64,000 nucleotides of DNA from the NCBI GenBank assembly GCA_012520795.1, contig JAAYNP010000047.1:1-64000 (forward strand). The letters are read 5' to 3'. Position numbers and translations under genes: made by a program. This document shows positions 1-64,000 of this stretch, piece after piece. The notes under the pieces were generated by a model. It was not told where the DNA came from. It searched no databases and saw only the letters and a program-made list of their open reading frames with translations. This stretch comes from Bacillota bacterium. GTDB lineage: Bacteria > Bacillota > Limnochordia > Darwinibacteriales > DTU012. How positions within the stretch are numbered: the stretch's first letter is position 1; each line of letters opens with the position of its first letter.

Positions 1-53
1 CCAGCGATAGTTTGATCGATGACTCTCAGTTTCTTCATTTCCTGTGGAGTCAT
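1..53 (-). CDS. Transposase-like protein, N-terminal fragment (cut by window edge)
   Basis: Reading the minus strand from position 53, an ATG opens a frame of 17 codons that runs off the left edge: MTPQEMKKLRVIDQTIA. A good ribosome site (GAGGAG) lies 9 bases upstream. The residues resemble the start of ISNCY-type transposases, which begin with a short Q-E-(L/M)-K-(R/K) helix ahead of a helix-turn-helix; this family call rests on remembered similarity over only 17 residues. The gene points away from valS. An in-frame ATG at 74-72 is a less likely start because it precedes the ribosome site. It could equally be another helix-turn-helix protein. Confidence 0.4.
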   Translation of the reverse strand, partial: MTPQEMKKLRVIDQTIA

Positions 54-146
54 GTTGAATATCTCCTCTCTCATAGGTGACATTTTACCAGAATTAATCC
101 AACATGACATTATCACAGAATAACTACCATCATCGGTTTGTCGCTG

Positions 147-175
147 TTGACAATTCCCTTTTTCTACGGTATCAT
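147..175 (+). promoter_or_regulatory. Sigma-A-type promoter of the valS leader
   Basis: A perfect -35 (TTGACA, 147-152) is followed after 17 bases by TATCAT (170-175). Transcription would start near 182, just ahead of the T-box leader, so the whole riboswitch would be in the transcript. The rest of 54-215 holds no convincing gene. Confidence 0.7.
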
Positions 176-215
176 AAAAGCACTTTAAACGTGTCAAGCA
201 TAATCCAAGCAAAGG

Positions 216-482
216 CAATGACCGGGAGGAGTAGCCAAGTACCGCTTTTCAGAGAGGGAAGCAACAGGTGTAAGTTTCCCAGGTGTGGGGCTGGCGAAGG
301 TCGCCCGGGAGCTGTTGGGATGAAACGGGAGCTGTTTTCATGAGTAGTTCCAACCGTCTGGCGCGTTAAGCCAATCAAGAGCTCGGCAGCATTCGAGTTG
401 TGCTTTTGCTATGCTGTTTGAGAACAAAGGTGGTACCGCGGAAGCCTTTTCGTCCTTTAGATGAAAAGGCTTTATTTTTTTG
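216..482 (+). ncRNA. T-box riboswitch leader of valS (likely valine specifier)
   Basis: The leader carries the diagnostic T-box, AAGGTGGTACCGCGG (427-441), whose TGG(N) bulge pairs with the free acceptor end of uncharged tRNA. It is followed by a terminator hairpin (arms about 442-450 and 462-472) and a T run at 471-481. Stem I begins with CCGGG (222-226), which can pair with CCCGG (304-308). An AG-box-like AGAGAG is at 251-256 and a conserved G-T-A-A-G-T-T-T-C-C segment near 270-279. The GTC at 300-302, just inside the base of stem I, fits a valine specifier codon and the valS gene downstream. Known mechanism: uncharged tRNA-Val stabilises the antiterminator and lets valS be read. The family call is firm; the specifier assignment is an inference from position. 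Confidence 0.9.
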
Positions 483-497
483 GAGGAGTGAAGAGAG

Positions 498-3149
498 ATG
501 CAGCAGACGAAGACACTTGCCAAGACTTACGATCCCAAACAAGTGGAGGACAAATGGTATCAGTATTGGGAGGAAAACGGCTACTTCCACGCGGAGGTCG
601 ACAAAGGCAGAGAACCCTTCTGCATCGTGATCCCGCCGCCGAATGTCACCGGGGAACTGCATATGGGCCATGCCCTGGATGAAACGTACCAGGACATCCT
701 GATCCGATGGAAGCGGATGCAGGGCTACAATGCCGTCTGGATTCCAGGAACGGACCATGCAGGTATTGCCACACAGGCCCGGGTTGAAGAGCATATCCGC
801 AAGACCGAAGGCCTAACCCGCCATGACCTGGGGCGGGAGGAGTTCCTGAAACGGGTTTGGCAGTGGAAAGAAAAATACGGGGATACGATTATCAAGCAGT
901 TGAAAAAGCTTGGTTCGTCCTGCGACTGGAATCGTGAACGGTTCACAATGGATGAGGGTTGTTCACGGGCGGTCCGCGAGGTGTTTGTCCGCCTTTACGA
1001 AAAGGGTTTGATTTACCAGGGAAATTACAGTGTCAACTGGTGCCCCCACTGCAGTACGACCATCTCCGATATTGAAGTTGACCATGAGGAAGTTGACGGC
1101 AAACTGTACTACATCAATTATCCTTGTGCCGACGGCAGCGGCCATATTCAGATTGCCACAACCAGGCCTGAAACCATGCTGGGCGACACTGCAGTCGCCG
1201 TCAATCCGGATGATCCCAGGTTTCAGCACTTGATCGGTAAAAAAGTAATAGTGCCCTTGGTGGATCGCGAGGTCCCGATTATTGCCGATGATTATGTCGA
1301 TCCGGCCTTTGGGACCGGCATGGTGAAGATCACCCCTGCCCATGACCCTAACGATTTCGAGATCGGCCTGCGCCACAACTTGGAACAGGTAACTGTGATC
1401 GGTTTGGATGCCCATATGACCAAGGAGGCAGGGAAGTACAGCGGCTTAGAGCGCTATGCCTGCCGCAAGCTTGTCATCCAGGATCTGGAGAAACTCGGCC
1501 TGCTGGCTCAAGTCAAAGGGCATATCCACGCGGTGGGTGAATGCTACCGCTGCGGTACTGTTGTGGAGCCAATGGTTTCGAAGCAGTGGTTTGTGAAGAT
1601 GAAGCCCCTTGCCGAACCGGCCATTGCCGCAGTCAAGGAGGGCAGGATCAGGTTCATACCTGAACGGTTCAGCAAAAATTACCTGCATTGGATGGAGAAT
1701 ATCAGGGACTGGTGCATCTCCCGGCAGCTTTGGTGGGGCCACCGAATTCCGGTTTGGTATTGCCAGGACTGCGGAGAGGTGTTCGCCGCTGCCGACGATC
1801 CGTCGGAATGCCGCAAATGCCGTTCAAGCAGGATTGAACAGGATCCGGATGTTTTGGATACTTGGTTTTCTTCAGCCCTCTGGCCCTTTTCCACTCTTGG
1901 TTGGCCGGAGCAGACCCCCGAATTGGAGCATTTTTATCCGACTAGTGTATTAGTGACGGGATTTGACATCATTCCGTTCTGGGTGGCCCGGATGATTTTC
2001 ATGGGCTTGGAATTCATGGGGGAAAGGCCTTTTGATGATGTCTTGATCCACGGCTTGGTCCGGGATGGGCTGGGCCGCAAAATGAGCAAATCATTGGGCA
2101 ACGGCGTCGACCCCCTTGAGGTGATTGAGGAGTACGGCGCTGATGCCCTGCGGTTCAATTTGGTGATTGGCGTTGCTCCAGGGAATGACCTCCGGTTTAT
2201 TCCGGAGAAAGTCGAAGCCTACCGGAATTTTGCCAACAAAATCTGGAATGCAGCCAGGTTTGCCTTGATGAACCTTGCAGATTTTGATCCGGGCCAAGGC
2301 AAGCCCGATCAGGATTTTTCGGTTGTCGACCGCTGGATTTTGAGCCGCTACCAGCACGCAGCCGGCGAAGTTACCCGCCATCTCAGCCGCTATGATGTTG
2401 GCGAGGGTGCCCGGGTGCTGTACGATTTCATCTGGAGTGAACTGTGCGACTGGTATATTGAGCTGGTAAAACCAAGGCTGTACGGGCATCACGGCGACAA
2501 AGCCCGCCGGGCCTCGCAGTATGCCTTGTGGTACTTCATTAGAAACACGATGCAGCTTCTGCACCCGTATATGCCGTTTATCACGGAGGAAATCTGGCAG
2601 CAGCTGCCCTTGGCCGGCGAAACGATCATGCTTGCTCCCTGGCCGGTTGAGGTGGAATTGCGTGACGAAGCAGCAGAAGAAGTGATGGAGCTGTTGATGG
2701 CCGTGATTACCAGCATTCGGACCATCCGCAGCGAGAAGCAAGTCCCTCCGGGCAGGAAGATTACCGCTATCCTTAAAGCCGATCCTGAACTGCGAGAGAT
2801 CTTGGAAGCGAACAGCCACTATCTGCAAGCCCTGGCCGGATTGGCTTCAGTCTCCATTGACGCCCCGGGAGATACAGTGGAGCGGAGCGTTGCCGCGGTA
2901 ACCAAAGGTGTGGAGATTTACCTGCCCTTGGCTGATCTGGTTGATCTGGAGGCGGAGGCCAAGCGGATTGCCAATGAATTGGCCAAGGCGGAAACGGAAT
3001 TGGAGCGGGTCAAGGGCAAACTTGCCAATCCCGGTTTTGTCACAAAAGCCCCTGAGGCGGTAGTGGCCAAAGAACGGGAAAAACTGGAGCTTTTGACTGA
3101 CACCGTTGCCAAACTGACTGCTTTGTATCAGGAGATCGTTCGTGAATAA
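498..3149 (+). CDS. valS: Valyl-tRNA synthetase
   Basis: Cytoplasmic class I aminoacyl-tRNA synthetase that charges tRNA-Val with valine. The 883 residues match the usual length. The ATP-binding signature HMGH is at residues 55-58 after PPPNVTG, and KMSKS at 528-532. Between them lies the editing (CP1) domain. Zinc-type cysteine pairs occur (CPHC, CYRC, CQDC, CRKC). The C-terminal 65 residues form the charged coiled coil typical of ValRS. The ATG at 498 follows a GGAGGAG ribosome site. The gene is under the T-box leader directly upstream and overlaps folC by 8 bases, so the two are probably one transcript, as in Bacillus subtilis. Confidence 0.98.
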   Translation: MQQTKTLAKTYDPKQVEDKWYQYWEENGYFHAEVDKGREPFCIVIPPPNVTGELHMGHALDETYQDILIRWKRMQGYNAVWIPGTDHAGIATQARVEEHIRKTEGLTRHDLGREEFLKRVWQWKEKYGDTIIKQLKKLGSSCDWNRERFTMDEGCSRAVREVFVRLYEKGLIYQGNYSVNWCPHCSTTISDIEVDHEEVDGKLYYINYPCADGSGHIQIATTRPETMLGDTAVAVNPDDPRFQHLIGKKVIVPLVDREVPIIADDYVDPAFGTGMVKITPAHDPNDFEIGLRHNLEQVTVIGLDAHMTKEAGKYSGLERYACRKLVIQDLEKLGLLAQVKGHIHAVGECYRCGTVVEPMVSKQWFVKMKPLAEPAIAAVKEGRIRFIPERFSKNYLHWMENIRDWCISRQLWWGHRIPVWYCQDCGEVFAAADDPSECRKCRSSRIEQDPDVLDTWFSSALWPFSTLGWPEQTPELEHFYPTSVLVTGFDIIPFWVARMIFMGLEFMGERPFDDVLIHGLVRDGLGRKMSKSLGNGVDPLEVIEEYGADALRFNLVIGVAPGNDLRFIPEKVEAYRNFANKIWNAARFALMNLADFDPGQGKPDQDFSVVDRWILSRYQHAAGEVTRHLSRYDVGEGARVLYDFIWSELCDWYIELVKPRLYGHHGDKARRASQYALWYFIRNTMQLLHPYMPFITEEIWQQLPLAGETIMLAPWPVEVELRDEAAEEVMELLMAVITSIRTIRSEKQVPPGRKITAILKADPELREILEANSHYLQALAGLASVSIDAPGDTVERSVAAVTKGVEIYLPLADLVDLEAEAKRIANELAKAETELERVKGKLANPGFVTKAPEAVVAKEREKLELLTDTVAKLTALYQEIVRE

Positions 3150-4434
3150 AGCGCATCCTTTTAGTAATCGGAAGCGGTTTACAAGTCATCTTGGGTTGGA
3201 ACGGTTTGCCGGGCTTTGTGCAAGGCTCGGCAATCCGCAGGCCCAATTCCGGGCCATTCATATTGCCGGGACTAATGGCAAGGGTTCCACGGCGGCCTTG
3301 ATTGCCGGCGTACTCCAGGCCCACGGATTCCGGGTGGGGCTGTTTACTTCTCCTCATCTGATCGATTACCGGGAGCGCTTTCAGATTAACGGGCAAAAGA
3401 TTCCCGAAGAAGATTTGGGCCGGATAAGCGCTCTGGTCAAAGAGCAAATGCTTGGCCTGGAGGCCGAATACCCCGAGGGTGGAGCCTTTACCCAGTTTGA
3501 AGCTGCAGCAGCTGTTGGCTTCACCTATTTCGCACGGGAACAGGTTGACTACGGCGTGATCGAGGTGGGCCTGGGCGGCCGCCTGGATGCCACCAATGTT
3601 TTGACGCCTGAAATCAGTGTGATCACCCCAGTTGGCCATGATCATCTGGAACGCCTGGGGCCTACGATTGAGGATGTTGCCCGGGAGAAGGCAGGGATCA
3701 TCAAAGCTGGTGTCCCGGTGGTTGCCGCACCACAGCTTTCTGCAGTGGATCAGGTGCTTAGAACGGCAGCTGCCAAGCTGGGGGCTCCCTACCACAGCCT
3801 CGATCAGACCAGATGGCAGCCGCTGGAGTGGGATCTGGAAGGCGGGGCCCTCGTTTACCCAATTCTGGGTAGGACCCCCTTTAGGATCCAACTGCCGGGG
3901 AAGCATCAGCTGGACAATGCCGCAACAGCGCTGTTGGCTCTCAAAGTGCTGCAGGAGAGGGGTTTTCCGCTGCAGCCGCACCGGGCCCGTGAAGGGATGG
4001 CCGGCTGTCGATGGCCGGGGCGATTGCAGATCACTTCCCGGAATCCATTGGTGATATTTGACGGAGCCCATAACCGGGAAGGGTTTCTGGTTTTGGCCGA
4101 TTCCCTTAGACATTTGAGTGAGGAGAAGTTCACCTTTGTTATAGGCTTGTCCGCCGGTAAGGATCCGGCGGTGATCGATTCACTGCTGCCTTTGGCCAAG
4201 AGGGTTTTCGCTACCGAGTCTCGAAACAGCCGGATTGGAGCAGTGCCAGCTTCAGAATTGACAGACTATGTGAGGAGCCGGGGGATTTCGGCAGACTGTG
4301 TTGATTTCTACCGGCTGCCGCCGGTACTTAAGATGGATGATCCAGTCTGTGTCTGCGGTTCATTGTATCTGATCGGTGATTTGCAGGCATTAATTGTCAG
4401 GAATCATGAAGGATATCTACCAACAAAAACCTAA
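3142..4434 (+). CDS. folC: Folylpolyglutamate synthase / dihydrofolate synthase
   Basis: Adds glutamate residues to folates in an ATP-dependent ligase reaction of the Mur ligase type. The P-loop GTNGKGST lies at residues 43-50, followed by the family's FTSPHL segment, and the Mur-like C-terminal domain contains the typical IFDGAHN motif. The length of 430 residues equals that of B. subtilis FolC. The start is a GTG inside the last codons of valS (8-base overlap), which suggests translational coupling. The valS-folC order is conserved across Bacillota. Confidence 0.95.
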   Translation: MNKAHPFSNRKRFTSHLGLERFAGLCARLGNPQAQFRAIHIAGTNGKGSTAALIAGVLQAHGFRVGLFTSPHLIDYRERFQINGQKIPEEDLGRISALVKEQMLGLEAEYPEGGAFTQFEAAAAVGFTYFAREQVDYGVIEVGLGGRLDATNVLTPEISVITPVGHDHLERLGPTIEDVAREKAGIIKAGVPVVAAPQLSAVDQVLRTAAAKLGAPYHSLDQTRWQPLEWDLEGGALVYPILGRTPFRIQLPGKHQLDNAATALLALKVLQERGFPLQPHRAREGMAGCRWPGRLQITSRNPLVIFDGAHNREGFLVLADSLRHLSEEKFTFVIGLSAGKDPAVIDSLLPLAKRVFATESRNSRIGAVPASELTDYVRSRGISADCVDFYRLPPVLKMDDPVCVCGSLYLIGDLQALIVRNHEGYLPTKT

Positions 4435-4475
4435 ATATACCGATAGTGTTGTTAGCGGCAAGGAGGCAAGTAGAC

Positions 4476-4979
4476 GTGGGCGAACGGGGTGTAAAAAGAA
4501 AGCGCAGGCTATTTGGTGGAGGCGTTTCTTTTGTGATTTCACTGATTTCTGTCAGTGCGGTCTGCATCTTCATTGGCTATCTCTTAGGCCAGTATGCGCT
4601 GCAGTGGTTGAACAATCCGTTTTCAGGCGTGAACCAAGCACAGATGGATGCGCTTAACAGTTCCATTGATCAGCAGTTGGCAAGCATGAGCCAGCCGAGT
4701 TCACCAACCGATACCTCCCAACCAGTCGTTGATGCCTCTCAATCTCCGGAGGGGGCTTCTGCCGCTGAATTGTACCGGGTCCAAGCAGGCGTCTTTTCTC
4801 AGCTCAGCAATGCTCAGGCCATGGTCAGCCTCCTTAGGGAGAAAGGGTTTGAGGCAGTGGTCAGCACCGGGCCGCCTTACCGGGTGCAGACAGGTGCCTT
4901 TTCCAGCCTGGAAAACGCTCAGAGCTATGCGGAGCAGCTGCGGGAAAAAGGGTTCGAAGCAGTCGTGGTTCAGCCTTGA
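4476..4979 (+). CDS. SPOR-domain membrane protein, positional counterpart of SpoIIB
   Basis: A 167-residue protein with a short basic N-terminus, one membrane segment (about residues 16-40), a Ser/Pro/Gln-rich linker and a C-terminal SPOR domain (about 98-165). The domain shows its two related halves, each with the pattern YRVQ(A/T)G(V/A)FS..NAQ....LREKGFEAVV. SPOR domains bind peptidoglycan stripped of stem peptides at septa. In B. subtilis, spoIIB, a SPOR protein of engulfment, sits downstream of folC and upstream of maf-radC-mreB, so position and domain plan agree with a SpoIIB-like role; that role is inferred. The GTG at 4476 was chosen because AGGAGG lies 9 bases upstream; the frame is open to 4446. 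Confidence 0.75.
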   Translation: MGERGVKRKRRLFGGGVSFVISLISVSAVCIFIGYLLGQYALQWLNNPFSGVNQAQMDALNSSIDQQLASMSQPSSPTDTSQPVVDASQSPEGASAAELYRVQAGVFSQLSNAQAMVSLLREKGFEAVVSTGPPYRVQTGAFSSLENAQSYAEQLREKGFEAVVVQP

Positions 4980-5033
4980 CAGCTACCGGGAGTGATAGAT
5001 TTAACAAGGAATTGGGGAGGGGGGAGCAAGCAG

Positions 5034-5204
5034 ATGGCTCATGTGATTAGTGAGGAATGTATCAAATGCGCCGCATGTGAAGCCGAATGTCCGGTGAACG
5101 CCATCAGTGAAGGCGATAATCAATATGTGATTGATCCGGATACTTGCATCGATTGTGCAGCTTGTACAGATGTCTGCCCGGTTGGTGCCATCAGTGAGGC
5201 TTAA
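5034..5204 (+). CDS. 2x[4Fe-4S] ferredoxin, clostridial type
   Basis: A 56-residue soluble electron carrier. Two CxxCxxCxxxCP motifs are present (CIKCAACEAECP and CIDCAACTDVCP), each supplying ligands for a [4Fe-4S] cluster, in the classic pseudo-twofold layout of clostridial ferredoxins. The ATG at 5034 follows a purine-rich GGGGAGG(G) stretch. A TTGACA overlapping the stop codon of the preceding gene (4976-4981) may serve as its -35, though no clear -10 follows. A strong terminator lies just downstream, so it is probably its own short transcript. It points to low-potential, anaerobic metabolism; the Rnf-like cluster in this window could be a partner, but nothing here proves it. Confidence 0.95.
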   Translation: MAHVISEECIKCAACEAECPVNAISEGDNQYVIDPDTCIDCAACTDVCPVGAISEA

Positions 5205-5234
5205 TTTTAGCTGCATACTGCTTTACTTAACGAG

Positions 5235-5264
5235 AAAAAGCCGGTCACCGGCTTTTCTTTTTAT
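5235..5264 (+). terminator. Rho-independent terminator after ferredoxin
   Basis: Inverted repeat AAAAGCCGG (5236-5244) / CCGGCTTTT (5248-5256) with a 3-base loop, followed by a T-rich tail. It separates the ferredoxin from the glycosidase genes. Confidence 0.85.
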
Positions 5265-5327
5265 TTGCAGGAGTCTGTGTTATGTTCATGGAAGTCTTCA
5301 TAAATGAGAACTTAGGGGGAGGGTGTG

Positions 5328-8300
5328 ATGAAGAAAAAGCATCTATTGATTGGATTGGTAATGCTGGTCTGCCTTGTCGCTGCCGGGGGTGCAGCCGAGG
5401 CAGGAGCAACTGCCGATGCCAGCCTTAAGGTTTGGTATACATTTGATCTGGCCGACGGCAGCACCATCGTTGATCAGTCGGGCAGCGGCCATGATGGCGT
5501 GCTTTACGGGACGGCCAGCCTGGAGCCGGGGTACCACGGGAGTGCCCTTGCGTTTAACGGCATCGACAATTACATCTTGATGGGAAACCATTCCCAACTG
5601 CAGCCTGCTGATCTGACGGTTGCCTTCTGGTTCAAAAAGGTAAGCAGCCTGGCCGGGCAGGAGGGCATTATTGTCTGGGCAAAGCCCGACGGGCGCTGGG
5701 ACGGCAATGGATGGTACCTGACAATCAAAGATCAGTTTCATGAGACAAACCGGCCTGTACTGCTGATGGTTGACGGCAATACGGCTGCATATGTCCACGA
5801 CGATGTTGACCTGTTTTATCCTCTCGGCGAGTGGGTCCATGTGGCAGTCACTCTCGATTCCCAATCCGGGGAGGTGGCCGTCTACCGCAACGGTGCAGCC
5901 CAGCAGGTTCATCTGACGGGGGTACCCAGAATTACGGCAACCGCCGATCCCAAGTGGTTAGGTTTCAACTCCCCTGCATACAACGGTGGTTATCTGAGGG
6001 GAGTAGTCGACGATTTCCGTATCTATGACACTGCCTTGTCTCCGGAAGCTATTCGTGAACTCGCGGGGAGAGGAGAGAGTATCGAAGATACAAGCCACAC
6101 CACGGCGCGATATCTTGTGCCTGCGGAAACGTTTCCGGAGGCACTGCCAGAAGGAGGGATCGCTCTGAACTGCAAACCATTTGCTTTGTCACAAGTAAGG
6201 CTGTTGGACGGGGTTTACAAGGATCTGATGGAACTCAATGCCCAGTACCTGCGTGATCTGGATTCGGATCGCCTGCTGCATATGTTTCGGGTTACTGCGG
6301 GGCTGCCGTCAAAAGCTGTCCCGCTCGGCGGTTGGGAAGCCCCCCATATGGAGATTCGGGGCCACACCATGGGCCACTACCTTTCAGCTTGCGCACTGCT
6401 CTATGCCAGTACAGGAGACTTGGAGATCAAAGCCAAAGCCGACGCTCTCATTGATGAATTGAAGAAATGTCAGGATGCCCACGGAAACGGCTATCTTTCT
6501 GCTTTTCCGGAAACACATTTTGACCGCCTGGAAGCCGGGCAAAATGTGTGGGTGCCCTGGTACACCATGCACAAGATTTTTGCCGGGCTTTATGATCAGT
6601 ACATCCATACCGGCAGTGAAACAGCCCTGGACATGCTCCTGAAGCTGACAGACTGGGCAGGGGAAAGGACAGGCAAACTTACCGATGGCCAGATGGCGGC
6701 ACTGCTCAATGTGGAATTTGGCGGAATGAATGAAGTCTTATACAATGTATACGCCATTACCGGTGATCCCAAGCATCTGGAACTTGCCCATCGTTTTGAC
6801 CACCGGGCAATCCTCGATCCTCTGGCCAGCGGGCGGGACCTCCTGGCGGGGCTGCATGCCAACACCCAAATCCCGAAAGTGGTTGGAGCCGCCCGCCGCT
6901 ATGAACTGACCGGTGATCCGTGGGCGCATGCCGCTGCCAAGAACTTTTGGGACTTGGTGGTGCTAACGCGCAGCTATGCAACGGGAGGCAACAGTGCCAA
7001 CGAGCATTTCGGACCCGCAAATCAATTGGCTTTTACTTTGGGCAATACCAACCATGAGACCTGCAACACATACAACATGCTGCGTCTGACCCGCCACCTG
7101 TTCCAATGGACCGGATGCATAACCTATGCGGATTACTACGAACGGGCTCTGCTTAACGGCATTTTGTCCACGATCAATCCGGAAACCGGGATGAAGATGT
7201 ATTTTGTACCTATGGGCACAGGCTATTTCAAAGTGTTCCACACCCACGACAATTCGTTTTACTGCTGTACCGGGACAGGAATGGAATCCTTTGCCAAGCT
7301 GGGTGACAGCATTTACTTCCATCAAGATCGGGCTTTGTATGTGAACCTGTTTGTGCCCTCACTGCTGGATTGGCCCGAGCTGGAGGTGCGCATTGAACAG
7401 CAAACCCGGTTCCCTGTTGAAGCCGGGACAACCTTGGTGATCCATTGTCAAGAGCCGGTGGAGTTTGCCCTCAACATCCGGATCCCTTCCTGGGCTGTCA
7501 ACGGTGTAACAGTGAAGTACAACGGGCACGAGCTTGAGTGCGATGCCCAACCTGGGTCCTATTTGCAGATTGAGCACACGTGGCACAGCCAGGACACACT
7601 TGAGGTCCAGATGCCCATGTCACTGCACCTCGCTCCACTGCCGGACAAACCAGACCGGGTTGCCTTGATGTACGGGCCTCTGGTCTTGTGCGGCTTGTTG
7701 GGCAGGGATAACATGCGGATTGCGACTACCGGTGTCAATGTCACGATTCCCAACCCCGGCGCCGAACGCCGTTCGTACCTTGGCATACCTGAGCATGAGC
7801 AGGATCAGGTTGATCAATGGCTTGTGCCTGTGCCGGGTGAAGAACTGACATTCAGGCTTCGCCCGGATCTTGGCGAGCTTGTGTTCAAACCATTTTACCA
7901 GGTTTATCAGGAACGCTACGGCATCTATTGGGACTTGGGAACACCTGATGAAACCGTAATTGCAGAACCGCAGCAGGATCCAGTATTGTGGTATCGGTTT
8001 GATCAGCCCTCAGAGGGCCGGCTGGTGCTTGATCAATCCGGCAGCGGCCTGCATGGAGAATTGGTTGGGGGAGCAGCGGTTAAAGCCGCAGGGCCGGGCT
8101 TGGGTTATCTGGAGCTCGATGGCGTAAGCGGCTGCCTGCGTTTGCCTGACGGGATCGTCAGCAATCTGGAACAGGCAACTATCAGCACCTGGGTCTATCT
8201 CCATGCGGACCGGGCTTGGGCCAGGGTGTTTGATTTCGGTACAGGGACTCAGGTGAACATGTTTTTGACACCTTTGGCAGCCGGAACTCCGGAACTGCGC

Positions 8301-8642
8301 TTTGCCATCACCACCTCCGGTGCAGCCGGTGAAAGCCTGTTTGGACGCCCGGCCAGGCCGGCCACCAATCAGTGGGTCCATCTGGCTGTTACCATAGACA
8401 AATCCAAAGCCGTCCTCTATGTCGATGGCGGGCAAGCTGCGGTTTCCAACCAAATCCACACTTATCTCTGGGAGTTGGGCAAGACTACGCAGAACTACCT
8501 GGGCCGGTCCCAATACCCAGCGGATCCCTACCTGGATGGGCTGATTGCCGACTTCCGGATTTACAGCAGGGTTTTGAGCTCAGATGAAATCAAAGCCATC
8601 AATCAAGAGTTTACGCTCAATCGTGCCGAGGGTGGAAAATGA
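5328..8642 (+). CDS. Secreted GH127 beta-L-arabinofuranosidase with two LamG-type domains
   Basis: A 1104-residue exported enzyme predicted to release beta-linked L-arabinofuranose from plant glycans. Order: Sec signal peptide (about 1-26), a LamG/concanavalin-type module (about 33-240), the GH127 catalytic region (about 280-870, also called DUF1680) and a second LamG-type module (about 885-1095). GH127 enzymes use a zinc-bound cysteine as nucleophile. The equivalents are visible here: Glu577 and Cys579 in HETCNTYNM, and Cys646-Cys647 in FYCCTGTGME. The ATG at 5328 sits 5-6 bases after AGGGGGAGG; a GTG three bases earlier is possible. It overlaps the reading region of the GH51 gene, implying co-transcription. 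The two carbohydrate-binding-like modules suggest action on insoluble polymer; substrate is inferred. Confidence 0.9.
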   Translation: MKKKHLLIGLVMLVCLVAAGGAAEAGATADASLKVWYTFDLADGSTIVDQSGSGHDGVLYGTASLEPGYHGSALAFNGIDNYILMGNHSQLQPADLTVAFWFKKVSSLAGQEGIIVWAKPDGRWDGNGWYLTIKDQFHETNRPVLLMVDGNTAAYVHDDVDLFYPLGEWVHVAVTLDSQSGEVAVYRNGAAQQVHLTGVPRITATADPKWLGFNSPAYNGGYLRGVVDDFRIYDTALSPEAIRELAGRGESIEDTSHTTARYLVPAETFPEALPEGGIALNCKPFALSQVRLLDGVYKDLMELNAQYLRDLDSDRLLHMFRVTAGLPSKAVPLGGWEAPHMEIRGHTMGHYLSACALLYASTGDLEIKAKADALIDELKKCQDAHGNGYLSAFPETHFDRLEAGQNVWVPWYTMHKIFAGLYDQYIHTGSETALDMLLKLTDWAGERTGKLTDGQMAALLNVEFGGMNEVLYNVYAITGDPKHLELAHRFDHRAILDPLASGRDLLAGLHANTQIPKVVGAARRYELTGDPWAHAAAKNFWDLVVLTRSYATGGNSANEHFGPANQLAFTLGNTNHETCNTYNMLRLTRHLFQWTGCITYADYYERALLNGILSTINPETGMKMYFVPMGTGYFKVFHTHDNSFYCCTGTGMESFAKLGDSIYFHQDRALYVNLFVPSLLDWPELEVRIEQQTRFPVEAGTTLVIHCQEPVEFALNIRIPSWAVNGVTVKYNGHELECDAQPGSYLQIEHTWHSQDTLEVQMPMSLHLAPLPDKPDRVALMYGPLVLCGLLGRDNMRIATTGVNVTIPNPGAERRSYLGIPEHEQDQVDQWLVPVPGEELTFRLRPDLGELVFKPFYQVYQERYGIYWDLGTPDETVIAEPQQDPVLWYRFDQPSEGRLVLDQSGSGLHGELVGGAAVKAAGPGLGYLELDGVSGCLRLPDGIVSNLEQATISTWVYLHADRAWARVFDFGTGTQVNMFLTPLAAGTPELRFAITTSGAAGESLFGRPARPATNQWVHLAVTIDKSKAVLYVDGGQAAVSNQIHTYLWELGKTTQNYLGRSQYPADPYLDGLIADFRIYSRVLSSDEIKAINQEFTLNRAEGGK

Positions 8643-8659
8643 TCATGGAGGAGAGGTTG

Positions 8660-11179
8660 ATGAACAGATTATGTCTGTGGGCGGCAATTCTTTTTCTAGG
8701 ATTAGGAATGGGGTGTGATTCTGTGAGTACAGAAACCAGTGCGGGAACCGGCATATTGCAGATCCATGCGGACAAACAAGGAGCTGCCATTAGCGATATT
8801 CTCTACGGTGTCTTTTTCGAAGATATCAATCACGGCGCCGACGGCGGTTTGCATGCGGAAATGGTGCGAAACCGTTCGTTCGAATTCAGCAGGGCGGACG
8901 GGGCCGGCATGCACGGTTTGACAGCCTGGAGCCTTGTCCAGCGCGGCGGCGGGCGTGCTTCCATCAGAGTAGGCAATCAAGAGCCGCTCAACAATGGGAA
9001 CAGAAACTATCTTGTAATTGAGCTTGCAGCTGAGGAAGGTCTGGCCGGTGTGCGCAATTCCGGGTACAACTTGGGCCTGCATCTGGAAGCGGGCAAGAGT
9101 TATCTGTTCTCGTTTTATGCCCGGCGGACCGAGGATTTTGACAAGCCGTTCAAGATCACCTTGGAAAACCCGGCGGGAACTGTCTATGCGGATGCGTCGA
9201 TTATCGTTGATTCCACCGGATGGAAGAAATACACAGCCCGGCTAACCGCCAGCGGCAGCACGGTAACGGGCCGCCTGGTAGTCGTGACATCCGGGACCGA
9301 TACGGTTAATCTCGACATGGTTTCTCTCTATCCGGAGGATACCTTTATGGGTTTGCCCATACGGGCTGATATTGCCCGGATGATCGCTGATCTCAAACCT
9401 GCCTTTTTCCGGTTCCCGGGCGGCTGTATTGTTCATGCCGGTTCTTACAGGGAAGATGCACCTTACAGGGTTTACCGCTGGAAGGATACCATTGGGGACC
9501 CGGCTCAAAGGCCGGAGAGCGCCAGCATGTGGGCGGCAAACCATCAATCCTTCGGCCTGGGCTTCTATGAGTACTTCCTCTTTGCGGAAGCGATTGGCGC
9601 AACTCCCATTCCCCACGTAACCGCCGGTATCGATCCTCACGAGGTCCCCGGCGAGAGGGGAGCTTGGTATGTCGTACCACTGCGTCAGATGCAGGAGTGG
9701 ATCGACAATGCCCTGGATCTGATTGAATTCGCCAATGGGGATGTGACTACGAAATGGGGCGCCATCAGGGCTGAATTGGGGCATCCGGAACCGTTCAACC
9801 TGAAATACATCGGCATAGGCAATGAAGACATCGGCAGCGATTATTCCCAGCGGTTCGTCCTGTTCCAAAAGGCGATCAAGGAGAAATACCCGGATATCCA
9901 AGTCATATCGTCCAGCGGCCCTTGGTCTCAGGGCTGGGAGTTTGACTACGGCTGGCAGTTTTCCAAAGAAGCAGGCGCCGATGTCGTCGATGAGCATTTT
10001 TATAATGATCCCAACTGGTTTTTGGAAAACTGGCGCCGCTATGACAGCTATGACCGGAGCGGCCCCAAAGTGTTCATCGGTGAATACGCATCCAAAGGCA
10101 ACACATTCTACAACGCCTTGGCGGAAGCAGCATTCATGACCGGCATTGAACGCAACGGAGATGTTGTGGCCATGGCGTCATACGCACCGCTGCTGGCCAA
10201 TGTGGATTATCTCAACTGGACACCGGACTTGATTTGGTTCAACAACCACCAGGTCTACGGCACACCCAACTACTACGTACAGCAGATGTTTTCCCACAAC
10301 AAGGGGGACGTGGTTATTCCCAGCACTTTCACCGGGACTGTTGGGGAGCTTGCAGAACCGGAACCAATCAGGGGTGCCATCGGCCTGTCCACATGGAACA
10401 CCCAGGCGAAATTCACTGATGTGAAGGTAATCGACAATGAAACCGGAGCTGTATTGTTCAGCGACGATTTCGCCGATGCATCCCAGTGGCAGGCCAAAGG
10501 CGGGAATTGGTGCATCGCCGACGGTTGGTATGTCCAAAAGGGCAGCGGGACTGATCTGCGGGCCTACGTCGGTGATGAGGACTGGTCCAACTACACCCTG
10601 ACATTGAAGGCCGCCAAACTGAGCGGCGCTGAGGGGTTCCTGATCATGTTCGGGCGCAGGGATGACCACAACTACTATTGGTGGAATATCGGCGGCTGGA
10701 ACAATACCCAGCATGCCATTGAAAAAGCCGTCAACAGTTCCCGGGGACCGGTGATCAGCAGGGGTGACACTCCCATTCAGATCGGCCGCGAATACGACAT
10801 CAAGATTGTGATGGAAGGACGCAGGATCCGCTGCTATCTTGACGGGCGCTTGGTTCATGATTATTATGACGGGCCCAAACAGGTGGAGCCGCTCTATTAT
10901 GTAACATCCAAAGACCTGGAAACAGGCGACTTGATCCTTAAGGCGGTCAACACTTTAGGCAGCCCCATGGAAACCCGGATAGTGGTTGACGGTGTTGAAC
11001 AGGTTGAACCTGAGGCTGCCGTGATTTGCCTTACAGCCGACAAACTCGATGCGGTCAATTCATTCCAGAAACCGGACAATGTAACAACGGCCACCAAACA
11101 GATCACAGGGGTGAGTACAGATTTTGCTTATACATTCCCTTCCTATTCTGTTACCATCATGCGCTTAAAGGCGAAATAA
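8660..11179 (+). CDS. Exported GH51 alpha-L-arabinofuranosidase with inserted beta-sandwich module
   Basis: Predicted to remove alpha-L-arabinofuranosyl side groups from arabinan or arabinoxylan. The 839-residue protein starts with a lipoprotein-like signal ending LGMGC (Cys19); the lipobox is imperfect. An N-terminal carbohydrate-binding-like region (about 70-220) precedes the GH51 barrel. The acid/base is Glu389 in GIGNED and the nucleophile Glu475 in FIGEYA. The all-beta C-terminal domain is interrupted by a module of roughly 180 residues (about 570-750) that resembles a LamG/DUF1080 beta-sandwich. The ATG at 8660 was chosen because GGAGGAG lies 6 bases upstream; in-frame ATGs at 8639 and 8645 precede it. 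Many GH51 enzymes are cytoplasmic, so export is notable. It acts beside the GH127 gene. Confidence 0.88.
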   Translation: MNRLCLWAAILFLGLGMGCDSVSTETSAGTGILQIHADKQGAAISDILYGVFFEDINHGADGGLHAEMVRNRSFEFSRADGAGMHGLTAWSLVQRGGGRASIRVGNQEPLNNGNRNYLVIELAAEEGLAGVRNSGYNLGLHLEAGKSYLFSFYARRTEDFDKPFKITLENPAGTVYADASIIVDSTGWKKYTARLTASGSTVTGRLVVVTSGTDTVNLDMVSLYPEDTFMGLPIRADIARMIADLKPAFFRFPGGCIVHAGSYREDAPYRVYRWKDTIGDPAQRPESASMWAANHQSFGLGFYEYFLFAEAIGATPIPHVTAGIDPHEVPGERGAWYVVPLRQMQEWIDNALDLIEFANGDVTTKWGAIRAELGHPEPFNLKYIGIGNEDIGSDYSQRFVLFQKAIKEKYPDIQVISSSGPWSQGWEFDYGWQFSKEAGADVVDEHFYNDPNWFLENWRRYDSYDRSGPKVFIGEYASKGNTFYNALAEAAFMTGIERNGDVVAMASYAPLLANVDYLNWTPDLIWFNNHQVYGTPNYYVQQMFSHNKGDVVIPSTFTGTVGELAEPEPIRGAIGLSTWNTQAKFTDVKVIDNETGAVLFSDDFADASQWQAKGGNWCIADGWYVQKGSGTDLRAYVGDEDWSNYTLTLKAAKLSGAEGFLIMFGRRDDHNYYWWNIGGWNNTQHAIEKAVNSSRGPVISRGDTPIQIGREYDIKIVMEGRRIRCYLDGRLVHDYYDGPKQVEPLYYVTSKDLETGDLILKAVNTLGSPMETRIVVDGVEQVEPEAAVICLTADKLDAVNSFQKPDNVTTATKQITGVSTDFAYTFPSYSVTIMRLKAK

Positions 11180-11211
11180 AGGCAGGCAGGCCGCTTGGTG
11201 GCAGTTGAGGC

Positions 11212-11236
11212 AAGGCCGGGCAACCGGCCTTTTCTT
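11212..11236 (+). terminator. Rho-independent terminator after the glycosidase pair
   Basis: AAGGCCGG (11212-11219) pairs with CCGGCCTT (11224-11231) across a GCAA loop, followed by TTTCTT. Confidence 0.8.
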
Positions 11237-11252
11237 AATGCTTTTTATGGGC

Positions 11253-11280
11253 ATAACCACCCATCCTCTTCTCATATTTA
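11253..11280 (+). promoter_or_regulatory. Candidate sigma-E-type promoter of spoIID
   Basis: ATA (11253-11255) is separated by 17 bases from CATATTTA (11273-11280), which matches the sporulation sigma-E pattern ATA-16/18-CATANNNT at all but the last position. spoIID is a classical sigma-E gene in B. subtilis. The element is short and degenerate, so chance is possible. Confidence 0.45.
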
Positions 11281-11302
11281 TGGGAAGTAGGGTGGTGCTC
11301 AC

Positions 11303-12253
11303 ATGAGGCGCAGAATAAGGCGGAAGCGGCTTGTCCTTTTCAAATGGATCACTGCCATTGCCTTGATCCTGTTGGGGATTCCATTGCTTTTTATATATGG
11401 GGTGAGAATACCCTGGAAGGCAAGGCATGTACCTATGATCAATCTTTGGGATGTTGAAACCTCCCGGCTGCTCACCATGACCCTGGATGAATATGTCAAA
11501 GGGGTCGTGGCTGCCGAGATGCCTGCCCATTTTCACCTGGAAGCCCTCAAGGCCCAGGCGGTGGTAGCCCGCACCTATGCTTACCAAAGGATTGTCAACA
11601 ATATCCGGGTTTCCGATCATCCCGAAGCCCATTTGTCCACCGACTATACCACCGGCCAGGCCTGGGTTTCCACTGAAGAGCTGAAATCCCGGTGGGGCTT
11701 GGTGGATTATTTGATCAATTGGAGGAAAATCAATCAGGCTGTGGCCCAAACGCAAGGGATCATCGCCACTTACCAGGGCAAACCAATCCTGGCGGTGTAT
11801 CATTCCACCAGCGGCGGCAGGACTGAGAACTCTGAACATTACTGGTCAGAGGCTCTCCCGTATCTGCGGAGCGTGGCTGATCCTTACGGCAATCATTCGC
11901 CGTATTATTATACAACTGCCGTTTTCAGTGCCCCGGAGTTCATGCAGCTGATGGAAGTGAGTTCAGTGGGCAGGGTTCAAGTGCTTGAACGCTATCCGTC
12001 AGGAAGAGTAAAGACCATGGAATCGGGGAACAAGTGGTTCAGCGGCAGGGATGTGAGACAGCGCCTGGGGCTGCGGTCCACATGGTTTACAGTCAGTGTG
12101 TCCGGAGATAAAATCCAGTTTGCAGTATGGGGTTATGGGCATGGTGTGGGCATGAGCCAGTACGGTGCAGACGGAATGGCTCGAGCCGGGTATGATTACC
12201 GCCAAATCCTCCAATACTACTATCAGGGTATCTCGTTGGATAAGCTGTATTGA
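11303..12253 (+). CDS. spoIID: SpoIID family lytic transglycosylase (stage II sporulation protein D)
   Basis: Peptidoglycan hydrolase of the engulfment machinery: SpoIID cleaves glycan strands after SpoIIP removes stem peptides. The 316-residue protein has an N-terminal membrane anchor (about 15-37) and a full SpoIID/LytB domain with the family motifs MTLDEYVKGVVAAEMP, LKAQAVVARTYA, HSTSGG and GYGHGVGMSQYGA near the end. The ATG at 11303 follows a weak AGGGTGGTG ribosome site. spoIIP, its partner, lies at 46451. Another SpoIID-family member, such as the SpoIID-like protein of a cortex pathway, cannot be ruled out. Confidence 0.9.
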   Translation: MRRRIRRKRLVLFKWITAIALILLGIPLLFIYGVRIPWKARHVPMINLWDVETSRLLTMTLDEYVKGVVAAEMPAHFHLEALKAQAVVARTYAYQRIVNNIRVSDHPEAHLSTDYTTGQAWVSTEELKSRWGLVDYLINWRKINQAVAQTQGIIATYQGKPILAVYHSTSGGRTENSEHYWSEALPYLRSVADPYGNHSPYYYTTAVFSAPEFMQLMEVSSVGRVQVLERYPSGRVKTMESGNKWFSGRDVRQRLGLRSTWFTVSVSGDKIQFAVWGYGHGVGMSQYGADGMARAGYDYRQILQYYYQGISLDKLY

Positions 12254-12272
12254 GGGTGGAGGAGGTATACTG

Positions 12273-12482
12273 TTGCCTTACAAAGATTACGATTACGAAC
12301 TGTACAGACATGAACTGGAAGATCAACTTAATTCCGGCTTGGAGTGGGATGAGAGCCCTGAACATTATGAAAGGTGGCAGGATTGGGACAGGAAGGCTAT
12401 CCACAGGCCAAATCTGGAGCTGGCAAAGGAACTCACCATGATTTCTGTTCCCCACAAAACGAGGCGGTTTAGAAAACCTTGA
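12273..12482 (+). CDS. Small acidic hypothetical protein
   Basis: A 69-residue frame starting with TTG, 7 bases after GGAGGAGG (12258-12265), which is the best ribosome site nearby. The protein is rich in Tyr, Asp, Glu and Trp in its first half (PYKDYDYELYRHELEDQL, ESPEHYERWQDWDRK) and ends basic (KTRRFRKP). No family is recognised and no membrane segment is seen. It begins 20 bases after spoIID, so it is probably co-transcribed and could have a sporulation role; that is inference from position alone. Its stop codon lies inside the -35 of the cysK promoter. Confidence 0.6.
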   Translation: MPYKDYDYELYRHELEDQLNSGLEWDESPEHYERWQDWDRKAIHRPNLELAKELTMISVPHKTRRFRKP

Positions 12483-12508
12483 CAGCTGTCAGTCAAGAAA
12501 CCTACAAT
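12479..12508 (+). promoter_or_regulatory. Sigma-A-type promoter of cysK
   Basis: TTGACA (12479-12484) and TACAAT (12503-12508) with an 18-base spacer. The -35 contains the TGA stop codon of the preceding small gene. Confidence 0.65.
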
Positions 12509-12528
12509 AGCCTCAAGGAGGGAGACGA

Positions 12529-13449
12529 ATGCGAACGGTGAACAGTATTCTGGATTTGGTAGGGCAGACTCCCTTGGTCAGGCTTAACCGGATCATCAAA
12601 CCGGGTTCAGCGCAAATCTGGGCGAAACTGGAATCGTACAACCCTGCCGGCAGTGTCAAGGACAGAATTGCTTTAAGCATGATTCGAGCTGCGCTGAAGG
12701 ATGGGCGGCTTACGAGCGGGGGTGTCGTGGTAGAGCCGACGAGCGGCAATACAGGGATTGGCCTGGCGATGGTCTGTGCCGCCCTGGGCTTCAAACTGAT
12801 CATATGCATGCCTGATACGATGTCTGTTGAACGGCGCAAGCTTTTACAGGCCTATGGAGCCGAACTGGTCCTGACGCCCGGCAGCGAAGGCATGAGGGGA
12901 GCGATCCGCCGCGCCATGGAGATTGCTGCGGATACTCCAGGTGCCTTTATGCCGCAGCAGTTTGAAAACCCGGCCAATCCGGAGATCCACCGCCAAACCA
13001 CCGCTGTTGAAATCCTGCAGCAGACTGAAGGAAAGCTGGATGCAGTCGTAGCGGGAATTGGCACAGGAGGGACCGTTACCGGGGTAGGTGAGGTGGTTAA
13101 GCGGCAGCTGCCCCATGTAAAGGTGATTGCGGTAGAACCTGACAACTCACCTGTCTTGTCCGGAGGCCAGCCAGGGCCCCACCGGATCCAGGGCATTGGC
13201 GCCGGATTCGTTCCCAAGGTGTTGAACACGGCAGTGTACGATCGAGTGATCCGGGTTCAGGACAGCGATGCGATCACAACTGCGGGACGGCTGGCCAAAG
13301 AGGAAGGGATTCTGGCCGGCATCTCCTCAGGGGCTGCCGCTTATGCGGCGCTGCAGACAGCAGAAATACTGGGCCCCGACAAGAAGGTTGTTGTCATCCT
13401 TCCTGACACAGGAGAACGGTACTTGAGTATACCGGATATGTTCAGCTAG
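12529..13449 (+). CDS. cysK: Cysteine synthase (O-acetylserine sulfhydrylase)
   Basis: Pyridoxal-phosphate enzyme that makes cysteine from O-acetylserine and sulfide in the cytoplasm. The 306-residue length is standard. The cofactor lysine is Lys44 in NPAGSVKDRI, the substrate loop TSGNTGI is present, and the phosphate-binding GTGGT segment lies near residue 180. The ATG at 12529 follows AAGGAGGG. It has its own promoter and a terminator after it, so it is a single-gene unit inserted in the block between the SPOR gene and maf. Confidence 0.96.
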   Translation: MRTVNSILDLVGQTPLVRLNRIIKPGSAQIWAKLESYNPAGSVKDRIALSMIRAALKDGRLTSGGVVVEPTSGNTGIGLAMVCAALGFKLIICMPDTMSVERRKLLQAYGAELVLTPGSEGMRGAIRRAMEIAADTPGAFMPQQFENPANPEIHRQTTAVEILQQTEGKLDAVVAGIGTGGTVTGVGEVVKRQLPHVKVIAVEPDNSPVLSGGQPGPHRIQGIGAGFVPKVLNTAVYDRVIRVQDSDAITTAGRLAKEEGILAGISSGAAAYAALQTAEILGPDKKVVVILPDTGERYLSIPDMFS

Positions 13450-13469
13450 GCGAGAGAGGGCAGGTTCGC

Positions 13470-13509
13470 GAGGGGACACGTTCATGAAAGAACAGGTTCC
13501 CTCTTTTTT
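13470..13509 (+). terminator. Rho-independent terminator after cysK
   Basis: A 14-base imperfect inverted repeat (13470-13483 / 13490-13503) with a 6-base loop, followed by six T residues. Confidence 0.85.
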
Positions 13510-13587
13510 GTGATCATTTCTTGGAGGAAAATCTGTGCTGATCCGGAAATCTAACAAGAGATTGCGAAGTCGAGGGGCCGTGAAACC

Positions 13588-14172
13588 ATGAAGATTATTT
13601 TGGCGTCCAAATCGCAGCGGAGAATTGACCTACTCAAACAGTTCGGCCTTGAGTTTCAAGCCCACGCAGCCAATATTCCTGAATCATCAGCGCAGACACC
13701 TGAGGAGACTGTGGCACACAATGCATACTTGAAGACCAAGGCTGTACTGGCCCAATTTCCCGGCAGTCTGGTAATCGGGGCGGACACGGTTGTTGCCTTG
13801 TATGATCAGATTCTGGGCAAGCCCCGCAGCCAACAGGAAGCCCATGCCATTCTGCGCCTTTTGAGCGGCAGGAAACACCGGGTCTTAACCGGTGTATCCC
13901 TGCTTTCGGCTAACCGGGAACGAAGCTTCTATGTATCCACAGATGTTTACATCCGCAAGCTCGAAGATTACGAAATCCGCACATATGTTGAGACGCAGGA
14001 ACCATTTGATAAAGCGGGTGGATATGCCATTCAAGGAATTGGCGGCGCTTTTGTCGAAAACATATCAGGATGTTTTTATAACGTGGTCGGATTGCCGATG
14101 CCGAGATTATTGTTGGAACTGCGCACTTTTGGAATCGACGTCTTTGCCCGGGGGGACGGCAAGGAGGAATAG
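13588..14172 (+). CDS. maf: Maf family nucleotide pyrophosphatase
   Basis: House-cleaning enzyme that hydrolyses dTTP/UTP or modified nucleoside triphosphates to monophosphates. The 194 residues begin with the family signature ILASKSQRR and contain the conserved IGADTVV segment (about 66-72), GKP, and FDKAGGYAIQG. Start ATG 13588; only a weak ribosome site (GAGGGG) precedes it. maf-radC-mreB is the conserved order in Bacillota. In B. subtilis Maf also affects septation and DNA uptake. Confidence 0.95.
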   Translation: MKIILASKSQRRIDLLKQFGLEFQAHAANIPESSAQTPEETVAHNAYLKTKAVLAQFPGSLVIGADTVVALYDQILGKPRSQQEAHAILRLLSGRKHRVLTGVSLLSANRERSFYVSTDVYIRKLEDYEIRTYVETQEPFDKAGGYAIQGIGGAFVENISGCFYNVVGLPMPRLLLELRTFGIDVFARGDGKEE

Positions 14173-14173
14173 C

Positions 14174-14860
14174 GTGAGTTACACTGTCATGATCAAAGAC
14201 TTGCCCCTTCAGGAACGGCCGCGGGAAAGACTGATGCAATATGGCCCGGAGTATCTGTCAAACCGGGAGCTGTTGGCTATTTTGCTGCAGACAGGGACCC
14301 AGAACCAGTCCGTGTTCGGTTTGGTGGATCAGCTAATTGCTCATTTCGGCTCGCTGCGGGATCTGGCCTGTGCCACCTGTGAGGAAATGGCTGCCATCAA
14401 GGGGATCGGCCTAGCAAAAGCCGCACAGGTGCTGGCCGCTTTTGAACTGGCCAAGCGGCTGAGCAACGCGAGCCTGGAAGTGCGAGAAGTGATCCACAGC
14501 CCACAGGATGCTGCGTCAATCGTGATCAATGAAATGAGTCTGCTCGATCGAGAGCATTTTGTGATCTTAATGCTCAATACAAAGCACGCGGTTATTGCCA
14601 GGAAGGTGGTTTCCATCGGCCACCTCAACGCTTCCCTGGTGCATCCACGGGAGCTGTTTAAAGATGTGATCAAAAAAAGCAGTGCGGCAGTGATTTTGGT
14701 TCATAACCACCCCAGTGGGGATCCAACCCCCAGCGACGAAGATATCACTGTAACAAAACGGTTGTGCGAAGCCGGAGAGTTGTTGGGGATTAGAGTCCTG
14801 GATCACATAATTGTCGCAGGTAAACGTTACTTGAGTTTTCGCGAGCAGGGTTTAATCTAA
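14174..14860 (+). CDS. radC: RadC family JAMM-domain protein (UPF0758)
   Basis: A 228-residue protein with an N-terminal helix-hairpin-helix region ([14 protein letters not shown]) and a C-terminal JAMM/MPN-like metalloprotease fold. The metal-ligand motif [14 protein letters not shown] gives His177, His179 and Asp190. The biochemical role remains unsettled: it was once thought a repair protein. The GTG at 14174 was chosen because AGGAGG lies 7 bases upstream, within the end of maf, so the two are tightly coupled; the frame is open much further upstream but overlaps maf. Confidence 0.93.
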
Positions 14861-14894
14861 GTACAATAGGGACAAGCTGAAAGGAGATACAAAC

Positions 14895-15914
14895 ATGTTT
14901 GGTCGCTTAGGAAGAGACATTGGGATTGATTTGGGAACAGCAAACACATTGGTCTATGTACGGGGCCGCGGGATTGTGATTGATGAGCCGTCAGTGCTGG
15001 CCCGGGATCAGGAAACCAAAGAAATCCTGGCTGTTGGGAACAAAGCGAAAGAAATGGTGGGCCGGACACCGGGCAATATTGTCGCAATCAGGCCCTTGCG
15101 CGATGGAGTGATCGCCGATTTTGACACAACCGAGCGGATGCTCCGGGACTTCTTGATCAAAGCCAACAGAAGGATGGGTTGGATACGGCCGCGTGTAGTG
15201 ATTGCTGTCCCTTCCGGCGTTACCGAAGTGGAAAAACGGGCGGTCATTGATTCGGCGATCTTCGCAGGAGCCAAAGATGCACGGGTGATTGAGGAGCCCA
15301 TGGCCGCAGCCATTGGTGTCGGGCTGCCGGTACAGGAGCCCACGGGCAATATGATTGTAGATATCGGCGGCGGCACCACCGAAGTGGCTGTGATCTCCCT
15401 GGGAGGCATTGTGGCTCACCGTTCCATCAGAATCGGGGGCGATGAAATGGATGATGCAATCATCCAACATATTCGCCGCCACTACAATCTTTTGATTGGC
15501 GAGCGGACGGCGGAGACAATCAAAAAGACGATCGGTACAGCTTGTCCCCAAGAAATGGAGAGTTCATTGGAGGTGCGGGGCCGCGATCTGGTGACCGGGC
15601 TGCCGAAGACCATCACCATCACATCAGAAGAAGTGCGGGAAGCATTGGCGGAACCGGTAGCCAGTATTGTGGAGGGCGTCAAGGTGACACTGGAGCAGAC
15701 CCCGCCGGAACTGGCGGCAGATATCATGGACCGGGGTATTGTGATGGCCGGGGGCGGAGCCCTCTTGACAGGCCTCGATCAGTTGATTGCCAGTGAAACG
15801 GGGATGCCGGTCCATGTGACTGAAGAACCGTTACAAGCTGTGGTGGAAGGTACCGGGCTGGTGCTTGAACACTACGATTTGCTGCAGCGGATCATGCTTG
15901 GGCCGAAACGGTAA
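14895..15914 (+). CDS. mreB: Rod shape-determining protein MreB
   Basis: Bacterial actin homologue that forms membrane-bound filaments and guides the elongation machinery (MreC, MreD, PBP2, RodA). The 339 residues show the actin-fold nucleotide motifs [13 protein letters not shown] (phosphate 1), [16 protein letters not shown] (phosphate 2) and the late VMAGGGALL adenosine motif. ATG 14895 follows AAAGGAG. It heads mreBCD-mrdA, all closely spaced. MreB and its paralogue Mbl cannot be told apart here by eye. Confidence 0.96.
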
Positions 15915-15940
15915 GCAGAGAAGATGGTTGAGGAGGTGAA

Positions 15941-16771
15941 GTGGTATTGTCCCGAAAGACCAGGCGCGCCAGGGTGATCGTACTCCTAATCATGATCGTT
16001 GCCATCGCCGGGAGTATCCACTTTACCTCTCGCTCCCGTTCCCAGATAACCGTCGTCGAGCAGGCGGTCCGTGATCTTTTAGCACCGCTGCAGACGCTTT
16101 TTATGCGCTTGTCCCGTACAGTCCATTCTTTTGTGGCCTTATTGGGGCAGATCAGCAGTTTGCAGCAGGAAAATGCCCAGCTGAAAGCTGAGATCTCCGA
16201 TCTTCAGCGGCAGCTGTCGCAGATGGCCGACTATAAACGGGAAAATGAATGGCTGCGGGAAGCGTTGGAATTCAAAAAAGAAGAATCGTATCAGATGCTG
16301 GTGTGCGAAGTAATCGGCCGATCGCCCACAAATCTGTTCAATACGATCACCATCAACCGCGGCAGCAAAGACGGAGTTACCCAAGGCATGGCAGTCATGT
16401 CCGGCAACGGTGTTGTCGGTACTGTGCAGAGTGTCACTCTCACTACAGCCACAGTGATCTTGGCCACCGACGCCCGCAGTGCGATAGGGGGCATGGTTCA
16501 GCATTTAGGGGATTTGATTCTGATCGAAGGCGATCCCGAGTATTCCGGAATGCTGTTGGCCAAACCCCTGTCCAAGGATGTACAGCTTCAGGTTGGCGAT
16601 ATCCTTGTCACATCGGGGCTGTCGCAGTATTTCCCCAAAGGGCTGCCCATAGGCAAAGTGGTGGAAATTGTCCCCAGCCGCTATCAGTTGTCCTTTACAG
16701 CCTATATCCAGCCTGTCGTGGATTTTGCCAGGCTGGAGTATGTTTTCCTGCTGCTCGGGGATCCAAAGTAG
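15941..16771 (+). CDS. mreC: Rod shape-determining protein MreC
   Basis: Bitopic membrane protein linking MreB to the cell-wall synthases outside. The 276 residues hold one N-terminal membrane segment (about 13-30), a coiled coil (about 62-105) and the extracellular double beta-barrel with the conserved NTITINRGSKDGV and GLPIG segments. The GTG at 15941 is 4 bases after AGGAGG; a TTG six bases later (15947) is an alternative with better spacing. Confidence 0.95.
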   Translation: MVLSRKTRRARVIVLLIMIVAIAGSIHFTSRSRSQITVVEQAVRDLLAPLQTLFMRLSRTVHSFVALLGQISSLQQENAQLKAEISDLQRQLSQMADYKRENEWLREALEFKKEESYQMLVCEVIGRSPTNLFNTITINRGSKDGVTQGMAVMSGNGVVGTVQSVTLTTATVILATDARSAIGGMVQHLGDLILIEGDPEYSGMLLAKPLSKDVQLQVGDILVTSGLSQYFPKGLPIGKVVEIVPSRYQLSFTAYIQPVVDFARLEYVFLLLGDPK

Positions 16772-16781
16772 GTGCAAACAG

Positions 16782-17294
16782 ATGGCAGTTTTAATCTATA
16801 CGGCTATCATTGTCGTGGCTTTAGTGGTCCAGACAACTGTTTTTACCACATGGCCGTTTTTTGTTGTCATTCCTGATTTAATACTGGTGCTGGTTGTCTT
16901 GTTCAGCTTGATCAACGGGCCTGGTTTCGGCGCCAAATCTGGCTTCCTGGCCGGCTTGGGTTTCGATCTGTTTGTCGGTGAGCTGATCGGGCTCCATGCC
17001 CTGACAAAGATGGTGATCGGCTTTACGGTCGGCCTTTTGGCGCTGCGGTTCTATAAGGAAAACTATGTTGTCCCCCTGGTGAGCGTCTTAATCGCCACCG
17101 TCGCTGACCAGTTGTTGTACGGGCTGGGGATGGCCTTTTTTGGTGTGACAGTACCGTTGAAATACCTTGGAGAGCAGGTTTTACTGCCACTGCTGCTGTA
17201 CAATGGGGTCTTATGCCTGCTTTTGTATGTGCGCTTGTATTATTTCAACAAGAAGATCTTCTATTGGGATGAGATTTTCAGGCGATCGAGGTGA
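16782..17294 (+). CDS. mreD: Rod shape-determining protein MreD
   Basis: A 170-residue polytopic membrane protein of the elongation complex, almost entirely hydrophobic with about five predicted membrane spans. Motifs fit the family: PDLILVLVVLFSL, and GAKSGFLAGLGFDLF near residues 45-60. ATG 16782 starts 10 bases after mreC; the frame upstream overlaps mreC and was not used. Confidence 0.92.
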   Translation: MAVLIYTAIIVVALVVQTTVFTTWPFFVVIPDLILVLVVLFSLINGPGFGAKSGFLAGLGFDLFVGELIGLHALTKMVIGFTVGLLALRFYKENYVVPLVSVLIATVADQLLYGLGMAFFGVTVPLKYLGEQVLLPLLLYNGVLCLLLYVRLYYFNKKIFYWDEIFRRSR

Positions 17295-17304
17295 GCACAA
17301 AATC

Positions 17305-19131
17305 TTGGAGGACAAGAAACTCGAACAGCGCCTGCGGGCGTTTTGGGCGGTGATCATCGTCATTATTCTGATTGTCTGCGGCCGATTGTGGGAGCTTCAG
17401 ATTCGCCGGGGAACCCATTACGCGAACATGGCGGAAGGTAACAGGATGCGCCGGATCAGGGTCATGCCCACCAGAGGCGTGATCTACAGCCGTGACGGCA
17501 GGGAACTTGTCCGCAGCCGGCCGGCCTTTACAGTGGCGCTGGTACCGGGGGGGATTCCCCGGAACGCCGAGGGTGTATTGGAGTACTTAAGCGAAATATT
17601 GAACCTCACCAGTGATGAACTGCAGGAGGCAATCGACAAAGGGCGCCAGAATCTCTATGAGCCTGTCCGGATTGCCCGCGATGTTGATTTGAGCACAGTT
17701 GTGGCTATTGAAGAAAACCGGCTGCGGTTGCCGGGCGTGTTTATCGAGGAGGAATGGGTGCGGGACTACCTTTATCCCAGCTTTGCCAGTCACTTGATTG
17801 GCTATCTCGGTATTATCAATGAACAGGAACTGAAACGCTTTGGAACCGGGTACGCAAGCTCTGATTTGGTAGGCAAAACCGGATTGGAAGCGATTTACGA
17901 ACAAGAACTCCGGGGTGTTCTGGGATCAGTAATGGTTGAAGTGAATGCCCTCAGCCGGCCGGTGCAAACCGTCAGCTATGTGGAACCAATCCCCGGCCAC
18001 AATTTGATCCTTACAATTGACAAGGAGCTGCAGGAGGCAGCCCGGGAGGCGTTTCTTGCCCATACCAGCACTCTGCAGGAAGAGGGCGCGTCTCAGTTTA
18101 AAGGGGCAGTGGTTGCGCTCGATCCGAAAACAGGTGAAATCCTGGCCATGGTCAGCCTGCCGGACTATGATCCGGCGAAACTGCTTGATGCCAGGGAGCG
18201 GAACAGCTATTATGCAAGCCTGGTTGCGAACACTGATCAGCCCCTCTTTAACCGGGCGGTGCAAGGGAAGTACGGCCCCGGTTCGGCATTCAAGCCGCTT
18301 ATTGCCGTGGCCATGCTGGAAGAGAAGGTGGTTACTCCCAGCCAAGTGTTCAACGCCACCGGTACCAGCGAATCCGGTATCAGGGATTGGGTGATCACCC
18401 AGGGCTCGGCACCTTTCGGCGAGATCAAGTTTGTTGACGCCCTGGCCATGTCCAGCAACCACTATTTTGCCGAGTTTGGCAAACAGGTGGGCATTGATCG
18501 GCTTTCGGTCTGGCTGAGAGAATTCGGGTTTGGTGCTCCTACCGGCATGATTGGGGCTGCTCAGGAGGAATCAGGCCTGGTACCGGATCGGGATTGGAAG
18601 CGGCAGCGCTACTTCGGGTACCCCACCTATGAGCAAGCCTGGTATCCGGCAGATACGGAACAGGTGTCTATAGGGCAGGGCCCTGTCGAAGTAACGCCGA
18701 TTCAGTTGACTGTTGCCTACAGTGCCATTGCCAACCGCGGGGTGATTTATCAACCGACGGTGGTCAAAAAGATCATTGATCCGGAAGGTGAAATCGTTTA
18801 CGAGCACAGCCCCACGGTAAAGGCCGCATTGGCGGTGGCCGAAAGCACCTGGGATGCCGTGACTGAGGGGATGGAGGCGGTGATTACTCATCCCCGGGGC
18901 ACAGCCCGGCGCGTTTTTGAAGACTTCCCAATCCCAATCGCCGGTAAAACTGGCAGTGTGGAAATCACCAACCGACCTTCCCACGGTTGGTTTGCCGCCT
19001 TTGCCCCAACCGATGACCCGGAACTGGTGGTGGTGGTGATTGTGGAGCATGGGACCGGGGGCGCCACCAGCGCGGCACCGATTGCACGCATGGTGTTTGA
19101 TGCCTATTTTGGCTTGGGCATGCAGGAATAA
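17305..19131 (+). CDS. mrdA: Penicillin-binding protein 2 (elongation transpeptidase)
   Basis: Class B PBP that cross-links peptidoglycan during side-wall growth with RodA and MreBCD. The 608 residues have an N-terminal membrane anchor (about 13-33), the PBP dimer domain and the transpeptidase domain. Its catalytic motifs are SAFK in GPGSAFKP, SSN in MSSNHYF and KTG in AGKTGS. The TTG at 17305 was chosen because GAGGTGA lies about 10 bases upstream and no in-frame ATG or GTG fits; the frame is open into mreD. A sporulation-specific SpoVD-type role is less likely because no PASTA domain is present and the gene follows mreD. Confidence 0.93.
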   Translation: MEDKKLEQRLRAFWAVIIVIILIVCGRLWELQIRRGTHYANMAEGNRMRRIRVMPTRGVIYSRDGRELVRSRPAFTVALVPGGIPRNAEGVLEYLSEILNLTSDELQEAIDKGRQNLYEPVRIARDVDLSTVVAIEENRLRLPGVFIEEEWVRDYLYPSFASHLIGYLGIINEQELKRFGTGYASSDLVGKTGLEAIYEQELRGVLGSVMVEVNALSRPVQTVSYVEPIPGHNLILTIDKELQEAAREAFLAHTSTLQEEGASQFKGAVVALDPKTGEILAMVSLPDYDPAKLLDARERNSYYASLVANTDQPLFNRAVQGKYGPGSAFKPLIAVAMLEEKVVTPSQVFNATGTSESGIRDWVITQGSAPFGEIKFVDALAMSSNHYFAEFGKQVGIDRLSVWLREFGFGAPTGMIGAAQEESGLVPDRDWKRQRYFGYPTYEQAWYPADTEQVSIGQGPVEVTPIQLTVAYSAIANRGVIYQPTVVKKIIDPEGEIVYEHSPTVKAALAVAESTWDAVTEGMEAVITHPRGTARRVFEDFPIPIAGKTGSVEITNRPSHGWFAAFAPTDDPELVVVVIVEHGTGGATSAAPIARMVFDAYFGLGMQE

Positions 19132-19190
19132 AAACGGGGAAGGCGAAACTGTAGAATTGAGGAATGAAAGCCATTGAGGAGAGACTCATA

Positions 19191-19832
19191 ATGAGCAAGG
19201 AAGCTTGTATCATCAAAGGTACAAAGCATGGACTATCCATTTTGATTCCCAGTGAATTAGCTTTTTCCGAAGTATTGGCACAATTGCGGGCACGGCTGGC
19301 TTCAGCTCAAGAGTTTTTTGCAGGTGCAACAGTATACGTGTCAACAACCGATCGGGAGTTGAAACCGGAGGAAAAGCAGCAGTTAGCGCAAACAGTGGAA
19401 GCATTTGGGATGGTGATTAGTGAAAGGGAAGTTCCGGAGCAGTCAGCTTCTGCAGCCGAGCACAAAGCCGGCACAATGGGTGAGGCGAATGAACCAGCTG
19501 AGGATACACTGCTGGTGCGCCGTACAATCCGCTCCGGCCAACGAATATGGTATAACGGCAACGTAGTTGTCCTGGGCGATGTGAACCCAGGAGCTGAGAT
19601 TGTCTGCACCGGTGACATCCTGGTTCTCGGATGCCTTCGGGGAGTCGCCCATGCCGGGTGCAACGGCAATGTCAATGCCTCTGTGTTTGCTTTCCGATTA
19701 GAGCCAACCCAATTGCGGATTGCCAGCTACATATCTCGCTCCCCTGATGAGAAACTGCCTAGACCGCTGGAACCGGAAATCGCGCGCATTTGTGAAAATG
19801 TGATTCAGATTAGTGCTTATCAGAGCAGTTAG
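19191..19832 (+). CDS. minC: Septum site-determining protein MinC
   Basis: Inhibitor of FtsZ ring assembly, recruited to the membrane by MinD. The 213 residues show the N-terminal FtsZ-inhibiting domain (about 1-90), a variable linker and the C-terminal beta-helix (about 105-210) with the repeated G-x-V pattern around VVVLGDVNPGAEIVCTGDI and LGCLRG.HAG. ATG 19191 follows GAGGAGAG; an upstream ATG at 19164 lacks room for a ribosome site. First gene of minCDE. Confidence 0.93.
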   Translation: MSKEACIIKGTKHGLSILIPSELAFSEVLAQLRARLASAQEFFAGATVYVSTTDRELKPEEKQQLAQTVEAFGMVISEREVPEQSASAAEHKAGTMGEANEPAEDTLLVRRTIRSGQRIWYNGNVVVLGDVNPGAEIVCTGDILVLGCLRGVAHAGCNGNVNASVFAFRLEPTQLRIASYISRSPDEKLPRPLEPEIARICENVIQISAYQSS

Positions 19833-19860
19833 AGTTCATGTAAGTAGGGGAGGTGTTCAT

Positions 19861-20664
19861 GTGGGAAAATCGATTGTAGTAACAAGCGGCAAAGGTGGGG
19901 TTGGCAAGACTACTGCGGCAGCCAATATTGGGACCGGGTTGGCTCAAATTGGGAGAAGAGTCTGTTTGGTGGATGCAGACATCGGACTGCGCAACCTCGA
20001 TGTGGTAATGGGTTTGGAAAACCGTATTGTCTATGATCTGATTGATGTGGTGGAAGGGAATTGCCGGATCCGTTCAGCTTTAATCAAGGATAAGCGCCTG
20101 GAAAACCTGTTCCTGCTTCCAGCGGCACAAACCAGGGAAAAGGATGCGGTCAGTCCAGAACAGATGCAGGTGCTGATTGAGGATTTGAAGAAAGAGTTCG
20201 ATTACGTGCTGGTAGATTGCCCAGCCGGAATAGAACAGGGGTTTAAAAATGCTATCGCCGGTGCAGATGTGGCCATCATTGTCACCACACCGGAGGTATC
20301 GGCTGTCAGGGACGCTGATCGGATTGTGGGCCTGCTGGAGGCGAGTGAGTTATATGATCCGCAGCTGATCATCAACCGGATTCGTCCCGACATGGTTCGT
20401 AAGGGCGATATGATGACCACTGAGGATATCATCGATATCCTGGCGATTAAGCTCTTGGGCATTGTTCCCGATGATGAGAGTATTATCGTTTCGACCAACC
20501 GGGGGGAACCGTCTGTCCTGGACAAAAAATCCTTGTCGGGGCAGGCGTTCCGCAATATCGTTCGCAGACTGGAAGGGGCATCTGTTCCATTCTTGCCTAT
20601 AGAAGAAAGATCCGTGGTCAAACGGTTACTGCGCATGTTCAATAATGTCAGCGGCAGAAGTTAG
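19861..20664 (+). CDS. minD: Septum site-determining ATPase MinD
   Basis: Membrane-cycling ATPase that activates and positions MinC. The 267 residues carry the deviant Walker A motif SGKGGVGKT with Lys11 and Lys16, the DADIGLRNLD segment and the C-terminal amphipathic membrane-targeting helix (VVKRLLRMF). The GTG at 19861 was chosen because AGGGGAGG ends 7 bases upstream. Followed by minE after 11 bases. Confidence 0.97.
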   Translation: MGKSIVVTSGKGGVGKTTAAANIGTGLAQIGRRVCLVDADIGLRNLDVVMGLENRIVYDLIDVVEGNCRIRSALIKDKRLENLFLLPAAQTREKDAVSPEQMQVLIEDLKKEFDYVLVDCPAGIEQGFKNAIAGADVAIIVTTPEVSAVRDADRIVGLLEASELYDPQLIINRIRPDMVRKGDMMTTEDIIDILAIKLLGIVPDDESIIVSTNRGEPSVLDKKSLSGQAFRNIVRRLEGASVPFLPIEERSVVKRLLRMFNNVSGRS

Positions 20665-20675
20665 GAGGGACGGCC

Positions 20676-20939
20676 GTGTTAGAATGGTTATCAAGATTGT
20701 TTGGCGCCACCGAACAGAGTAAAGACAAGGCCAAGGAACGGTTGCGCCTGGTTCTGGTTCATGATCGGGCGGTTCTCTCCCCAGGTTTATTGGATGCCTT
20801 AAGAGAAGAAATGATTCATGTCCTGTCGAAATACATGGAGATCGATGAAAAAGGCTTGGAGGTCAATCTCAACCGCAGCGACGAATCGGTGGCACTGGTT
20901 GCCAATATTCCCGTCCGCAGAGTGAAACGGAAGCTGTAG
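20676..20939 (+). CDS. minE: Cell division topological specificity factor MinE
   Basis: An 87-residue activator of MinD ATPase that drives pole-to-pole oscillation of MinCD. The N-terminal membrane-binding segment (MLEWLSRLFG), the MinD-contact stretch ending in RLRLVLVHDR and the C-terminal dimerisation part match the family. GTG start at 20676 after TAGGAGGG. Its presence indicates oscillating Min control, unlike B. subtilis, which uses DivIVA/MinJ and lacks MinE. Confidence 0.95.
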   Translation: MLEWLSRLFGATEQSKDKAKERLRLVLVHDRAVLSPGLLDALREEMIHVLSKYMEIDEKGLEVNLNRSDESVALVANIPVRRVKRKL

Positions 20940-21025
20940 GCCTTTGCCTGGCAAGGAGAGTATTTTGGTTATTAACTGCTCCCAAGGCTAATATATTTAA
21001 GTAACAGCCGTGGGAGGTGAAGAGA

Positions 21026-21265
21026 ATGGGCCGTTCGTCAAACAGTTTAATCACAGCGGTACTGCTCTTTGTGGTTATTGGCCTGGTCTCTGAAAGTCAG
21101 ATCCCGTTTGGGTCGGAGATTACCGAATACCTAAGATTTGTCTTGACTACCGATTTTGACCTGAACTTTGTCAAAAAGCCGATCGAACGATTACGGCAGG
21201 CTTTCACAGACTTCGACCTTGCGGCTCTGACTCAGGGGTTGCCCCGTGTAGTCACGGGATGGTGA
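21026..21265 (+). CDS. Small membrane protein at the spoIVFA position
   Basis: A 79-residue protein with a short basic start, one membrane segment (about residues 7-24) and a C-terminal extracytoplasmic part with no recognisable domain. It ends 4 bases before the M50 protease gene, so the two are translationally linked. In B. subtilis this slot between min genes and spoIVFB is held by spoIVFA, a bitopic protein with a LytM-like domain that inhibits SpoIVFB. This protein is far shorter and lacks that domain. A regulatory or assembly role for the protease is a guess from position. ATG 21026 follows GGGAGGTGA; a GTG at 21017 is less likely. Confidence 0.65.
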   Translation: MGRSSNSLITAVLLFVVIGLVSESQIPFGSEITEYLRFVLTTDFDLNFVKKPIERLRQAFTDFDLAALTQGLPRVVTGW

Positions 21266-21269
21266 GTCT

Positions 21270-22166
21270 ATGAAAGCCGGCACGTTTTTGGGGATTGTAT
21301 TCAAAGTCAATCCCTTTTTTTTGCTGCTGATGGCGTTAGCCTTTGGCTTGGGGCAGCTTTTGCCGGCACTAGTCCTGTTTGTCATTGTCCTTTTCCATGA
21401 GCTGGCCCATGCCCTTGCCGCTTCCGCCTATGGGCTGCGGGTTGCAGAAGTGGAACTGCTTCCCTTTGGCGGAGCAGCCCGCATCGATCATGTGCTGGAG
21501 TTTGACCCAAAGATCGAAATCGGAGTTGCCCTGGCCGGGCCTTTGAGCAATCTATTGTTCGCCGCTGTGCTGTGGTTATGGCAAACGGCATACTCGCCGC
21601 TTGATCACAATTGGTTTCTATTTCTTACCCGGGCAAACCTTAGTATGGCCGCCCTTAACCTGCTGCCGGGACTGCCCCTTGATGGTGGCCGGGTGCTGAG
21701 AAGTGTTTTGATTTACAGCCGGGGGCTGCGGCGGGCGACGGAAACAGCGGCCGGCCTTGGCAAAGCTTTGGCAGTAGGGCTGATTGCCTTTGGATTGATC
21801 GGCAGCCTGGTTTTCAATTATCCAAGCGCACTGATGGCGGGGGTTGTCGGAGTGTTTCTGTTTGGGGCGGCCAAAAGAGAGTCGGATCAGGCTGTGTATG
21901 TGTTTCTCCGCTATCTGATGCAAAAGCAGCTCCATGTGGGGCAGAGGAGGGTAATGCCCGTCAGAGGGCTGGTGGCTGCGGGTGAAACCTCCCTCGGGGA
22001 CGTATCGGATTACCTCATACCTGCATTTTACCACCTGTTCTGGATTGTGGACAGGCAGGGGAAGCCGCTCGGAATCTTGACCGAACTGGAATTGATCAAC
22101 GGCTTGCTTGAAAAAGGGATTCATGGTACACTTTATGAATTGGTGGAACAACGTTCCCGCCACTAA
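21270..22166 (+). CDS. spoIVFB: Site-2-type M50 membrane metalloprotease, SpoIVFB-like
   Basis: Intramembrane zinc protease; in B. subtilis SpoIVFB frees the mother-cell sigma factor sigma-K from its pro-form. The zinc motif HELAH gives His43, Glu44 and His47, and the third ligand is Asp138 in NLLPGLPLDGGR. Several membrane spans fill residues 1-200, followed by a CBS-like C-terminal part (about 215-290, with FWIVDRQGKPLGILTE), which in SpoIVFB senses ATP. The 298 residues agree with the family. Position between minCDE and rplU supports the assignment. ATG 21270. Confidence 0.85.
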   Translation: MKAGTFLGIVFKVNPFFLLLMALAFGLGQLLPALVLFVIVLFHELAHALAASAYGLRVAEVELLPFGGAARIDHVLEFDPKIEIGVALAGPLSNLLFAAVLWLWQTAYSPLDHNWFLFLTRANLSMAALNLLPGLPLDGGRVLRSVLIYSRGLRRATETAAGLGKALAVGLIAFGLIGSLVFNYPSALMAGVVGVFLFGAAKRESDQAVYVFLRYLMQKQLHVGQRRVMPVRGLVAAGETSLGDVSDYLIPAFYHLFWIVDRQGKPLGILTELELINGLLEKGIHGTLYELVEQRSRH

Positions 22167-22198
22167 CCGTGTTGGCAGTTTGCAAAGAGGTGTCAAAA

Positions 22199-24058
22199 AT
22201 GAAACAGAAGCTGATACAGGTTTTGCCGGAAGTATCCAAGCCGGCTCGCTATACAGATGGAGAACTCCATGCTTACCATAAGGATTGGCGGCAAACAACA
22301 GTAAAAATGGCGTTAGCCTTTCCCGATACCTATGAGATCGGGATGGGCAATCTAGGCTTCCAGATCCTCTATCATATCATCAACCAACGGCAAGATTCCC
22401 TGGCGGAAAGAGTATACATGCCCTGGGTGGACATGCAGGAGAAAATGAAGGAGGCAGGCTTGCCATTAACAGCCCTGGAGTCGGGGCAGCCCCTTGCCGA
22501 TTTTGATATTGTCGGCTTTACACTCCAGTATGAGCTTAGTTTCAGCAACATCGTCAAGATGCTGGATCTGGCCGGGATTCCCCGCTTGAGTGCCCAAAGG
22601 GACAGCCGCCACCCATTGGTTATCGCCGGCGGCCCTTGTGCCTTCAATCCCGAACCGTTGGCTGATTTCCTCGACTGCGCAGTCCTTGGTGACGGCGAAG
22701 AGGTAATCCACGAACTGCTGGATGCTGTCACAAGCTGCAAAGAGCAGCAGCTGTCCCGCGGGGATACACTGCTGAAACTGGCCTGGATCCCAGGGGTTTA
22801 TGTGCCGCAGTTCTATGAAATAAAGTATACAAATCAGGGAAAAATCAAAACGATCCGCACAACCGAAGCTGCGGTTCCCAGCACAATCGTTAAACGAGTG
22901 GTGGCTGATCTGGATCAAGCTCCCTTTCCCGATCGGATTGTTGTGCCGTACATTCAGACGGTGCATGATCGGGCCATAGTCGAAGTGATGCGGGGATGCA
23001 CCCGGGGCTGCCGATTCTGCCAGGCCGGCATGATCTACAGGCCTGTCCGGGAACGGAGTGTGGAGACGGTGAAAAGACAGGCACGGCAGCTTTTGGACAG
23101 CACCGGGTATGAACAGGTTTCCCTAACTTCGCTCTCCACAGGTGACTACAGCAAGGTGGAACAGTTGGTAACGGAACTGGCCGCCGAATGCCGCCGGCGG
23201 GGAGTGTCTGTGTCCCTGCCTTCGCTGCGGGTTGACTCTTTTTCAGTAAAGCAGGCTGTGGAGATCGAGAAGTTTAAGAAGACTGGGCTCACATTTGCCC
23301 CTGAGGCGGGCACCCAGCGCCTGCGTGACGTGATCAACAAGAACGTGCGGGAAGAGGATCTCTATGAAGCAGTGGATGCCGCTTTTGCCTCAGGCTGGTT
23401 CCAGATCAAACTGTACTTTATGATTGGGCTGCCGACAGAAACCTGGGCAGACCTGGACGGGATCGCCGCCTTGGCCGGGAATGTACTGGAAATAGGCCGG
23501 CGCCGTATCCCCAAAGGCGGCAGGAAGCCCATCGTTAATGTGAGTGTTGCCTCTTTTGTGCCCAAGCCCGGCACACCTTTTCAATGGGAAGCGTTCAACG
23601 ATCAAGAAGTACTGTTGGCCAAGTACAATTACCTGCGGAAACAGCTGCGGCACGGGGGAATCAATTTCAGCGCCCATGATGTGCGGGCAAGTTACCTGGA
23701 AGCAGTGTTTGCCCGGGGGGACCGCCGCTTGGGAAGAGTTTTGGCCCGGGCAGTGGATTTGGGCTGCCAGTTTGACGGATGGAAGGAACATTTCCGCTAT
23801 GATCTTTGGATGGAGGCATTCAGGGATGAATACATCGACAGCGAATTCTATGCCTACCGCAAGCGCCAGGCCGATGAGGTTTTCCCTTGGGAGCACCTCT
23901 CAAGCGGAGTGAGCCGCAAGTTTCTCTGGTTGGAGCGGGAACGGGCTTATCAGGGTGTTACCACCGGCGATTGCCGCTTCGCCAAGTGTACAGGCTGCTG
24001 TGTTTGCCAGGATCTCGGTGTGGCCAATATGCTTAAAGGCGGTGATGGGGATCAGTAG
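22199..24058 (+). CDS. TIGR03960-type B12-binding radical SAM protein
   Basis: A 619-residue radical SAM enzyme of unknown reaction, regularly found beside a DUF2344 protein and RNase G. An N-terminal cobalamin-binding-like domain (about 30-200) comes first, then the radical SAM core with its [4Fe-4S] motif CTRGCRFC (Cys267, Cys271, Cys274). A cysteine-rich tail (CRFAKCTGCCVCQDLG) may hold a further metal site. ATG 22199 follows AAAGAGGTG. It overlaps the next gene by 14 bases, as in many Bacillota. Confidence 0.9.
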   Translation: MKQKLIQVLPEVSKPARYTDGELHAYHKDWRQTTVKMALAFPDTYEIGMGNLGFQILYHIINQRQDSLAERVYMPWVDMQEKMKEAGLPLTALESGQPLADFDIVGFTLQYELSFSNIVKMLDLAGIPRLSAQRDSRHPLVIAGGPCAFNPEPLADFLDCAVLGDGEEVIHELLDAVTSCKEQQLSRGDTLLKLAWIPGVYVPQFYEIKYTNQGKIKTIRTTEAAVPSTIVKRVVADLDQAPFPDRIVVPYIQTVHDRAIVEVMRGCTRGCRFCQAGMIYRPVRERSVETVKRQARQLLDSTGYEQVSLTSLSTGDYSKVEQLVTELAAECRRRGVSVSLPSLRVDSFSVKQAVEIEKFKKTGLTFAPEAGTQRLRDVINKNVREEDLYEAVDAAFASGWFQIKLYFMIGLPTETWADLDGIAALAGNVLEIGRRRIPKGGRKPIVNVSVASFVPKPGTPFQWEAFNDQEVLLAKYNYLRKQLRHGGINFSAHDVRASYLEAVFARGDRRLGRVLARAVDLGCQFDGWKEHFRYDLWMEAFRDEYIDSEFYAYRKRQADEVFPWEHLSSGVSRKFLWLERERAYQGVTTGDCRFAKCTGCCVCQDLGVANMLKGGDGDQ

Positions 24059-24725
24059 CAGTGTCCGTCTGCGGTTCAGTGTCGGTGAAACCGGCAGGTA
24101 CATTTCTCATCTGGACATCCTCCGCCTCATGGGCCGGGCTGTCCGCCGGGCGCAGCTGCCCATTGCCTATTCCCAGGGCTTCAGCCCCACTCCCAAACTG
24201 GCCTTTGCCTCGACACTTCCGGTCGGGCTGACCAGCGAGGCGGAATATGTTGATCTGCAGTTGAGAACCGGTATAGATTGCCAGACCGTACAAGCAAGGC
24301 TGAATTCAGTGCTTCCTGAAGGTTTTCGGTTCCTGGCAGGAGCCGACCTGCCCGAGCGGTACCCGGCCTTGATGTCGCTGATTACGACTGCCTGTTATCA
24401 GATCAGGGTTTTGGGGGATGCCCCTGAGCTTGCGCAGAGGATTGTCGGCCTGATGGCCCAGGATCAGCTGATGATTGTGGTAAAGCGCAAGCATAAAGAA
24501 AAGCAGGTAAATATCAGGGCCTTGATTGATTCATTAGTTTACGATGCGCCGCTGCGGCAAATCGAGCTGCAGTGCGCCAGCGGTGTCAAATCAAACTTGC
24601 GGCCCATGGATCTCTTGCCCTTGCTGGGTTTGGGGCTTGGAGATGTCTTAATCCACAGGTCCGCCCTGTTGATCAAGACTGATGCAGGTGAGTTTCTGAC
24701 GCCGTTTGATGTCTTAAAGGAGTAA
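24045..24725 (+). CDS. TIGR03936 / DUF2344 family protein
   Basis: A 226-residue protein of unknown function, the constant partner of the radical SAM protein upstream; in some genomes the two are fused. Family features seen: RLRFSVGETGRYISHLD near the start and AYSQGFSPTPKLAFASTLPVG around residues 40-65. A role in RNA modification has been guessed because of the neighbouring RNase G and ribosomal genes, but none is shown. ATG 24045; a GTG at 24042 is also possible. Confidence 0.85.
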   Translation: MGISSSVRLRFSVGETGRYISHLDILRLMGRAVRRAQLPIAYSQGFSPTPKLAFASTLPVGLTSEAEYVDLQLRTGIDCQTVQARLNSVLPEGFRFLAGADLPERYPALMSLITTACYQIRVLGDAPELAQRIVGLMAQDQLMIVVKRKHKEKQVNIRALIDSLVYDAPLRQIELQCASGVKSNLRPMDLLPLLGLGLGDVLIHRSALLIKTDAGEFLTPFDVLKE

Positions 24726-24733
24726 AGAATAAT

Positions 24734-26170
24734 ATGCTGAGGAAGGTTGTTATTTCTTCGTTTTTAAACCAGGTGCTGGTCGGTATTGTCGAGAATGGAA
24801 GGCTGGCGGAGTTTTTTCGTGAGAAGGACCAAACCAGCCGCATTGTTGGCAATATCTACAAAGGCAGGATAGAAAATGTGCTGCCGGGAATGGCCGCTGC
24901 ATTTGTTGACTTGGGGTTGGAGCGAAATGGGTTTTTATACGTGGACGATCTGATCAGGGATGATCAACGGCCCATTAATGAACTGGTAAAAAAGGGACAG
25001 GAGATTGTTGTCCAGGTGGCAAAAGAACCGGAAGGTTCCAAGGGAGCCCGGGTGGCCGCCCGCATTTCACTGCCGGGGCGGTTTTTGGTCCTGATGCCCC
25101 AAGATGATCATGTGGGTGTGTCCCGCCAGATTCCCAATCCAAAAGAGCGGGCCCGGCTGAGGGAATTGGCAGGCCAGCTTAAGCCTGCGGGAATGGGTTT
25201 AATTGTGCGGACCGCGGCTTACGGCCGTTCTGATCAAGAGCTGAGGAAAGAACGGGATCAGCTGTTCAAGCTGTGGCGGAAAATTGATCGGCAAAGCCGG
25301 AAATGCTCAGCGCCGGCTTTGCTCTACCGGGATCACGACCTGATTTACCGGATCATGCGGGATGTGGTGACCGACACCACAGAGGCGATTATTGTCGATC
25401 AACCTTGGATCTATGACCGGATCATCGATATCCGCGCCAAACTGCACATCTCACCCGCCACCAAGATTGAGCTGTACAGCGGTGAAGTTGCTCTCTTTGA
25501 CCAGCTGGGGCTATCCCGGGATTTGGAGAAGGCTACTCACAAGCGTGTTTGGTTGAACAGCGGCGGTTATTTGATCATCGATCAAACTGAAGCTTTGGTG
25601 AGCATTGATGTCAATACCGGCAAGTATACCGGCAGAAAGAACCTTGCGGAAACAGTGCTCCGCACGAATCTGGAAGCAGCCCGGGAAATTGCCAAACAGC
25701 TGCGGCTGCGCAATATTGGCGGTATTATCATCATCGATTTTATTGACATGCACAGCGCTCATGACCGTCAGTTGGTCCTGGAGGCATTGACCGCAGCTTT
25801 GGCCGCCGATAAAACCAAGAGCCATGTGTTGGGATTCACCCAGCTGGGCTTGGTGGAGATGACCAGGAAAAAGGCGAAAACAAGATTGAGCCATATTTTG
25901 GAAACCGACTGCCACCACTGCGGGGGTACCGGGAGCATACTGTCCCAGGATATGATTGCCATCAATACAGCCCAGAGGATTTATACCCTCGCCCGGGAAC
26001 CGGATGTAAAATCGATCACAGTGTCCTGCCACCCGTTGGTGGCGGCAGCCCTGGCCGGGGACAACCAGGAGAACATCAAATTGATGCGGAAGCAGACGAG
26101 AAAACAGATAACCATCTGCGGCTGCGATCAGTTTGAGCTTGATTACACCGAAATCAGCTGCCAGCGTTGA
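24734..26170 (+). CDS. rng: Ribonuclease G / E family endoribonuclease
   Basis: Single-strand-specific endoribonuclease acting in rRNA maturation and mRNA decay. The 478 residues include an S1 RNA-binding domain (about 35-120), the RNase H-like and DNase I-like catalytic part with the acidic metal ligands in SIDVNTGKYTG and IIDFIDM, and the zinc-link motif CHHCGGTG that joins subunits. The length fits RNase G rather than RNase E, which has a long C-terminal tail. ATG 24734. Its stop codon lies inside the rplU promoter. Confidence 0.93.
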   Translation: MLRKVVISSFLNQVLVGIVENGRLAEFFREKDQTSRIVGNIYKGRIENVLPGMAAAFVDLGLERNGFLYVDDLIRDDQRPINELVKKGQEIVVQVAKEPEGSKGARVAARISLPGRFLVLMPQDDHVGVSRQIPNPKERARLRELAGQLKPAGMGLIVRTAAYGRSDQELRKERDQLFKLWRKIDRQSRKCSAPALLYRDHDLIYRIMRDVVTDTTEAIIVDQPWIYDRIIDIRAKLHISPATKIELYSGEVALFDQLGLSRDLEKATHKRVWLNSGGYLIIDQTEALVSIDVNTGKYTGRKNLAETVLRTNLEAAREIAKQLRLRNIGGIIIIDFIDMHSAHDRQLVLEALTAALAADKTKSHVLGFTQLGLVEMTRKKAKTRLSHILETDCHHCGGTGSILSQDMIAINTAQRIYTLAREPDVKSITVSCHPLVAAALAGDNQENIKLMRKQTRKQITICGCDQFELDYTEISCQR

Positions 26171-26195
26171 CAAGTGCAGCCGCGGGTGTTAAAAT
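26167..26195 (+). promoter_or_regulatory. Strong sigma-A-type promoter of rplU-prp-rpmA
   Basis: TTGACA (26167-26172), 17-base spacer, TAAAAT (26190-26195). The -35 includes the TGA stop of rng. Transcription would begin near 26202. Confidence 0.75.
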
Positions 26196-26202
26196 TATTG
26201 GA

Positions 26203-26290
26203 GCGGGTTTGGTTGTGTTGTGAAACCGCATGGCACAGGCTTTAAAAACACTGCGGTGTGCCTGGGGCCAGCGAGTCCGAGCAAGGAGGT
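26203..26290 (+). ncRNA. Structured 5' leader of rplU (candidate ribosomal-protein L21 leader)
   Basis: The roughly 95-base leader between promoter and rplU holds two interleaved helices. ACCGCA (26225-26230) can pair with TGCGGT (26252-26257), and GGCACA (26232-26237) with TGTGCC (26257-26262). Because the partners alternate, the RNA could form an H-type pseudoknot or switch between folds. A family of L21 leaders is known upstream of rplU in Bacillota; whether this belongs to it needs a covariance-model search. Regulation by L21 is inferred. Confidence 0.5.
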
Positions 26291-26297
26291 GGGAGTA

Positions 26298-26609
26298 ATG
26301 TACGCTGTTGTCGAAACAGGCGGTAAGCAGTACAAAGTTGCCGAAGGTGATGTCATCTATATTGAGAAGTTGGCCGCACCCGTTGGTGAACAGGTAGTGC
26401 TCGATCGAGTGCTTCTGGTGAGCAAGGATGGTGAGGTAGAGGTTGGTACGCCGACAGTGGCAAATGCCAGAGTAACGGCCAAGGTCGAGGATCACGGCAA
26501 AGGTAAGAAAGTGATCGTGTTCAAGTACAAACCCAAGAAAAACTACCGCAAAAAGACCGGTCACCGCCAGCCGTTTACCAAGCTGGTAATCGAAAAGATT
26601 GAGGCCTAA
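26298..26609 (+). CDS. rplU: 50S ribosomal protein L21
   Basis: A 103-residue large-subunit protein that binds 23S rRNA and contacts L20. The sequence begins [18 protein letters not shown], the family signature, and ends with the basic [15 protein letters not shown] region. ATG 26298 follows AAGGAGGTGGGAG. First gene of rplU-prp-rpmA; its stop codon overlaps the prp start by one base. Confidence 0.98.
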
Positions 26610-26941
26610 TGACCAGAATAGAGATTTTTACAGCTGGAAAGGATATTGTGGGCTTTGCTGCTGCAGGCCACAGCGGGTTTGCCCAGTATGGCGAAGATAT
26701 TGTCTGCGCAGCCGTATCAGTGCTCACGCAAACGGCAGTCATTGGTTTGCAGGAAGTATTGGGGGCCGGCGCTGCAGTGGAAATCAGCGAAGGATTGCTG
26801 AAATGCACTTTGCCGCCGGGACTGCCTGAGGTTGTTTGGCAGCAGAGCCAGTTGATCCTGAAAGTAATGTACGCAGGCTTAAAAGCCGTGTTCCAGGAAT
26901 ATGGGGCAGAATACCTGGAGATTGAGGAGGTGGAACAATGA
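26609..26941 (+). CDS. prp: Ribosomal-processing cysteine protease Prp
   Basis: Removes the N-terminal extension of ribosomal protein L27 in Bacillota, a step needed because the extension would block the peptidyl-transferase site. The 110-residue protein has the catalytic pair His21 (in GHSGFA) and Cys33 (in DIVCAAVS). It lies between rplU and rpmA, overlapping both by 1 and 4 bases, which is the invariant arrangement (ysxB in B. subtilis). Its substrate sequence is visible in the next gene. Confidence 0.95.
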
Positions 26942-27231
26942 GAATAAATCTGCAGCTTTTTGCAACGAAAAAGGGTGGAGGCAGCACCAAGAACGGTCGC
27001 GATTCCATTTCCAAACGTTTGGGTGTGAAACGCTACGATGGTCAGTATGTCAATGCCGGCAGTATCCTGGTGAGGCAGCGCGGCACCAAGGTCAAGCCGG
27101 GCAGCAATGTCGGTATTGGCAGGGATGATACACTATTTGCCAAGATTGATGGATATGTAGCGTTTGAACGCTGCGGCAAGAATGGCAAGCGCGTGAGTGT
27201 TCAAGCCGAAAGGGAAGTTGTTACAGCATAA
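26938..27231 (+). CDS. rpmA: 50S ribosomal protein L27 with Prp-cleaved N-terminal extension
   Basis: A 97-residue ribosomal protein whose N-terminus reaches the peptidyl-transferase centre. It starts [23 protein letters not shown]. The LQLFA/T site matches the known Prp recognition pattern (L-Q-x-F-A before S/T-K-K), so the first nine residues should be removed to leave the mature form starting TKKGGGS. It overlaps prp by four bases. Confidence 0.97.
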
Positions 27232-27242
27232 ACTGAAAGGTC

Positions 27243-27277
27243 AAACCCTTTTGTACAGAAGTGCAAGAGGGTTTTTT
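27243..27277 (+). terminator. Rho-independent terminator after rpmA
   Basis: A 14-base imperfect inverted repeat beginning AAACCCT (27243-27249) and ending AGGGTTT, followed by a T run. It separates the ribosomal genes from obgE. Confidence 0.75.
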
Positions 27278-27321
27278 CATGATTAGTGACAGTATTCGTT
27301 CACAGTGGGAAGCGAGGGTAA

Positions 27322-28614
<1,293 letters not shown>

Positions 28615-28649
28615 GGATTGGGCGGAAGCTGAGGATCTCGCCGCGGCGG

Positions 28650-30020
28650 TTACAGCCAATCTACAGCCGAGCAAGCGAGGATATCTTCTTCCGCAAGGCC
28701 GTGGGCTGCGGCTTTATCCACGGCTGAAACCGCTGCCAGGCAGCCGTATTTGCGCGCGATGGGAACAATAGCGGCGAGTGTATCCGAGCCCGTTCCTTCC
28801 AGGTTGATGATGGGCCGTCCGTTATAGATGCGGGCGGCTGCTTCGATCACTTCCGGATCGGCACTGCTGATTATCAACGGGAGCCTGACCACCCCTTGGA
28901 TCTCTTTGAGCGCTTTGACCATCATATCCTTTTCATCGATGCCGGGCATGCCCACGTTCACATCCAGGATGTCGGCGCCTTCATCCTGCTGGTTGAGGGC
29001 TTGCTGAACCAAAAAGTCCAGATCGGCGCAGAGCAGGGTGTTCGCCAGCTGCCCGCCGGTGCCGGGATTGATCCGGCCGCCAACGATCCTGACCTCGCCC
29101 CCTAATATCACGGTTGTCCTGCCGGAACTGGCCGCCTTCAGCCGAGGTGCTTTTACCGGCGCCGGTTTTGTATCAGCCAACGCGTCTTTCAGCGCTTTGA
29201 TATGGGCAGGGGTTGTACCGCAGCAGCCGCCAAGGATCCGGGCACCAACGGCTGCCATCTCCCGCCCATAGGCTGCAAAATCGGCAGGTGTGATCCGGTA
29301 CAATGCTTCTTCTTCCACCAACTGAGGCAAACCTGCGTTTGGCTGGGCTATGACTGGGATTTGAGCAAATTTCACGATTTCCTCAAGCACCGGTAGAATC
29401 TCCCTGGGTCCGAGGGAACAGTTGATACCCAAAGCGGCAACCCCGAGGCTCTGCAGCACATTGACCACTGTCAGCGGATCGGCTCCCGTCAGGGTACGGC
29501 CGTTTTCCTGAAAGGTCATGGTGCAGAATACGGGCAGAGCTGAATTCTCCCGGGCCGCAAGGACGGCTGCCTTTGCTTCGTAGAGATCGGACATGGTTTC
29601 AATCAGAATTAGATCGGCACCTGCTTCAGCCCCTATGCGGATCTGTTCGGCAAAGGCTGCGTACGCCTCATCAAAGCTCAAAGTGCCGTAGGGCTCCATC
29701 AGCTGGCCCAAAGGGCCGATGTCCAGGGCCACCAGGCCGTCTTTTGCCGCCTGCCGGGCTGTCTCCACAGCCGCGCGGATAACAGCGGCCTGATCCAGCC
29801 CAGCCCTGGCCAGTTTAAACCTGTTGGCGCTGAATGTATTGGTGGTCACAACCTGGGAGCCCGCTGCGATATATGCGCGGTGGATTTCGGCAACGGTTTC
29901 CGCCTGTTCCAGGTTGGATCTTTCAGCGAGTTCCCCAGTTTGCAGGCCGCAGCTTTGGAGCATGGTCCCCATGGCACCGTCAAAAACCAAGAATTGGTCA
30001 AAATCAAGCATGCGCTTCAT
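28650..30020 (-). CDS. MetH-like homocysteine S-methyltransferase with truncated pterin domain
   Basis: The first 290 residues form a complete homocysteine-binding barrel that transfers a methyl group to homocysteine. Its zinc ligands are present: Cys201 (GINCSLGP) and Cys266-Cys267 (GGCCGTTP). A pterin (methyl-tetrahydrofolate) domain begins near residue 310 but is only about half the normal length and ends 36 bases before obgE. Its conserved VGERINPTG is changed to VGGRINPGTG and IDSSDP to IISSADP, so folate binding is doubtful. No cobalamin domain follows. It may use another methyl donor, or depend on a separate partner, or be decaying. ATG 30020 was chosen; GTG 30026 and ATG 30011 are alternatives. 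Read divergently from xylA. Confidence 0.8.
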   Translation of the reverse strand: MKRMLDFDQFLVFDGAMGTMLQSCGLQTGELAERSNLEQAETVAEIHRAYIAAGSQVVTTNTFSANRFKLARAGLDQAAVIRAAVETARQAAKDGLVALDIGPLGQLMEPYGTLSFDEAYAAFAEQIRIGAEAGADLILIETMSDLYEAKAAVLAARENSALPVFCTMTFQENGRTLTGADPLTVVNVLQSLGVAALGINCSLGPREILPVLEEIVKFAQIPVIAQPNAGLPQLVEEEALYRITPADFAAYGREMAAVGARILGGCCGTTPAHIKALKDALADTKPAPVKAPRLKAASSGRTTVILGGEVRIVGGRINPGTGGQLANTLLCADLDFLVQQALNQQDEGADILDVNVGMPGIDEKDMMVKALKEIQGVVRLPLIISSADPEVIEAAARIYNGRPIINLEGTGSDTLAAIVPIARKYGCLAAVSAVDKAAAHGLAEEDILACSAVDWL

Positions 30021-30047
30021 CGTCACCCCTGCCCTTCCTGCATTGAA

Positions 30048-30078
30048 AATTTCAGTATCATTTTGATCTGAAATTATA
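30048..30078 (-). promoter_or_regulatory. Promoter -10 and overlapping palindrome of the MetH-like gene
   Basis: On the minus strand TATAAT (30078-30073) is a perfect -10; the -35 is weak. It overlaps an 8-base inverted repeat AATTTCAG (30048-30055) / CTGAAATT (30068-30075) with a 12-base spacer, which is well placed for a repressor site. The regulator is unknown. Confidence 0.45.
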
Positions 30079-30204
30079 GTACACGTTTATCGGCGCAAAA
30101 GCAAGAATTTCCGGAAGAATACCAGAATGCGCCGGCAGGAAATTGTCCTTCCCGTCCAGAACAAATACAGCAAGATAAATCAAACCAAGGAAGGAGAGTA
30201 CATA

Positions 30205-31524
30205 ATGAATGAGATATTCAAGGGAGTAGACCATATTAAATACGAGGGCCCCGATTCCAAAAACCTTATGGCCTTTAAGCACTATAATGCCGATGAGCTG
30301 GTTGGAGAACGCACTATGGCCGATCATTTGCGGTTCTCGATTGCCTATTGGCACACTTTTACCGGCAAGGGTGTTGATCCCTTTGGCTCAGCCACTATGT
30401 TCCGTCCCTGGGATCAGCCCGGCGATCCGCTGGATCAAGCCAAAGAGCGGATGATTGCCGCCTTCGAGTTCATGAGCAAACTGGGTGTCAAGTATTTCTG
30501 CTTTCACGACCGGGACATTGCCCCTGAGGGAGCCACACTGCGGGAGACAAACAAGAACCTGGATGTGATGGTGGATTTAGCCAAGCAGCTGATGAAGGAT
30601 ACCGGTATCAAACTGCTGTGGGGCACCGCCAATTTGTTCAACCACCCCCGCTTTGTTCACGGAGCGGCCACCTCGTGCAATGCCGACGTTTTCGCCTATG
30701 CGGCAGCACAGGTGAAAAAGGCCCTGGAAGTCACCAAGGAACTCGGCGGCGAAAACTATGTGTTTTGGGGCGGGCGGGAAGGCTATGAGACTCTGCTCAA
30801 CACCAACATGCAGCTGGAACTGGACAATTTTGCCCGTTTCCTGCACATGGCTGTGGACTATGCGAAGGAAATCGGGTTTACGGGGCAGTTCTTGATTGAG
30901 CCGAAGCCCAAAGAGCCAACGAAGCACCAGTATGACTTTGATGCGGCTTCGGTCCATGCGTTCCTGCTCAAATATGGGCTGGAGAAGCATTTCAAGCTGA
31001 ATATCGAGGCAAACCATGCAACGCTTGCTGCCCACACTTTCGAACATGAACTGCATTATGCCCGGATCAACGGATTGCTGGGAAGTGTCGATGCCAATCA
31101 GGGCGACCTGCTGTTGGGTTGGGACACGGATCAAATGCCCACGGATATTTACACAACCACATTGGCCATGTATGAAATCCTAAAAAACGGCGGGCTTCAG
31201 CCCGGCGGGTTGAATTTTGACTGCAAGGTCCGGAGAGGCTCGTTTGAGTTGGATGACCTGTTCATCGGCCATATTGTCGGGTTTGATGCTTTTGCCTACG
31301 GCCTGAAGGTTGCCTACAAGCTTCTGCAGTCCGAGGAACTGGAGCAGTTTGTCGAAGAGCGCTATGCCAGCTATGCTTCGGGCATCGGTAAACAGATTGT
31401 TGATGGAAAGGCCGACTTCAAACAGTTGGAAGCCTATGCTCTGGAAATGCCTGAGATTACCAACCGCTCCGGGCGCCAGGAAGTGCTTGAATCGATCATC
31501 AACCGCTATCTGGTTAAAGGCTGA
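30205..31524 (+). CDS. xylA: Xylose isomerase
   Basis: Converts D-xylose to D-xylulose (and glucose to fructose) in the cytoplasm. The 439 residues have the family's usual class II length. The catalytic motif [12 protein letters not shown] gives His101 and Asp104. Further metal and substrate residues lie in [23 protein letters not shown] and [21 protein letters not shown] 30205 was chosen because AAGGAGAG lies upstream. No xylulokinase follows, so the pathway must be completed elsewhere. It fits the pentose-releasing glycosidases at 5328-11179, although those release arabinose. A possible promoter is TTGTCC (30143) - 17 - TACAGC (30166). Confidence 0.97.
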
Positions 31525-31537
31525 CAAGAGCCGCCAA

Positions 31538-31565
31538 GCCCACCAAGCCTGGGTTCTTGGTGGGC
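31538..31565 (+). terminator. Strong hairpin after xylA (no T tract)
   Basis: Perfect 10-base inverted repeat GCCCACCAAG (31538-31547) / CTTGGTGGGC (31556-31565) with an 8-base loop. No T run follows, so it may be a weak terminator or an mRNA 3' stabiliser. Confidence 0.5.
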
Positions 31566-31590
31566 CCACACTTATTAGAACGGAGATGCA

Positions 31591-32256
31591 ATGGTTACGA
31601 AATTTAAGCCTTGGAAAATTGGGATTATGGGCGGTACGTTTGACCCGATCCACTATGGGCACCTGGTGACAGCCGAAATCGTGCGCGGTGAGTTTAGCAT
31701 CGACCGTGTGCTGTTTGTACCCTCTGGTTTGCCGCCCCACAAAGATCCTCGCCTGGTCAGCCATATGGAACACCGGTATTTGATGACAGTGTTTGCCACG
31801 CTGACCAATCCATACTTTGAGGTATCGCGGGTTGACATTGATCGGGGAAGGGAAACCTATACCATTGATACGCTGCGGGATCTGCGGATGCTGTATGGCG
31901 AACAGGTTGATCTGTACTTCATTACAGGCGCGGACGCCATTGCCGGGATCATGGGTTGGAAGGATGCGGCAGAGCTTGTGCAGCTGGCGGAGTTTGTGGC
32001 TGCCACCCGTCCCGGTTACCGGTTTGAGTGTGCAGTAACGGAATGGTTTGAACAGCATGGGAAAAAACTGCATCTGCTGCAGGTCCCGGCAATGGCCATT
32101 TCATCCACGGACATCCGCAGGCGTGTCCAAGGACAGAAGTCAATCCGCTATTTGGTGCCCGAAGCTGTTGAGCATTATATACACAAGAACGGCCTGTACC
32201 TTCAGCAATACACCCACAGCATGAAGGCGGAAGACGAAGATTCTAATAGCAGGTAA
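31591..32256 (+). CDS. nadD: Nicotinate-nucleotide adenylyltransferase
   Basis: Makes nicotinate adenine dinucleotide in NAD synthesis. The 221 residues show the nucleotidyltransferase motif GGTFDPIHYGH near residue 11 and the late ISSTDIRRR motif. ATG 31591. In Bacillota nadD usually precedes yqeK and rsfS; yqeK is absent here and an LCP-family gene occupies the slot. Confidence 0.95.
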   Translation: MVTKFKPWKIGIMGGTFDPIHYGHLVTAEIVRGEFSIDRVLFVPSGLPPHKDPRLVSHMEHRYLMTVFATLTNPYFEVSRVDIDRGRETYTIDTLRDLRMLYGEQVDLYFITGADAIAGIMGWKDAAELVQLAEFVAATRPGYRFECAVTEWFEQHGKKLHLLQVPAMAISSTDIRRRVQGQKSIRYLVPEAVEHYIHKNGLYLQQYTHSMKAEDEDSNSR

Positions 32257-32264
32257 GGGCAAAT

Positions 32265-32307
32265 GTGCTAGTTGCTGCGAAGTTTCAAGTAGCACTAGCT
32301 CTTTTTG
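32265..32307 (+). terminator. Rho-independent terminator after nadD
   Basis: GCTAGT(T)GCT (32267-32276) pairs with AGCACTAGC (32291-32299) with one bulged base, followed by TCTTTTT. Confidence 0.75.
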
Positions 32308-32323
32308 TAGGGGGGTTGTATAG

Positions 32324-33592
32324 GTGCTTAGTCCCGAAGAAATCACCAGAAAGCAGCAAGAACTGTCCCAAAAGCGGGCCTGGAAAAGGATGCGCAGGCG
32401 AAGGCGGCTGATCTCAGGGGTCTTCTTGTGCCTGTTTGGTCTGCTGTTGCTTACCGCTTCCGCATATGTCAGTTATCAGATTGGCCTGGCCAAACGAGGA
32501 GTCCCTCCTGCTCCAGGTACGTTTTCCCAGGAGCCTCTGGAACTCCAATGCACTCATATCTTGTTTTTAGGGACAGACAGTACGGAAGGCGCTCCTTCCC
32601 GGACCGACACTATTCTCCTTGCGGTCCTTGACCCCGATACAGGCCATGGGGGGATCATTTCCATTCCCAGAGACACCCGTGTCTATGTCCCCGAGCGGGA
32701 TCGGTGGGATCGGATTAACGCTGTGCATGTATATGGCGGGCCGGAATTGACTGTGAAGACGGTGTCGGAGTTCTTGGGCGTCAGAATTGATTATTATATC
32801 GAGACCGATTTTGCCGGGTTCAGCAAGATAATTGACACCCTTGGCGGAGTAGAAATTAACGTGGAAAAAGACATGCAGTACACCGATGTTGCCGGAGGTT
32901 TATATATCGACATCAAAGCTGGGCCCCAAGTGCTTGACGGAAAAACGGCTTTGGAATACGTCCGCTACCGCGACTATCTTGGCGATGTGGCTCTGGTCGA
33001 TCCCAACTATGAAATATACGGCGGCAGGGTTGAAAGGCAGCGCAAATTCATCTTGGCTGTAATCAAAGAGGTTTTGCAGCCCAAGACCCTTCTCAAGCTG
33101 CCCCGTCTGTTAAGGCAGATTTGGGATGCGGTGGATACGAATGCTCCGTGGACGACTGCGTTGAAGCTGGCCTTTGCAGCGGATCGGTTTACGTTGGACA
33201 GGATTGAGACGGCGATTGTACCCGGCACTTCAGAACAGATCAACGGCGCCTGGTATTGGATTGCCGACAGTGAACGGACCAAACAGGTGGTGGACTGGAT
33301 TATCCACGGAGTACCCTTGCCGTTGACCGCTGAAGTACTGAACGGTACCGGGGTCCAGGGTATCGCCGCTGCCGCGGCCGAAATTGTGCGTGAACACAAC
33401 CTGGATGTCAAACGGGTCGGCAATGCCAATCACTTCAATTACCCGGTGTCGCAGATTATTGTTGGATCGCAGGCTGCAGCCGACCGCGTCGAGGAACTGG
33501 CCGATTATCTTCAGGCGGAAGTGATGATTGATCCATCCAGAGAGCAGATCGTGGATGTGACAATTATCGTTGGCAAGAACTTCAGCAAATAG
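32324..33592 (+). CDS. LytR-CpsA-Psr (LCP) family protein with LytR_C domain
   Basis: Membrane enzyme that attaches teichoic acids or other glycopolymers from lipid carriers to peptidoglycan. The 422 residues have a basic N-terminus, one membrane segment (about 28-50), the LCP domain (about 75-250) with GTDSTEG...RTDTILLAVLDP, ISIPRDTRV and ALEYVRYRD motifs, and a C-terminal LytR_C domain (about 325-418) starting EVLNGTGVQG. GTG 32324 follows AGGGGGG. The gene sits between nadD and rsfS, as in several clostridia. Confidence 0.93.
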   Translation: MLSPEEITRKQQELSQKRAWKRMRRRRRLISGVFLCLFGLLLLTASAYVSYQIGLAKRGVPPAPGTFSQEPLELQCTHILFLGTDSTEGAPSRTDTILLAVLDPDTGHGGIISIPRDTRVYVPERDRWDRINAVHVYGGPELTVKTVSEFLGVRIDYYIETDFAGFSKIIDTLGGVEINVEKDMQYTDVAGGLYIDIKAGPQVLDGKTALEYVRYRDYLGDVALVDPNYEIYGGRVERQRKFILAVIKEVLQPKTLLKLPRLLRQIWDAVDTNAPWTTALKLAFAADRFTLDRIETAIVPGTSEQINGAWYWIADSERTKQVVDWIIHGVPLPLTAEVLNGTGVQGIAAAAAEIVREHNLDVKRVGNANHFNYPVSQIIVGSQAAADRVEELADYLQAEVMIDPSREQIVDVTIIVGKNFSK

Positions 33593-33603
33593 GGGGCGAT
33601 TGT

Positions 33604-33957
33604 TTGAACAACCTGTCTGGAATAGACATAGCCATAGCAGCAGCCCGGGCAATGGATGACAAGAAGGCTGACGATGTGCAGATCCTGCGCATGAGCCGAA
33701 TGATGGTGGAAACCGATTACTTTGTGATCTGCAGCTGTATGTCTTTTCCGCAGATGCAGTCCATTACCCAAGCGGTCCGGGAGGCAATGGAACAGCTAAA
33801 CGTGAAATTAAGACGGCAGGAGGGGCGCAGCAACAACCAATGGATCCTGCTGGATTATGGCGAAGTTGTGGCCCACATCTTCTTGGCATCGGAACGGCAG
33901 TATTATAATTTGGAAAAACTGTGGGCCGATGCAGAAAGGATACCGTTTAAAAAATGA
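33604..33957 (+). CDS. rsfS: Ribosome silencing factor RsfS
   Basis: Binds L14 on the 50S subunit and blocks subunit joining when nutrients are scarce. The 117 residues match the family (Iojap/DUF143), with DYFVICSC, EGRSNNQWILLDYGEVVAHIF and YYNLEKLW motifs. TTG start at 33604 after a GGGGGCG ribosome site. Overlaps the following methyltransferase gene by four bases. Confidence 0.96.
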   Translation: MNNLSGIDIAIAAARAMDDKKADDVQILRMSRMMVETDYFVICSCMSFPQMQSITQAVREAMEQLNVKLRRQEGRSNNQWILLDYGEVVAHIFLASERQYYNLEKLWADAERIPFKK

Positions 33958-34715
33958 GTAGTGCTGATGCAGCCTATACCCACTTGGCACAGTACTATGA
34001 CCGGTTGATGGACGTGGACTACAGGGAGTGGGCGGGCTATCTCCGCCAGATCTGGGCCGGGTTGGGCCTTAAGCCAAGACGGATTCTGGAGTTGGGGTGC
34101 GGTACCGGTGGTGTCACCATCCCCCTGGCACAGATGGGGTATGAAATTTTGGCCGCTGATCGTTCGCCGGCAATGCTGGCAGTTGCCCGGGAAAAGGCGG
34201 CAAACGCCGGTGTTGCTGTTCGTTTTGTGATCGAAGCCATGGAAAGCATTGATTTGGGGCAGGAATTCGACCTGGTTATAAGCTGCTGCGATGCCGTCAA
34301 TTATCTTACGACAAATGAACAGCTGGCCCGGTTTATGCGCCAGGCTTATCTTCATACCAAACCAGGCGGCCTGCTGCTGTTTGACTTGAATTCCGAGTTT
34401 AAACTGCGGGAGATCTACGGCAGCAATTCCTATGCCGAGCTTTTCGATGATTTCGGGTACTTCTGGGACAACTGGTTTGATGAGAACGAAGAAATCTGTA
34501 CAATGAAGCTTACATTCATGATTAAGGAAGCAAACGGTTTATACCGCCGCGCCAGCGAGGTGCATCAGGAAAAGCTGTGGCGCCCCGGGCAGGTCTTTCA
34601 GTCCCTGGATGAGCATAACTGGCAGATCAGAGGCTGCTATGAGTTTCCCACCCTTGCTGAACCAACCGATGAAGCGGAGCGGTGGCAGTTTGTAGCCCAA
34701 AGGCCGCCGGGTTAA
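33954..34715 (+). CDS. Class I SAM-dependent methyltransferase (YqeM-like)
   Basis: A 253-residue methyltransferase of unknown substrate. The SAM-binding motif LELGCGTGG lies at about residues 45-53 and the acidic motif II in AADRSPAML near 65. A fold-conserved late region (EVHQEKLW, IRGCYEF) is typical of the group found after rsfS. Gene order rsfS-this gene corresponds to yqeL-yqeM of B. subtilis, where comEA follows. Here a SASP gene and the Rnf-like cluster intervene. Confidence 0.88.
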   Translation: MSSADAAYTHLAQYYDRLMDVDYREWAGYLRQIWAGLGLKPRRILELGCGTGGVTIPLAQMGYEILAADRSPAMLAVAREKAANAGVAVRFVIEAMESIDLGQEFDLVISCCDAVNYLTTNEQLARFMRQAYLHTKPGGLLLFDLNSEFKLREIYGSNSYAELFDDFGYFWDNWFDENEEICTMKLTFMIKEANGLYRRASEVHQEKLWRPGQVFQSLDEHNWQIRGCYEFPTLAEPTDEAERWQFVAQRPPG

Positions 34716-34722
34716 GGCAAGC

Positions 34723-34755
34723 AAAATGACGCCGGGAGTTTCGGCGTCATTTTTC
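34723..34755 (+). terminator. Bidirectional-type terminator after the methyltransferase
   Basis: AATGACGCCG (34725-34734) pairs with CGGCGTCATT (34742-34751), 7-base loop, with A residues before and T residues after. It can serve the methyltransferase and also the minus-strand small gene that ends at 34764. Confidence 0.85.
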
Positions 34756-34763
34756 AGTTTGAA

Positions 34764-34961
34764 CTATCGGCAGCAGCCCCGTTTGCCGCATCCTCTCATG
34801 GCGAAGTATTGAGCCGCTTTGGCTGCTGAAGTTGTCATCGACAGCTGCTGGCTGACCGGGGAAAGGGCTTTTTGCGTGTGAGGTTGATATCCCGGTATCT
34901 GCTGCCGCAGCTGGGCTGATGCTTGTTGGATCCATCTTTTATGAATTCGCTGATATGCCAA
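34764..34961 (-). CDS. Small basic protein with cysteine-rich tail, candidate spore protein
   Basis: A 65-residue frame starting with TTG at 34961, 10 bases after GGAGG. It is Gln/Ala-rich and basic (QQASAQLRQQIPGY, SQQLS, TSAAKAAQYF) and ends RGCGKRGCCR. No family is recognised. The terminator after it, the ribosome site and the codon use support a real gene. A sigma-K-like promoter lies upstream and the neighbouring minus-strand gene is a SASP, so a spore coat or core role is suggested but not shown. An overlapping frame from ATG 34970 (MDHWHIS...) is the main alternative. Confidence 0.5.
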   Translation of the reverse strand: MAYQRIHKRWIQQASAQLRQQIPGYQPHTQKALSPVSQQLSMTTSAAKAAQYFAMRGCGKRGCCR

Positions 34962-34992
34962 TGATCCATCACCTCCGTGATCTCCTTAGTAT

Positions 34993-35020
34993 TAGGATAT
35001 GTAGGAACGGAGAAGGCGGT
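34993..35020 (-). promoter_or_regulatory. Candidate sigma-K-type promoter of the small minus-strand gene
   Basis: On the minus strand AC (35020-35019) is followed after 17 bases by CATATCCTA (35001-34993), an exact match to the mother-cell sigma-K pattern AC-N17-CATANNNTA. It lies about 30 bases upstream of the TTG start. The pattern is short, so a chance match is possible. Confidence 0.4.
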
Positions 35021-35040
35021 GAAGAATCCTTGGCTGGAGT

Positions 35041-35292
35041 TTACTGCTGGCGGAACGGATTGTTCAACGCAGTCGCTTGATTGGCCAGGGCCTGTTCTGC
35101 CGAAGCAATCATTTTTCTTACCATATGCCCTCCGACAGCACCGCATTCCCTGGAAGTGATGTTACCCCAGTAACCGGTTTTGTACTCCGGGTTTATATTC
35201 AACTCTTGAGCAACTTCATATTTAAATTGATTCAATGCGTTGATTGCCTGCGGTACCAGCTTCTGATTTGATGAACCGGAACCTTGTGCCAT
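35041..35292 (-). CDS. Alpha/beta-type small acid-soluble spore protein
   Basis: An 83-residue DNA-binding protein that coats spore DNA and shields it from damage. It carries the family signatures LVPQAINALNQFKYEVAQEL, the ITSRECGAVGGHMVRKMI block and AEQAL. The KYEVA site is the place where the germination protease GPR cuts SASPs during outgrowth; the gpr gene is at 44733 in this window. ATG 35292 follows AAGGGGTG. It is read away from the Rnf-like cluster. Confidence 0.95.
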   Translation of the reverse strand: MAQGSGSSNQKLVPQAINALNQFKYEVAQELNINPEYKTGYWGNITSRECGAVGGHMVRKMIASAEQALANQATALNNPFRQQ

Positions 35293-35333
35293 TGGTTAAC
35301 ACCCCTTTTTGATAATAAATTGGTTTGCGCTTA

Positions 35334-35363
35334 TATATTGCCCGCAAATCGAGTTTTATATCA
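35334..35363 (-). promoter_or_regulatory. Candidate sigma-G-type promoter of the SASP gene
   Basis: On the minus strand TGATAT (35363-35358), a 17-base spacer and CAATATA (35340-35334) approximate the forespore sigma-G consensus TGAATA-N17/18-CATACTA. SASP genes are normally sigma-G dependent. The rest of 35364-35577 up to rnfC shows no clear promoter or gene. Confidence 0.4.
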
Positions 35364-35577
35364 ATGTTTGTATTGGTAAATCCGGCAATTTCTTGGATCG
35401 GGCAGGAATACCAAACAGAGGTTGCCTCAAATGGGCACGTGCAAATCTGATGCAGGAAAAGGAGTGGATGTGTTGAACTAAATAACGGGTGTTTGACACA
35501 GGTTTTATTGGTAAAAGGATTGTGAAAGGATTCTTAATACAAACCAAATTCGTGGCTGCAAGAAAGGGTGTGTAAAG

Positions 35578-36888
35578 TTGGGTAACAAGACATTTCCCCG
35601 TGGTGGTGGTCATATTCCGCATCGTAAAGATGCGACAAAAAATAAACCGGTTATGGCCATGCCTGCCCCGCAGCAGGCAGTAATCCCTTTAAGCCAGCAC
35701 GCCGGGGCTCCCTGCCGGCCAGTCGTCAAGGTTGGCGGTCGTGTCAAACTGGGGCAGAAGATTGGCGAAGCTGAGCAGTATGTTTCCGCGCCGGTTCACG
35801 CCAGTGTGTCGGGAGAGGTTGTGGAAATCACCGAAAGGCCGCTGCTTGATGGCACCAAATCAATGTGCGTGATAATTGAAAACGACGGCCTTGATGAGGC
35901 GGAGCCCCTGGTTGCACAGGACTATTCACGGCTGTCGGTAAGCCAGATCGCCGAACTGATCCGGGAGGCGGGCGTTGTCGGTTTGGGAGGGGCAGGGTTT
36001 CCCACCCATGTCAAGGTCGAACCGCCAAAGCCTGTTGACACGGTGCTGATCAATGGGGCGGAGTGTGAGCCGTACTTGACATGTGACCACCGCCTGATGC
36101 TCGAGCAACCGCATAAACTGATCGAAGGCTTGAAGATCTTGATGCAAGCCGTGGGTGCGCGTCAAGGGATTATCGGTGTTGAGGTGAACAAGCCTGAGGT
36201 GATCCGGGTATTGGAGCAGGCCTGTGCCGAACAATCCTATGTCCGTGTCGCGGGCTTGAAGGTCAAGTACCCGCAGGGTGCGGAAAAACAGCTGATCAAA
36301 GCGATCCTCGGCCGGGAAGTGCCTTCCGGAGGCTTGCCGGCTGATGTAGGGTGCATTGTCCAAAATGTGCAAACTGCTGTTGCCGTTACCGATGCAGTCG
36401 TTCACGGCGTTGGGCTTTACCAGCGAGTAATCACTGTTGCGGGAGCGGCTGTGTACGATCCCCGTAATGTCCTGGTCCGGATCGGCACGCCGATTCGGGA
36501 TGTGATTGACTTCTGCGGCGGAATGGGAAACCCGGCGGCCATCATTGCCGGCGGCCCCATGACCGGGCAGCTTGTCCAGGACTTGACGGCACCGGTGGTT
36601 AAACCACTGTCCGGGATTTTGGTGCTGTCCAAAGACGAAATCAGTTATGAGTTGAACCAGCCGTGCATCCGGTGCGCCCGCTGCATAGATCACTGCCCCA
36701 TGGGTTTGCAGCCGAATTTCCTGGCTGACTGGAGCAACAAGGGGTTGTATGATCAGGCCGAGAGGAATCATATCATGGACTGCATCGAATGCAGCCTATG
36801 TTCATATGTATGCCCGGCGAAACGAGGTTTGTGCAGGTCGATTCAAGCAGGCAAGCAGGTAGTAAGAGCTGGAAAAACAGCAGTTTGA
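35578..36888 (+). CDS. rnfC: Rnf electron-transport complex subunit C
   Basis: Cytoplasmic-side subunit that exchanges electrons with NAD(H) through FMN and two [4Fe-4S] clusters. The 436 residues contain the barrel-sandwich N-terminus, the FMN/NADH-binding 51-kDa-like domain with GLGGAGFPTHVK and NGAECEPYLTCDHRLM, a SLBB-type domain, and the C-terminal ferredoxin motifs. The cluster ligands are Cys363, 366, 369, 373 and Cys402, 405, 408, 412, all intact. TTG 35578 follows GAAAGGGTG. First gene of rnfC-rnfDG-rnfE-rnfA, with 14 bases or less (or overlaps) between genes. Confidence 0.95.
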   Translation: MGNKTFPRGGGHIPHRKDATKNKPVMAMPAPQQAVIPLSQHAGAPCRPVVKVGGRVKLGQKIGEAEQYVSAPVHASVSGEVVEITERPLLDGTKSMCVIIENDGLDEAEPLVAQDYSRLSVSQIAELIREAGVVGLGGAGFPTHVKVEPPKPVDTVLINGAECEPYLTCDHRLMLEQPHKLIEGLKILMQAVGARQGIIGVEVNKPEVIRVLEQACAEQSYVRVAGLKVKYPQGAEKQLIKAILGREVPSGGLPADVGCIVQNVQTAVAVTDAVVHGVGLYQRVITVAGAAVYDPRNVLVRIGTPIRDVIDFCGGMGNPAAIIAGGPMTGQLVQDLTAPVVKPLSGILVLSKDEISYELNQPCIRCARCIDHCPMGLQPNFLADWSNKGLYDQAERNHIMDCIECSLCSYVCPAKRGLCRSIQAGKQVVRAGKTAV

Positions 36889-36902
36889 CGGAGGTGAGTC
36901 AC

Positions 36903-39197
36903 ATGAATGCAAAACAGGAATTGTGGGCGCCGGTAATCAGAACAAAAGACAGCATACCACAGATCATGTTCGATGTTTTTTTGGCTCTAATACCTTGTTG
37001 GCTGGCAGGTTTGATCTTTTTTGGCTTGCCTGCCTTGTGGATTGTGCTGCTCAGTACGGCAACCGCAGTGTTGGTTGAGGCATTGTTTATGCGTTATCCT
37101 TTGAGTCTGAAAGGCATATTCGGTGACGGCAGCAGCCTCGTTACAGGGGTGTTGGTCGGCTTGATCTTGCCTCCGACGGTGCCGTGGTGGATTCCCATCG
37201 TCGGTTCCGCGCTGGCGATTACCATAGGCAAGCTGGTGTTCGGCGGCCTCGGCAACAACATCTTCAACCCGGCATTGATTGGACGGGCAGTGCTGCTTCT
37301 AGCCTTTACAGCTCCGATGGTCAAGTATGTCAGCCCTTTTGACGCGGTTACTGAAGCCACACCTTTACTTGCCATGCGTTCTTTTGACTGGGCTTTGGTC
37401 TGGGGTAATGTCAGCGGCAGTATTGGTGAAACATCGGTAATAGCCATTCTCATAGGGGCAGCGTACTTGGTTTTCCGAAAGCTGATTGACTGGCGGATCC
37501 CCGTTGGTTATGCAGGCACCGCGTTTGCCGTGGCCTATATCTGGGGGCTTGATCCGTGGCTGGCTGTCACCGGCGGCGGCCTGCTTTTTGCCGCTGTGTT
37601 CATGGCTACAGACATGGTCACATCTCCCGTCAACCCAATGGGCCGGTTGCTGTTTGGGTGCGGCTGCGGCCTTTTGACAATCCTGCTGAGGAAGTACACT
37701 TCTTTTCCGGAAGGGGTCACGTTCGCCATCCTCACCATGAATGCCCTGGTGCCTCTGTTGGACATGCTGACTGTCCCCGTTATTTTCGGGGCGCGGCGCA
37801 GCAGGGAACAGCGTTTTGCCACCACAATCGCGGTGGCTGTAGTGATCTGCCTGGCCTGGGGCGTTTTGGCTGTGATCAACCGGACGGTCCCCGAAGAGGT
37901 GCCGGCGACAGCTGACGGAGTCTATTTGCCGCTGGTGGAAACTCTCGGCACTGACGCCTACGCGACGGCAGCCATCAATGACAAGGTCTATTACTTCACC
38001 GGCGCCCAGGAAGCACCGGAGAAGGTGGCACTGGTTGGTTCGGAACAGGGGTATCATGGCCCGGTGTATTTCTACCTGGTTTTGGACGGTTCAGGCCGGA
38101 TAGAGCACATTCAAATCCTTACCCACAGCGATGATCCTGGATTGGGCAGCCTGATCACCCGGCGTTCCTTCCTCGATCAGTTTATTGGTCTTGATGGCAC
38201 AGAACTGGTCGCGGACGTCGATATCCAAGGCATTACAGGAGCAACCATTTCATCGCGGGCAGTGATCCGGGGTGTTGCCAATGAACTGGAGCGGTTTCAG
38301 GAAGCCTTCTACGGCAGTGCCGGGGACGATGCTGCCGCAGGTTATGTTGATGGATCTTATCTGGCAGAAGCTTCCGGCTTTGGCGGCCCCGTCAAAGTGG
38401 AAGTCACCATTGTTAATGGCCGGATTGCTGCTGTGAAGGTGTTGGAGCATCAAGAGACTCTTGGGATTTCCGACGAGGCGGTTAAAGTCATGCCGCAGCG
38501 GATTGCGGAAGCCAACAGCCCCGATGTGGATCTGGTAAGCGGCGCAACCGTCACCAGCAAAGCAATCGCCGTTGCTGTGCAAAAGGCCTTGGATCAGGCT
38601 GAAGTGAAAGAGCCCGGCGGGTCCCAAGGCCTTGCCGCAAATGTCCCCGATGGTGTCTACCGGGGCAAAGGCGCCGGTTTCAACGGCGATGTGGTTGTTG
38701 ATGTGACTGTTGCCGGCGGCCGGATTACGGCGCTTGAGGTGGTGGAGCATGCGGATACTCCCTTGTATGCCCAGGGAGCCTTTACCCAGCTGATCCCAGC
38801 GATCATCGAAGCGCAGGAGCTGGTGGATGCCCGCGCTGGAGCTACATTCAGCAGCAGGGGATTGCTGGCGGCAGTGGAGGCTGCTGTCAGTGGTGCGGCA
38901 GTACCAAGCGGAGGCGGCCTGGCAGGTGATTTGCCCGATGGTGTCTATCGGGGCAGAGGCACAGGTTTTGGCGGAGAAATGGTTGTCGATGTCACCGTTT
39001 CCGGCGGCCGGATTATGGCAATTGAGGTTGTGGAGCATGCGGATACAGCCCTCTATGCGCAGGGAGCCTTTACCCAGCTGATTCCGGAGATCATCGCAAG
39101 GCAGGAATTTGTGGATGCCCGCGCTGGAGCCACCTTCAGCAGTAAAGGGCTGTTAGAAGCAGTGGAAACTGCCCTGACAGGAAAGGAGGCGCAGTAA
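36903..39197 (+). CDS. rnfD: Fused RnfD-RnfG protein with three extra FMN-binding domains
   Basis: A 764-residue protein joining subunits normally encoded separately. Residues 1-303 are RnfD: many membrane spans and a candidate flavin-linked Thr153 in EATPL. Residues 304-475 are RnfG: one membrane segment (about 305-327) and an FMN-binding domain with TGAT ending at Thr448. Three more FMN-binding domains follow (about 480-563, 581-662, 677-760), with the motifs SGAT (Thr549), AGAT (Thr648) and AGAT (Thr744). In RnfG-type proteins the Thr of (S/T)GAT is covalently linked to FMN by ApbE; no apbE is in this window. The last two domains have Ala in place of the first Ser/Thr. ATG 36903 follows ACGGAGGTGAG. 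Five flavins on one chain would make an extracytoplasmic redox wire; this is inference. Confidence 0.9.
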   Translation: MNAKQELWAPVIRTKDSIPQIMFDVFLALIPCWLAGLIFFGLPALWIVLLSTATAVLVEALFMRYPLSLKGIFGDGSSLVTGVLVGLILPPTVPWWIPIVGSALAITIGKLVFGGLGNNIFNPALIGRAVLLLAFTAPMVKYVSPFDAVTEATPLLAMRSFDWALVWGNVSGSIGETSVIAILIGAAYLVFRKLIDWRIPVGYAGTAFAVAYIWGLDPWLAVTGGGLLFAAVFMATDMVTSPVNPMGRLLFGCGCGLLTILLRKYTSFPEGVTFAILTMNALVPLLDMLTVPVIFGARRSREQRFATTIAVAVVICLAWGVLAVINRTVPEEVPATADGVYLPLVETLGTDAYATAAINDKVYYFTGAQEAPEKVALVGSEQGYHGPVYFYLVLDGSGRIEHIQILTHSDDPGLGSLITRRSFLDQFIGLDGTELVADVDIQGITGATISSRAVIRGVANELERFQEAFYGSAGDDAAAGYVDGSYLAEASGFGGPVKVEVTIVNGRIAAVKVLEHQETLGISDEAVKVMPQRIAEANSPDVDLVSGATVTSKAIAVAVQKALDQAEVKEPGGSQGLAANVPDGVYRGKGAGFNGDVVVDVTVAGGRITALEVVEHADTPLYAQGAFTQLIPAIIEAQELVDARAGATFSSRGLLAAVEAAVSGAAVPSGGGLAGDLPDGVYRGRGTGFGGEMVVDVTVSGGRIMAIEVVEHADTALYAQGAFTQLIPEIIARQEFVDARAGATFSSKGLLEAVETALTGKEAQ
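38643..39180 (+). repeat. Tandem duplication of an FMN-binding domain inside the RnfD-RnfG fusion
   Basis: Two in-frame units of about 250 bases start at 38643 and 38931 (288-base period). Both encode (V/L)PDGVYRG(K/R)G.GF, EVVEHADT.LYAQGAFTQLIP and VDARAGATFSS. They are clearly more like each other than like the preceding FMN domain, which suggests a recent duplication. Confidence 0.85.
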
Positions 39198-39794
39198 ATG
39201 TCACTGGGAAGGACCTTTTTCAAAGGAATCTGGCGTGAAAACCCTGTTTTGCGGTTGGCGGTCGGGCTGGTACCGGTTCTCGGGATCGCCCATTTGGCAA
39301 TCAACGGTGTTTACCTCGGCCTGGCGACTGCAGTGGTGCTTTTGGCGGCCGTTTTGGTGAAGATTCTTTTTGCCAATCTGGTTTCGAAAGAAGTGGGTAT
39401 TTTTGTTGATTTTGCCTCCTTGACCATATTCACCACCCTGCTGTACCGGTTGACGGGAGTCTATCAGCCTGAGCTCCTGGTCCAGCTGGGAATCTATCTC
39501 CCTTTGGTTGCGGTGAATGGATTTGTACTGCAAAGGCTGTCTGTGGATCAGCCCCCTGCAGCCCGGATCGCCGATGCCTTGGGCATGGGCCTGGGCTATA
39601 CCGCAGTCTTGACATTGGTGGGCATGATTCGGGAGTTTGTCGGTTTGGGGCAGTTCTTCGGCAGGGCAGTCCTCAACGGTTCTTTGACACCGTTTTCCCT
39701 AGCGGCTACTGTCCCTGGGGGGTTTGTGATTGTAGGTCTACTGATAGCTCTTTACAATGCATTGAGTGGAACGGGAGGGGAAATCAATGAATGA
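39198..39794 (+). CDS. rnfE: RnfE-like membrane subunit lacking the [2Fe-2S] cysteines
   Basis: A 198-residue RnfE/NqrD-family membrane protein with about six spans. The N-terminal FKGIWRENPVL, GLATAVVLL and LGIYLPLVAVN segments align with ordinary RnfE. In those proteins Cys25 (GLCP) and Cys108 (VNC/TNC) bind the membrane [2Fe-2S] cluster shared with RnfA. Here the positions are Val25 (GLVP) and Gly108 (VNGF), and the whole protein has no cysteine. The ATG directly follows the stop codon of the fused gene, with AAAGGAGG upstream. It overlaps rnfA by 8 bases. Confidence 0.9.
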   Translation: MSLGRTFFKGIWRENPVLRLAVGLVPVLGIAHLAINGVYLGLATAVVLLAAVLVKILFANLVSKEVGIFVDFASLTIFTTLLYRLTGVYQPELLVQLGIYLPLVAVNGFVLQRLSVDQPPAARIADALGMGLGYTAVLTLVGMIREFVGLGQFFGRAVLNGSLTPFSLAATVPGGFVIVGLLIALYNALSGTGGEINE

Positions 39795-40338
39795 CGGGCT
39801 GAAACTTCTGGCTGAGGGTGTAATCACCCACAACCTGGCCCTGTTTCAAGGCCTGGGCATTTATGCCCTGCTGCGGTATACCAAGTCGATCTGCAGTGCG
39901 TCTAAAGCCGCCCTGGTAATGCTCGCCACCACCCTTACATCTTGTGCTTTGGTGTGGGGGGCCAGCCCGCTGATGCCGGCAAATTACAGCATGCGCCTGC
40001 CGTTCTATCTGATGGTTGCCTTGGCAGCCGGGCTCTTCTGGCGCAAGCTTTTGGCGCAGATGCTTGGCAAAGAGCTGTCCCTGGATTTACCAGCAGTTTT
40101 TGTTAATTCAGCCCTGGTGGGTGTGCTGCTGACAGTGCCTGAGGGGCTCGCAGAAGGGCCGGGGATTGTCAGTTACGGCCTTGCCTATGCAGTGGGCTAT
40201 GGATTGGTGTTGATCGTTATGGCGGGCATACGGGCCCGGTTGGAGCTGGTGGATGTGCCAAAGCCCTTCCGGGGAGTGCCGATTCTGCTGATCTCCGCTG
40301 CTTTGCTGGCCTTGGCTTTGATGGGATATCGATTGTAA
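39787..40338 (+). CDS. rnfA: RnfA-like membrane subunit lacking the [2Fe-2S] cysteines
   Basis: A 183-residue RnfA/NqrE-family membrane protein with about six spans. The C-terminal segment VDVPKPFRGVPILLISAALLALALMG aligns closely with ordinary RnfA (DVPxPFRG). The cluster-binding cysteines of the family (GLCP and TNCAVLG) are replaced by Tyr26 (LGIYAL) and Ser108 (VNSALVG). Cys36 and Cys53 are elsewhere and do not match ligand positions. ATG 39787 after GGGAGGGGAAA. The operon ends here with a terminator and no rnfB follows, unlike the common rnfCDGEAB order. Confidence 0.9.
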   Translation: MNDGLKLLAEGVITHNLALFQGLGIYALLRYTKSICSASKAALVMLATTLTSCALVWGASPLMPANYSMRLPFYLMVALAAGLFWRKLLAQMLGKELSLDLPAVFVNSALVGVLLTVPEGLAEGPGIVSYGLAYAVGYGLVLIVMAGIRARLELVDVPKPFRGVPILLISAALLALALMGYRL

Positions 40339-40360
40339 GCTGCAGATGAACTGTGATCAT

Positions 40361-40388
40361 AAATTGTGGGGATTATCCCCACAATTTT
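40361..40388 (+). terminator. Rho-independent terminator after the Rnf-like operon
   Basis: Perfect 12-base inverted repeat AAATTGTGGGGA (40361-40372) / TCCCCACAATTT (40376-40387) with a TTA loop. The T tail is short. Confidence 0.75.
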
Positions 40389-40415
40389 GGCGGAACAAAT
40401 ATCAGAAAATATAAA
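40387..40415 (+). promoter_or_regulatory. Promoter of comEA-comEC
   Basis: TTGGCG (40387-40392), 17-base spacer, TATAAA (40410-40415), directly after the Rnf terminator. Confidence 0.5.
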
Positions 40416-40486
40416 ATAGGCAGGAAATAAATCTGCAGCAGCGAATCAATATGGTACAAGGGAGACGGGAGAAAGGAGCCTTTTGC

Positions 40487-40924
40487 ATGAATGCACGGCA
40501 AAGAGTGGTGACCTTGACTCTGCTTTCCCTTGTTTTGGCCGGCAACTGCCTAAATCTGTTCACCGCCCGTCAAAACGCCATTAGGATAGCTGCCGCCGCC
40601 TCTGAAGCAGCGGACAGCGAAGCCAACACCGGGCTTGAGCCTGACGCAGGTGAGATCACTGTAACAAAAGCTTGCAACCCTGACGGCACAGAACACGATC
40701 TTGAGCAGTGCGAGCGCCTGCACATCAATTGGGCCTCGGAGAAAGAACTGCAGCAAAGATTGCCGGGAATCGGCCCGGTGCTGGCCAAAAGGATTATTGA
40801 AAAGCGGAAAGAGCGGTTTTTTATTGAGGCCAAAGACCTTTTGGCAGTGCCAGGGATCGGCCAGAAAAGGCTTGCCCAGATTGAACCGTTGATCTGTTTT
40901 GCGCTTCCCGATGCTGCAGACTAA
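40487..40924 (+). CDS. comEA: Competence protein ComEA (helix-hairpin-helix DNA receptor)
   Basis: Membrane-anchored double-stranded DNA receptor for DNA uptake. The 145 residues include an N-terminal membrane segment (about 8-25), a short linker and a C-terminal (HhH)2 domain (about 82-142) with LPGIGPVLAKRIIEKR and VPGIGQKRLAQI. It is shorter than B. subtilis ComEA and lacks the oligomerisation domain seen there. ATG 40487 follows AAAGGAG. Overlaps comEC. Confidence 0.88.
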   Translation: MNARQRVVTLTLLSLVLAGNCLNLFTARQNAIRIAAAASEAADSEANTGLEPDAGEITVTKACNPDGTEHDLEQCERLHINWASEKELQQRLPGIGPVLAKRIIEKRKERFFIEAKDLLAVPGIGQKRLAQIEPLICFALPDAAD

Positions 40925-43208
40925 AACCCGTCCGCTGCTGCCCGTTTTCTTTCTGCTGGCACTGGGGATCTACCTCAGCAGTTTTGCCGTCAGTGTGGCA
41001 GCGGCAGCCTGGGTGAGTATCGGCTTGGCCGTGCTGTGGCTGTACCTGGAATACAGGGGCTCCGGTTCAGCCCGCTGCTTGTTTTGGTTGTTGGTGGTTC
41101 TGGCAGGATTTTTTCTGGCAGTCACGGATCGGGGCTATCTTCCCGATTGCGATGATCCGCTGGCCCTGACCGGCCGGGTCTTGGATGTGCGGGAGCTGAG
41201 CCGTAATCAACGTGTGATTGTCTATGTGCCGGAGTTCAAATCCAGGCTGGCACTGCACCTGCCCGCCGGTACCCCGCTTAACCCCGGGGATTGGCTTTGG
41301 TTCAGCGGCGTGCTTCAGAAGCCTGAGCGGGCCCGCAATCCGGGTGAATTTGACTACCGAGACTATTTGCGGAGTCAATCGATCTACGCCGTCATGGAAC
41401 CGGCTGAATTCCAGGTCCTGGACAAGAAGGCGTGGTTTACCTGTTTGCTTGCATCGCTCCAGGATTATGTCAGGTCAAACTGCTGCCGCCATATGCGCAA
41501 TCCAGGCCTGGCCGCGGCGCTGATCCTTGGTGACCGCAATGCATTGGGCAAGGAGCAGCAGGACTTGTGGGAAAAGCTCGGGATCACCCATCTTTTGGCT
41601 GTTTCCGGGACACATATCGGGCTTCTCGCGGCCATCCTGTGGTTTGGATGCCGGCCTGTACCAGTTTCCCGCAGGCTAAAGGCCATCGTAATCAGTTTGA
41701 TTCTGCTGCTCTATGTCCTGTTGAGCGGCGGCAAACCTTCGGCGTGGCGTGCCTGGCTGGCAGCGGTGATCGTCATGGGCAGAGCAGGGCACCTGGACGG
41801 GCTCCATGTCTGGAGCTTGGCGGGTGTGATTATGCTTACGGCCAATCCAGGGTATCTGTGGCAGATCGGCTTTCAGCTGTCGTTTGCAGCCAGTGGCGGG
41901 ATCATTTTGTGGAGCCCGGCGATCAGGAAACTGACGGCCCGGTTCGCCCATGGGATCGCCGGCAGATTGCTGGGCAAAACCTGTACATCCATCGCTGTTT
42001 CGCTGATAGCCCAGTTGAGCCTCATACCCTTGCTGTTGAAACACTTCGGGCAGATTGCCCTCTTGGCTCCCATTGCCACTATGATGCTGCTGCCCTTTGT
42101 GGCAGTTCTGGTGGGCGGGGGGATTTTTCTTGGCTTATGCGGTTCTCTGGCGGCACCTCTTGGCAGACTGCTGGATATAGTGACTGAGACTGCCTGCCGG
42201 CTCTGTGCTGTGCTGGCTAAGGCCGATTGTCTGATTACAGCCCCATCCATGCCCAGCCTCTGGGCTTTCGCCTGGTACCTGGCCTTTACCGGGCTCGGCG
42301 GCATTGCCCGGAAACAGTATCTTCGCCTTGGCAGGCCTACCTGGTGTCGGTGGGCTAACCTGGCCCTGGCAGTCCTGCTGATTGTCAGTATGCCATATCA
42401 CTGCAGCCGCCCGCTGGAGATCACCTTTCTTGATGTGGGCCAGGGAGACTGCATCTTGATCCGCACCCCATTCAGGCAGCATATTCTCATTGACGGCGGT
42501 GGGGATTCAGTCTATTGGCAGCAGCGGGGCAGAAATGTCGGTTTGACGACGGTTGTCCCCTATCTAAGGCACCGGGGCATTGATCATCTCGACCTGGTGA
42601 TCTTAAGCCACCCCCATGAAGACCACTTGTACGGCCTTTTGGCGGTTCTGGAGCACGTTTCCATTGGGATGGCGGCGGACAGCGGGCAGCCCCATGACAC
42701 ACCGACTTACAGACGGTATTTGGAACTGATTGAGGAAAAGCAGATTCCCTATATCAGTCTGGCAGCGGGGGACCGGCTGGTGCTGCGGGGAGGGGTGCAG
42801 TTGACCGTTCTCCATCCCCGCCGATTCTTAACAGGGACCAGCTCTGATCTGAACAACAACAGCTTGGTGATCAACTTAAGGTATCAAGGACGGAATGTGT
42901 TGCTTACCGGGGATCTTGATTTGGAAGGCATGGAGGTACTGCTGGGGCGGGGAGACCTTTTTCCGGTCGACTTAGTCAAAGTACCGCATCACGGCAGCAG
43001 GGCGGCACTGTTCCCCGAGTTCTACCAGGCAATCCAGCCGCAGTACGCTGTGATCAGTGTGGGCGGCAACTCGTTCGGCCATCCCCATCCAGAGGTGCTG
43101 GCTTACCTTGAGCAGGCTGGTATCTCTGCGTCCTGCACCGACCAGGAGGGCGCTGTTTCCTTTTACATCTGGAATGGCTTGTGCGGCAGGTATTCAAGGC
43201 CGCGGTAG
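40911..43208 (+). CDS. comEC: Competence protein ComEC (DNA channel with nuclease-like domain)
   Basis: Polytopic membrane protein that forms the channel for transforming single-stranded DNA. The 765 residues hold N-terminal membrane spans and an OB-like region, the Competence domain (about 195-460, with LGDRN and VSGTHIGLL) and a C-terminal metallo-beta-lactamase domain (about 500-765) with DVGQGDC and the metal motif SHPHEDH. ATG 40911 overlaps comEA by 14 bases; a TTG at 40899 is possible. comEB is absent between comEA and comEC. Confidence 0.93.
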   Translation: MLQTKTRPLLPVFFLLALGIYLSSFAVSVAAAAWVSIGLAVLWLYLEYRGSGSARCLFWLLVVLAGFFLAVTDRGYLPDCDDPLALTGRVLDVRELSRNQRVIVYVPEFKSRLALHLPAGTPLNPGDWLWFSGVLQKPERARNPGEFDYRDYLRSQSIYAVMEPAEFQVLDKKAWFTCLLASLQDYVRSNCCRHMRNPGLAAALILGDRNALGKEQQDLWEKLGITHLLAVSGTHIGLLAAILWFGCRPVPVSRRLKAIVISLILLLYVLLSGGKPSAWRAWLAAVIVMGRAGHLDGLHVWSLAGVIMLTANPGYLWQIGFQLSFAASGGIILWSPAIRKLTARFAHGIAGRLLGKTCTSIAVSLIAQLSLIPLLLKHFGQIALLAPIATMMLLPFVAVLVGGGIFLGLCGSLAAPLGRLLDIVTETACRLCAVLAKADCLITAPSMPSLWAFAWYLAFTGLGGIARKQYLRLGRPTWCRWANLALAVLLIVSMPYHCSRPLEITFLDVGQGDCILIRTPFRQHILIDGGGDSVYWQQRGRNVGLTTVVPYLRHRGIDHLDLVILSHPHEDHLYGLLAVLEHVSIGMAADSGQPHDTPTYRRYLELIEEKQIPYISLAAGDRLVLRGGVQLTVLHPRRFLTGTSSDLNNNSLVINLRYQGRNVLLTGDLDLEGMEVLLGRGDLFPVDLVKVPHHGSRAALFPEFYQAIQPQYAVISVGGNSFGHPHPEVLAYLEQAGISASCTDQEGAVSFYIWNGLCGRYSRPR

Positions 43209-43264
43209 AGAAAAAATGTTAAGGGTGGGAATTCCCGGACCATGGAGAAAATGAGGGAGACAGG

Positions 43265-44257
43265 ATGATCAAGTTCAAGCAGGCCATACTCAATGAACCT
43301 CTGGAGCGCCTCTACCTGGTTTACGGCGAGGACCAATACCTCCAGAACGAGCTTTTCCGCGCTTTTTGGCAAAGAGCAGAACAAAGCGGAATGCCGGATT
43401 GGAACTGGATCAACCTCACCGCGGAACCGGACCTTAAGGCTGCAGATCTGATTGACGCACTTAAAACATCTCCTTGGGGCACCGGCCCCAGAATCATTGT
43501 GCTTATGGATGCGCATCAGCTCAGTGCCGATCTCTTGAAAACGATTGCCGCACAAATGGAGAAAGTGCCTGAGACAAACACTCTGGCCATGTTTTTTGCC
43601 CGGATCGACCGAAGGCTGAAGGCCGTGCAGCAGCTGCTGGAAATCGGTGTTGCCATCGAATGTGAGAGCCCCAAGGGTGAACACCTGGTGCGGTGGGTTC
43701 AGGACTATCTCAGCCTCCGCCAGAAGAAGATGACTCCCGCGGCTGTCCGGCCTTTTTTGGCCAAAGCAGGCACCGATCTGCACCTGATCAGCAGCGAGCT
43801 GGAGAAATTGATCATGTGTACCGGTGAAAAAGCCGTGATTACCGAGGCGGATGTGGCGGCCGTCACCTCATTGGCCCCCGGCCAGCTGGAACACGGCGGT
43901 ATCTTTGAACTGGTGAACGCCATTGCGGCCAAGGATTTAAAACAGGCACTGGCTGTCCTTGCCCAACTGCTTGATGCCAAAGAACCGCCCTTGAGGATTC
44001 TGCCCTTGATTGAACGGCAGCTGTACCTGCTGATCGCCGCCAAGACCAAAGGAAAGGCCGGTACTAAAGCTGTTGCCGCGGCCATCAATGAGAAGTCTGA
44101 TTACCCGCTGCGGCAGGCGGAGAAATACGCCCATAACTACACCCTCGACAAGCTCTATTATGGGTTCGAACAGATCTTGATCGCCGATGGCGAGCTTAAG
44201 CTCGGAGCTGAACCGGAGCAGATCATGGAGCAGCTGATCATCAACATCTGCACTTGA
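43265..44257 (+). CDS. holA: DNA polymerase III subunit delta
   Basis: Clamp-loader subunit that opens the beta sliding clamp. The 330 residues show the family start with YLVYGEDQYLQNE, an AAA+-like fold without a Walker motif, and a helical C-terminal collar domain. ATG 43265 after GAGGGAGACAGG. Sits in the conserved comEC-holA-rpsT order. Confidence 0.93.
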   Translation: MIKFKQAILNEPLERLYLVYGEDQYLQNELFRAFWQRAEQSGMPDWNWINLTAEPDLKAADLIDALKTSPWGTGPRIIVLMDAHQLSADLLKTIAAQMEKVPETNTLAMFFARIDRRLKAVQQLLEIGVAIECESPKGEHLVRWVQDYLSLRQKKMTPAAVRPFLAKAGTDLHLISSELEKLIMCTGEKAVITEADVAAVTSLAPGQLEHGGIFELVNAIAAKDLKQALAVLAQLLDAKEPPLRILPLIERQLYLLIAAKTKGKAGTKAVAAAINEKSDYPLRQAEKYAHNYTLDKLYYGFEQILIADGELKLGAEPEQIMEQLIINICT

Positions 44258-44277
44258 TATACAAAAATCTTGATATG

Positions 44278-44318
44278 CAAAAAAAGCGCCCTGCACTGCA
44301 ATGAGCGGGCGATTTTTT
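44278..44318 (+). terminator. Bidirectional terminator between holA and rpsT
   Basis: CGCCC (44287-44291) pairs with GGGCG (44307-44311), flanked by an A run on the left and a T run on the right, so it can end holA on the plus strand and rpsT on the minus strand. Confidence 0.75.
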
Positions 44319-44340
44319 ATGTGGTTTGCTGTAAACCCTG

Positions 44341-44604
44341 CTAGCCTTGGCCGGCAGCAGCTCTTTTTATCATCCGTGATTTGGTGCGTGCTGCTGTATT
44401 TTTATGAATCAAGCCTTTCGCGGCAGCCTTATCCAGCGATTTAATCATCTTCTGCATGTGTGCTCCGAGATTGGGATCGTTTTCCGCTATTGCTTGATCA
44501 ACACGCTTGACTGCTGTTCTCAGCGCTGATATCTGGGCGCGGTTCATTGCTCTTTTCTTCGTGCTTGTCCGAACCCGCTTCTCTGCAGACTTGATATTGG
44601 CCAC
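44341..44604 (-). CDS. rpsT: 30S ribosomal protein S20
   Basis: An 87-residue small-subunit protein that binds 16S rRNA. It begins (V/M)ANIKSAEKRVRTS, the family signature, and is strongly basic. The GTG at 44604 was chosen because GGAGGTG lies 6 bases upstream and the family always starts M-A-N-I-K-S; the frame is open nine codons further. It is the one minus-strand housekeeping gene in this block, the same as in B. subtilis. Confidence 0.97.
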   Translation of the reverse strand: MANIKSAEKRVRTSTKKRAMNRAQISALRTAVKRVDQAIAENDPNLGAHMQKMIKSLDKAAAKGLIHKNTAARTKSRMIKRAAAGQG

Positions 44605-44639
44605 TGAATTCACCTCCGTTTGATTAATCACCGTCCGTT

Positions 44640-44668
44640 ATTATATCATTATCTGTTCAGGATTTCAA
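44640..44668 (-). promoter_or_regulatory. Strong sigma-A-type promoter of rpsT
   Basis: On the minus strand TTGAAA (44668-44663), a 17-base spacer and a perfect TATAAT (44645-44640). Confidence 0.75.
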
Positions 44669-44732
44669 TACATGATTCCCAGCTTTCCCGGATATTCTAT
44701 TCACAGAATGTCCGCGAAAGGAGGAGCGGCAG

Positions 44733-45830
44733 ATGGAGAAGATGCTCGATGCTTACCAGCAGGAGTTTCACAGCAAATACGGAGTGCGGACCGATTTGGC
44801 GGTTGAAGCCCATGAAGTCATTGTGGAACGGGAAGGCCCTCCGGAGATACCCGGTGTAATCATCGACAAAGAGCAGACAGAACATGCAAGTATTTGCCGG
44901 GTGTCCATTGAGAGCGAAGTAGGTGCCAGAATGATGGGGAAGGAGCCGGGGCGTTACTCCACTATCGAAGCCCCTGCTCTGCGTCAACACAACCGCGAAA
45001 TTCACGAGGAGCTTGGCGGGCTTGTGGCCAAGGAAGTCAAGTGGTTCATTGAGCAAAGCCAACTGGGGCCGGAGGCAGTGATCCTGGTTGTGGGGCTGGG
45101 CAACTGGAATGCAACTCCCGATGCCCTCGGCCCCAAAGTGGTGGGGGAATTGATGGTGACCAGGCATTTAATCCAGCTATCACCTCCTGAATTGAGAGAA
45201 GGGCTGCGCCCGGTAGCTGCCATAGCCCCGGGAGTTCTTGGGCTTACAGGTATTGAGACCGGTGAAATCATCAGGGGGATTGTCGGCCAAGTCCAGGCAG
45301 ATGCCGTAATCTGTATTGATGCCCTGGCAAGCCGCAGTGTGAGCCGGCTCGGCAGTACGATTCAGATATCGGATACGGGGATTAACCCCGGATCCGGTGT
45401 GGGGAACAAGAGAATGGCGATCAATCAGGAGAGCCTGGGCATCCCGGTTTTGGCCATTGGAGTCCCCACAGTCGTCCATGCCTCAACAATCGTTTCTGAT
45501 GCCATGGATGTTATCGGCGGTGATGACCCAGATCAAAAACAGATGGCGGAGGAATTGCCGCAGAAAACCAGCTTTAATGTGGACCCAAAGGCAATCATGG
45601 GTACGGCACCGCCTGCAGAACCCCAGGCTGAAACACCTCAGGCGCTGTCCAGGGAACAAAGGCGCCAGATGATCAATCAGGTGCTTGAACCGTACATGGG
45701 CAGCCTGATAGTGACTCCCAAGGAAGTTGATGAGCTGATTAACGATGTGGCAAATGTGATCGCCGGAGGGCTGAACAGCGCCTTCCACGAAGGAATCGAT
45801 TACAGCGAGATCTTTCAGTACTTGAGTTAA
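44733..45830 (+). CDS. gpr: Germination protease GPR (SASP-degrading)
   Basis: Aspartic-type protease (A25 family) that degrades SASPs early in germination to supply amino acids. The 365 residues align well with B. subtilis GPR: RTDLAVEAHE near the N-terminus, VVGLGNWNATPDALGP, APGVLGLTGIET and TIQISDTGINPGSGVGNKR. The zymogen is activated by removal of a short N-terminal propeptide; the cut falls near VRTDLAVE, which resembles the SASP cleavage site. ATG 44733 after AAAGGAGGAG. A forespore-type -10 candidate (GGATATTCTA, 44690-44699) lies upstream without a good -35. Confidence 0.96.
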   Translation: MEKMLDAYQQEFHSKYGVRTDLAVEAHEVIVEREGPPEIPGVIIDKEQTEHASICRVSIESEVGARMMGKEPGRYSTIEAPALRQHNREIHEELGGLVAKEVKWFIEQSQLGPEAVILVVGLGNWNATPDALGPKVVGELMVTRHLIQLSPPELREGLRPVAAIAPGVLGLTGIETGEIIRGIVGQVQADAVICIDALASRSVSRLGSTIQISDTGINPGSGVGNKRMAINQESLGIPVLAIGVPTVVHASTIVSDAMDVIGGDDPDQKQMAEELPQKTSFNVDPKAIMGTAPPAEPQAETPQALSREQRRQMINQVLEPYMGSLIVTPKEVDELINDVANVIAGGLNSAFHEGIDYSEIFQYLS

Positions 45831-45835
45831 AGCGG

Positions 45836-45869
45836 CGAGACAGGGAAAACTCCCTGTCTCGTTTTCTTT
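45836..45869 (+). terminator. Rho-independent terminator after gpr
   Basis: Perfect 11-base inverted repeat CGAGACAGGGA (45836-45846) / TCCCTGTCTCG (45851-45861), AAAC loop, followed by TTTTCTTT. Confidence 0.9.
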
Positions 45870-46353
45870 AGGGCAGGTGGTACTCGATGAGGACGTGGCC
45901 TGCTATGCTTTCAACCCGTTCTCCTTCCATCAGTATCTCAATCCGCTCAATCTCGGGAAACTGGATCAAGGTCGAGACGATAGCCTGGACAAGGTGCCCT
46001 TCCAGCTGGCTGCCGCCGACAAAATTCGCCTGCAGCTCCCGGGAAAAATTGGCCTTGGCCAACCCGTTGGTTACGGTCAACCCCAACAGCTTGGTGCCGG
46101 CAGAGATTGACGGTATCAGCTGCCGTTCGCTTTCCTCGGCAGTAGGTCCCGCCAGCAGCAGCTCCATTGCCTTTTCCGGGGTGGCCGGAGTAGGGCAGGA
46201 TCGGATCACAGGCACCAGCAAGAAATTCGTTGGAGTGTTCCTGACCAAAAACACCACCAGTTGATCAGTCTGCTCCACCATGCGCAGCTGATGATCCAGA
46301 TACCCCGCCAAAACCAGGCTGGCTGCCAACAACAGTATAAGTATGCGCCGCAT
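45868..46353 (-). CDS. GerMN-domain protein
   Basis: A 161-residue exported protein with an N-terminal signal or membrane anchor (about 4-22) and a GerMN domain (about 55-155). The domain shows PTPATPEKAMELLLAGPTAEE, GLTVTNGLAKANFS and VQAIVSTLIQFPEIERIEI. The domain occurs in sporulation/germination protein GerM and in cell-envelope lipoproteins; its ligand is unknown. ATG 46353 follows AGTAGGGGT. It is inserted on the minus strand between gpr and spoIIP and shares their divergent control region, where TATAAT (46386-46381, minus) is a possible -10. Confidence 0.85.
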   Translation of the reverse strand: MRRILILLLAASLVLAGYLDHQLRMVEQTDQLVVFLVRNTPTNFLLVPVIRSCPTPATPEKAMELLLAGPTAEESERQLIPSISAGTKLLGLTVTNGLAKANFSRELQANFVGGSQLEGHLVQAIVSTLIQFPEIERIEILMEGERVESIAGHVLIEYHLP

Positions 46354-46393
46354 ATTACCCCTACTTTCCCAGTACTCTTGATTATAGCTTAAC

Positions 46394-46420
46394 ATATTTT
46401 TGCTGTTGGACAAATATAAT
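46394..46420 (+). promoter_or_regulatory. Promoter region of spoIIP (sigma-E-like, overlapping a perfect TATAAT)
   Basis: ATA (46394-46396), 16 bases, then AATATAAT (46413-46420) matches the sigma-E pattern ATA-16/18-CATANNNT except for the first C. The same site contains TATAAT (46415-46420), but no TTGACA-like -35 lies 17 bases upstream. spoIIP is sigma-E dependent in B. subtilis. Confidence 0.45.
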
Positions 46421-46450
46421 GTGCTATAGCCTGCAAAAGAGGGTGGTACA

Positions 46451-47503
46451 ATGCCAAGGCACCGCAAGCGCCACCTTGCGATCCCCATACTGCCGTGGCT
46501 GTTCGTCTTGGGCCTTTGTTTGTTAATCGGATATTTCAGCTATCATCTCCTTTTTGACTATATCAGCATCGATCACTCTCTGCTGCGGAGTGTGATTAGT
46601 TTGGGGATACCGGTCGCCGGCGAGCGGGAGCAGTACAGCCCGGGATGGGAATACACGCTCCGTTCTTTACTCTACCTGATCACCGATTACGACCTGGGCA
46701 ACCCTGATACCCTGCTGAAAAACACAATCCCCTTTCTTGGGCTGGCGGATCAAACGCAGGGGTGGCGGGAAAGGGCTTTTGTTTTTATTCCTGAGCTTTC
46801 ATTTGGACCGGATCCGATCCAACCGTCCGGTGCCGGAAGCCAGATGCAAGGCCGGAGTTTGGTCTCGAGCCTTACCCCGTTGGTGCTGATCTACCACACC
46901 CATTCTTCCGAGATGTATCTTGGGTCCGCTGCCAAACGGGGCAATTTCCAAAATGCCCACTATGTATTCAGCTCCAGCAGCGACAAGAAAATCACAGGGA
47001 TTATGGAGGTGGGCCATCATCTTGCTGAAGCCCTCCGCAGCCAGGGGATCGGAGTTCTTCATTCCACAGCCATCCATGACTGGCCTACCTTGAGCAGTTC
47101 ATATGTGAACTCCGAGCGGACTGCCAAGGCCATCCTGTCCCAACACCCCAGCATCCGCTTTGTCTTTGATGTGCACCGGGATGCCAATGTACCGGACGGA
47201 ACAGTGATCATCGACGGCAGACGGGTGGCCAGGGTGCTGTTGGTAGTCGCCACAGCCCAGGATATTCCCCAGTCTCATCCTCACTGGGAGAAGAACTATC
47301 AGTTTGCCTTGGAATTCTACCGCACAGCTGAACGAATGTACCCAGGACTGATGCGGCCGCTGCAGATCCGCCGTAATGCTCGCTACAACCAGCATTTGCA
47401 CGAAAACAGCATCGTCATAGAGATTGGATCGGTGGAAAATACTACAGAAGAAGCACTGCTGGCGGCGGAACTGGTTGCCACTGTGATAACAGAAATGCTA
47501 TAA
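46451..47503 (+). CDS. spoIIP: Stage II sporulation protein P (peptidoglycan amidase/endopeptidase)
   Basis: Membrane-anchored hydrolase of the SpoIID-SpoIIM-SpoIIP engulfment complex, cutting stem peptides from peptidoglycan. The 350 residues have an N-terminal membrane segment (about 12-33) and the SpoIIP domain (about 140-345) with metal-site motifs LIYHTHSSEMY, FDVHRDA and a late ENSIVIEIGSVENT. ATG 46451 after AGAGGGTGG. The gpr-spoIIP-lepA order matches B. subtilis, with murJ added here. Confidence 0.94.
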   Translation: MPRHRKRHLAIPILPWLFVLGLCLLIGYFSYHLLFDYISIDHSLLRSVISLGIPVAGEREQYSPGWEYTLRSLLYLITDYDLGNPDTLLKNTIPFLGLADQTQGWRERAFVFIPELSFGPDPIQPSGAGSQMQGRSLVSSLTPLVLIYHTHSSEMYLGSAAKRGNFQNAHYVFSSSSDKKITGIMEVGHHLAEALRSQGIGVLHSTAIHDWPTLSSSYVNSERTAKAILSQHPSIRFVFDVHRDANVPDGTVIIDGRRVARVLLVVATAQDIPQSHPHWEKNYQFALEFYRTAERMYPGLMRPLQIRRNARYNQHLHENSIVIEIGSVENTTEEALLAAELVATVITEML

Positions 47504-47504
47504 T
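47475..47504 (+). promoter_or_regulatory. Promoter of murJ
   Basis: TTGCCA (47475-47480), 18-base spacer, TATAAT (47499-47504). The -10 contains the TAA stop of spoIIP. Confidence 0.6.
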
Positions 47505-47536
47505 GAAAACTAGACTTGTTTGAAGGAGCAAGGGAC

Positions 47537-49141
47537 ATGCATGATGGATCCAGTTCTACTCAGCGGGTGGCCCGGGCTGCCGGAATTGTGATGTTTGCCA
47601 TCTTCCTCAGCCGTGTGCTGGGATTTGTCAGGGAACGGGCAATTGCCACGGTCTTCGGCAGGACTGGTGTGACAGATGTTTTCTTTGCCGCCTTTGCCAT
47701 TCCCGATTTGATGTACCAGCTGTTGGTGGGAGGGGTGATCAGCTCCGCCTTTATTCCTGTCTTTACTCAGTATCTGGCCCGGGATGATGAAAAGCAGGCC
47801 TGGTATGTGGCCAGCTCCTTTATTAACCTGGTAGGGATTTTGCTGATCAGCTTCACACTGTTGGGGATTGTTTTTGCACCTTCAGCGGCTCCTTTGGTGG
47901 GGATTGGCTTTGTGGGGGAACAGCGGGATTTGCTGGTAAGCCTGATGCGGATTACCTTTCCAGCGGTGTTCTTCACGGCGCTGTCCGGGATTGCCATGGG
48001 TGTCCTGAATTCCTACCAAAAGTTTACCCTGCCCGCTGTGGGCCCATTGGTTTACAACTCGGCTCAAATTATCAGTGCATATCTCCTGGGGCCCCTGTTG
48101 GGTATTGTGGGGATGGCATATGGGACAGTTGCAGGCGCTTTCGGCAGTTTCTTCATACAGTTTCCCATGGTTGCGCGCCTGGGGCGGGAGTATTACCATA
48201 GGTTCATCGACCTCAAGCACCCGGGTATCAGGAAGATCATCACCCTGATGATCCCTGCGATCATCGGCTTATCCATTGCGCAAATTAATATGATAGTCGG
48301 CCAGAATTTGGCGTCACTGCTGGAGGACGGCTCCATCGTGGCCTTGAGGCTTGCCAACCGGCTGATCAACTTTCCGTTGGGGATTTTTGCCATGGGGCTC
48401 TCAACGGCGATTTTCCCCACTCTGGCCACTCACGCCGCCCGCAGGGAGATGGCGGAACTTAAGCATACCTTTGCCTTCGGGTTGAGAGTGGTGTTTTACA
48501 TCACCCTGCCGTCCGCAGTGGGGATGGCCGTATTAAGAGAGCCCATCGTCAGGCTGCTGTTTGAGACCGGAGAGTTCACCAGCCAGGATACGCAAGTGAC
48601 GGCCTATGCTTTGCTGTTCTATTCCGCCGGCCTGTTCGCCCAGTCGGGGCTACAGATTATCACCAGGGTGTTTTATTCGCTTCAGGATACCATAACCCCG
48701 GTCAAAGTGGGTTTTGCAGCCGTTCTGGTCAATTTGGCCATCAGCCTTGCCTTGCTAAAGTGGACAAGTCTCGATATCGGCGGGCTGGCCTTGGCCTTCT
48801 CCTTGGCAAGCCTGGTCCAGATGATGATCTTGATCGGGGCGCTGCGCCTGAAGATTGGGGCCATCGGCGGGCGCCGGATTCTGGACACTGTTGCCCGGGC
48901 GGCAGCTGCCTGTGCGGTGATGGCTCCCTGCACCCACTATACAGCTGCGCTGGCAGCGAAATATGTGGATCTGTCGGGCGGGACAGGGCGGTTGGTGCAG
49001 ACTTTCAGTGCCATCGCTGTCGGAATTGTGGTGTACCTGGCCTTGAGCCTGATTTTGAAAATGGAAGAACCTGTATTCGTAGTGAACGTGGTTAAAGAAC
49101 GGTTGAGGGCGAAAAGAAAGGCCGCAGGCCGGGCCAATTGA
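47537..49141 (+). CDS. murJ: Lipid II flippase MurJ
   Basis: MOP-superfamily membrane protein that flips lipid II for peptidoglycan synthesis. The 534 residues form about 14 membrane spans and start with the family segment RAAGIVMFAIFLSRVLGFVRERAIATVFG. The charged residues of the central cavity (RVLGFVRE, GVLNSYQKF) are present. ATG 47537 was chosen because AAGGAG lies 8 bases upstream; a TTG at 47516 precedes it. Its place between spoIIP and lepA is not the B. subtilis one. Confidence 0.94.
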   Translation: MHDGSSSTQRVARAAGIVMFAIFLSRVLGFVRERAIATVFGRTGVTDVFFAAFAIPDLMYQLLVGGVISSAFIPVFTQYLARDDEKQAWYVASSFINLVGILLISFTLLGIVFAPSAAPLVGIGFVGEQRDLLVSLMRITFPAVFFTALSGIAMGVLNSYQKFTLPAVGPLVYNSAQIISAYLLGPLLGIVGMAYGTVAGAFGSFFIQFPMVARLGREYYHRFIDLKHPGIRKIITLMIPAIIGLSIAQINMIVGQNLASLLEDGSIVALRLANRLINFPLGIFAMGLSTAIFPTLATHAARREMAELKHTFAFGLRVVFYITLPSAVGMAVLREPIVRLLFETGEFTSQDTQVTAYALLFYSAGLFAQSGLQIITRVFYSLQDTITPVKVGFAAVLVNLAISLALLKWTSLDIGGLALAFSLASLVQMMILIGALRLKIGAIGGRRILDTVARAAAACAVMAPCTHYTAALAAKYVDLSGGTGRLVQTFSAIAVGIVVYLALSLILKMEEPVFVVNVVKERLRAKRKAAGRAN

Positions 49142-49189
49142 TGAGTGCCCGGTGGTTGTGCTGAAACTTTGGTGGTAGAAGGACATGAT

Positions 49190-50992
49190 GTGGATATGAA
49201 TCAAAAGCGAATCCGCAATTTTTGCATCATTGCCCATATTGATCACGGCAAGTCGACACTGGCAGACCGTTTGCTTGAAGCAACCGGTACAGTGACTGAG
49301 CGGGAAATTGCCGAGCAGATGCTGGATTCCATGGATCTGGAAAGAGAACGGGGTATTACCATCAAGCTGACGGCAGTCCGCTTGAATTACAGGGCTTCCG
49401 ACGGAGAAGAGTATGTGCTCAACCTGATTGATACTCCAGGCCATGTGGATTTTTCTTACGAGGTTTCCCGGAGCCTTGCCGCCTGCGAAGGGGCATTGCT
49501 GGTGATCGATGCCACTCAGGGCGTTGAAGCTCAGACCCTGGCCAACCTGTACCTGGCTTTGGAACATGATTTGGAGATTATTCCGGTGATCAACAAGATT
49601 GATCTGCCGAGTGCCGATCCTGAACGGGTGAAGCGGGAAATCGAGGAAACGATCGGCATTGACAGCAGCGAAGCGATCCTGGCCAGCGCCAAGACGGGCG
49701 AAGGAATCGACCGGATTCTGGAGGCAATAGTCACCCGGATCCCTTGTCCCAAGGGCGATCCAGAAGCCCGCCTCCAGGCATTGATTTTTGATTCCCATTA
49801 CGATTCCTATCGGGGCGCCGTGGCGTATGTGCGGGTTTTCAACGGCACGCTCCAAGTAGGCGATCAGATTCAGATGATGAGCAGCGTGAGCCAATACGAG
49901 GTTACGGAACTGGCAGTGCTGCGGCCGGCCATGACACCTGTGGGCAGGCTCTTGCCTGGTGAAGTGGGCTGTGTGATGGCGAGTATGAAGAATGTCAAAG
50001 ACACAAGGGTGGGGGATACGATCACCCATGCCCAAAGGCCGGCTCCAGAACCGCTGCCCGGCTACCATCCCGCTAAACCTATGGTATACTGCGGGCTTTA
50101 CCCGGTGGATAACGAACAGTACGTGGAACTGCGGGAAGCCCTGGAGAAACTGCAGTTAAACGACGCCGCCCTTACATTTGAAGCCGAAACTTCCGCAGCA
50201 TTGGGGTTTGGTTTCAGGTGCGGGTTTTTGGGCCTGCTGCACATGGAGATTGTCCAGGAGCGGATTGAACGGGAATTCGGCTTGAATATTATTGCCACGG
50301 CCCCCAGCGTAGTCTATCGGATTACCCAGACCGATCAGGCCGAGATCCTGATTGATAATCCGGCGCTGTTCCCTCCGGTGGCCAAGATCGGCAAAATTGC
50401 CGAACCATATGTCACGGCCACAATCATGCTGCCGGAACAGTATGTAGGCCCTGTCATGGAGCTGTGCCAGGAACGGAGCGGGGATTTCAGCAACATGGAG
50501 TATATCACACCGGAACGGGTCCGGCTTGAGTACGAGATGCCCCTCAGCGAAATCCTGATGGATTTCTTTGACAAGCTCAAGTCCCGGACCAAAGGTTATG
50601 CATCCCTTGATTATGAATTCAGCGATTACCGGGAGTCAGACCTGGTGAGACTGGATATCCTCTTGAACGGCAAACCTGTGGACGCCCTTTCATGCATTGT
50701 CCACAGCGACAAGGCAGCCGAGCGAGGCCGCAGCCTTGCCCGCAAGCTCAGGGAGCTGATTCCCAGGCAGCAGTTTGAGGTTCCCATCCAAGCGGCCATT
50801 GGCACGAGAGTTGTCGCCAGGGAGACAGTGCGGGCGCTGCGGAAGGATGTCCTGGCCAAGTGTTACGGAGGGGATGTTTCCCGGAAGCGGAAGCTTTTGG
50901 AAAAGCAAAAGGAAGGCAAGAAGCGGATGAAAAGCCTGGGCAGCGTGGATGTGCCGCAGGAAGCCTTCATGGCCATCCTGAAGGTGGAGTAG
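49190..50992 (+). CDS. lepA: Elongation factor 4 (LepA)
   Basis: Translational GTPase acting in initiation or 30S assembly and possibly back-translocation. The 600 residues have the G domain with [20 protein letters not shown] and [11 protein letters not shown]-like domains II, III and V, and the LepA-specific C-terminal domain ([16 protein letters not shown]). GTG 49190 was chosen because AGAAGGA lies 6 bases upstream; ATG 49196 is also possible. lepA-hemW is the conserved pair. Confidence 0.97.
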
Positions 50993-50995
50993 CTC

Positions 50996-52141
50996 ATGCT
51001 TGGTGTTTATGTCCATATCCCATTCTGCCTTCGCAAGTGCGGCTATTGCGATTTCCACTCAACTGCCGCCGCACCCCCGGTGATCGAGGCGTACCTGCAG
51101 GCTTTGGCCAATGAGATTGAGTTTTGGGCACGGCAAACAGCCGGCGAACTCTGTTCCACTCTCTACATCGGAGGGGGGACACCCACCATTCTTACCCCCG
51201 GCCAGCTTGACCGCATCTTAACCAAGCTGGCTGCGGCCTTTAACTTTGAACCTGGGTTTGAGTTCACAGTGGAAGCCAATCCCGGCACCCTCACACCGGA
51301 AAAGGCTCAAGCCCTGGCCCAGGCAGGGGCAAACCGGATCAGCCTTGGCGCCCAGGCCTTTGATGACGGGCTTCTGCAGAAGATAGGCAGGGCCCACACG
51401 GTTGGCCAGATTCACGAAAGCGTTGGTTTAATCAGAAAAGCAGGCATTGACAACATCAACCTTGACCTGATTGAGGGCTTGCCGGGCCAGAGTTTGGATC
51501 AATGGCAGGCCGCTTTGGCCCAAGCAGTGCAGCTGAAACCATCCCACTTTTCCTGCTATTCCCTGATCCTTGAGGAAAACACGCCGTTTTACCAGGCGTA
51601 CCAAGAGGGGGAACTCACCCTGCCCCCAGAAGAGGAAACCGCGGCCATGTTCGCCTATACCCAGGAGTACCTGCCGCAGCAGGGCTACTGCCAGTATGAA
51701 ATCTCCAACTATGCCAAACCCGGGCGGGAAGCGCGGCATAACCTAATCTACTGGCAGACATATTCGTATCTTGGGCTGGGCAGCGGCGCCCACGGTTACT
51801 ACAGGCAGATCCGCTACAGCAGCACCGAAGATTTGGGCCGCTATATCCGCAGCTGGCGGAAACACGAGCCGGCCTATGCTTCCTGGGAGCCGGTCACCGC
51901 GGATCAGGCCATGGATGAAATGATGTTTCTCGGTTTGCGCCTTGTGAAAGGTGTCAATCTCAACAGTTTTTACCAGCGCTTTCAATGCTCCGTGCACGAA
52001 GTCTACGGAGCGGAGGTTGATCGGCTGGCTGCGCGGGGCCTGATTGAGGAGAGGGAAGGGTTTTTGAGGCTTACCAAGCTCGGCAGATCCCTTGGAAACC
52101 TGGTTTTTTCAGCATTTGTCCGACCTCCTTTGCGATCTTGA
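50996..52141 (+). CDS. hemW: HemW-type radical SAM protein (heme chaperone)
   Basis: Radical SAM protein of the HemN/HemW group. The 381 residues begin YVHIPFCLRKCGYCDF, with [4Fe-4S] ligands Cys11, Cys15 and Cys18. The length and place after lepA fit HemW, now thought to carry heme, rather than the coproporphyrinogen oxidase HemN, which has an extra N-terminal cysteine. ATG 50996, three bases after lepA. Confidence 0.93.
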   Translation: MLGVYVHIPFCLRKCGYCDFHSTAAAPPVIEAYLQALANEIEFWARQTAGELCSTLYIGGGTPTILTPGQLDRILTKLAAAFNFEPGFEFTVEANPGTLTPEKAQALAQAGANRISLGAQAFDDGLLQKIGRAHTVGQIHESVGLIRKAGIDNINLDLIEGLPGQSLDQWQAALAQAVQLKPSHFSCYSLILEENTPFYQAYQEGELTLPPEEETAAMFAYTQEYLPQQGYCQYEISNYAKPGREARHNLIYWQTYSYLGLGSGAHGYYRQIRYSSTEDLGRYIRSWRKHEPAYASWEPVTADQAMDEMMFLGLRLVKGVNLNSFYQRFQCSVHEVYGAEVDRLAARGLIEEREGFLRLTKLGRSLGNLVFSAFVRPPLRS

Positions 52142-52166
52142 CAAACAAGTGCCATAGTGATAATTT
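52138..52166 (+). promoter_or_regulatory. Promoter of the hrcA-grpE-dnaK-dnaJ operon
   Basis: TTGACA (52138-52143), 17-base spacer, TAATTT (52161-52166); a GATAAT two bases earlier is an alternative -10. The -35 contains the TGA stop of hemW. The CIRCE operator begins 14 bases further on. Confidence 0.6.
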
Positions 52167-52180
52167 ATGAATGATAGGTG

Positions 52181-52207
52181 TTAGCACTCTGGCTTGACGA
52201 GTGCTAA
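52181..52207 (+). promoter_or_regulatory. CIRCE operator (HrcA binding site)
   Basis: Exact consensus TTAGCACTC (52181-52189), nine bases, GAGTGCTAA (52199-52207). HrcA bound here represses the operon until heat or GroEL shortage inactivates it. It lies between promoter and hrcA, so control is autogenous. Confidence 0.97.
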
Positions 52208-52231
52208 AGGGCCGAAAAGAGGCGAGTACGG

Positions 52232-53254
52232 ATGCTGAATGAGAGAAAAATCATGGTGCTGCAGGCTATTATCGATGATTATATTCGTTCTGCTGAACCG
52301 GTTGGTTCCCGGACTATTGCTCGCCGCTATAATCTGGGCGTTTCTCCCGCCACCATTCGCAATGAGATGGCAGATTTGGAAGAAATCGGATATATTATCC
52401 AGCCGCATATTTCAGCAGGTCGGATACCATCAGATAAAGGGTACCGCTTTTATGTCGATGTGTTGATGGAGCCATCCGAGATTCCGGAAGGCAAACGCAG
52501 TGAGATCCAGCGCCGTGTTGGGGCAATCAGCCATGAAGTGGAGCAGCTTGTGCAAGAAGCGTCAAAGCTGCTGTCGGTATTGACCAACTATGTTGCGGTT
52601 GTCCTGGCTCCGCAGATGAACAAATGCGTCATCGAACGGATCCAGCTGCTGGCACTGGATGAATACCGGATCCTGTTGGTTTTGGTGCTCTATCCAGGGC
52701 TGGTGCAGAACAGGATTGTTCGGATGCCGGGAACATACGACCCCGACGCACTGCCGCAGATTTCCCGGGAGTTGACAGAGAGGCTCCAGGGTGTTGCCTA
52801 CCGCGATCTCCTATCCAGTTTGATCAAAGAAATCAAAAGGGAATACGGCGATCTGGGCGCGGCGCTTCTGGATGTGATCGCCGGCGAGCTGGTGGATTCA
52901 AAGCAGGAAAAGGTCTTCCTCAGCGGCGCCATCAGCATTTTTGAGCAGCCGGAGTTTAAAGATCTTGAGCGGGCCAAAGGCCTGTTAGGTTTGTTGGAGC
53001 AGAAAGACGCTCTTTCCGGCTTGATCAGCACTCTCAGCAGGTATTCGGGGGTACAGGTCACTATTGGCCGGGAAAACCCCATGGAGGAAATCCACGAATG
53101 CAGCGTGGTCACCTCCACATATTCAGTGGGCAGTAAGGTGATGGGGGCGATTGGTGTAATTGGCCCGACCAGGATGGAATATGCTAATGTATATTCCGTT
53201 GTCGAACTTCTGGCCAATTCACTCAGCGAAGTCCTAACCGATCTTATTAAATAG
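52232..53254 (+). CDS. hrcA: Heat-inducible transcription repressor HrcA
   Basis: Represses class I heat-shock genes through CIRCE. The 340 residues contain an N-terminal winged helix (about 1-75) with AEPVGSRTIARRYNLGVSPATIRNEM, an inserted dimerising domain and a GAF-like C-terminal domain (IGVIGPTRMEYANVYSVVELL). ATG 52232 after AAGAGGCGAG. First gene of hrcA-grpE-dnaK-dnaJ. Confidence 0.97.
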   Translation: MLNERKIMVLQAIIDDYIRSAEPVGSRTIARRYNLGVSPATIRNEMADLEEIGYIIQPHISAGRIPSDKGYRFYVDVLMEPSEIPEGKRSEIQRRVGAISHEVEQLVQEASKLLSVLTNYVAVVLAPQMNKCVIERIQLLALDEYRILLVLVLYPGLVQNRIVRMPGTYDPDALPQISRELTERLQGVAYRDLLSSLIKEIKREYGDLGAALLDVIAGELVDSKQEKVFLSGAISIFEQPEFKDLERAKGLLGLLEQKDALSGLISTLSRYSGVQVTIGRENPMEEIHECSVVTSTYSVGSKVMGAIGVIGPTRMEYANVYSVVELLANSLSEVLTDLIK

Positions 53255-53276
53255 GTGGAACTGAGGAGGTAGAGAC

Positions 53277-53945
53277 TTGAACGAAAAACAGCTTCAGCAC
53301 GGACAAGATACGGGCCAGGTCCGGGAAGGGGCCAACTCCGAGGAAGCCAAGCCCGATACAACCAAGGCTGAACCCAACGGCGGGCCTGGGGATCTGGAAC
53401 GGGAAACCGGCTCAGAAACTGCACAATGTGGAAAGGCGGAAGCCGAAGGTGATGCCTGCCGCTGCAGGGAAGAGGCTGAGCGGTTCGAGCATCTGCAGCA
53501 GCAGTGGGAGCAGGAACGGGCTGATCTGGTGAATCGGATGCTGAGGTTGAAGGCCGATTTTGACAATTACAAACGGCGCAGCGAGGCACAGGTCGAAACA
53601 ATCCGCGCTGCAGCCAACCAGAATCTCCTGGTTGAACTGCTGCCGGTTATCGATAATTTCGAACGGGCGATTGCCGCCGCCGAAGATGATTCACCTTATC
53701 TCGCCGGCGTAAAGATGATCTTTGATCAGCTGATGAACTGCCTGTACAAGGAAGGGTTAACTCCTATCGATGCCGTGGGGAAACCTTTTGATCCAAACAT
53801 CCATGAAGCAGTCAGCATAGAAGGGGATCCGGGACAGGATTTGGTCGTCATCGGTGAAATACAAAAGGGCTACTTATATAAAGACAGATTGCTGCGGGCA
53901 AGCATGGTCAAGGTTGCCCCTGAACAGCAACATGAGGAGGAATAG
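53277..53945 (+). CDS. grpE: Nucleotide exchange factor GrpE
   Basis: Co-chaperone that releases ADP from DnaK. The 222 residues have an acidic low-complexity start (about 1-60), a long dimerising helix (about 65-120, RMLRLKADFDNYKRRSE) and the C-terminal beta domain (FDPNIHEAVSIEGDPG, VVIGEIQKGYLYKDRLLRASMVKV). TTG start at 53277 after GAGGAGGT. dnaK follows after three bases. Confidence 0.96.
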   Translation: MNEKQLQHGQDTGQVREGANSEEAKPDTTKAEPNGGPGDLERETGSETAQCGKAEAEGDACRCREEAERFEHLQQQWEQERADLVNRMLRLKADFDNYKRRSEAQVETIRAAANQNLLVELLPVIDNFERAIAAAEDDSPYLAGVKMIFDQLMNCLYKEGLTPIDAVGKPFDPNIHEAVSIEGDPGQDLVVIGEIQKGYLYKDRLLRASMVKVAPEQQHEEE

Positions 53946-53948
53946 CTA

Positions 53949-55787
53949 ATGGGTAAAGTAATAGGCATTGATTTAGGGACAACAAATTCTGTTGTAGCAG
54001 TATTGGAAGGTGGGGAACCGATCGTTATCCCGAATGCGGAAGGGAGCCGCACCACCCCTTCGGTGGTGGCTTTCACCAAAGAAGGGGAACGGCTGGTGGG
54101 CCAAGTGGCCAAAAGGCAGGCCATTACCAATCCTGACCGTACCGTTATGTCCATCAAACGCCAAATGGGCACGGATTATTCCGTTACCATTGATGGCAAG
54201 AAATATTCTCCCCAGGAGATTTCAGCCATGATCCTGCGCAAGCTTAAGGAAGAGGCTGAGAACTACTTGGGCGAACCTGTCACTCAGGCTGTAATTACAG
54301 TCCCGGCCTATTTTACCGATTCACAGCGCCAGGCTACCAAGGATGCGGGCATAATTGCCGGTTTGGAAGTGCTGCGGATTATCAACGAGCCGACAGCCGC
54401 TTCCCTTGCCTATGGCCTGGATAAAGAGCAGGAGCAGACGGTGGTGGTTTATGACCTGGGCGGCGGGACTTTTGATGTGTCCATCCTGGAACTGGAGGAA
54501 GGTTATATCGGCGTGAAAGCTACCAGCGGCAACAACCGCCTGGGCGGCGATGATTTTGACGAACGCCTGGCCCGTTATCTGATTGATGAGTTCAAAAAAG
54601 AAACCGGTGTGGATTTGTCCAAAGACAAAATGGCGATGCAGCGCCTAAGGGATGCGGCGGAAAAGGCCAAGATCGAACTGTCCGGCTTGCCGCAGACCAA
54701 TGTCAATTTGCCGTTTATCAGTGCCAGCGATGCAGGGCCCCTGCATATGGACATCACCGTCACCAGGGCCAAGTTCAATGAGCTGACTGCCGATTTGGTA
54801 GAGGCGACAATGGGCCCGCTGCGCCGGGCAATGGAAGACGCGGGGCTGCAGCCGGGGGATATTGACCGCGTGATTCTGGTGGGTGGATCGACCAGGATTC
54901 CTGCCGTGCAGGAAGCGATCAAGAATGTCATGGGCAAAGAACCGTACAAAGGGATCAATCCCGATGAATGCGTAGCCATGGGTGCCGCCATTCAAGCCGG
55001 GGTCTTGTCCGGGGAGTTCGAAAAAGGGCAGGGCCTGGTCCTGGTGGACGTAACACCGCTGTCGCTGGGGATTGAGACTTTGGGCGGCGTGATGACCACA
55101 TTAATCAAGCGCAATACTGCCATCCCCTGCCGGGAGGCGAAGGTCTTCACCACTGCCGCCGACAACCAGCCGGCGGTGGACATCCATGTCCTGCAGGGCG
55201 AACGCCCCATGGCCAAGGACAATGTCACCTTGGGCAGGTTTCAGCTGACAGGCATTCCGCCTGCGCCCAGGGGAGTGCCGCAGATCGAGGTTACCTTCGA
55301 TATCGACCGCAACGGTATCGTCAATGTGTCAGCTAAAGACCTGGGTACAGGCAAAGAGCAGAAAATCACCGTTACTTCCGCCAGCGGGCTGACCAAGGAA
55401 GATATCGATAAAATGGTCCAGGAAGCGGAAGCGCATGCAGAGGAAGACAAGAAGCGCCGCGAATTGATTGAGCTGAAAAACCAGGCAGATACAGCCATTT
55501 ATAATATCGATCGTACTCTAAAGGACTTGGGGGATAAAGTCAGCGAATCGGAAAAGCAGGAGATTGAGGCTGCGAAAGAGGAATTGCAGAAAGCACTGGA
55601 AAGCGATAATATTGAAGAGATCAAAGCCAAGATCAAAGCTTTTGATGAGGTGATGCACAAGCTGTCCCAGAAGATTTATCAACAGACGCAAGCCGGCCAG
55701 CAGACGGGCGATACCTCTTCCACCCAGGACAAAGCTGAAGAAGATGTAGTAGATGCAGAGTTCACTGAAGAAGATGGACAGAAATAA
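53949..55787 (+). CDS. dnaK: Chaperone DnaK (Hsp70)
   Basis: ATP-driven Hsp70 chaperone working with DnaJ and GrpE. The 612 residues include the ATPase domain (about 1-355) with [23 protein letters not shown] and [10 protein letters not shown], the interdomain linker and substrate domain with [11 protein letters not shown], a helical lid and an acidic tail. It lacks the insert of Gram-negative DnaK (24-residue gap), as in Gram-positives. ATG 53949 after GAGGAGGA. Confidence 0.98.
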
Positions 55788-55804
55788 CCGAAGGTGGTGG
55801 ATCG

Positions 55805-56935
55805 ATGGCCAAACAAGATTACTATGAGATCTTGGGTGTGCCAAGAGATGCTTCTCAAGAGGAAATTAAAAAAGCATACCGGCGTTTGGCCCGGCAGTAC
55901 CATCCGGATGTAAACAAGGAACCGGGAGCGGAAGAACGGTTCAAGGATATAAATGAAGCCTACCGGGTGTTGGGGGATCCAGAAACCCGCAGCCAGTACG
56001 ATCAGTTTGGCCATGCCGCCTTTGAGAACGGCGGGTTTGGCCAAGGCTTCGGCGGGTTTGGCGATTTTGGCTTTGGGTTTGAAGATCTTGGCGATATTTT
56101 TGCCGACATGTTTTTTGGAGGGAGTACAGCCCGCCGCCAAAGGCGCCCACGGAAAGGGGCAGATATCCGGGTCAGCCTGACGATTGAGTTTGATGAAGCT
56201 GCCTTTGGGGTTGAAAAACATGTGGAGGTTTCCCGGACAGAGATCTGTGCCCACTGTCACGGCAATCAAGCCGAACCGGGGACTCCGCTGAAGACCTGCC
56301 CTGACTGCGGCGGATCCGGGCAAGTCCGGTCGGTACAGCGCACTGTGTTCGGCCAGATCCAGACCAGCCGCACTTGCTCCCGCTGCGGGGGCGAGGGCAA
56401 GGTGTTTGAAATGCCCTGCAAAGTGTGCCAGGGCAGAGGCACGGTGCAGGCAGCCAAGAAGATCAGTGTTAAGATTCCGGCCGGAATTGACGACGGCCAG
56501 GTGGTCCGGGTAGGGGGCCAGGGTGAAGCGGGAAGCTACGGAGGGCCTTACGGCGATTTATTGGCCGTTGTGCATGTCAAACCCCACGAGTTCTTTGCCC
56601 GCCGGGGCAACGACATCGTCTGTGAGGTGCCGATTTCATTTGTGCAGGCCGCTTTGGGCGATGAAATAGACGTCCCCACTCTGGAGGGGGATGTCAAGAT
56701 GCGGATCCCCGAGGGGACGCAGAGCGGCAGAGTTTTTCGTCTGCGCGGCAAGGGAATCACGGATGTCCGAGGCTTCGGCCGGGGGGATCAATTGGTCCAG
56801 GTAAATGTCGTCACACCTACAAAGCTTACTCCGAGACAGAAGCAGATCTTGAGGGAATTTGCTAAAGCCAGTGACGAATCACTGCCGAATGAAACCAAGA
56901 GTTTCTTCGGCAAAGTCAAGGATGCATTCAGATAA
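55805..56935 (+). CDS. dnaJ: Chaperone DnaJ (Hsp40)
   Basis: Delivers substrates to DnaK and triggers ATP hydrolysis. The 376 residues show the J domain (1-70) with HPD in YHPDVNK, a Gly/Phe-rich region (about 75-105), four zinc-finger repeats (about 140-215: [32 protein letters not shown]) and the C-terminal substrate domain. The first repeat departs slightly from CxxCxGxG. ATG 55805 after AAGGTGGTGG. Confidence 0.98.
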
Positions 56936-56938
56936 GGC

Positions 56939-56966
56939 AGTGGCGGGTAATACCGCCACTTTTAAT
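56939..56966 (+). terminator. Probable terminator after dnaJ
   Basis: AGTGGCGG (56939-56946) / CCGCCACT (56953-56960), 6-base loop, TTTTAAT after. It may be partly leaky, since no strong promoter is visible before prmA. Confidence 0.65.
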
Positions 56967-56996
56967 CATTATGATTTTGGACAAGGGCGTGGCAGT

Positions 56997-57926
56997 ATGG
57001 GTAAACAGTGGCAGGAGGTAGCGGCCTTAACCCATCAGGAAGCAGCGGAAGCCGCGGGTGAAATCATGCTCAGATATGGGGCCCAAGGCGTGGCCTTTGA
57101 AAGTGATGCCCTGATCCGGGAAGCCATGGCAAACCAATGGGGCGATTATTTCCCGGAGCTGTCCGGCGATCAACGGGTGATGATCAAGGCCTATTTTCAT
57201 GTGCCGAAAAACGCTGCCCAGCTGAACCAGATCCAAAGGGAAATCGAGGCCTTGTCCGGATTTGGGCTGCAGGTAGGCCAGGTGGAACTGACAGCCCGGA
57301 TCATATCTGAAGCTGATTGGGCTGATGCCTGGAAGCAGTACTACCATCCTGTCAGAATCGGCCGTGTGGTGATTGAGCCCAGCTGGGAGCCGATGGCCAA
57401 TCCCCAGGCTGATGCAGTAGTTGTTGTACTGGACCCGGGCATGGCCTTTGGAACCGGCACACACCCCACCACTGCCATGTGCATCGAGGCCCTTCAGGAT
57501 CATTCGCTGCAGGGCCGGACAGTGTGGGATATCGGCACCGGTTCGGGCATTTTGGCGATCACCGCCGCCAAACTGGGAGCCGGAGAAGTAAGAGCTGTGG
57601 ATACTGACCCGGTTGCGGTGGAAGTGTGCCGGGAAAACGCCGCCAGGAATGGGGTTGAGATCAGCTGCGGCCGAGGCTCGCTCCCCGGATTGCCGGGGAA
57701 GGCGGATCTGATTGTGGCCAATATTATCGCCGATGTGATCATTGAGCTAATGCCGGCGGCAGCTGCAAAGCTTACAAGCCGGGGTGTGTTTCTGGCGTCA
57801 GGCGTTATTCACAGCAGGGCTGCGGATGTGGCCAACGCCGCTTCAGAAAACGGTTTTACAGTAACCCGCCGGATGGAGCAGGGCGAATGGGTTTGTTTTG
57901 AACTGCAGCAGAGGAGGACCGGCTGA
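56997..57926 (+). CDS. prmA: Ribosomal protein L11 methyltransferase
   Basis: Methylates lysines and the N-terminus of L11 with SAM. The 309 residues contain the N-terminal substrate-recognition domain and the class I methyltransferase fold with DIGTGSGILAITAAKLGA, FGTGTHPTT and the catalytic-loop LIVANIIADV. ATG 56997 after AAGGGCG; the frame runs upstream into dnaJ but lacks a site. Overlaps rsmE by one base. Confidence 0.95.
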   Translation: MGKQWQEVAALTHQEAAEAAGEIMLRYGAQGVAFESDALIREAMANQWGDYFPELSGDQRVMIKAYFHVPKNAAQLNQIQREIEALSGFGLQVGQVELTARIISEADWADAWKQYYHPVRIGRVVIEPSWEPMANPQADAVVVVLDPGMAFGTGTHPTTAMCIEALQDHSLQGRTVWDIGTGSGILAITAAKLGAGEVRAVDTDPVAVEVCRENAARNGVEISCGRGSLPGLPGKADLIVANIIADVIIELMPAAAAKLTSRGVFLASGVIHSRAADVANAASENGFTVTRRMEQGEWVCFELQQRRTG

Positions 57927-58687
57927 TGGTTAAGGTTTTCGTGCCTTCCGGGCAAGTCAGCCAGGGCAAGGTAACAGTTACCGGTGGAGATGCACACCAT
58001 TTGCGGTCAGTATTGCGCAAAAAACCGGGCGATCAGGTTTTGATCGGTGTAATCGGCGGCGCAGGAAGCCGGGCTTATGAAGGTGTGATTGTGGCGGTTG
58101 ATTCCTCCAAGGTTATCTGTGAGCTGTTGAGCCCGGTAAAGGTCCAAACAGAGCCGCAGCTCAAAGCCTGCCTGTGCCAGGCGGTGGCCAAAGGCGGTAA
58201 AATGGACTTGGTTATCCAGAAGAGTGTGGAACTGGGAGTTACGGAGATTGTCCCGTTTTTTTCCCAGTATACCGTAGTCAGGCTGGACGGGGAAAAAAGC
58301 CGGCAGAGGCAGGAGCGCTGGCAGAAAATTGCCGAGGCAGCCGCCAAACAGTGCCGGCGCGATACGATCCCCCAAGTACATCTGCCTGTAAGTTTTGACC
58401 AGCTGGCTGCGGCGCTGGCCCACCGCGACGAGGATCACCTGCTGTTGATGCCCTATGAACAGGAACAGAACCGGGGGTTGGCCCATATTCAAGGGCATTT
58501 GCCAAAACAGCCCCGGCAGGTTAGTATTGTGATTGGGCCCGAAGGCGGTTTCTGCCCAGAGGAAGTGGAAAGAATCAAAACCATTAACGGAGAAATCATA
58601 ACGCTTGGTCCCAGAATCCTGCGGACCGAAACAGCTGCTGTTGCCGTATTGGCGTTGGTGCAGTTTTTATGGGGTGATTTGGGTTGA
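57926..58687 (+). CDS. rsmE: 16S rRNA (uracil(1498)-N3)-methyltransferase
   Basis: SPOUT-class knotted methyltransferase modifying U1498 of 16S rRNA. The 253 residues have an N-terminal PUA-like domain (DAHHLRSVLRKKPGD) and the knot motifs VIGPEGGF and TLGPRILRTETA. Start ATG 57926 overlaps the stop of prmA, and the end overlaps mtaB by four bases. Confidence 0.95.
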   Translation: MVKVFVPSGQVSQGKVTVTGGDAHHLRSVLRKKPGDQVLIGVIGGAGSRAYEGVIVAVDSSKVICELLSPVKVQTEPQLKACLCQAVAKGGKMDLVIQKSVELGVTEIVPFFSQYTVVRLDGEKSRQRQERWQKIAEAAAKQCRRDTIPQVHLPVSFDQLAAALAHRDEDHLLLMPYEQEQNRGLAHIQGHLPKQPRQVSIVIGPEGGFCPEEVERIKTINGEIITLGPRILRTETAAVAVLALVQFLWGDLG

Positions 58688-60030
58688 ACAAACGGGTAGC
58701 TGTGCATACCCTTGGCTGCAAAGTCAATCAATACGATTCGGAAGCAATCGCAGCCCAGTTTAAGGCTCATGGATATGAAGTGGTGGACTTCAACCAGGCC
58801 GGGGCTGATGTCTATATCATCAATACCTGCACGGTAACGAACATCAGCGATCATAAGTCGAGACAGATGATCCGCCGGGCCCACCGGAACAATCCCCAGG
58901 CAAAGATTGTGGTGGTGGGGTGCCTGGCTCAGACAAATCCGGAGCAGGTCAAGGCTCTTCCCGGAGTCAATCTGATTGTGGGGACGGACAAGCGCAGCCG
59001 GATTGTGGAGTTGGTGGAACAAATCGGCCGCCATGGGCAGGGTGTCATGGTGGAAGACATTCTGCAGGTGCGCCAGTTTGAAGAACTAAACGCCGCCGCC
59101 TTTGAAGGCAGAACCCGGGCTTACCTGAAGATTCAGGATGGCTGCAATCAGTACTGTGCCTACTGCAAGGTGCCCTATGCCCGGGGGCCGTCCCGGAGCC
59201 GGCCTGCTACCAGTGTGATTGAGCAGGCGGCCCATATCGCCAAACAAGGGTACCGGGAAATTGTGCTCACCGGGATCCACTTGGGCGGCTACGGGCAGGA
59301 TTTAAAGCCGGCCACTTCCCTTTCGGAGATTGTGGAACAAGTAGCCGATGTGCCCAATCTGCAGCGGGTGCGCATCAGTTCGGTCGATCCCAATGAGATA
59401 GACGCAAAACTGATCGATCTGGTGGCAAACCACCCCAAGGTCTGCCGGCACCTGCACATCCCTTTGCAGAGCGGTTCGGATCAAATTCTCAAGCGGATGC
59501 GGCGCCGCTGTCAAACCGCGGATTTTCGTCGCATTGTGGAGGCCGTGCGGGCACAAGTACCGGAGGTTGCCATTACCACCGATGTAATCGTTGGTTTTCC
59601 CGGTGAAACTCCCGATCTGTTTGACCAAACTTACGCGTTCTTGGAAGATACGGCTCCCTGCAAAATCCATGTCTTCCCGTATTCAGCGCGGGAAGGGACT
59701 TTGGCTTATTCTTTCCCTGATCAAGTGCCGAAACAAGAAAAAGAACGGCGCAGCCGGGCTTTGACAGCCTTGTCTGATCAGCTGGCCTTTGCCTACCACC
59801 AAAAGTTTGTCAACCGGACGGTGGGCGTGTTGGTTGAACGGGAGCAGGAGGGGATGCTGGTGGGGCATACGGACAATTATATACAGGTGGCCCTCCCCGC
59901 AGTCAGAGAAGGTGATCTGCCGATCGGCGAGATCATTGCCGCCAGGATTGTTTCCGTGACAAACGGGCAGGTGGAAGGAATTTTGGATTCAGGTGCGAAT
60001 TTTGAGGTAGGCACGGAGGGAGGTGCGTAG
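58684..60030 (+). CDS. mtaB: tRNA t6A37 methylthiotransferase MtaB
   Basis: Radical SAM enzyme that converts t6A37 to ms2t6A37 in tRNAs. The 448 residues show the N-terminal UPF0004 domain with HTLGCKVNQYDSE and cluster cysteines (Cys in TCTVTN, GCLAQ), the radical SAM motif CNQYCAYCKVPYARG, and a C-terminal TRAM domain (about 372-440). TTG start at 58684 within the last codons of rsmE. Confidence 0.94.
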   Translation: MNKRVAVHTLGCKVNQYDSEAIAAQFKAHGYEVVDFNQAGADVYIINTCTVTNISDHKSRQMIRRAHRNNPQAKIVVVGCLAQTNPEQVKALPGVNLIVGTDKRSRIVELVEQIGRHGQGVMVEDILQVRQFEELNAAAFEGRTRAYLKIQDGCNQYCAYCKVPYARGPSRSRPATSVIEQAAHIAKQGYREIVLTGIHLGGYGQDLKPATSLSEIVEQVADVPNLQRVRISSVDPNEIDAKLIDLVANHPKVCRHLHIPLQSGSDQILKRMRRRCQTADFRRIVEAVRAQVPEVAITTDVIVGFPGETPDLFDQTYAFLEDTAPCKIHVFPYSAREGTLAYSFPDQVPKQEKERRSRALTALSDQLAFAYHQKFVNRTVGVLVEREQEGMLVGHTDNYIQVALPAVREGDLPIGEIIAARIVSVTNGQVEGILDSGANFEVGTEGGA

Positions 60031-60032
60031 TG

Positions 60033-60371
60033 ATGGACTGTATCTTTTGCAAAATCGCCAATAGAGAGCTCGGTACTGAACTGGTATATGAAAGCGATGA
60101 CGTTGTGGCCTTTCCAGATATCCACCCGCAGGCGCCTGTCCACATCCTGATCATCCCCAAGAAGCATTTGGCCAACATTGGTGAGATAGGCCCGGGCGAT
60201 GAGGGTTTGCTCGATCAAATCGGTGCTGCTGTGAAGGAGCTGGCTGCGAAATACCAGCTTGATGATGGTTACCGGTTGGTGACTAACTGCGGCCCGGCCG
60301 GAGGGCAGACTGTCCCACACCTTCACTTTCATCTGTTGGGAGGGCGCGAGCTGTCCTGGCCCCCAGGATAA
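60033..60371 (+). CDS. HIT family protein (histidine triad nucleotide-binding)
   Basis: A 112-residue purine-nucleotide phosphoramidase of the HINT branch. The start MDCIFCKIANRE and the triad HLHFHLLGG near the end are diagnostic; two further metal-type cysteines lie at the N-terminus. Physiological substrate unknown. ATG 60033 is preferred over GTG 60030, with GGGAGG upstream. Confidence 0.93.
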   Translation: MDCIFCKIANRELGTELVYESDDVVAFPDIHPQAPVHILIIPKKHLANIGEIGPGDEGLLDQIGAAVKELAAKYQLDDGYRLVTNCGPAGGQTVPHLHFHLLGGRELSWPPG

Positions 60372-60376
60372 AACAA

Positions 60377-60405
60377 TTGACCAACTATAGTTAATAGATT
60401 ATAAT
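60377..60405 (+). promoter_or_regulatory. Strong sigma-A-type promoter of rpsU
   Basis: TTGACC (60377-60382), 17-base spacer, perfect TATAAT (60400-60405). Confidence 0.8.
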
Positions 60406-60459
60406 GGATGGGAACCGTTGTAATAATGGATGTGACGTTGCGGAGGGAGGGATAACAGG

Positions 60460-60642
60460 ATGGCAGAGATTAGGGTTGGCAAGAACGAGTCCCTCGATAG
60501 TGCTTTACGCCGTTTTAAAAGACAGGTACGCATAACGGGTGTATTGTCGGAAGTTCGGAAAAGGGAACAGTATGAAAAACCAAGTGTGAGGCGGAAGAAA
60601 AAGTCTGAAGCGGCACGCAAACGGAATTCCAGGTTCCGATAG
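60460..60642 (+). CDS. rpsU: 30S ribosomal protein S21
   Basis: A 60-residue, very basic small-subunit protein near the anti-Shine-Dalgarno region. Signatures: [21 protein letters not shown] and [15 protein letters not shown] 60460 after GCGGAGGGAGG. It has its own strong promoter and terminator. yqeY, which often follows, is absent. Confidence 0.98.
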
Positions 60643-60652
60643 ACAAGTATCG

Positions 60653-60688
60653 GCTCGATGTCATGATTGATTGATGTCGAGCTTTTTT
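60653..60688 (+). terminator. Rho-independent terminator after rpsU
   Basis: An 11-base helix with two G-T pairs (60653-60663 / 60672-60682), followed by six T residues. Confidence 0.8.
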
Positions 60689-60722
60689 CCATAGATGTGG
60701 ATTGCTCGAAGGGAGGCGGACC

Positions 60723-62024
60723 ATGAATCATAAGTTCTTGCGAGTATCTGTATTGACAATGATTGTCCTTGCTTTGGTGCTCAGTGGAGCCAGCTGCTTG
60801 GCCCAACAGCCGCCAACTCAAGTGCATGTGATTACTGTTGACGGCACTGTTGAGCTTGGCTTGTCCCAATATGTCCTGAGAGGGTTGAAACAGGCGCAGC
60901 GGGACCAGGCAGCGGTGCTCTTGGAAATCAACACCTTTGGGGGGCGTGTGGACGCGGCAACGGAAATCCGCGATCATATCCTGCGGATGGAGACACCGGT
61001 TATCGCCTTTGTCCGGGAGCGGGCCATATCGGCGGGAGCCTTGATTGCCATTGCGGCACCTCATATTGCCATGGCCCCCGGGAGTACCATGGGCGCAGCT
61101 GAACCCCGGCCTTTGGAGCAGAAAAATGTTTCCTATATGCGGGCTGAGTTCGCCGCCACCGCCCAGCGCCACGGCCGGGATGCCAGCATTGCCGCCGCCA
61201 TGGTGGATGCGGATGTGGTGATCGACGGGTTGGTAGGGCCGGGCAAATTGCTGACCTTGACAGCACAGGATGCCGTGGAGGTAGGCTATGCAGATTTGCT
61301 GACCAATTACCGTACAGAAGTTTTGGCCCATTACCAGCTCGATCATCTTCCGGTTGTGGAGATTGAGCGCAACTGGGCCGAGCGGTTGGCCGGCTTTGTG
61401 ACGGAGCCCACAGTAAGCCAAATCCTACTGATCCTAGGCTTTTTGGGGATCATCGTCGAACTACTGTCGCCGGGCCTGGGGCTGCCGGGTGTGATTGGAG
61501 TATCAGCCATGGGCCTGTTCTTTGGCGGCCGGATCCTGGCGGGATTGGCCGGCATGGAAGTGGTGGTCTTGTTTGTCCTGGGCATTCTGATGCTGATCGC
61601 CGAGATCTTCATCATTCCCGGGTTCGGCATCGTTGGACTGCTGGGCTTGATCAGCATTTTGGCCAGCATTTTCCTGTCCTTTGACAATTTCACTGCGGCA
61701 CTGACCAGCCTTGCCATAACTCTAGCTGTAACCGTTGTGATCATCGTAATCCTGTGGAAGCGGTTTACCAAGTCCCGGGCCTGGAGCCGTTTTGTCCTGC
61801 TCACCCGTGAAGAGAAGTCAAAGGGGTATCAGGGAGTGAGGGATTACAGTGATCTGGTGGGCAAAACCGGAGTTACTTTGTCAGTGTTGAGGCCTGCCGG
61901 GATTGTCAAAATCGGTGACCAACGTTACGATGTTGTATCAGATGGAGACTTTATTGCCAATAATACTATGGTGAAGGTGGTCCATGTGGAAGGAAACCGG
62001 ATAGTGGTGACCGAAGTCAGCTAA
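60723..62024 (+). CDS. NfeD-type ClpP-class membrane serine protease
   Basis: A 433-residue protein with a signal peptide (about 1-28), a ClpP-class serine protease domain (about 33-210), about four membrane spans (230-345) and a C-terminal NfeD OB-fold (about 360-430). The likely nucleophile is Ser103 in RAISAGAL; Lys134 may complete a Ser-Lys dyad. The family is genetically tied to flotillin-like proteins, and floA follows. Equivalent to yqeZ of B. subtilis. ATG 60723 after AAGGGAGGCGG. Confidence 0.9.
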   Translation: MNHKFLRVSVLTMIVLALVLSGASCLAQQPPTQVHVITVDGTVELGLSQYVLRGLKQAQRDQAAVLLEINTFGGRVDAATEIRDHILRMETPVIAFVRERAISAGALIAIAAPHIAMAPGSTMGAAEPRPLEQKNVSYMRAEFAATAQRHGRDASIAAAMVDADVVIDGLVGPGKLLTLTAQDAVEVGYADLLTNYRTEVLAHYQLDHLPVVEIERNWAERLAGFVTEPTVSQILLILGFLGIIVELLSPGLGLPGVIGVSAMGLFFGGRILAGLAGMEVVVLFVLGILMLIAEIFIIPGFGIVGLLGLISILASIFLSFDNFTAALTSLAITLAVTVVIIVILWKRFTKSRAWSRFVLLTREEKSKGYQGVRDYSDLVGKTGVTLSVLRPAGIVKIGDQRYDVVSDGDFIANNTMVKVVHVEGNRIVVTEVS

Positions 62025-62067
62025 AAACCCCTGATTGAGATCAATTATCTGTAGAGGAGGCAGTATC

Positions 62068-63066
62068 GTGGAACCTTTGATGATTTTCTTGATTATCCTG
62101 ATCATCTTGTTTGTGTCATTTCTGTTCTCTTTCATTCCCATCGGGCTGTGGATTTCGGCATTGGCGGCCGGAGTCCAGGTGGGAATCCTGACTCTGGTTG
62201 GAATGCGGCTGAGAAGGGTGCCGCCGGGACGGATCATTATCCCCCTGATCAAAGCCTATAAGGCGGGTCTGGATGTGACTATCGACAAGCTGGAAGCCCA
62301 TTATCTGGCCGGCGGCAATGTGGACCGGGTGATTGATGCCTTGATTGCCGCCCACAGGGCAGACATCCCCCTGGAGTTTGAGCGGGCTGCTGCCATTGAC
62401 CTGGCTGGGCGGAACGTACTGGAGGCTGTCCAGATGAGTGTAAATCCCCGGGTAATCGAAACACCGGTAATCTCTGCTGTGGCCAAAAACGGTATTGAGC
62501 TTAAGGCCATTGCCCGGGTTACTGTCCGTGCCAACATCGACCGTTTGGTGGGCGGGGCCGGTGAAGCGACGATTATTGCCCGGGTCGGCGAGGGTATCGT
62601 AACCACTGTGGGATCCAGCGAAAGCCATGAAGAAGTGCTGGAGAACCCGGATCAGATTTCCCGCACAGTACTGGCCAAGGGTTTGGACTCCGGCACAGCC
62701 TTTGAAATCCTCTCCATCGACATCGCCGATGTGGATGTTGGGCGCAATATCGGTGCACAGCTCCAGATCGACCAGGCTGAAGCCGACAAGAACATTGCCA
62801 TGGCCAAGGCCGCCGAGCGCCGGTTTGCTGCCATCGCCCTGGAGCATGAAATGCGGGCCCGGGTTGAAGAGATGCGGGCCAGGGTTGTGGAAGCGGAGGC
62901 GGAGGTTCCCAAGGCCCTTGCCGGAGCTTTGCGCGAGGGCAAGCTGGGTGTCATGGATTACTACAACATGCGCAACATCATGGCCGATACTGACATGCGC
63001 CAGGCCATCGGAAAGTCAGGCAAACCAGAGCAGCAGAATCAGAAGCAGAAAGACAAGACTGAGTAA
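62068..63066 (+). CDS. floA: Flotillin-like protein FloA
   Basis: Membrane-microdomain scaffold of the SPFH group. The 332 residues match the usual 331. An N-terminal membrane hairpin (about 6-45) is followed by the SPFH-like region ([29 protein letters not shown]) and a helical part rich in Ala/Glu ([17 protein letters not shown]). GTG 62068 was chosen because GAGGAGG lies 7 bases upstream. nfeD-floA is conserved. Confidence 0.95.
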
Positions 63067-63090
63067 TGCCGGGCTCTGAGGAGGAATAAA

Positions 63091-63615
63091 ATGCAATCTT
63101 TCATGCCGATTATTGTCGTCATTTACCTGGTCGTTTCAGTGATCGGCGCAGTGCTGCAGTCGCTGAAAAAACAGCAGCCGCGCAGCGCGCCCAGAATCCC
63201 AAAGGTTCAACCGGCTCCCGAACGCCCCAAGGCCGGGATGCCGCAGGAGGCACGGCATCCGGCAGGAACGCGGCTCGAGCAGCCTCAAGCTGCGGGAACA
63301 ATGCAGAGGACGCTGACAGCGCCAAGAGTGAAACCGTCACCACTGTCCAAGCCGGCACCGCCTCAAGGCACCGATTTGGATTATGGGTTTGACAGCTTTG
63401 CGGAATGGGAAGATGACGCAGATTTGGATTTGAACGCTGCATTTGAGGAGTTGGGTTCTCCGGCGCCAGGCGCGGGGCCCAGAATGCCAACTGCTCCCAA
63501 GGCTGCCGGACTGGATGTGGCTTCTCACAGCCTCGCTTCCAAGCTGTGGGAATTGGTTGTGTTCAGCGAAATTCTCAGGGAGCCCCGCTCCAGAAGGCCC
63601 TGGCCGATCAGGTAA
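63091..63615 (+). CDS. Hypothetical membrane-anchored Pro/Ala-rich protein
   Basis: A 174-residue protein with one N-terminal membrane segment (about 4-22), a long Pro/Ala/Gln-rich linker, an acidic patch (WEDDADLDLNAAFEELG) and a short C-terminal block ending VVFSEILREPRSRRPWPIR. Similar S-E-I-L-x-x-P-R-x-x-R-P tails are remembered from small spore-former proteins of unknown function; not verified. ATG 63091 after GAGGAGGA. It lies between floA and yqfC, where B. subtilis has the small gene yqfB, but no similarity is claimed. Confidence 0.75.
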   Translation: MQSFMPIIVVIYLVVSVIGAVLQSLKKQQPRSAPRIPKVQPAPERPKAGMPQEARHPAGTRLEQPQAAGTMQRTLTAPRVKPSPLSKPAPPQGTDLDYGFDSFAEWEDDADLDLNAAFEELGSPAPGAGPRMPTAPKAAGLDVASHSLASKLWELVVFSEILREPRSRRPWPIR

Positions 63616-63643
63616 GATTAAGATAAGATTAAGGTGTGGTTCG

Positions 63644-63688
63644 CCCAAGACAGACTGTGTTCAAGACAGGACTGTCTTGGGATTTTTA
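63644..63688 (+). terminator. Rho-independent terminator ahead of yqfC
   Basis: Perfect 10-base inverted repeat CCCAAGACAG (63644-63653) / CTGTCTTGGG (63672-63681), followed by ATTTTTATG. The block 63689-63758 then holds CATAGTTT (63719-63726), a sigma-E-like -10 without a good -35. Confidence 0.8.
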
Positions 63689-63758
63689 TGCCTTAAGGCA
63701 TGCTTTAACGTAGATAAGCATAGTTTTTAACAAAGCCGGAATTGCTGGAGGTGTACTC

Positions 63759-64000
63759 ATGGACCGGGGCTTGGACAAAGTGGCCAAAAAGCTGGTAAAG
63801 ATTATGGATTTGCCTGCCGATGCCATTCTGGATCTTCCCAGGATCACGATGGTTGGCAATACTGAAGTGTCTATTGAGAATCACAAGGGCATTGAAAAAT
63901 ATACCTCCACGGAAACCGTAATCCGGTTTCAAAGCGGGCAGATGCGCGTTTACGGACGCAGATTGGCCATCCGCTTTATTGACCGGGACGGCCTCAAGCT
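63759..64000 (+). CDS. yqfC: Sporulation protein YqfC (N-terminal part, cut by window edge)
   Basis: Eighty codons are visible before the right edge, from ATG 63759 after GGAGGTG. The residues MDRGLDKVAKKLVKIMDLP, DLPRITMVGN, SIENHKGIEKY and GQMRVYGRRLAI match the YqfC/YabP family, whose members normally have about 90-95 residues, so only the last dozen are missing. In B. subtilis yqfC is a mother-cell (sigma-E) sporulation gene followed by yqfD. The position after floA agrees. Confidence 0.9.
   Translation, partial: MDRGLDKVAKKLVKIMDLPADAILDLPRITMVGNTEVSIENHKGIEKYTSTETVIRFQSGQMRVYGRRLAIRFIDRDGLK

Follow-up and report, generated by a model that had tools for sequence, protein, structure and literature searches.

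An Rnf-type operon without rnfB and without the [2Fe-2S] cysteines of RnfA and RnfE, conserved within one order of Bacillota

Background

The membrane [2Fe-2S] cluster of RnfA and RnfE is considered central to the Rnf/Nqr ion pump, and it is disputed whether the ions pass through RnfA/RnfE or through RnfD. In the Rnf complex (RnfABCDGE), electrons pass from ferredoxin to RnfB, the [2Fe-2S] cluster of RnfA/RnfE, the FMN of RnfG, the FMN and riboflavin of RnfD, the [4Fe-4S] clusters and FMN of RnfC, and finally NAD (PMC11889175). The ligands of the [2Fe-2S] cluster in the A. woodii structure (9eri) are C25 and C113 of RnfA and C25 and C108 of RnfE; the R67-E115 pair of RnfE has been implicated in movement of Na+; and the complex with mutated cluster cysteines carries out no ferredoxin-dependent reduction of NAD+ (PMC11889175).

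Three kinds of related systems differ from this arrangement or extend it. Na+-NQR has no RnfB, and its postulated precursor is an operon without rnfB that arose after duplication of rnf (PMC4014512); Nqr retains the [2Fe-2S] cysteines, it gained the NADH input of NqrF, and its NqrA lost the cofactors of RnfC. The two-subunit NQR/RNF-like systems fuse NqrB/RnfD to a PF00175 NAD-binding domain, have no RnfC, RnfE or RnfA, have lost the flavinylation threonine of RnfD, and have been proposed to follow half of the path, along which NAD(P)H electrons would travel in a single direction to an FMN domain outside the cytosol (Meheust 2021, PMC8238504; Huang 2024, PMC11334425). RNF gene clusters with multi-flavinylated RnfG carry several FMN_bind domains on RnfG and have a proposed path to outside acceptors; they were recognized by RnfB, and so the ferredoxin arm is present in them (PMC8238504). 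Tandem FMN_bind domains are also found in CbFMN4 and SaFMN3 (PMC10339131).

Results and Discussion

Gene content and boundaries of the operon

The window (the whole stretch of DNA that was analyzed, 64,000 nucleotides long) is contig C144 of a 2.37-Mb assembly that is 99% complete. The original prediction was that it contains rnfC, a fused rnfD-rnfG gene, rnfE and rnfA in one tight operon that has no rnfB and is closed by a terminator. The genes and their coordinates proved to be correct, Pfam and NCBIfam being concordant, and the genes are separated by 14 bp, 0 bp and then an overlap of 8 bp (rnfE/rnfA):

35578..36888, forward strand: rnfC-type gene, 436 aa, TTG start; NADH/FMN module and two [4Fe-4S] cysteine sets (TIGR01945)
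36903..39197, forward strand: fused rnfD-rnfG gene, 764 aa from the ATG at 36903 (PF03116 and four PF04205 FMN_bind domains)
39198..39794, forward strand: rnfE-type gene, 198 aa, without either of the two [2Fe-2S] cysteines (PF02508, 110 bits; TIGR01948, 106 bits)
39787..40338, forward strand: rnfA-type gene, 183 aa, likely start at the ATG at 39787, without either of the two [2Fe-2S] cysteines (PF02508; TIGR01943, 67 bits)
40361..40387, forward strand: 12-bp perfect hairpin 3' of rnfA, a possible terminator (RNA fold approximately -18 kcal/mol)

The hairpin makes a terminator after rnfA plausible and no more, because its T tail is short and it is not among the matches of a strict terminator scan; the promoter and terminator scans performed at chance level. 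No Rfam elements were found near the operon. No rnfB was found inside or adjoining the operon, either in the window or in the loci of 28 relatives, and the window operon has no NqrF-type gene (NADH/FAD/2Fe-2S input). The order rnfC-rnfDG-rnfE-rnfA without rnfB is kept in every uncut locus among the 28 relatives. RnfC and RnfD score above their NCBIfam cut-offs (RnfC with 511 bits versus 246 for TIGR01945); RnfG (95 of 102 bits), RnfE (106 of 213, TIGR01948) and RnfA (67 of 229, TIGR01943) score below the curated cut-offs for Rnf.

Loss of the [2Fe-2S] ligands from RnfE and RnfA

The prediction that RnfE and RnfA are altered was borne out throughout the RnfB-less operon family (hereafter, X type). 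When the proteins were aligned directly to solved Rnf/Nqr chains, none of the 29 X-type loci had Cys at any of the four ligand positions; in canonical, Nqr-like and outside controls, nearly all residues at the same positions were Cys:

39270..39272, forward strand: RnfE C25 position, Val in the window (X type 0/29 Cys, mostly Val; Cys in 70/70 controls)
39519..39521, forward strand: RnfE C108 position, Gly in the window (X type 0/29 Cys; Cys in 69/70 controls)
39862..39864, forward strand: RnfA C25 position, Tyr in the window (X type Tyr in 27 and Phe in 2 of 29; Cys in all controls that have a residue at this position)
40108..40110, forward strand: RnfA C113 position, Ser in the window (X type 0/29 Cys; Cys in 75/75 controls)

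The substitutes at the second position of each protein are Gly, Ala, Ser, Asp, Glu or Thr in RnfE and Ser, Thr or Gly in RnfA, and there is no conserved His or Cys in X-type RnfA/RnfE that might be a replacement metal ligand. The fold of a predicted model of RnfA (pLDDT 71) matches 9eri_A with a TM score of approximately 0.63, which supports the fold only. The absence of RnfB and of all four ligands, together with the inactivity of the A. woodii mutants (PMC11889175), strongly supports the claim that the usual path from ferredoxin to NAD cannot run through these proteins. On the evidence of its sequences, the family is a variant of the Rnf/Nqr superfamily and, having neither RnfB nor [2Fe-2S] ligands, is not a ferredoxin:NAD Rnf enzyme.

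Conservation of the NADH side and multiplication of FMN domains

RnfC aligns over almost its entire length with 9eri_C (E 1.5e-129) and was correctly predicted to keep its NADH/FMN site and eight cluster cysteines: the motifs GAECEPYL, GLGGA and YPQGAEKQL are retained, and the cysteines are present in 13/13 X-type sequences. By these motifs, RnfC has the NADH/FMN site and the two [4Fe-4S] motifs that are expected of an Rnf. RnfD likewise has the threonine for covalent FMN and the riboflavin ligands of an Rnf, to judge from its alignment, as the residues that coordinate riboflavin in A. woodii (N123 and D249) are retained in 14/14 X-type RnfD sequences. The fused protein consists of the membrane domain of RnfD, a hydrophobic TM-like segment (aa ~303-330) and four FMN_bind domains, in that order; the only families matched are PF03116 and PF04205, with no PF00175:

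37359..37361, forward strand: RnfD Thr aligned with the covalent-FMN threonine (TEATPL; Thr region conserved in 14/14 X-type RnfD)
38049..38288, forward strand: FMN_bind domain 1, the RnfG core, QGITGAT, without the Asp that is usual in the ApbE motif
38376..38594, forward strand: FMN_bind domain 2, DLVSGAT, full ApbE motif
38676..38888, forward strand: FMN_bind domain 3, DARAGAT
38964..39176, forward strand: FMN_bind domain 4, DARAGAT

GAT is present in all four domains, and the full ApbE motif (as defined in PMC12052999) only in domain 2; the flanks vary in the other three, domain 1 having no Asp and domains 3 and 4 having no Ser/Thr of the minimal motif. RnfG thus appears from its sequence to have an FMN_bind domain with an ApbE motif, as in Rnf. 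The position of the hydrophobic segment predicts that the FMN_bind tail is extracytosolic, and with this topology the protein would have more than one FMN_bind domain outside the cytosol, as multi-flavinylated proteins do. The structure 8p2b (domain 1 of CbFMN4) matches domain 2 of the window (E 2.3e-12), but the tail differs from CbFMN4 and SaFMN3 in being fused to the membrane protein RnfD. In an AlphaFold2 model of the fused protein the secondary structure fits, at a mean pLDDT of 67 and a pTM of 0.39 that are too weak for geometry. The number of FMN domains ranges from one to six across X-type relatives (1-2 in locus L037, 2-3 in others, four in the window), many of the relatives' contigs breaking off within the repeats. 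Such variation implies that the system can do without a long flavin wire, and this was counted against the explanation preferred below.

Distribution, genomic site and evolution

When 101 genomes were searched with RnfA, the scores fell into two separate groups: X type (E <1e-23) in 29 genomes of the order to which the window belongs, and ordinary RnfA (E approximately 1e-12) in many more. A profile search gave 211-264 bits for X type versus approximately 102 bits for the best ordinary RnfA, with matches in 29 of the 37 genomes that represent the order and in none of 36 elsewhere in the class; X type was not found outside the order in a sample of 398 genomes from the phylum. In one more genome (G007) the operon lies on a broken contig, so that at least 30 of the 37 genomes carry it, a lower bound because in six others (G002, G008, G012, G016, G024 and G027) the contig ends at the site or comEC was not recovered. 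A pattern scan across 84,980 species, each represented by one genome, gave 25 X loci, all in assemblies named as uncultured Bacillota, Clostridia or Limnochordia; the other matches that could be checked have the cysteines, and the scan relies on short patterns that divergent members could escape.

The operon occupies a fixed site between the rsfS/methyltransferase block and comEA/comEC. Its conserved neighbors (nadD, LCP, rsfS, methyltransferase, comEA, comEC, holA and gpr) are housekeeping and sporulation genes and therefore give no hint of a function or partner. A true empty site exists in genome G006 of the same family, in which the methyltransferase gene lies approximately 430 bp from comEA. 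Genome G017 was considered as one that has the X-type operon only, with neither RnfB nor canonical RnfA; the ApbE of the canonical operon is missing from it as well, a missing contig is likely, and it was given no weight.

In a tree of concatenated RnfD, RnfE and RnfA sequences, the X-type rows form one clade (100/100 support, stem 1.39) on the Rnf side, apart from a separate clade (100/100) of Nqr-like rows of the same order, which were identified as Nqr by gene content and the lack of an RnfC match, not by a family model. This topology rules out descent from Nqr, and the long stem makes the exact placement of X type within Rnf uncertain. Branching inside the X clade tracks the families of the host genomes; this pattern and the fixed locus suggest that the operon has been passed down vertically in the order. 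Among close members, all four genes have dN/dS of 0.04-0.11 and so are under purifying selection; because several pairs approach saturation at synonymous sites, the values are approximate, yet clearly below 1. The selection extends to RnfE and RnfA despite their having no known cofactor, an observation that was also counted against the preferred explanation.

Compared with Rnf, X type has homologous RnfC, RnfD, RnfG, RnfE and RnfA in the clostridial order C-D-G-E-A, with conserved cofactor residues in RnfC and RnfD; it differs in having neither RnfB nor the four [2Fe-2S] cysteines, in the fusion of RnfD to RnfG, in its up to six FMN domains, and in forming a separate clade beside canonical Rnf. 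It shares with Na+-NQR the absence of RnfB and is the reverse of Nqr in its lack of the cysteines, its lack of NqrF and its intact RnfC. It resembles the two-subunit systems in principle, as these too are proposed to be one-way routes from NAD(P)H to the outside, but it has RnfC as the NADH module, RnfE and RnfA are present, and the threonine of RnfD is retained. It has several FMN_bind domains on RnfG in common with the multi-flavinylated RNF clusters, which differ from it in having the ferredoxin arm.

A canonical Rnf and other flavin proteins in the same genome

A search of the whole genome for rnfB, a second rnf operon and apbE found all of them together: a complete canonical rnfC-D-G-E-A-B-apbE operon (contig C7, L003, 8544-14499) contains, as neighbors, the sole RnfB-type protein (PF04060) and the sole ApbE (PF02424) of the genome, and its RnfE and RnfA have all of the cluster cysteines. 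As this operon is complete with its own rnfB and cysteines, the window operon represents a further, divergent system that the genome encodes in addition to a normal Rnf. Other extracytosolic FMN_bind proteins of the genome could be partners of the complex: a membrane-anchored protein encoded upstream of rseC (C9, a contig that starts inside the gene; relatives encode the complete protein, which has 1-3 domains), a secreted protein of 241 aa (C64), and an anchored protein of 131 aa (C69).

Proposed electron path and alternatives

The window operon probably encodes a clade-specific derivative of Rnf that has shed the ferredoxin arm of the U-shaped electron path; what is left, NADH-RnfC-RnfD-RnfG, would carry electrons in one direction only, to flavins outside the cytosol. 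The main argument for this reading is that the ferredoxin arm was lost in its entirety, whereas the NADH arm has survived whole. NADH would reduce RnfC (FMN and [4Fe-4S] clusters), electrons would cross the membrane through the riboflavin and FMN of RnfD to the FMN of RnfG, and the extra FMN domains would pass them to an extracytosolic acceptor; RnfE and RnfA would stay as a cluster-free scaffold, and the flavins would be attached by the ApbE of the canonical operon, the only one in the genome. The potential of NADH is approximately -320 mV. Outward flow from NADH is expected to be downhill, as the midpoint potential of a comparable three-FMN protein is -184 mV (PMC10339131). The chain of flavins between NADH and an outside acceptor that was originally proposed is therefore the best remaining reading of the sequence, given the conserved cofactor residues of RnfC and RnfD and the multiplied outer FMN domains. 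A bolder proposal, with chances that fall somewhat short of even, is that an RnfB-less, [2Fe-2S]-free Rnf constitutes an undescribed class of respiratory enzyme that would oxidize NADH and export the electrons along a chain of covalent flavins, RnfE and RnfA having a new, cluster-independent role (e.g., ion conduction or gating). If this is true, evolution would have arrived at the principle of half an Rnf by an independent route. No description of an RnfB-less, cysteine-free Rnf was found in the literature searched, which lay largely outside the subscription journals.

In an alternative explanation, the complex would be an ion-coupled respiratory pump rather than an electron conduit alone, oxidation of NADH by an outside acceptor driving Na+ or H+ through RnfD or through the cluster-free RnfA/RnfE. 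RnfE and RnfA are present and selected in all loci though they have no known cofactor, R154 of RnfA is retained in 29/29 X-type sequences and K32 and E158 in most, and in the view of some authors the ions pass through RnfD (as set out in PMC11889175 and PMC12174285). The pump is nonetheless unlikely: the Na+ path of A. woodii is in RnfA/RnfE and is driven by the redox state of the very [2Fe-2S] cluster that X type lacks (PMC11889175), and many relatives, like the window with its Gly/Ser, no longer have the R67-E115 pair of RnfE intact.

Still less probable is operation in the opposite direction, with an outside donor (a syntrophic partner, reduced humic substances or sulfur compounds) reducing NAD+ via the flavins, perhaps at the expense of the membrane potential. 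Reduction of NAD+ would be uphill from FMN domains near -184 mV (PMC10339131) and the coupling element of RnfA/RnfE is missing, which together weigh more than the reversibility of Rnf (PMC11889175), a property that the remaining half of the chain could share.

The original prediction named an rnfB elsewhere in the genome, co-occurring with the operon in relatives, as evidence that would speak against it. Formally there is such co-occurrence, as an RnfB-type protein is present in 36 of 37 genomes of the order, and it raises the possibility that the X-type proteins are spare or alternative subunits that join RnfB and other products of the canonical rnfCDGEAB operon of the same genome in a mixed complex. 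This was judged to be no real refutation, and the mixed complex is highly improbable, because rnfB belongs to a separate, complete operon, RnfB would have no electron acceptor without the cluster of RnfA/RnfE, in genome G006 an RnfB-type protein adjoins a canonical RnfA although the X site is empty, and the X subunits are a separate, long-diverged clade. A decaying paralog or an assembly artifact, to which the scores of RnfE, RnfA and RnfG below the curated cut-offs might point, can be dismissed on account of the low dN/dS, the intact frames, the same locus in 29 separate genomes and the untouched cofactor residues of RnfC and RnfD.

Conclusions

As a natural, selected Rnf without the membrane cluster, the family makes the dispute over the ion path directly testable. 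Duplication of rnf and loss of rnfB is the postulated birth step of Nqr (PMC4014512); a comparable loss took place here with a different outcome. Surveys that define RNF by RnfB would overlook the family: the eLife survey assigned RNF by RnfB (PMC8238504), and X type would go uncounted as RNF in it. For the organisms themselves, a group of uncultured anaerobic bacteria, the finding suggests a means of discharging NADH to an outside acceptor via covalent flavins.

Related loci and assembly of the flavin-binding repeats

Two further features of the window were judged by impression from its sequence:
5325-11179: two large adjoining ORFs, which look like secreted arabinan/arabinoside hydrolases (putative)
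28650-30026 (-): ORF of the homocysteine-methyltransferase/pterin-binding type
The latter seems to have an early stop inside its second domain and may be a MetH-like gene that has been truncated or has undergone a frameshift.

Several relatives possess a third operon of the Rnf/Nqr type (L153-L162), Nqr-looking, with D, G, E and A homologues that retain the cluster cysteines; none was detected in the window's own genome. In a Nitrospirae MAG, both cluster cysteines of RnfA are retained and the second one of RnfE (L136, 7324-7992) is alone missing, the sequence being VVFAII versus VVNCII in others, possibly an independent partial alteration of the cluster site.

A membrane-anchored FMN_bind protein with one to three domains, encoded near an rseC gene, constitutes a second conserved extracytosolic flavin locus (L214, L215, L216, L217, L218, L219, and L181 1-850 in the window's own genome, where the start of contig C9 falls within the gene). 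The gene sits 3' of a PLP-enzyme gene and/or a ketohexokinase-like gene.

In Peptococcaceae bacterium 1109, the RnfDG fusion protein (L050, 4081-7935) has 1285 amino acids and five FMN_bind domains, and a long segment from the third to the last motif matches no Pfam model. Many MAG contigs stop within or immediately before the FMN_bind repeats of the rnfB-less operon (L036, L038, L039, L040, L041, L043, L044, L045, L051, L054, L058, L061). These repeats therefore probably break short-read assemblies, and the system has probably been under-counted.
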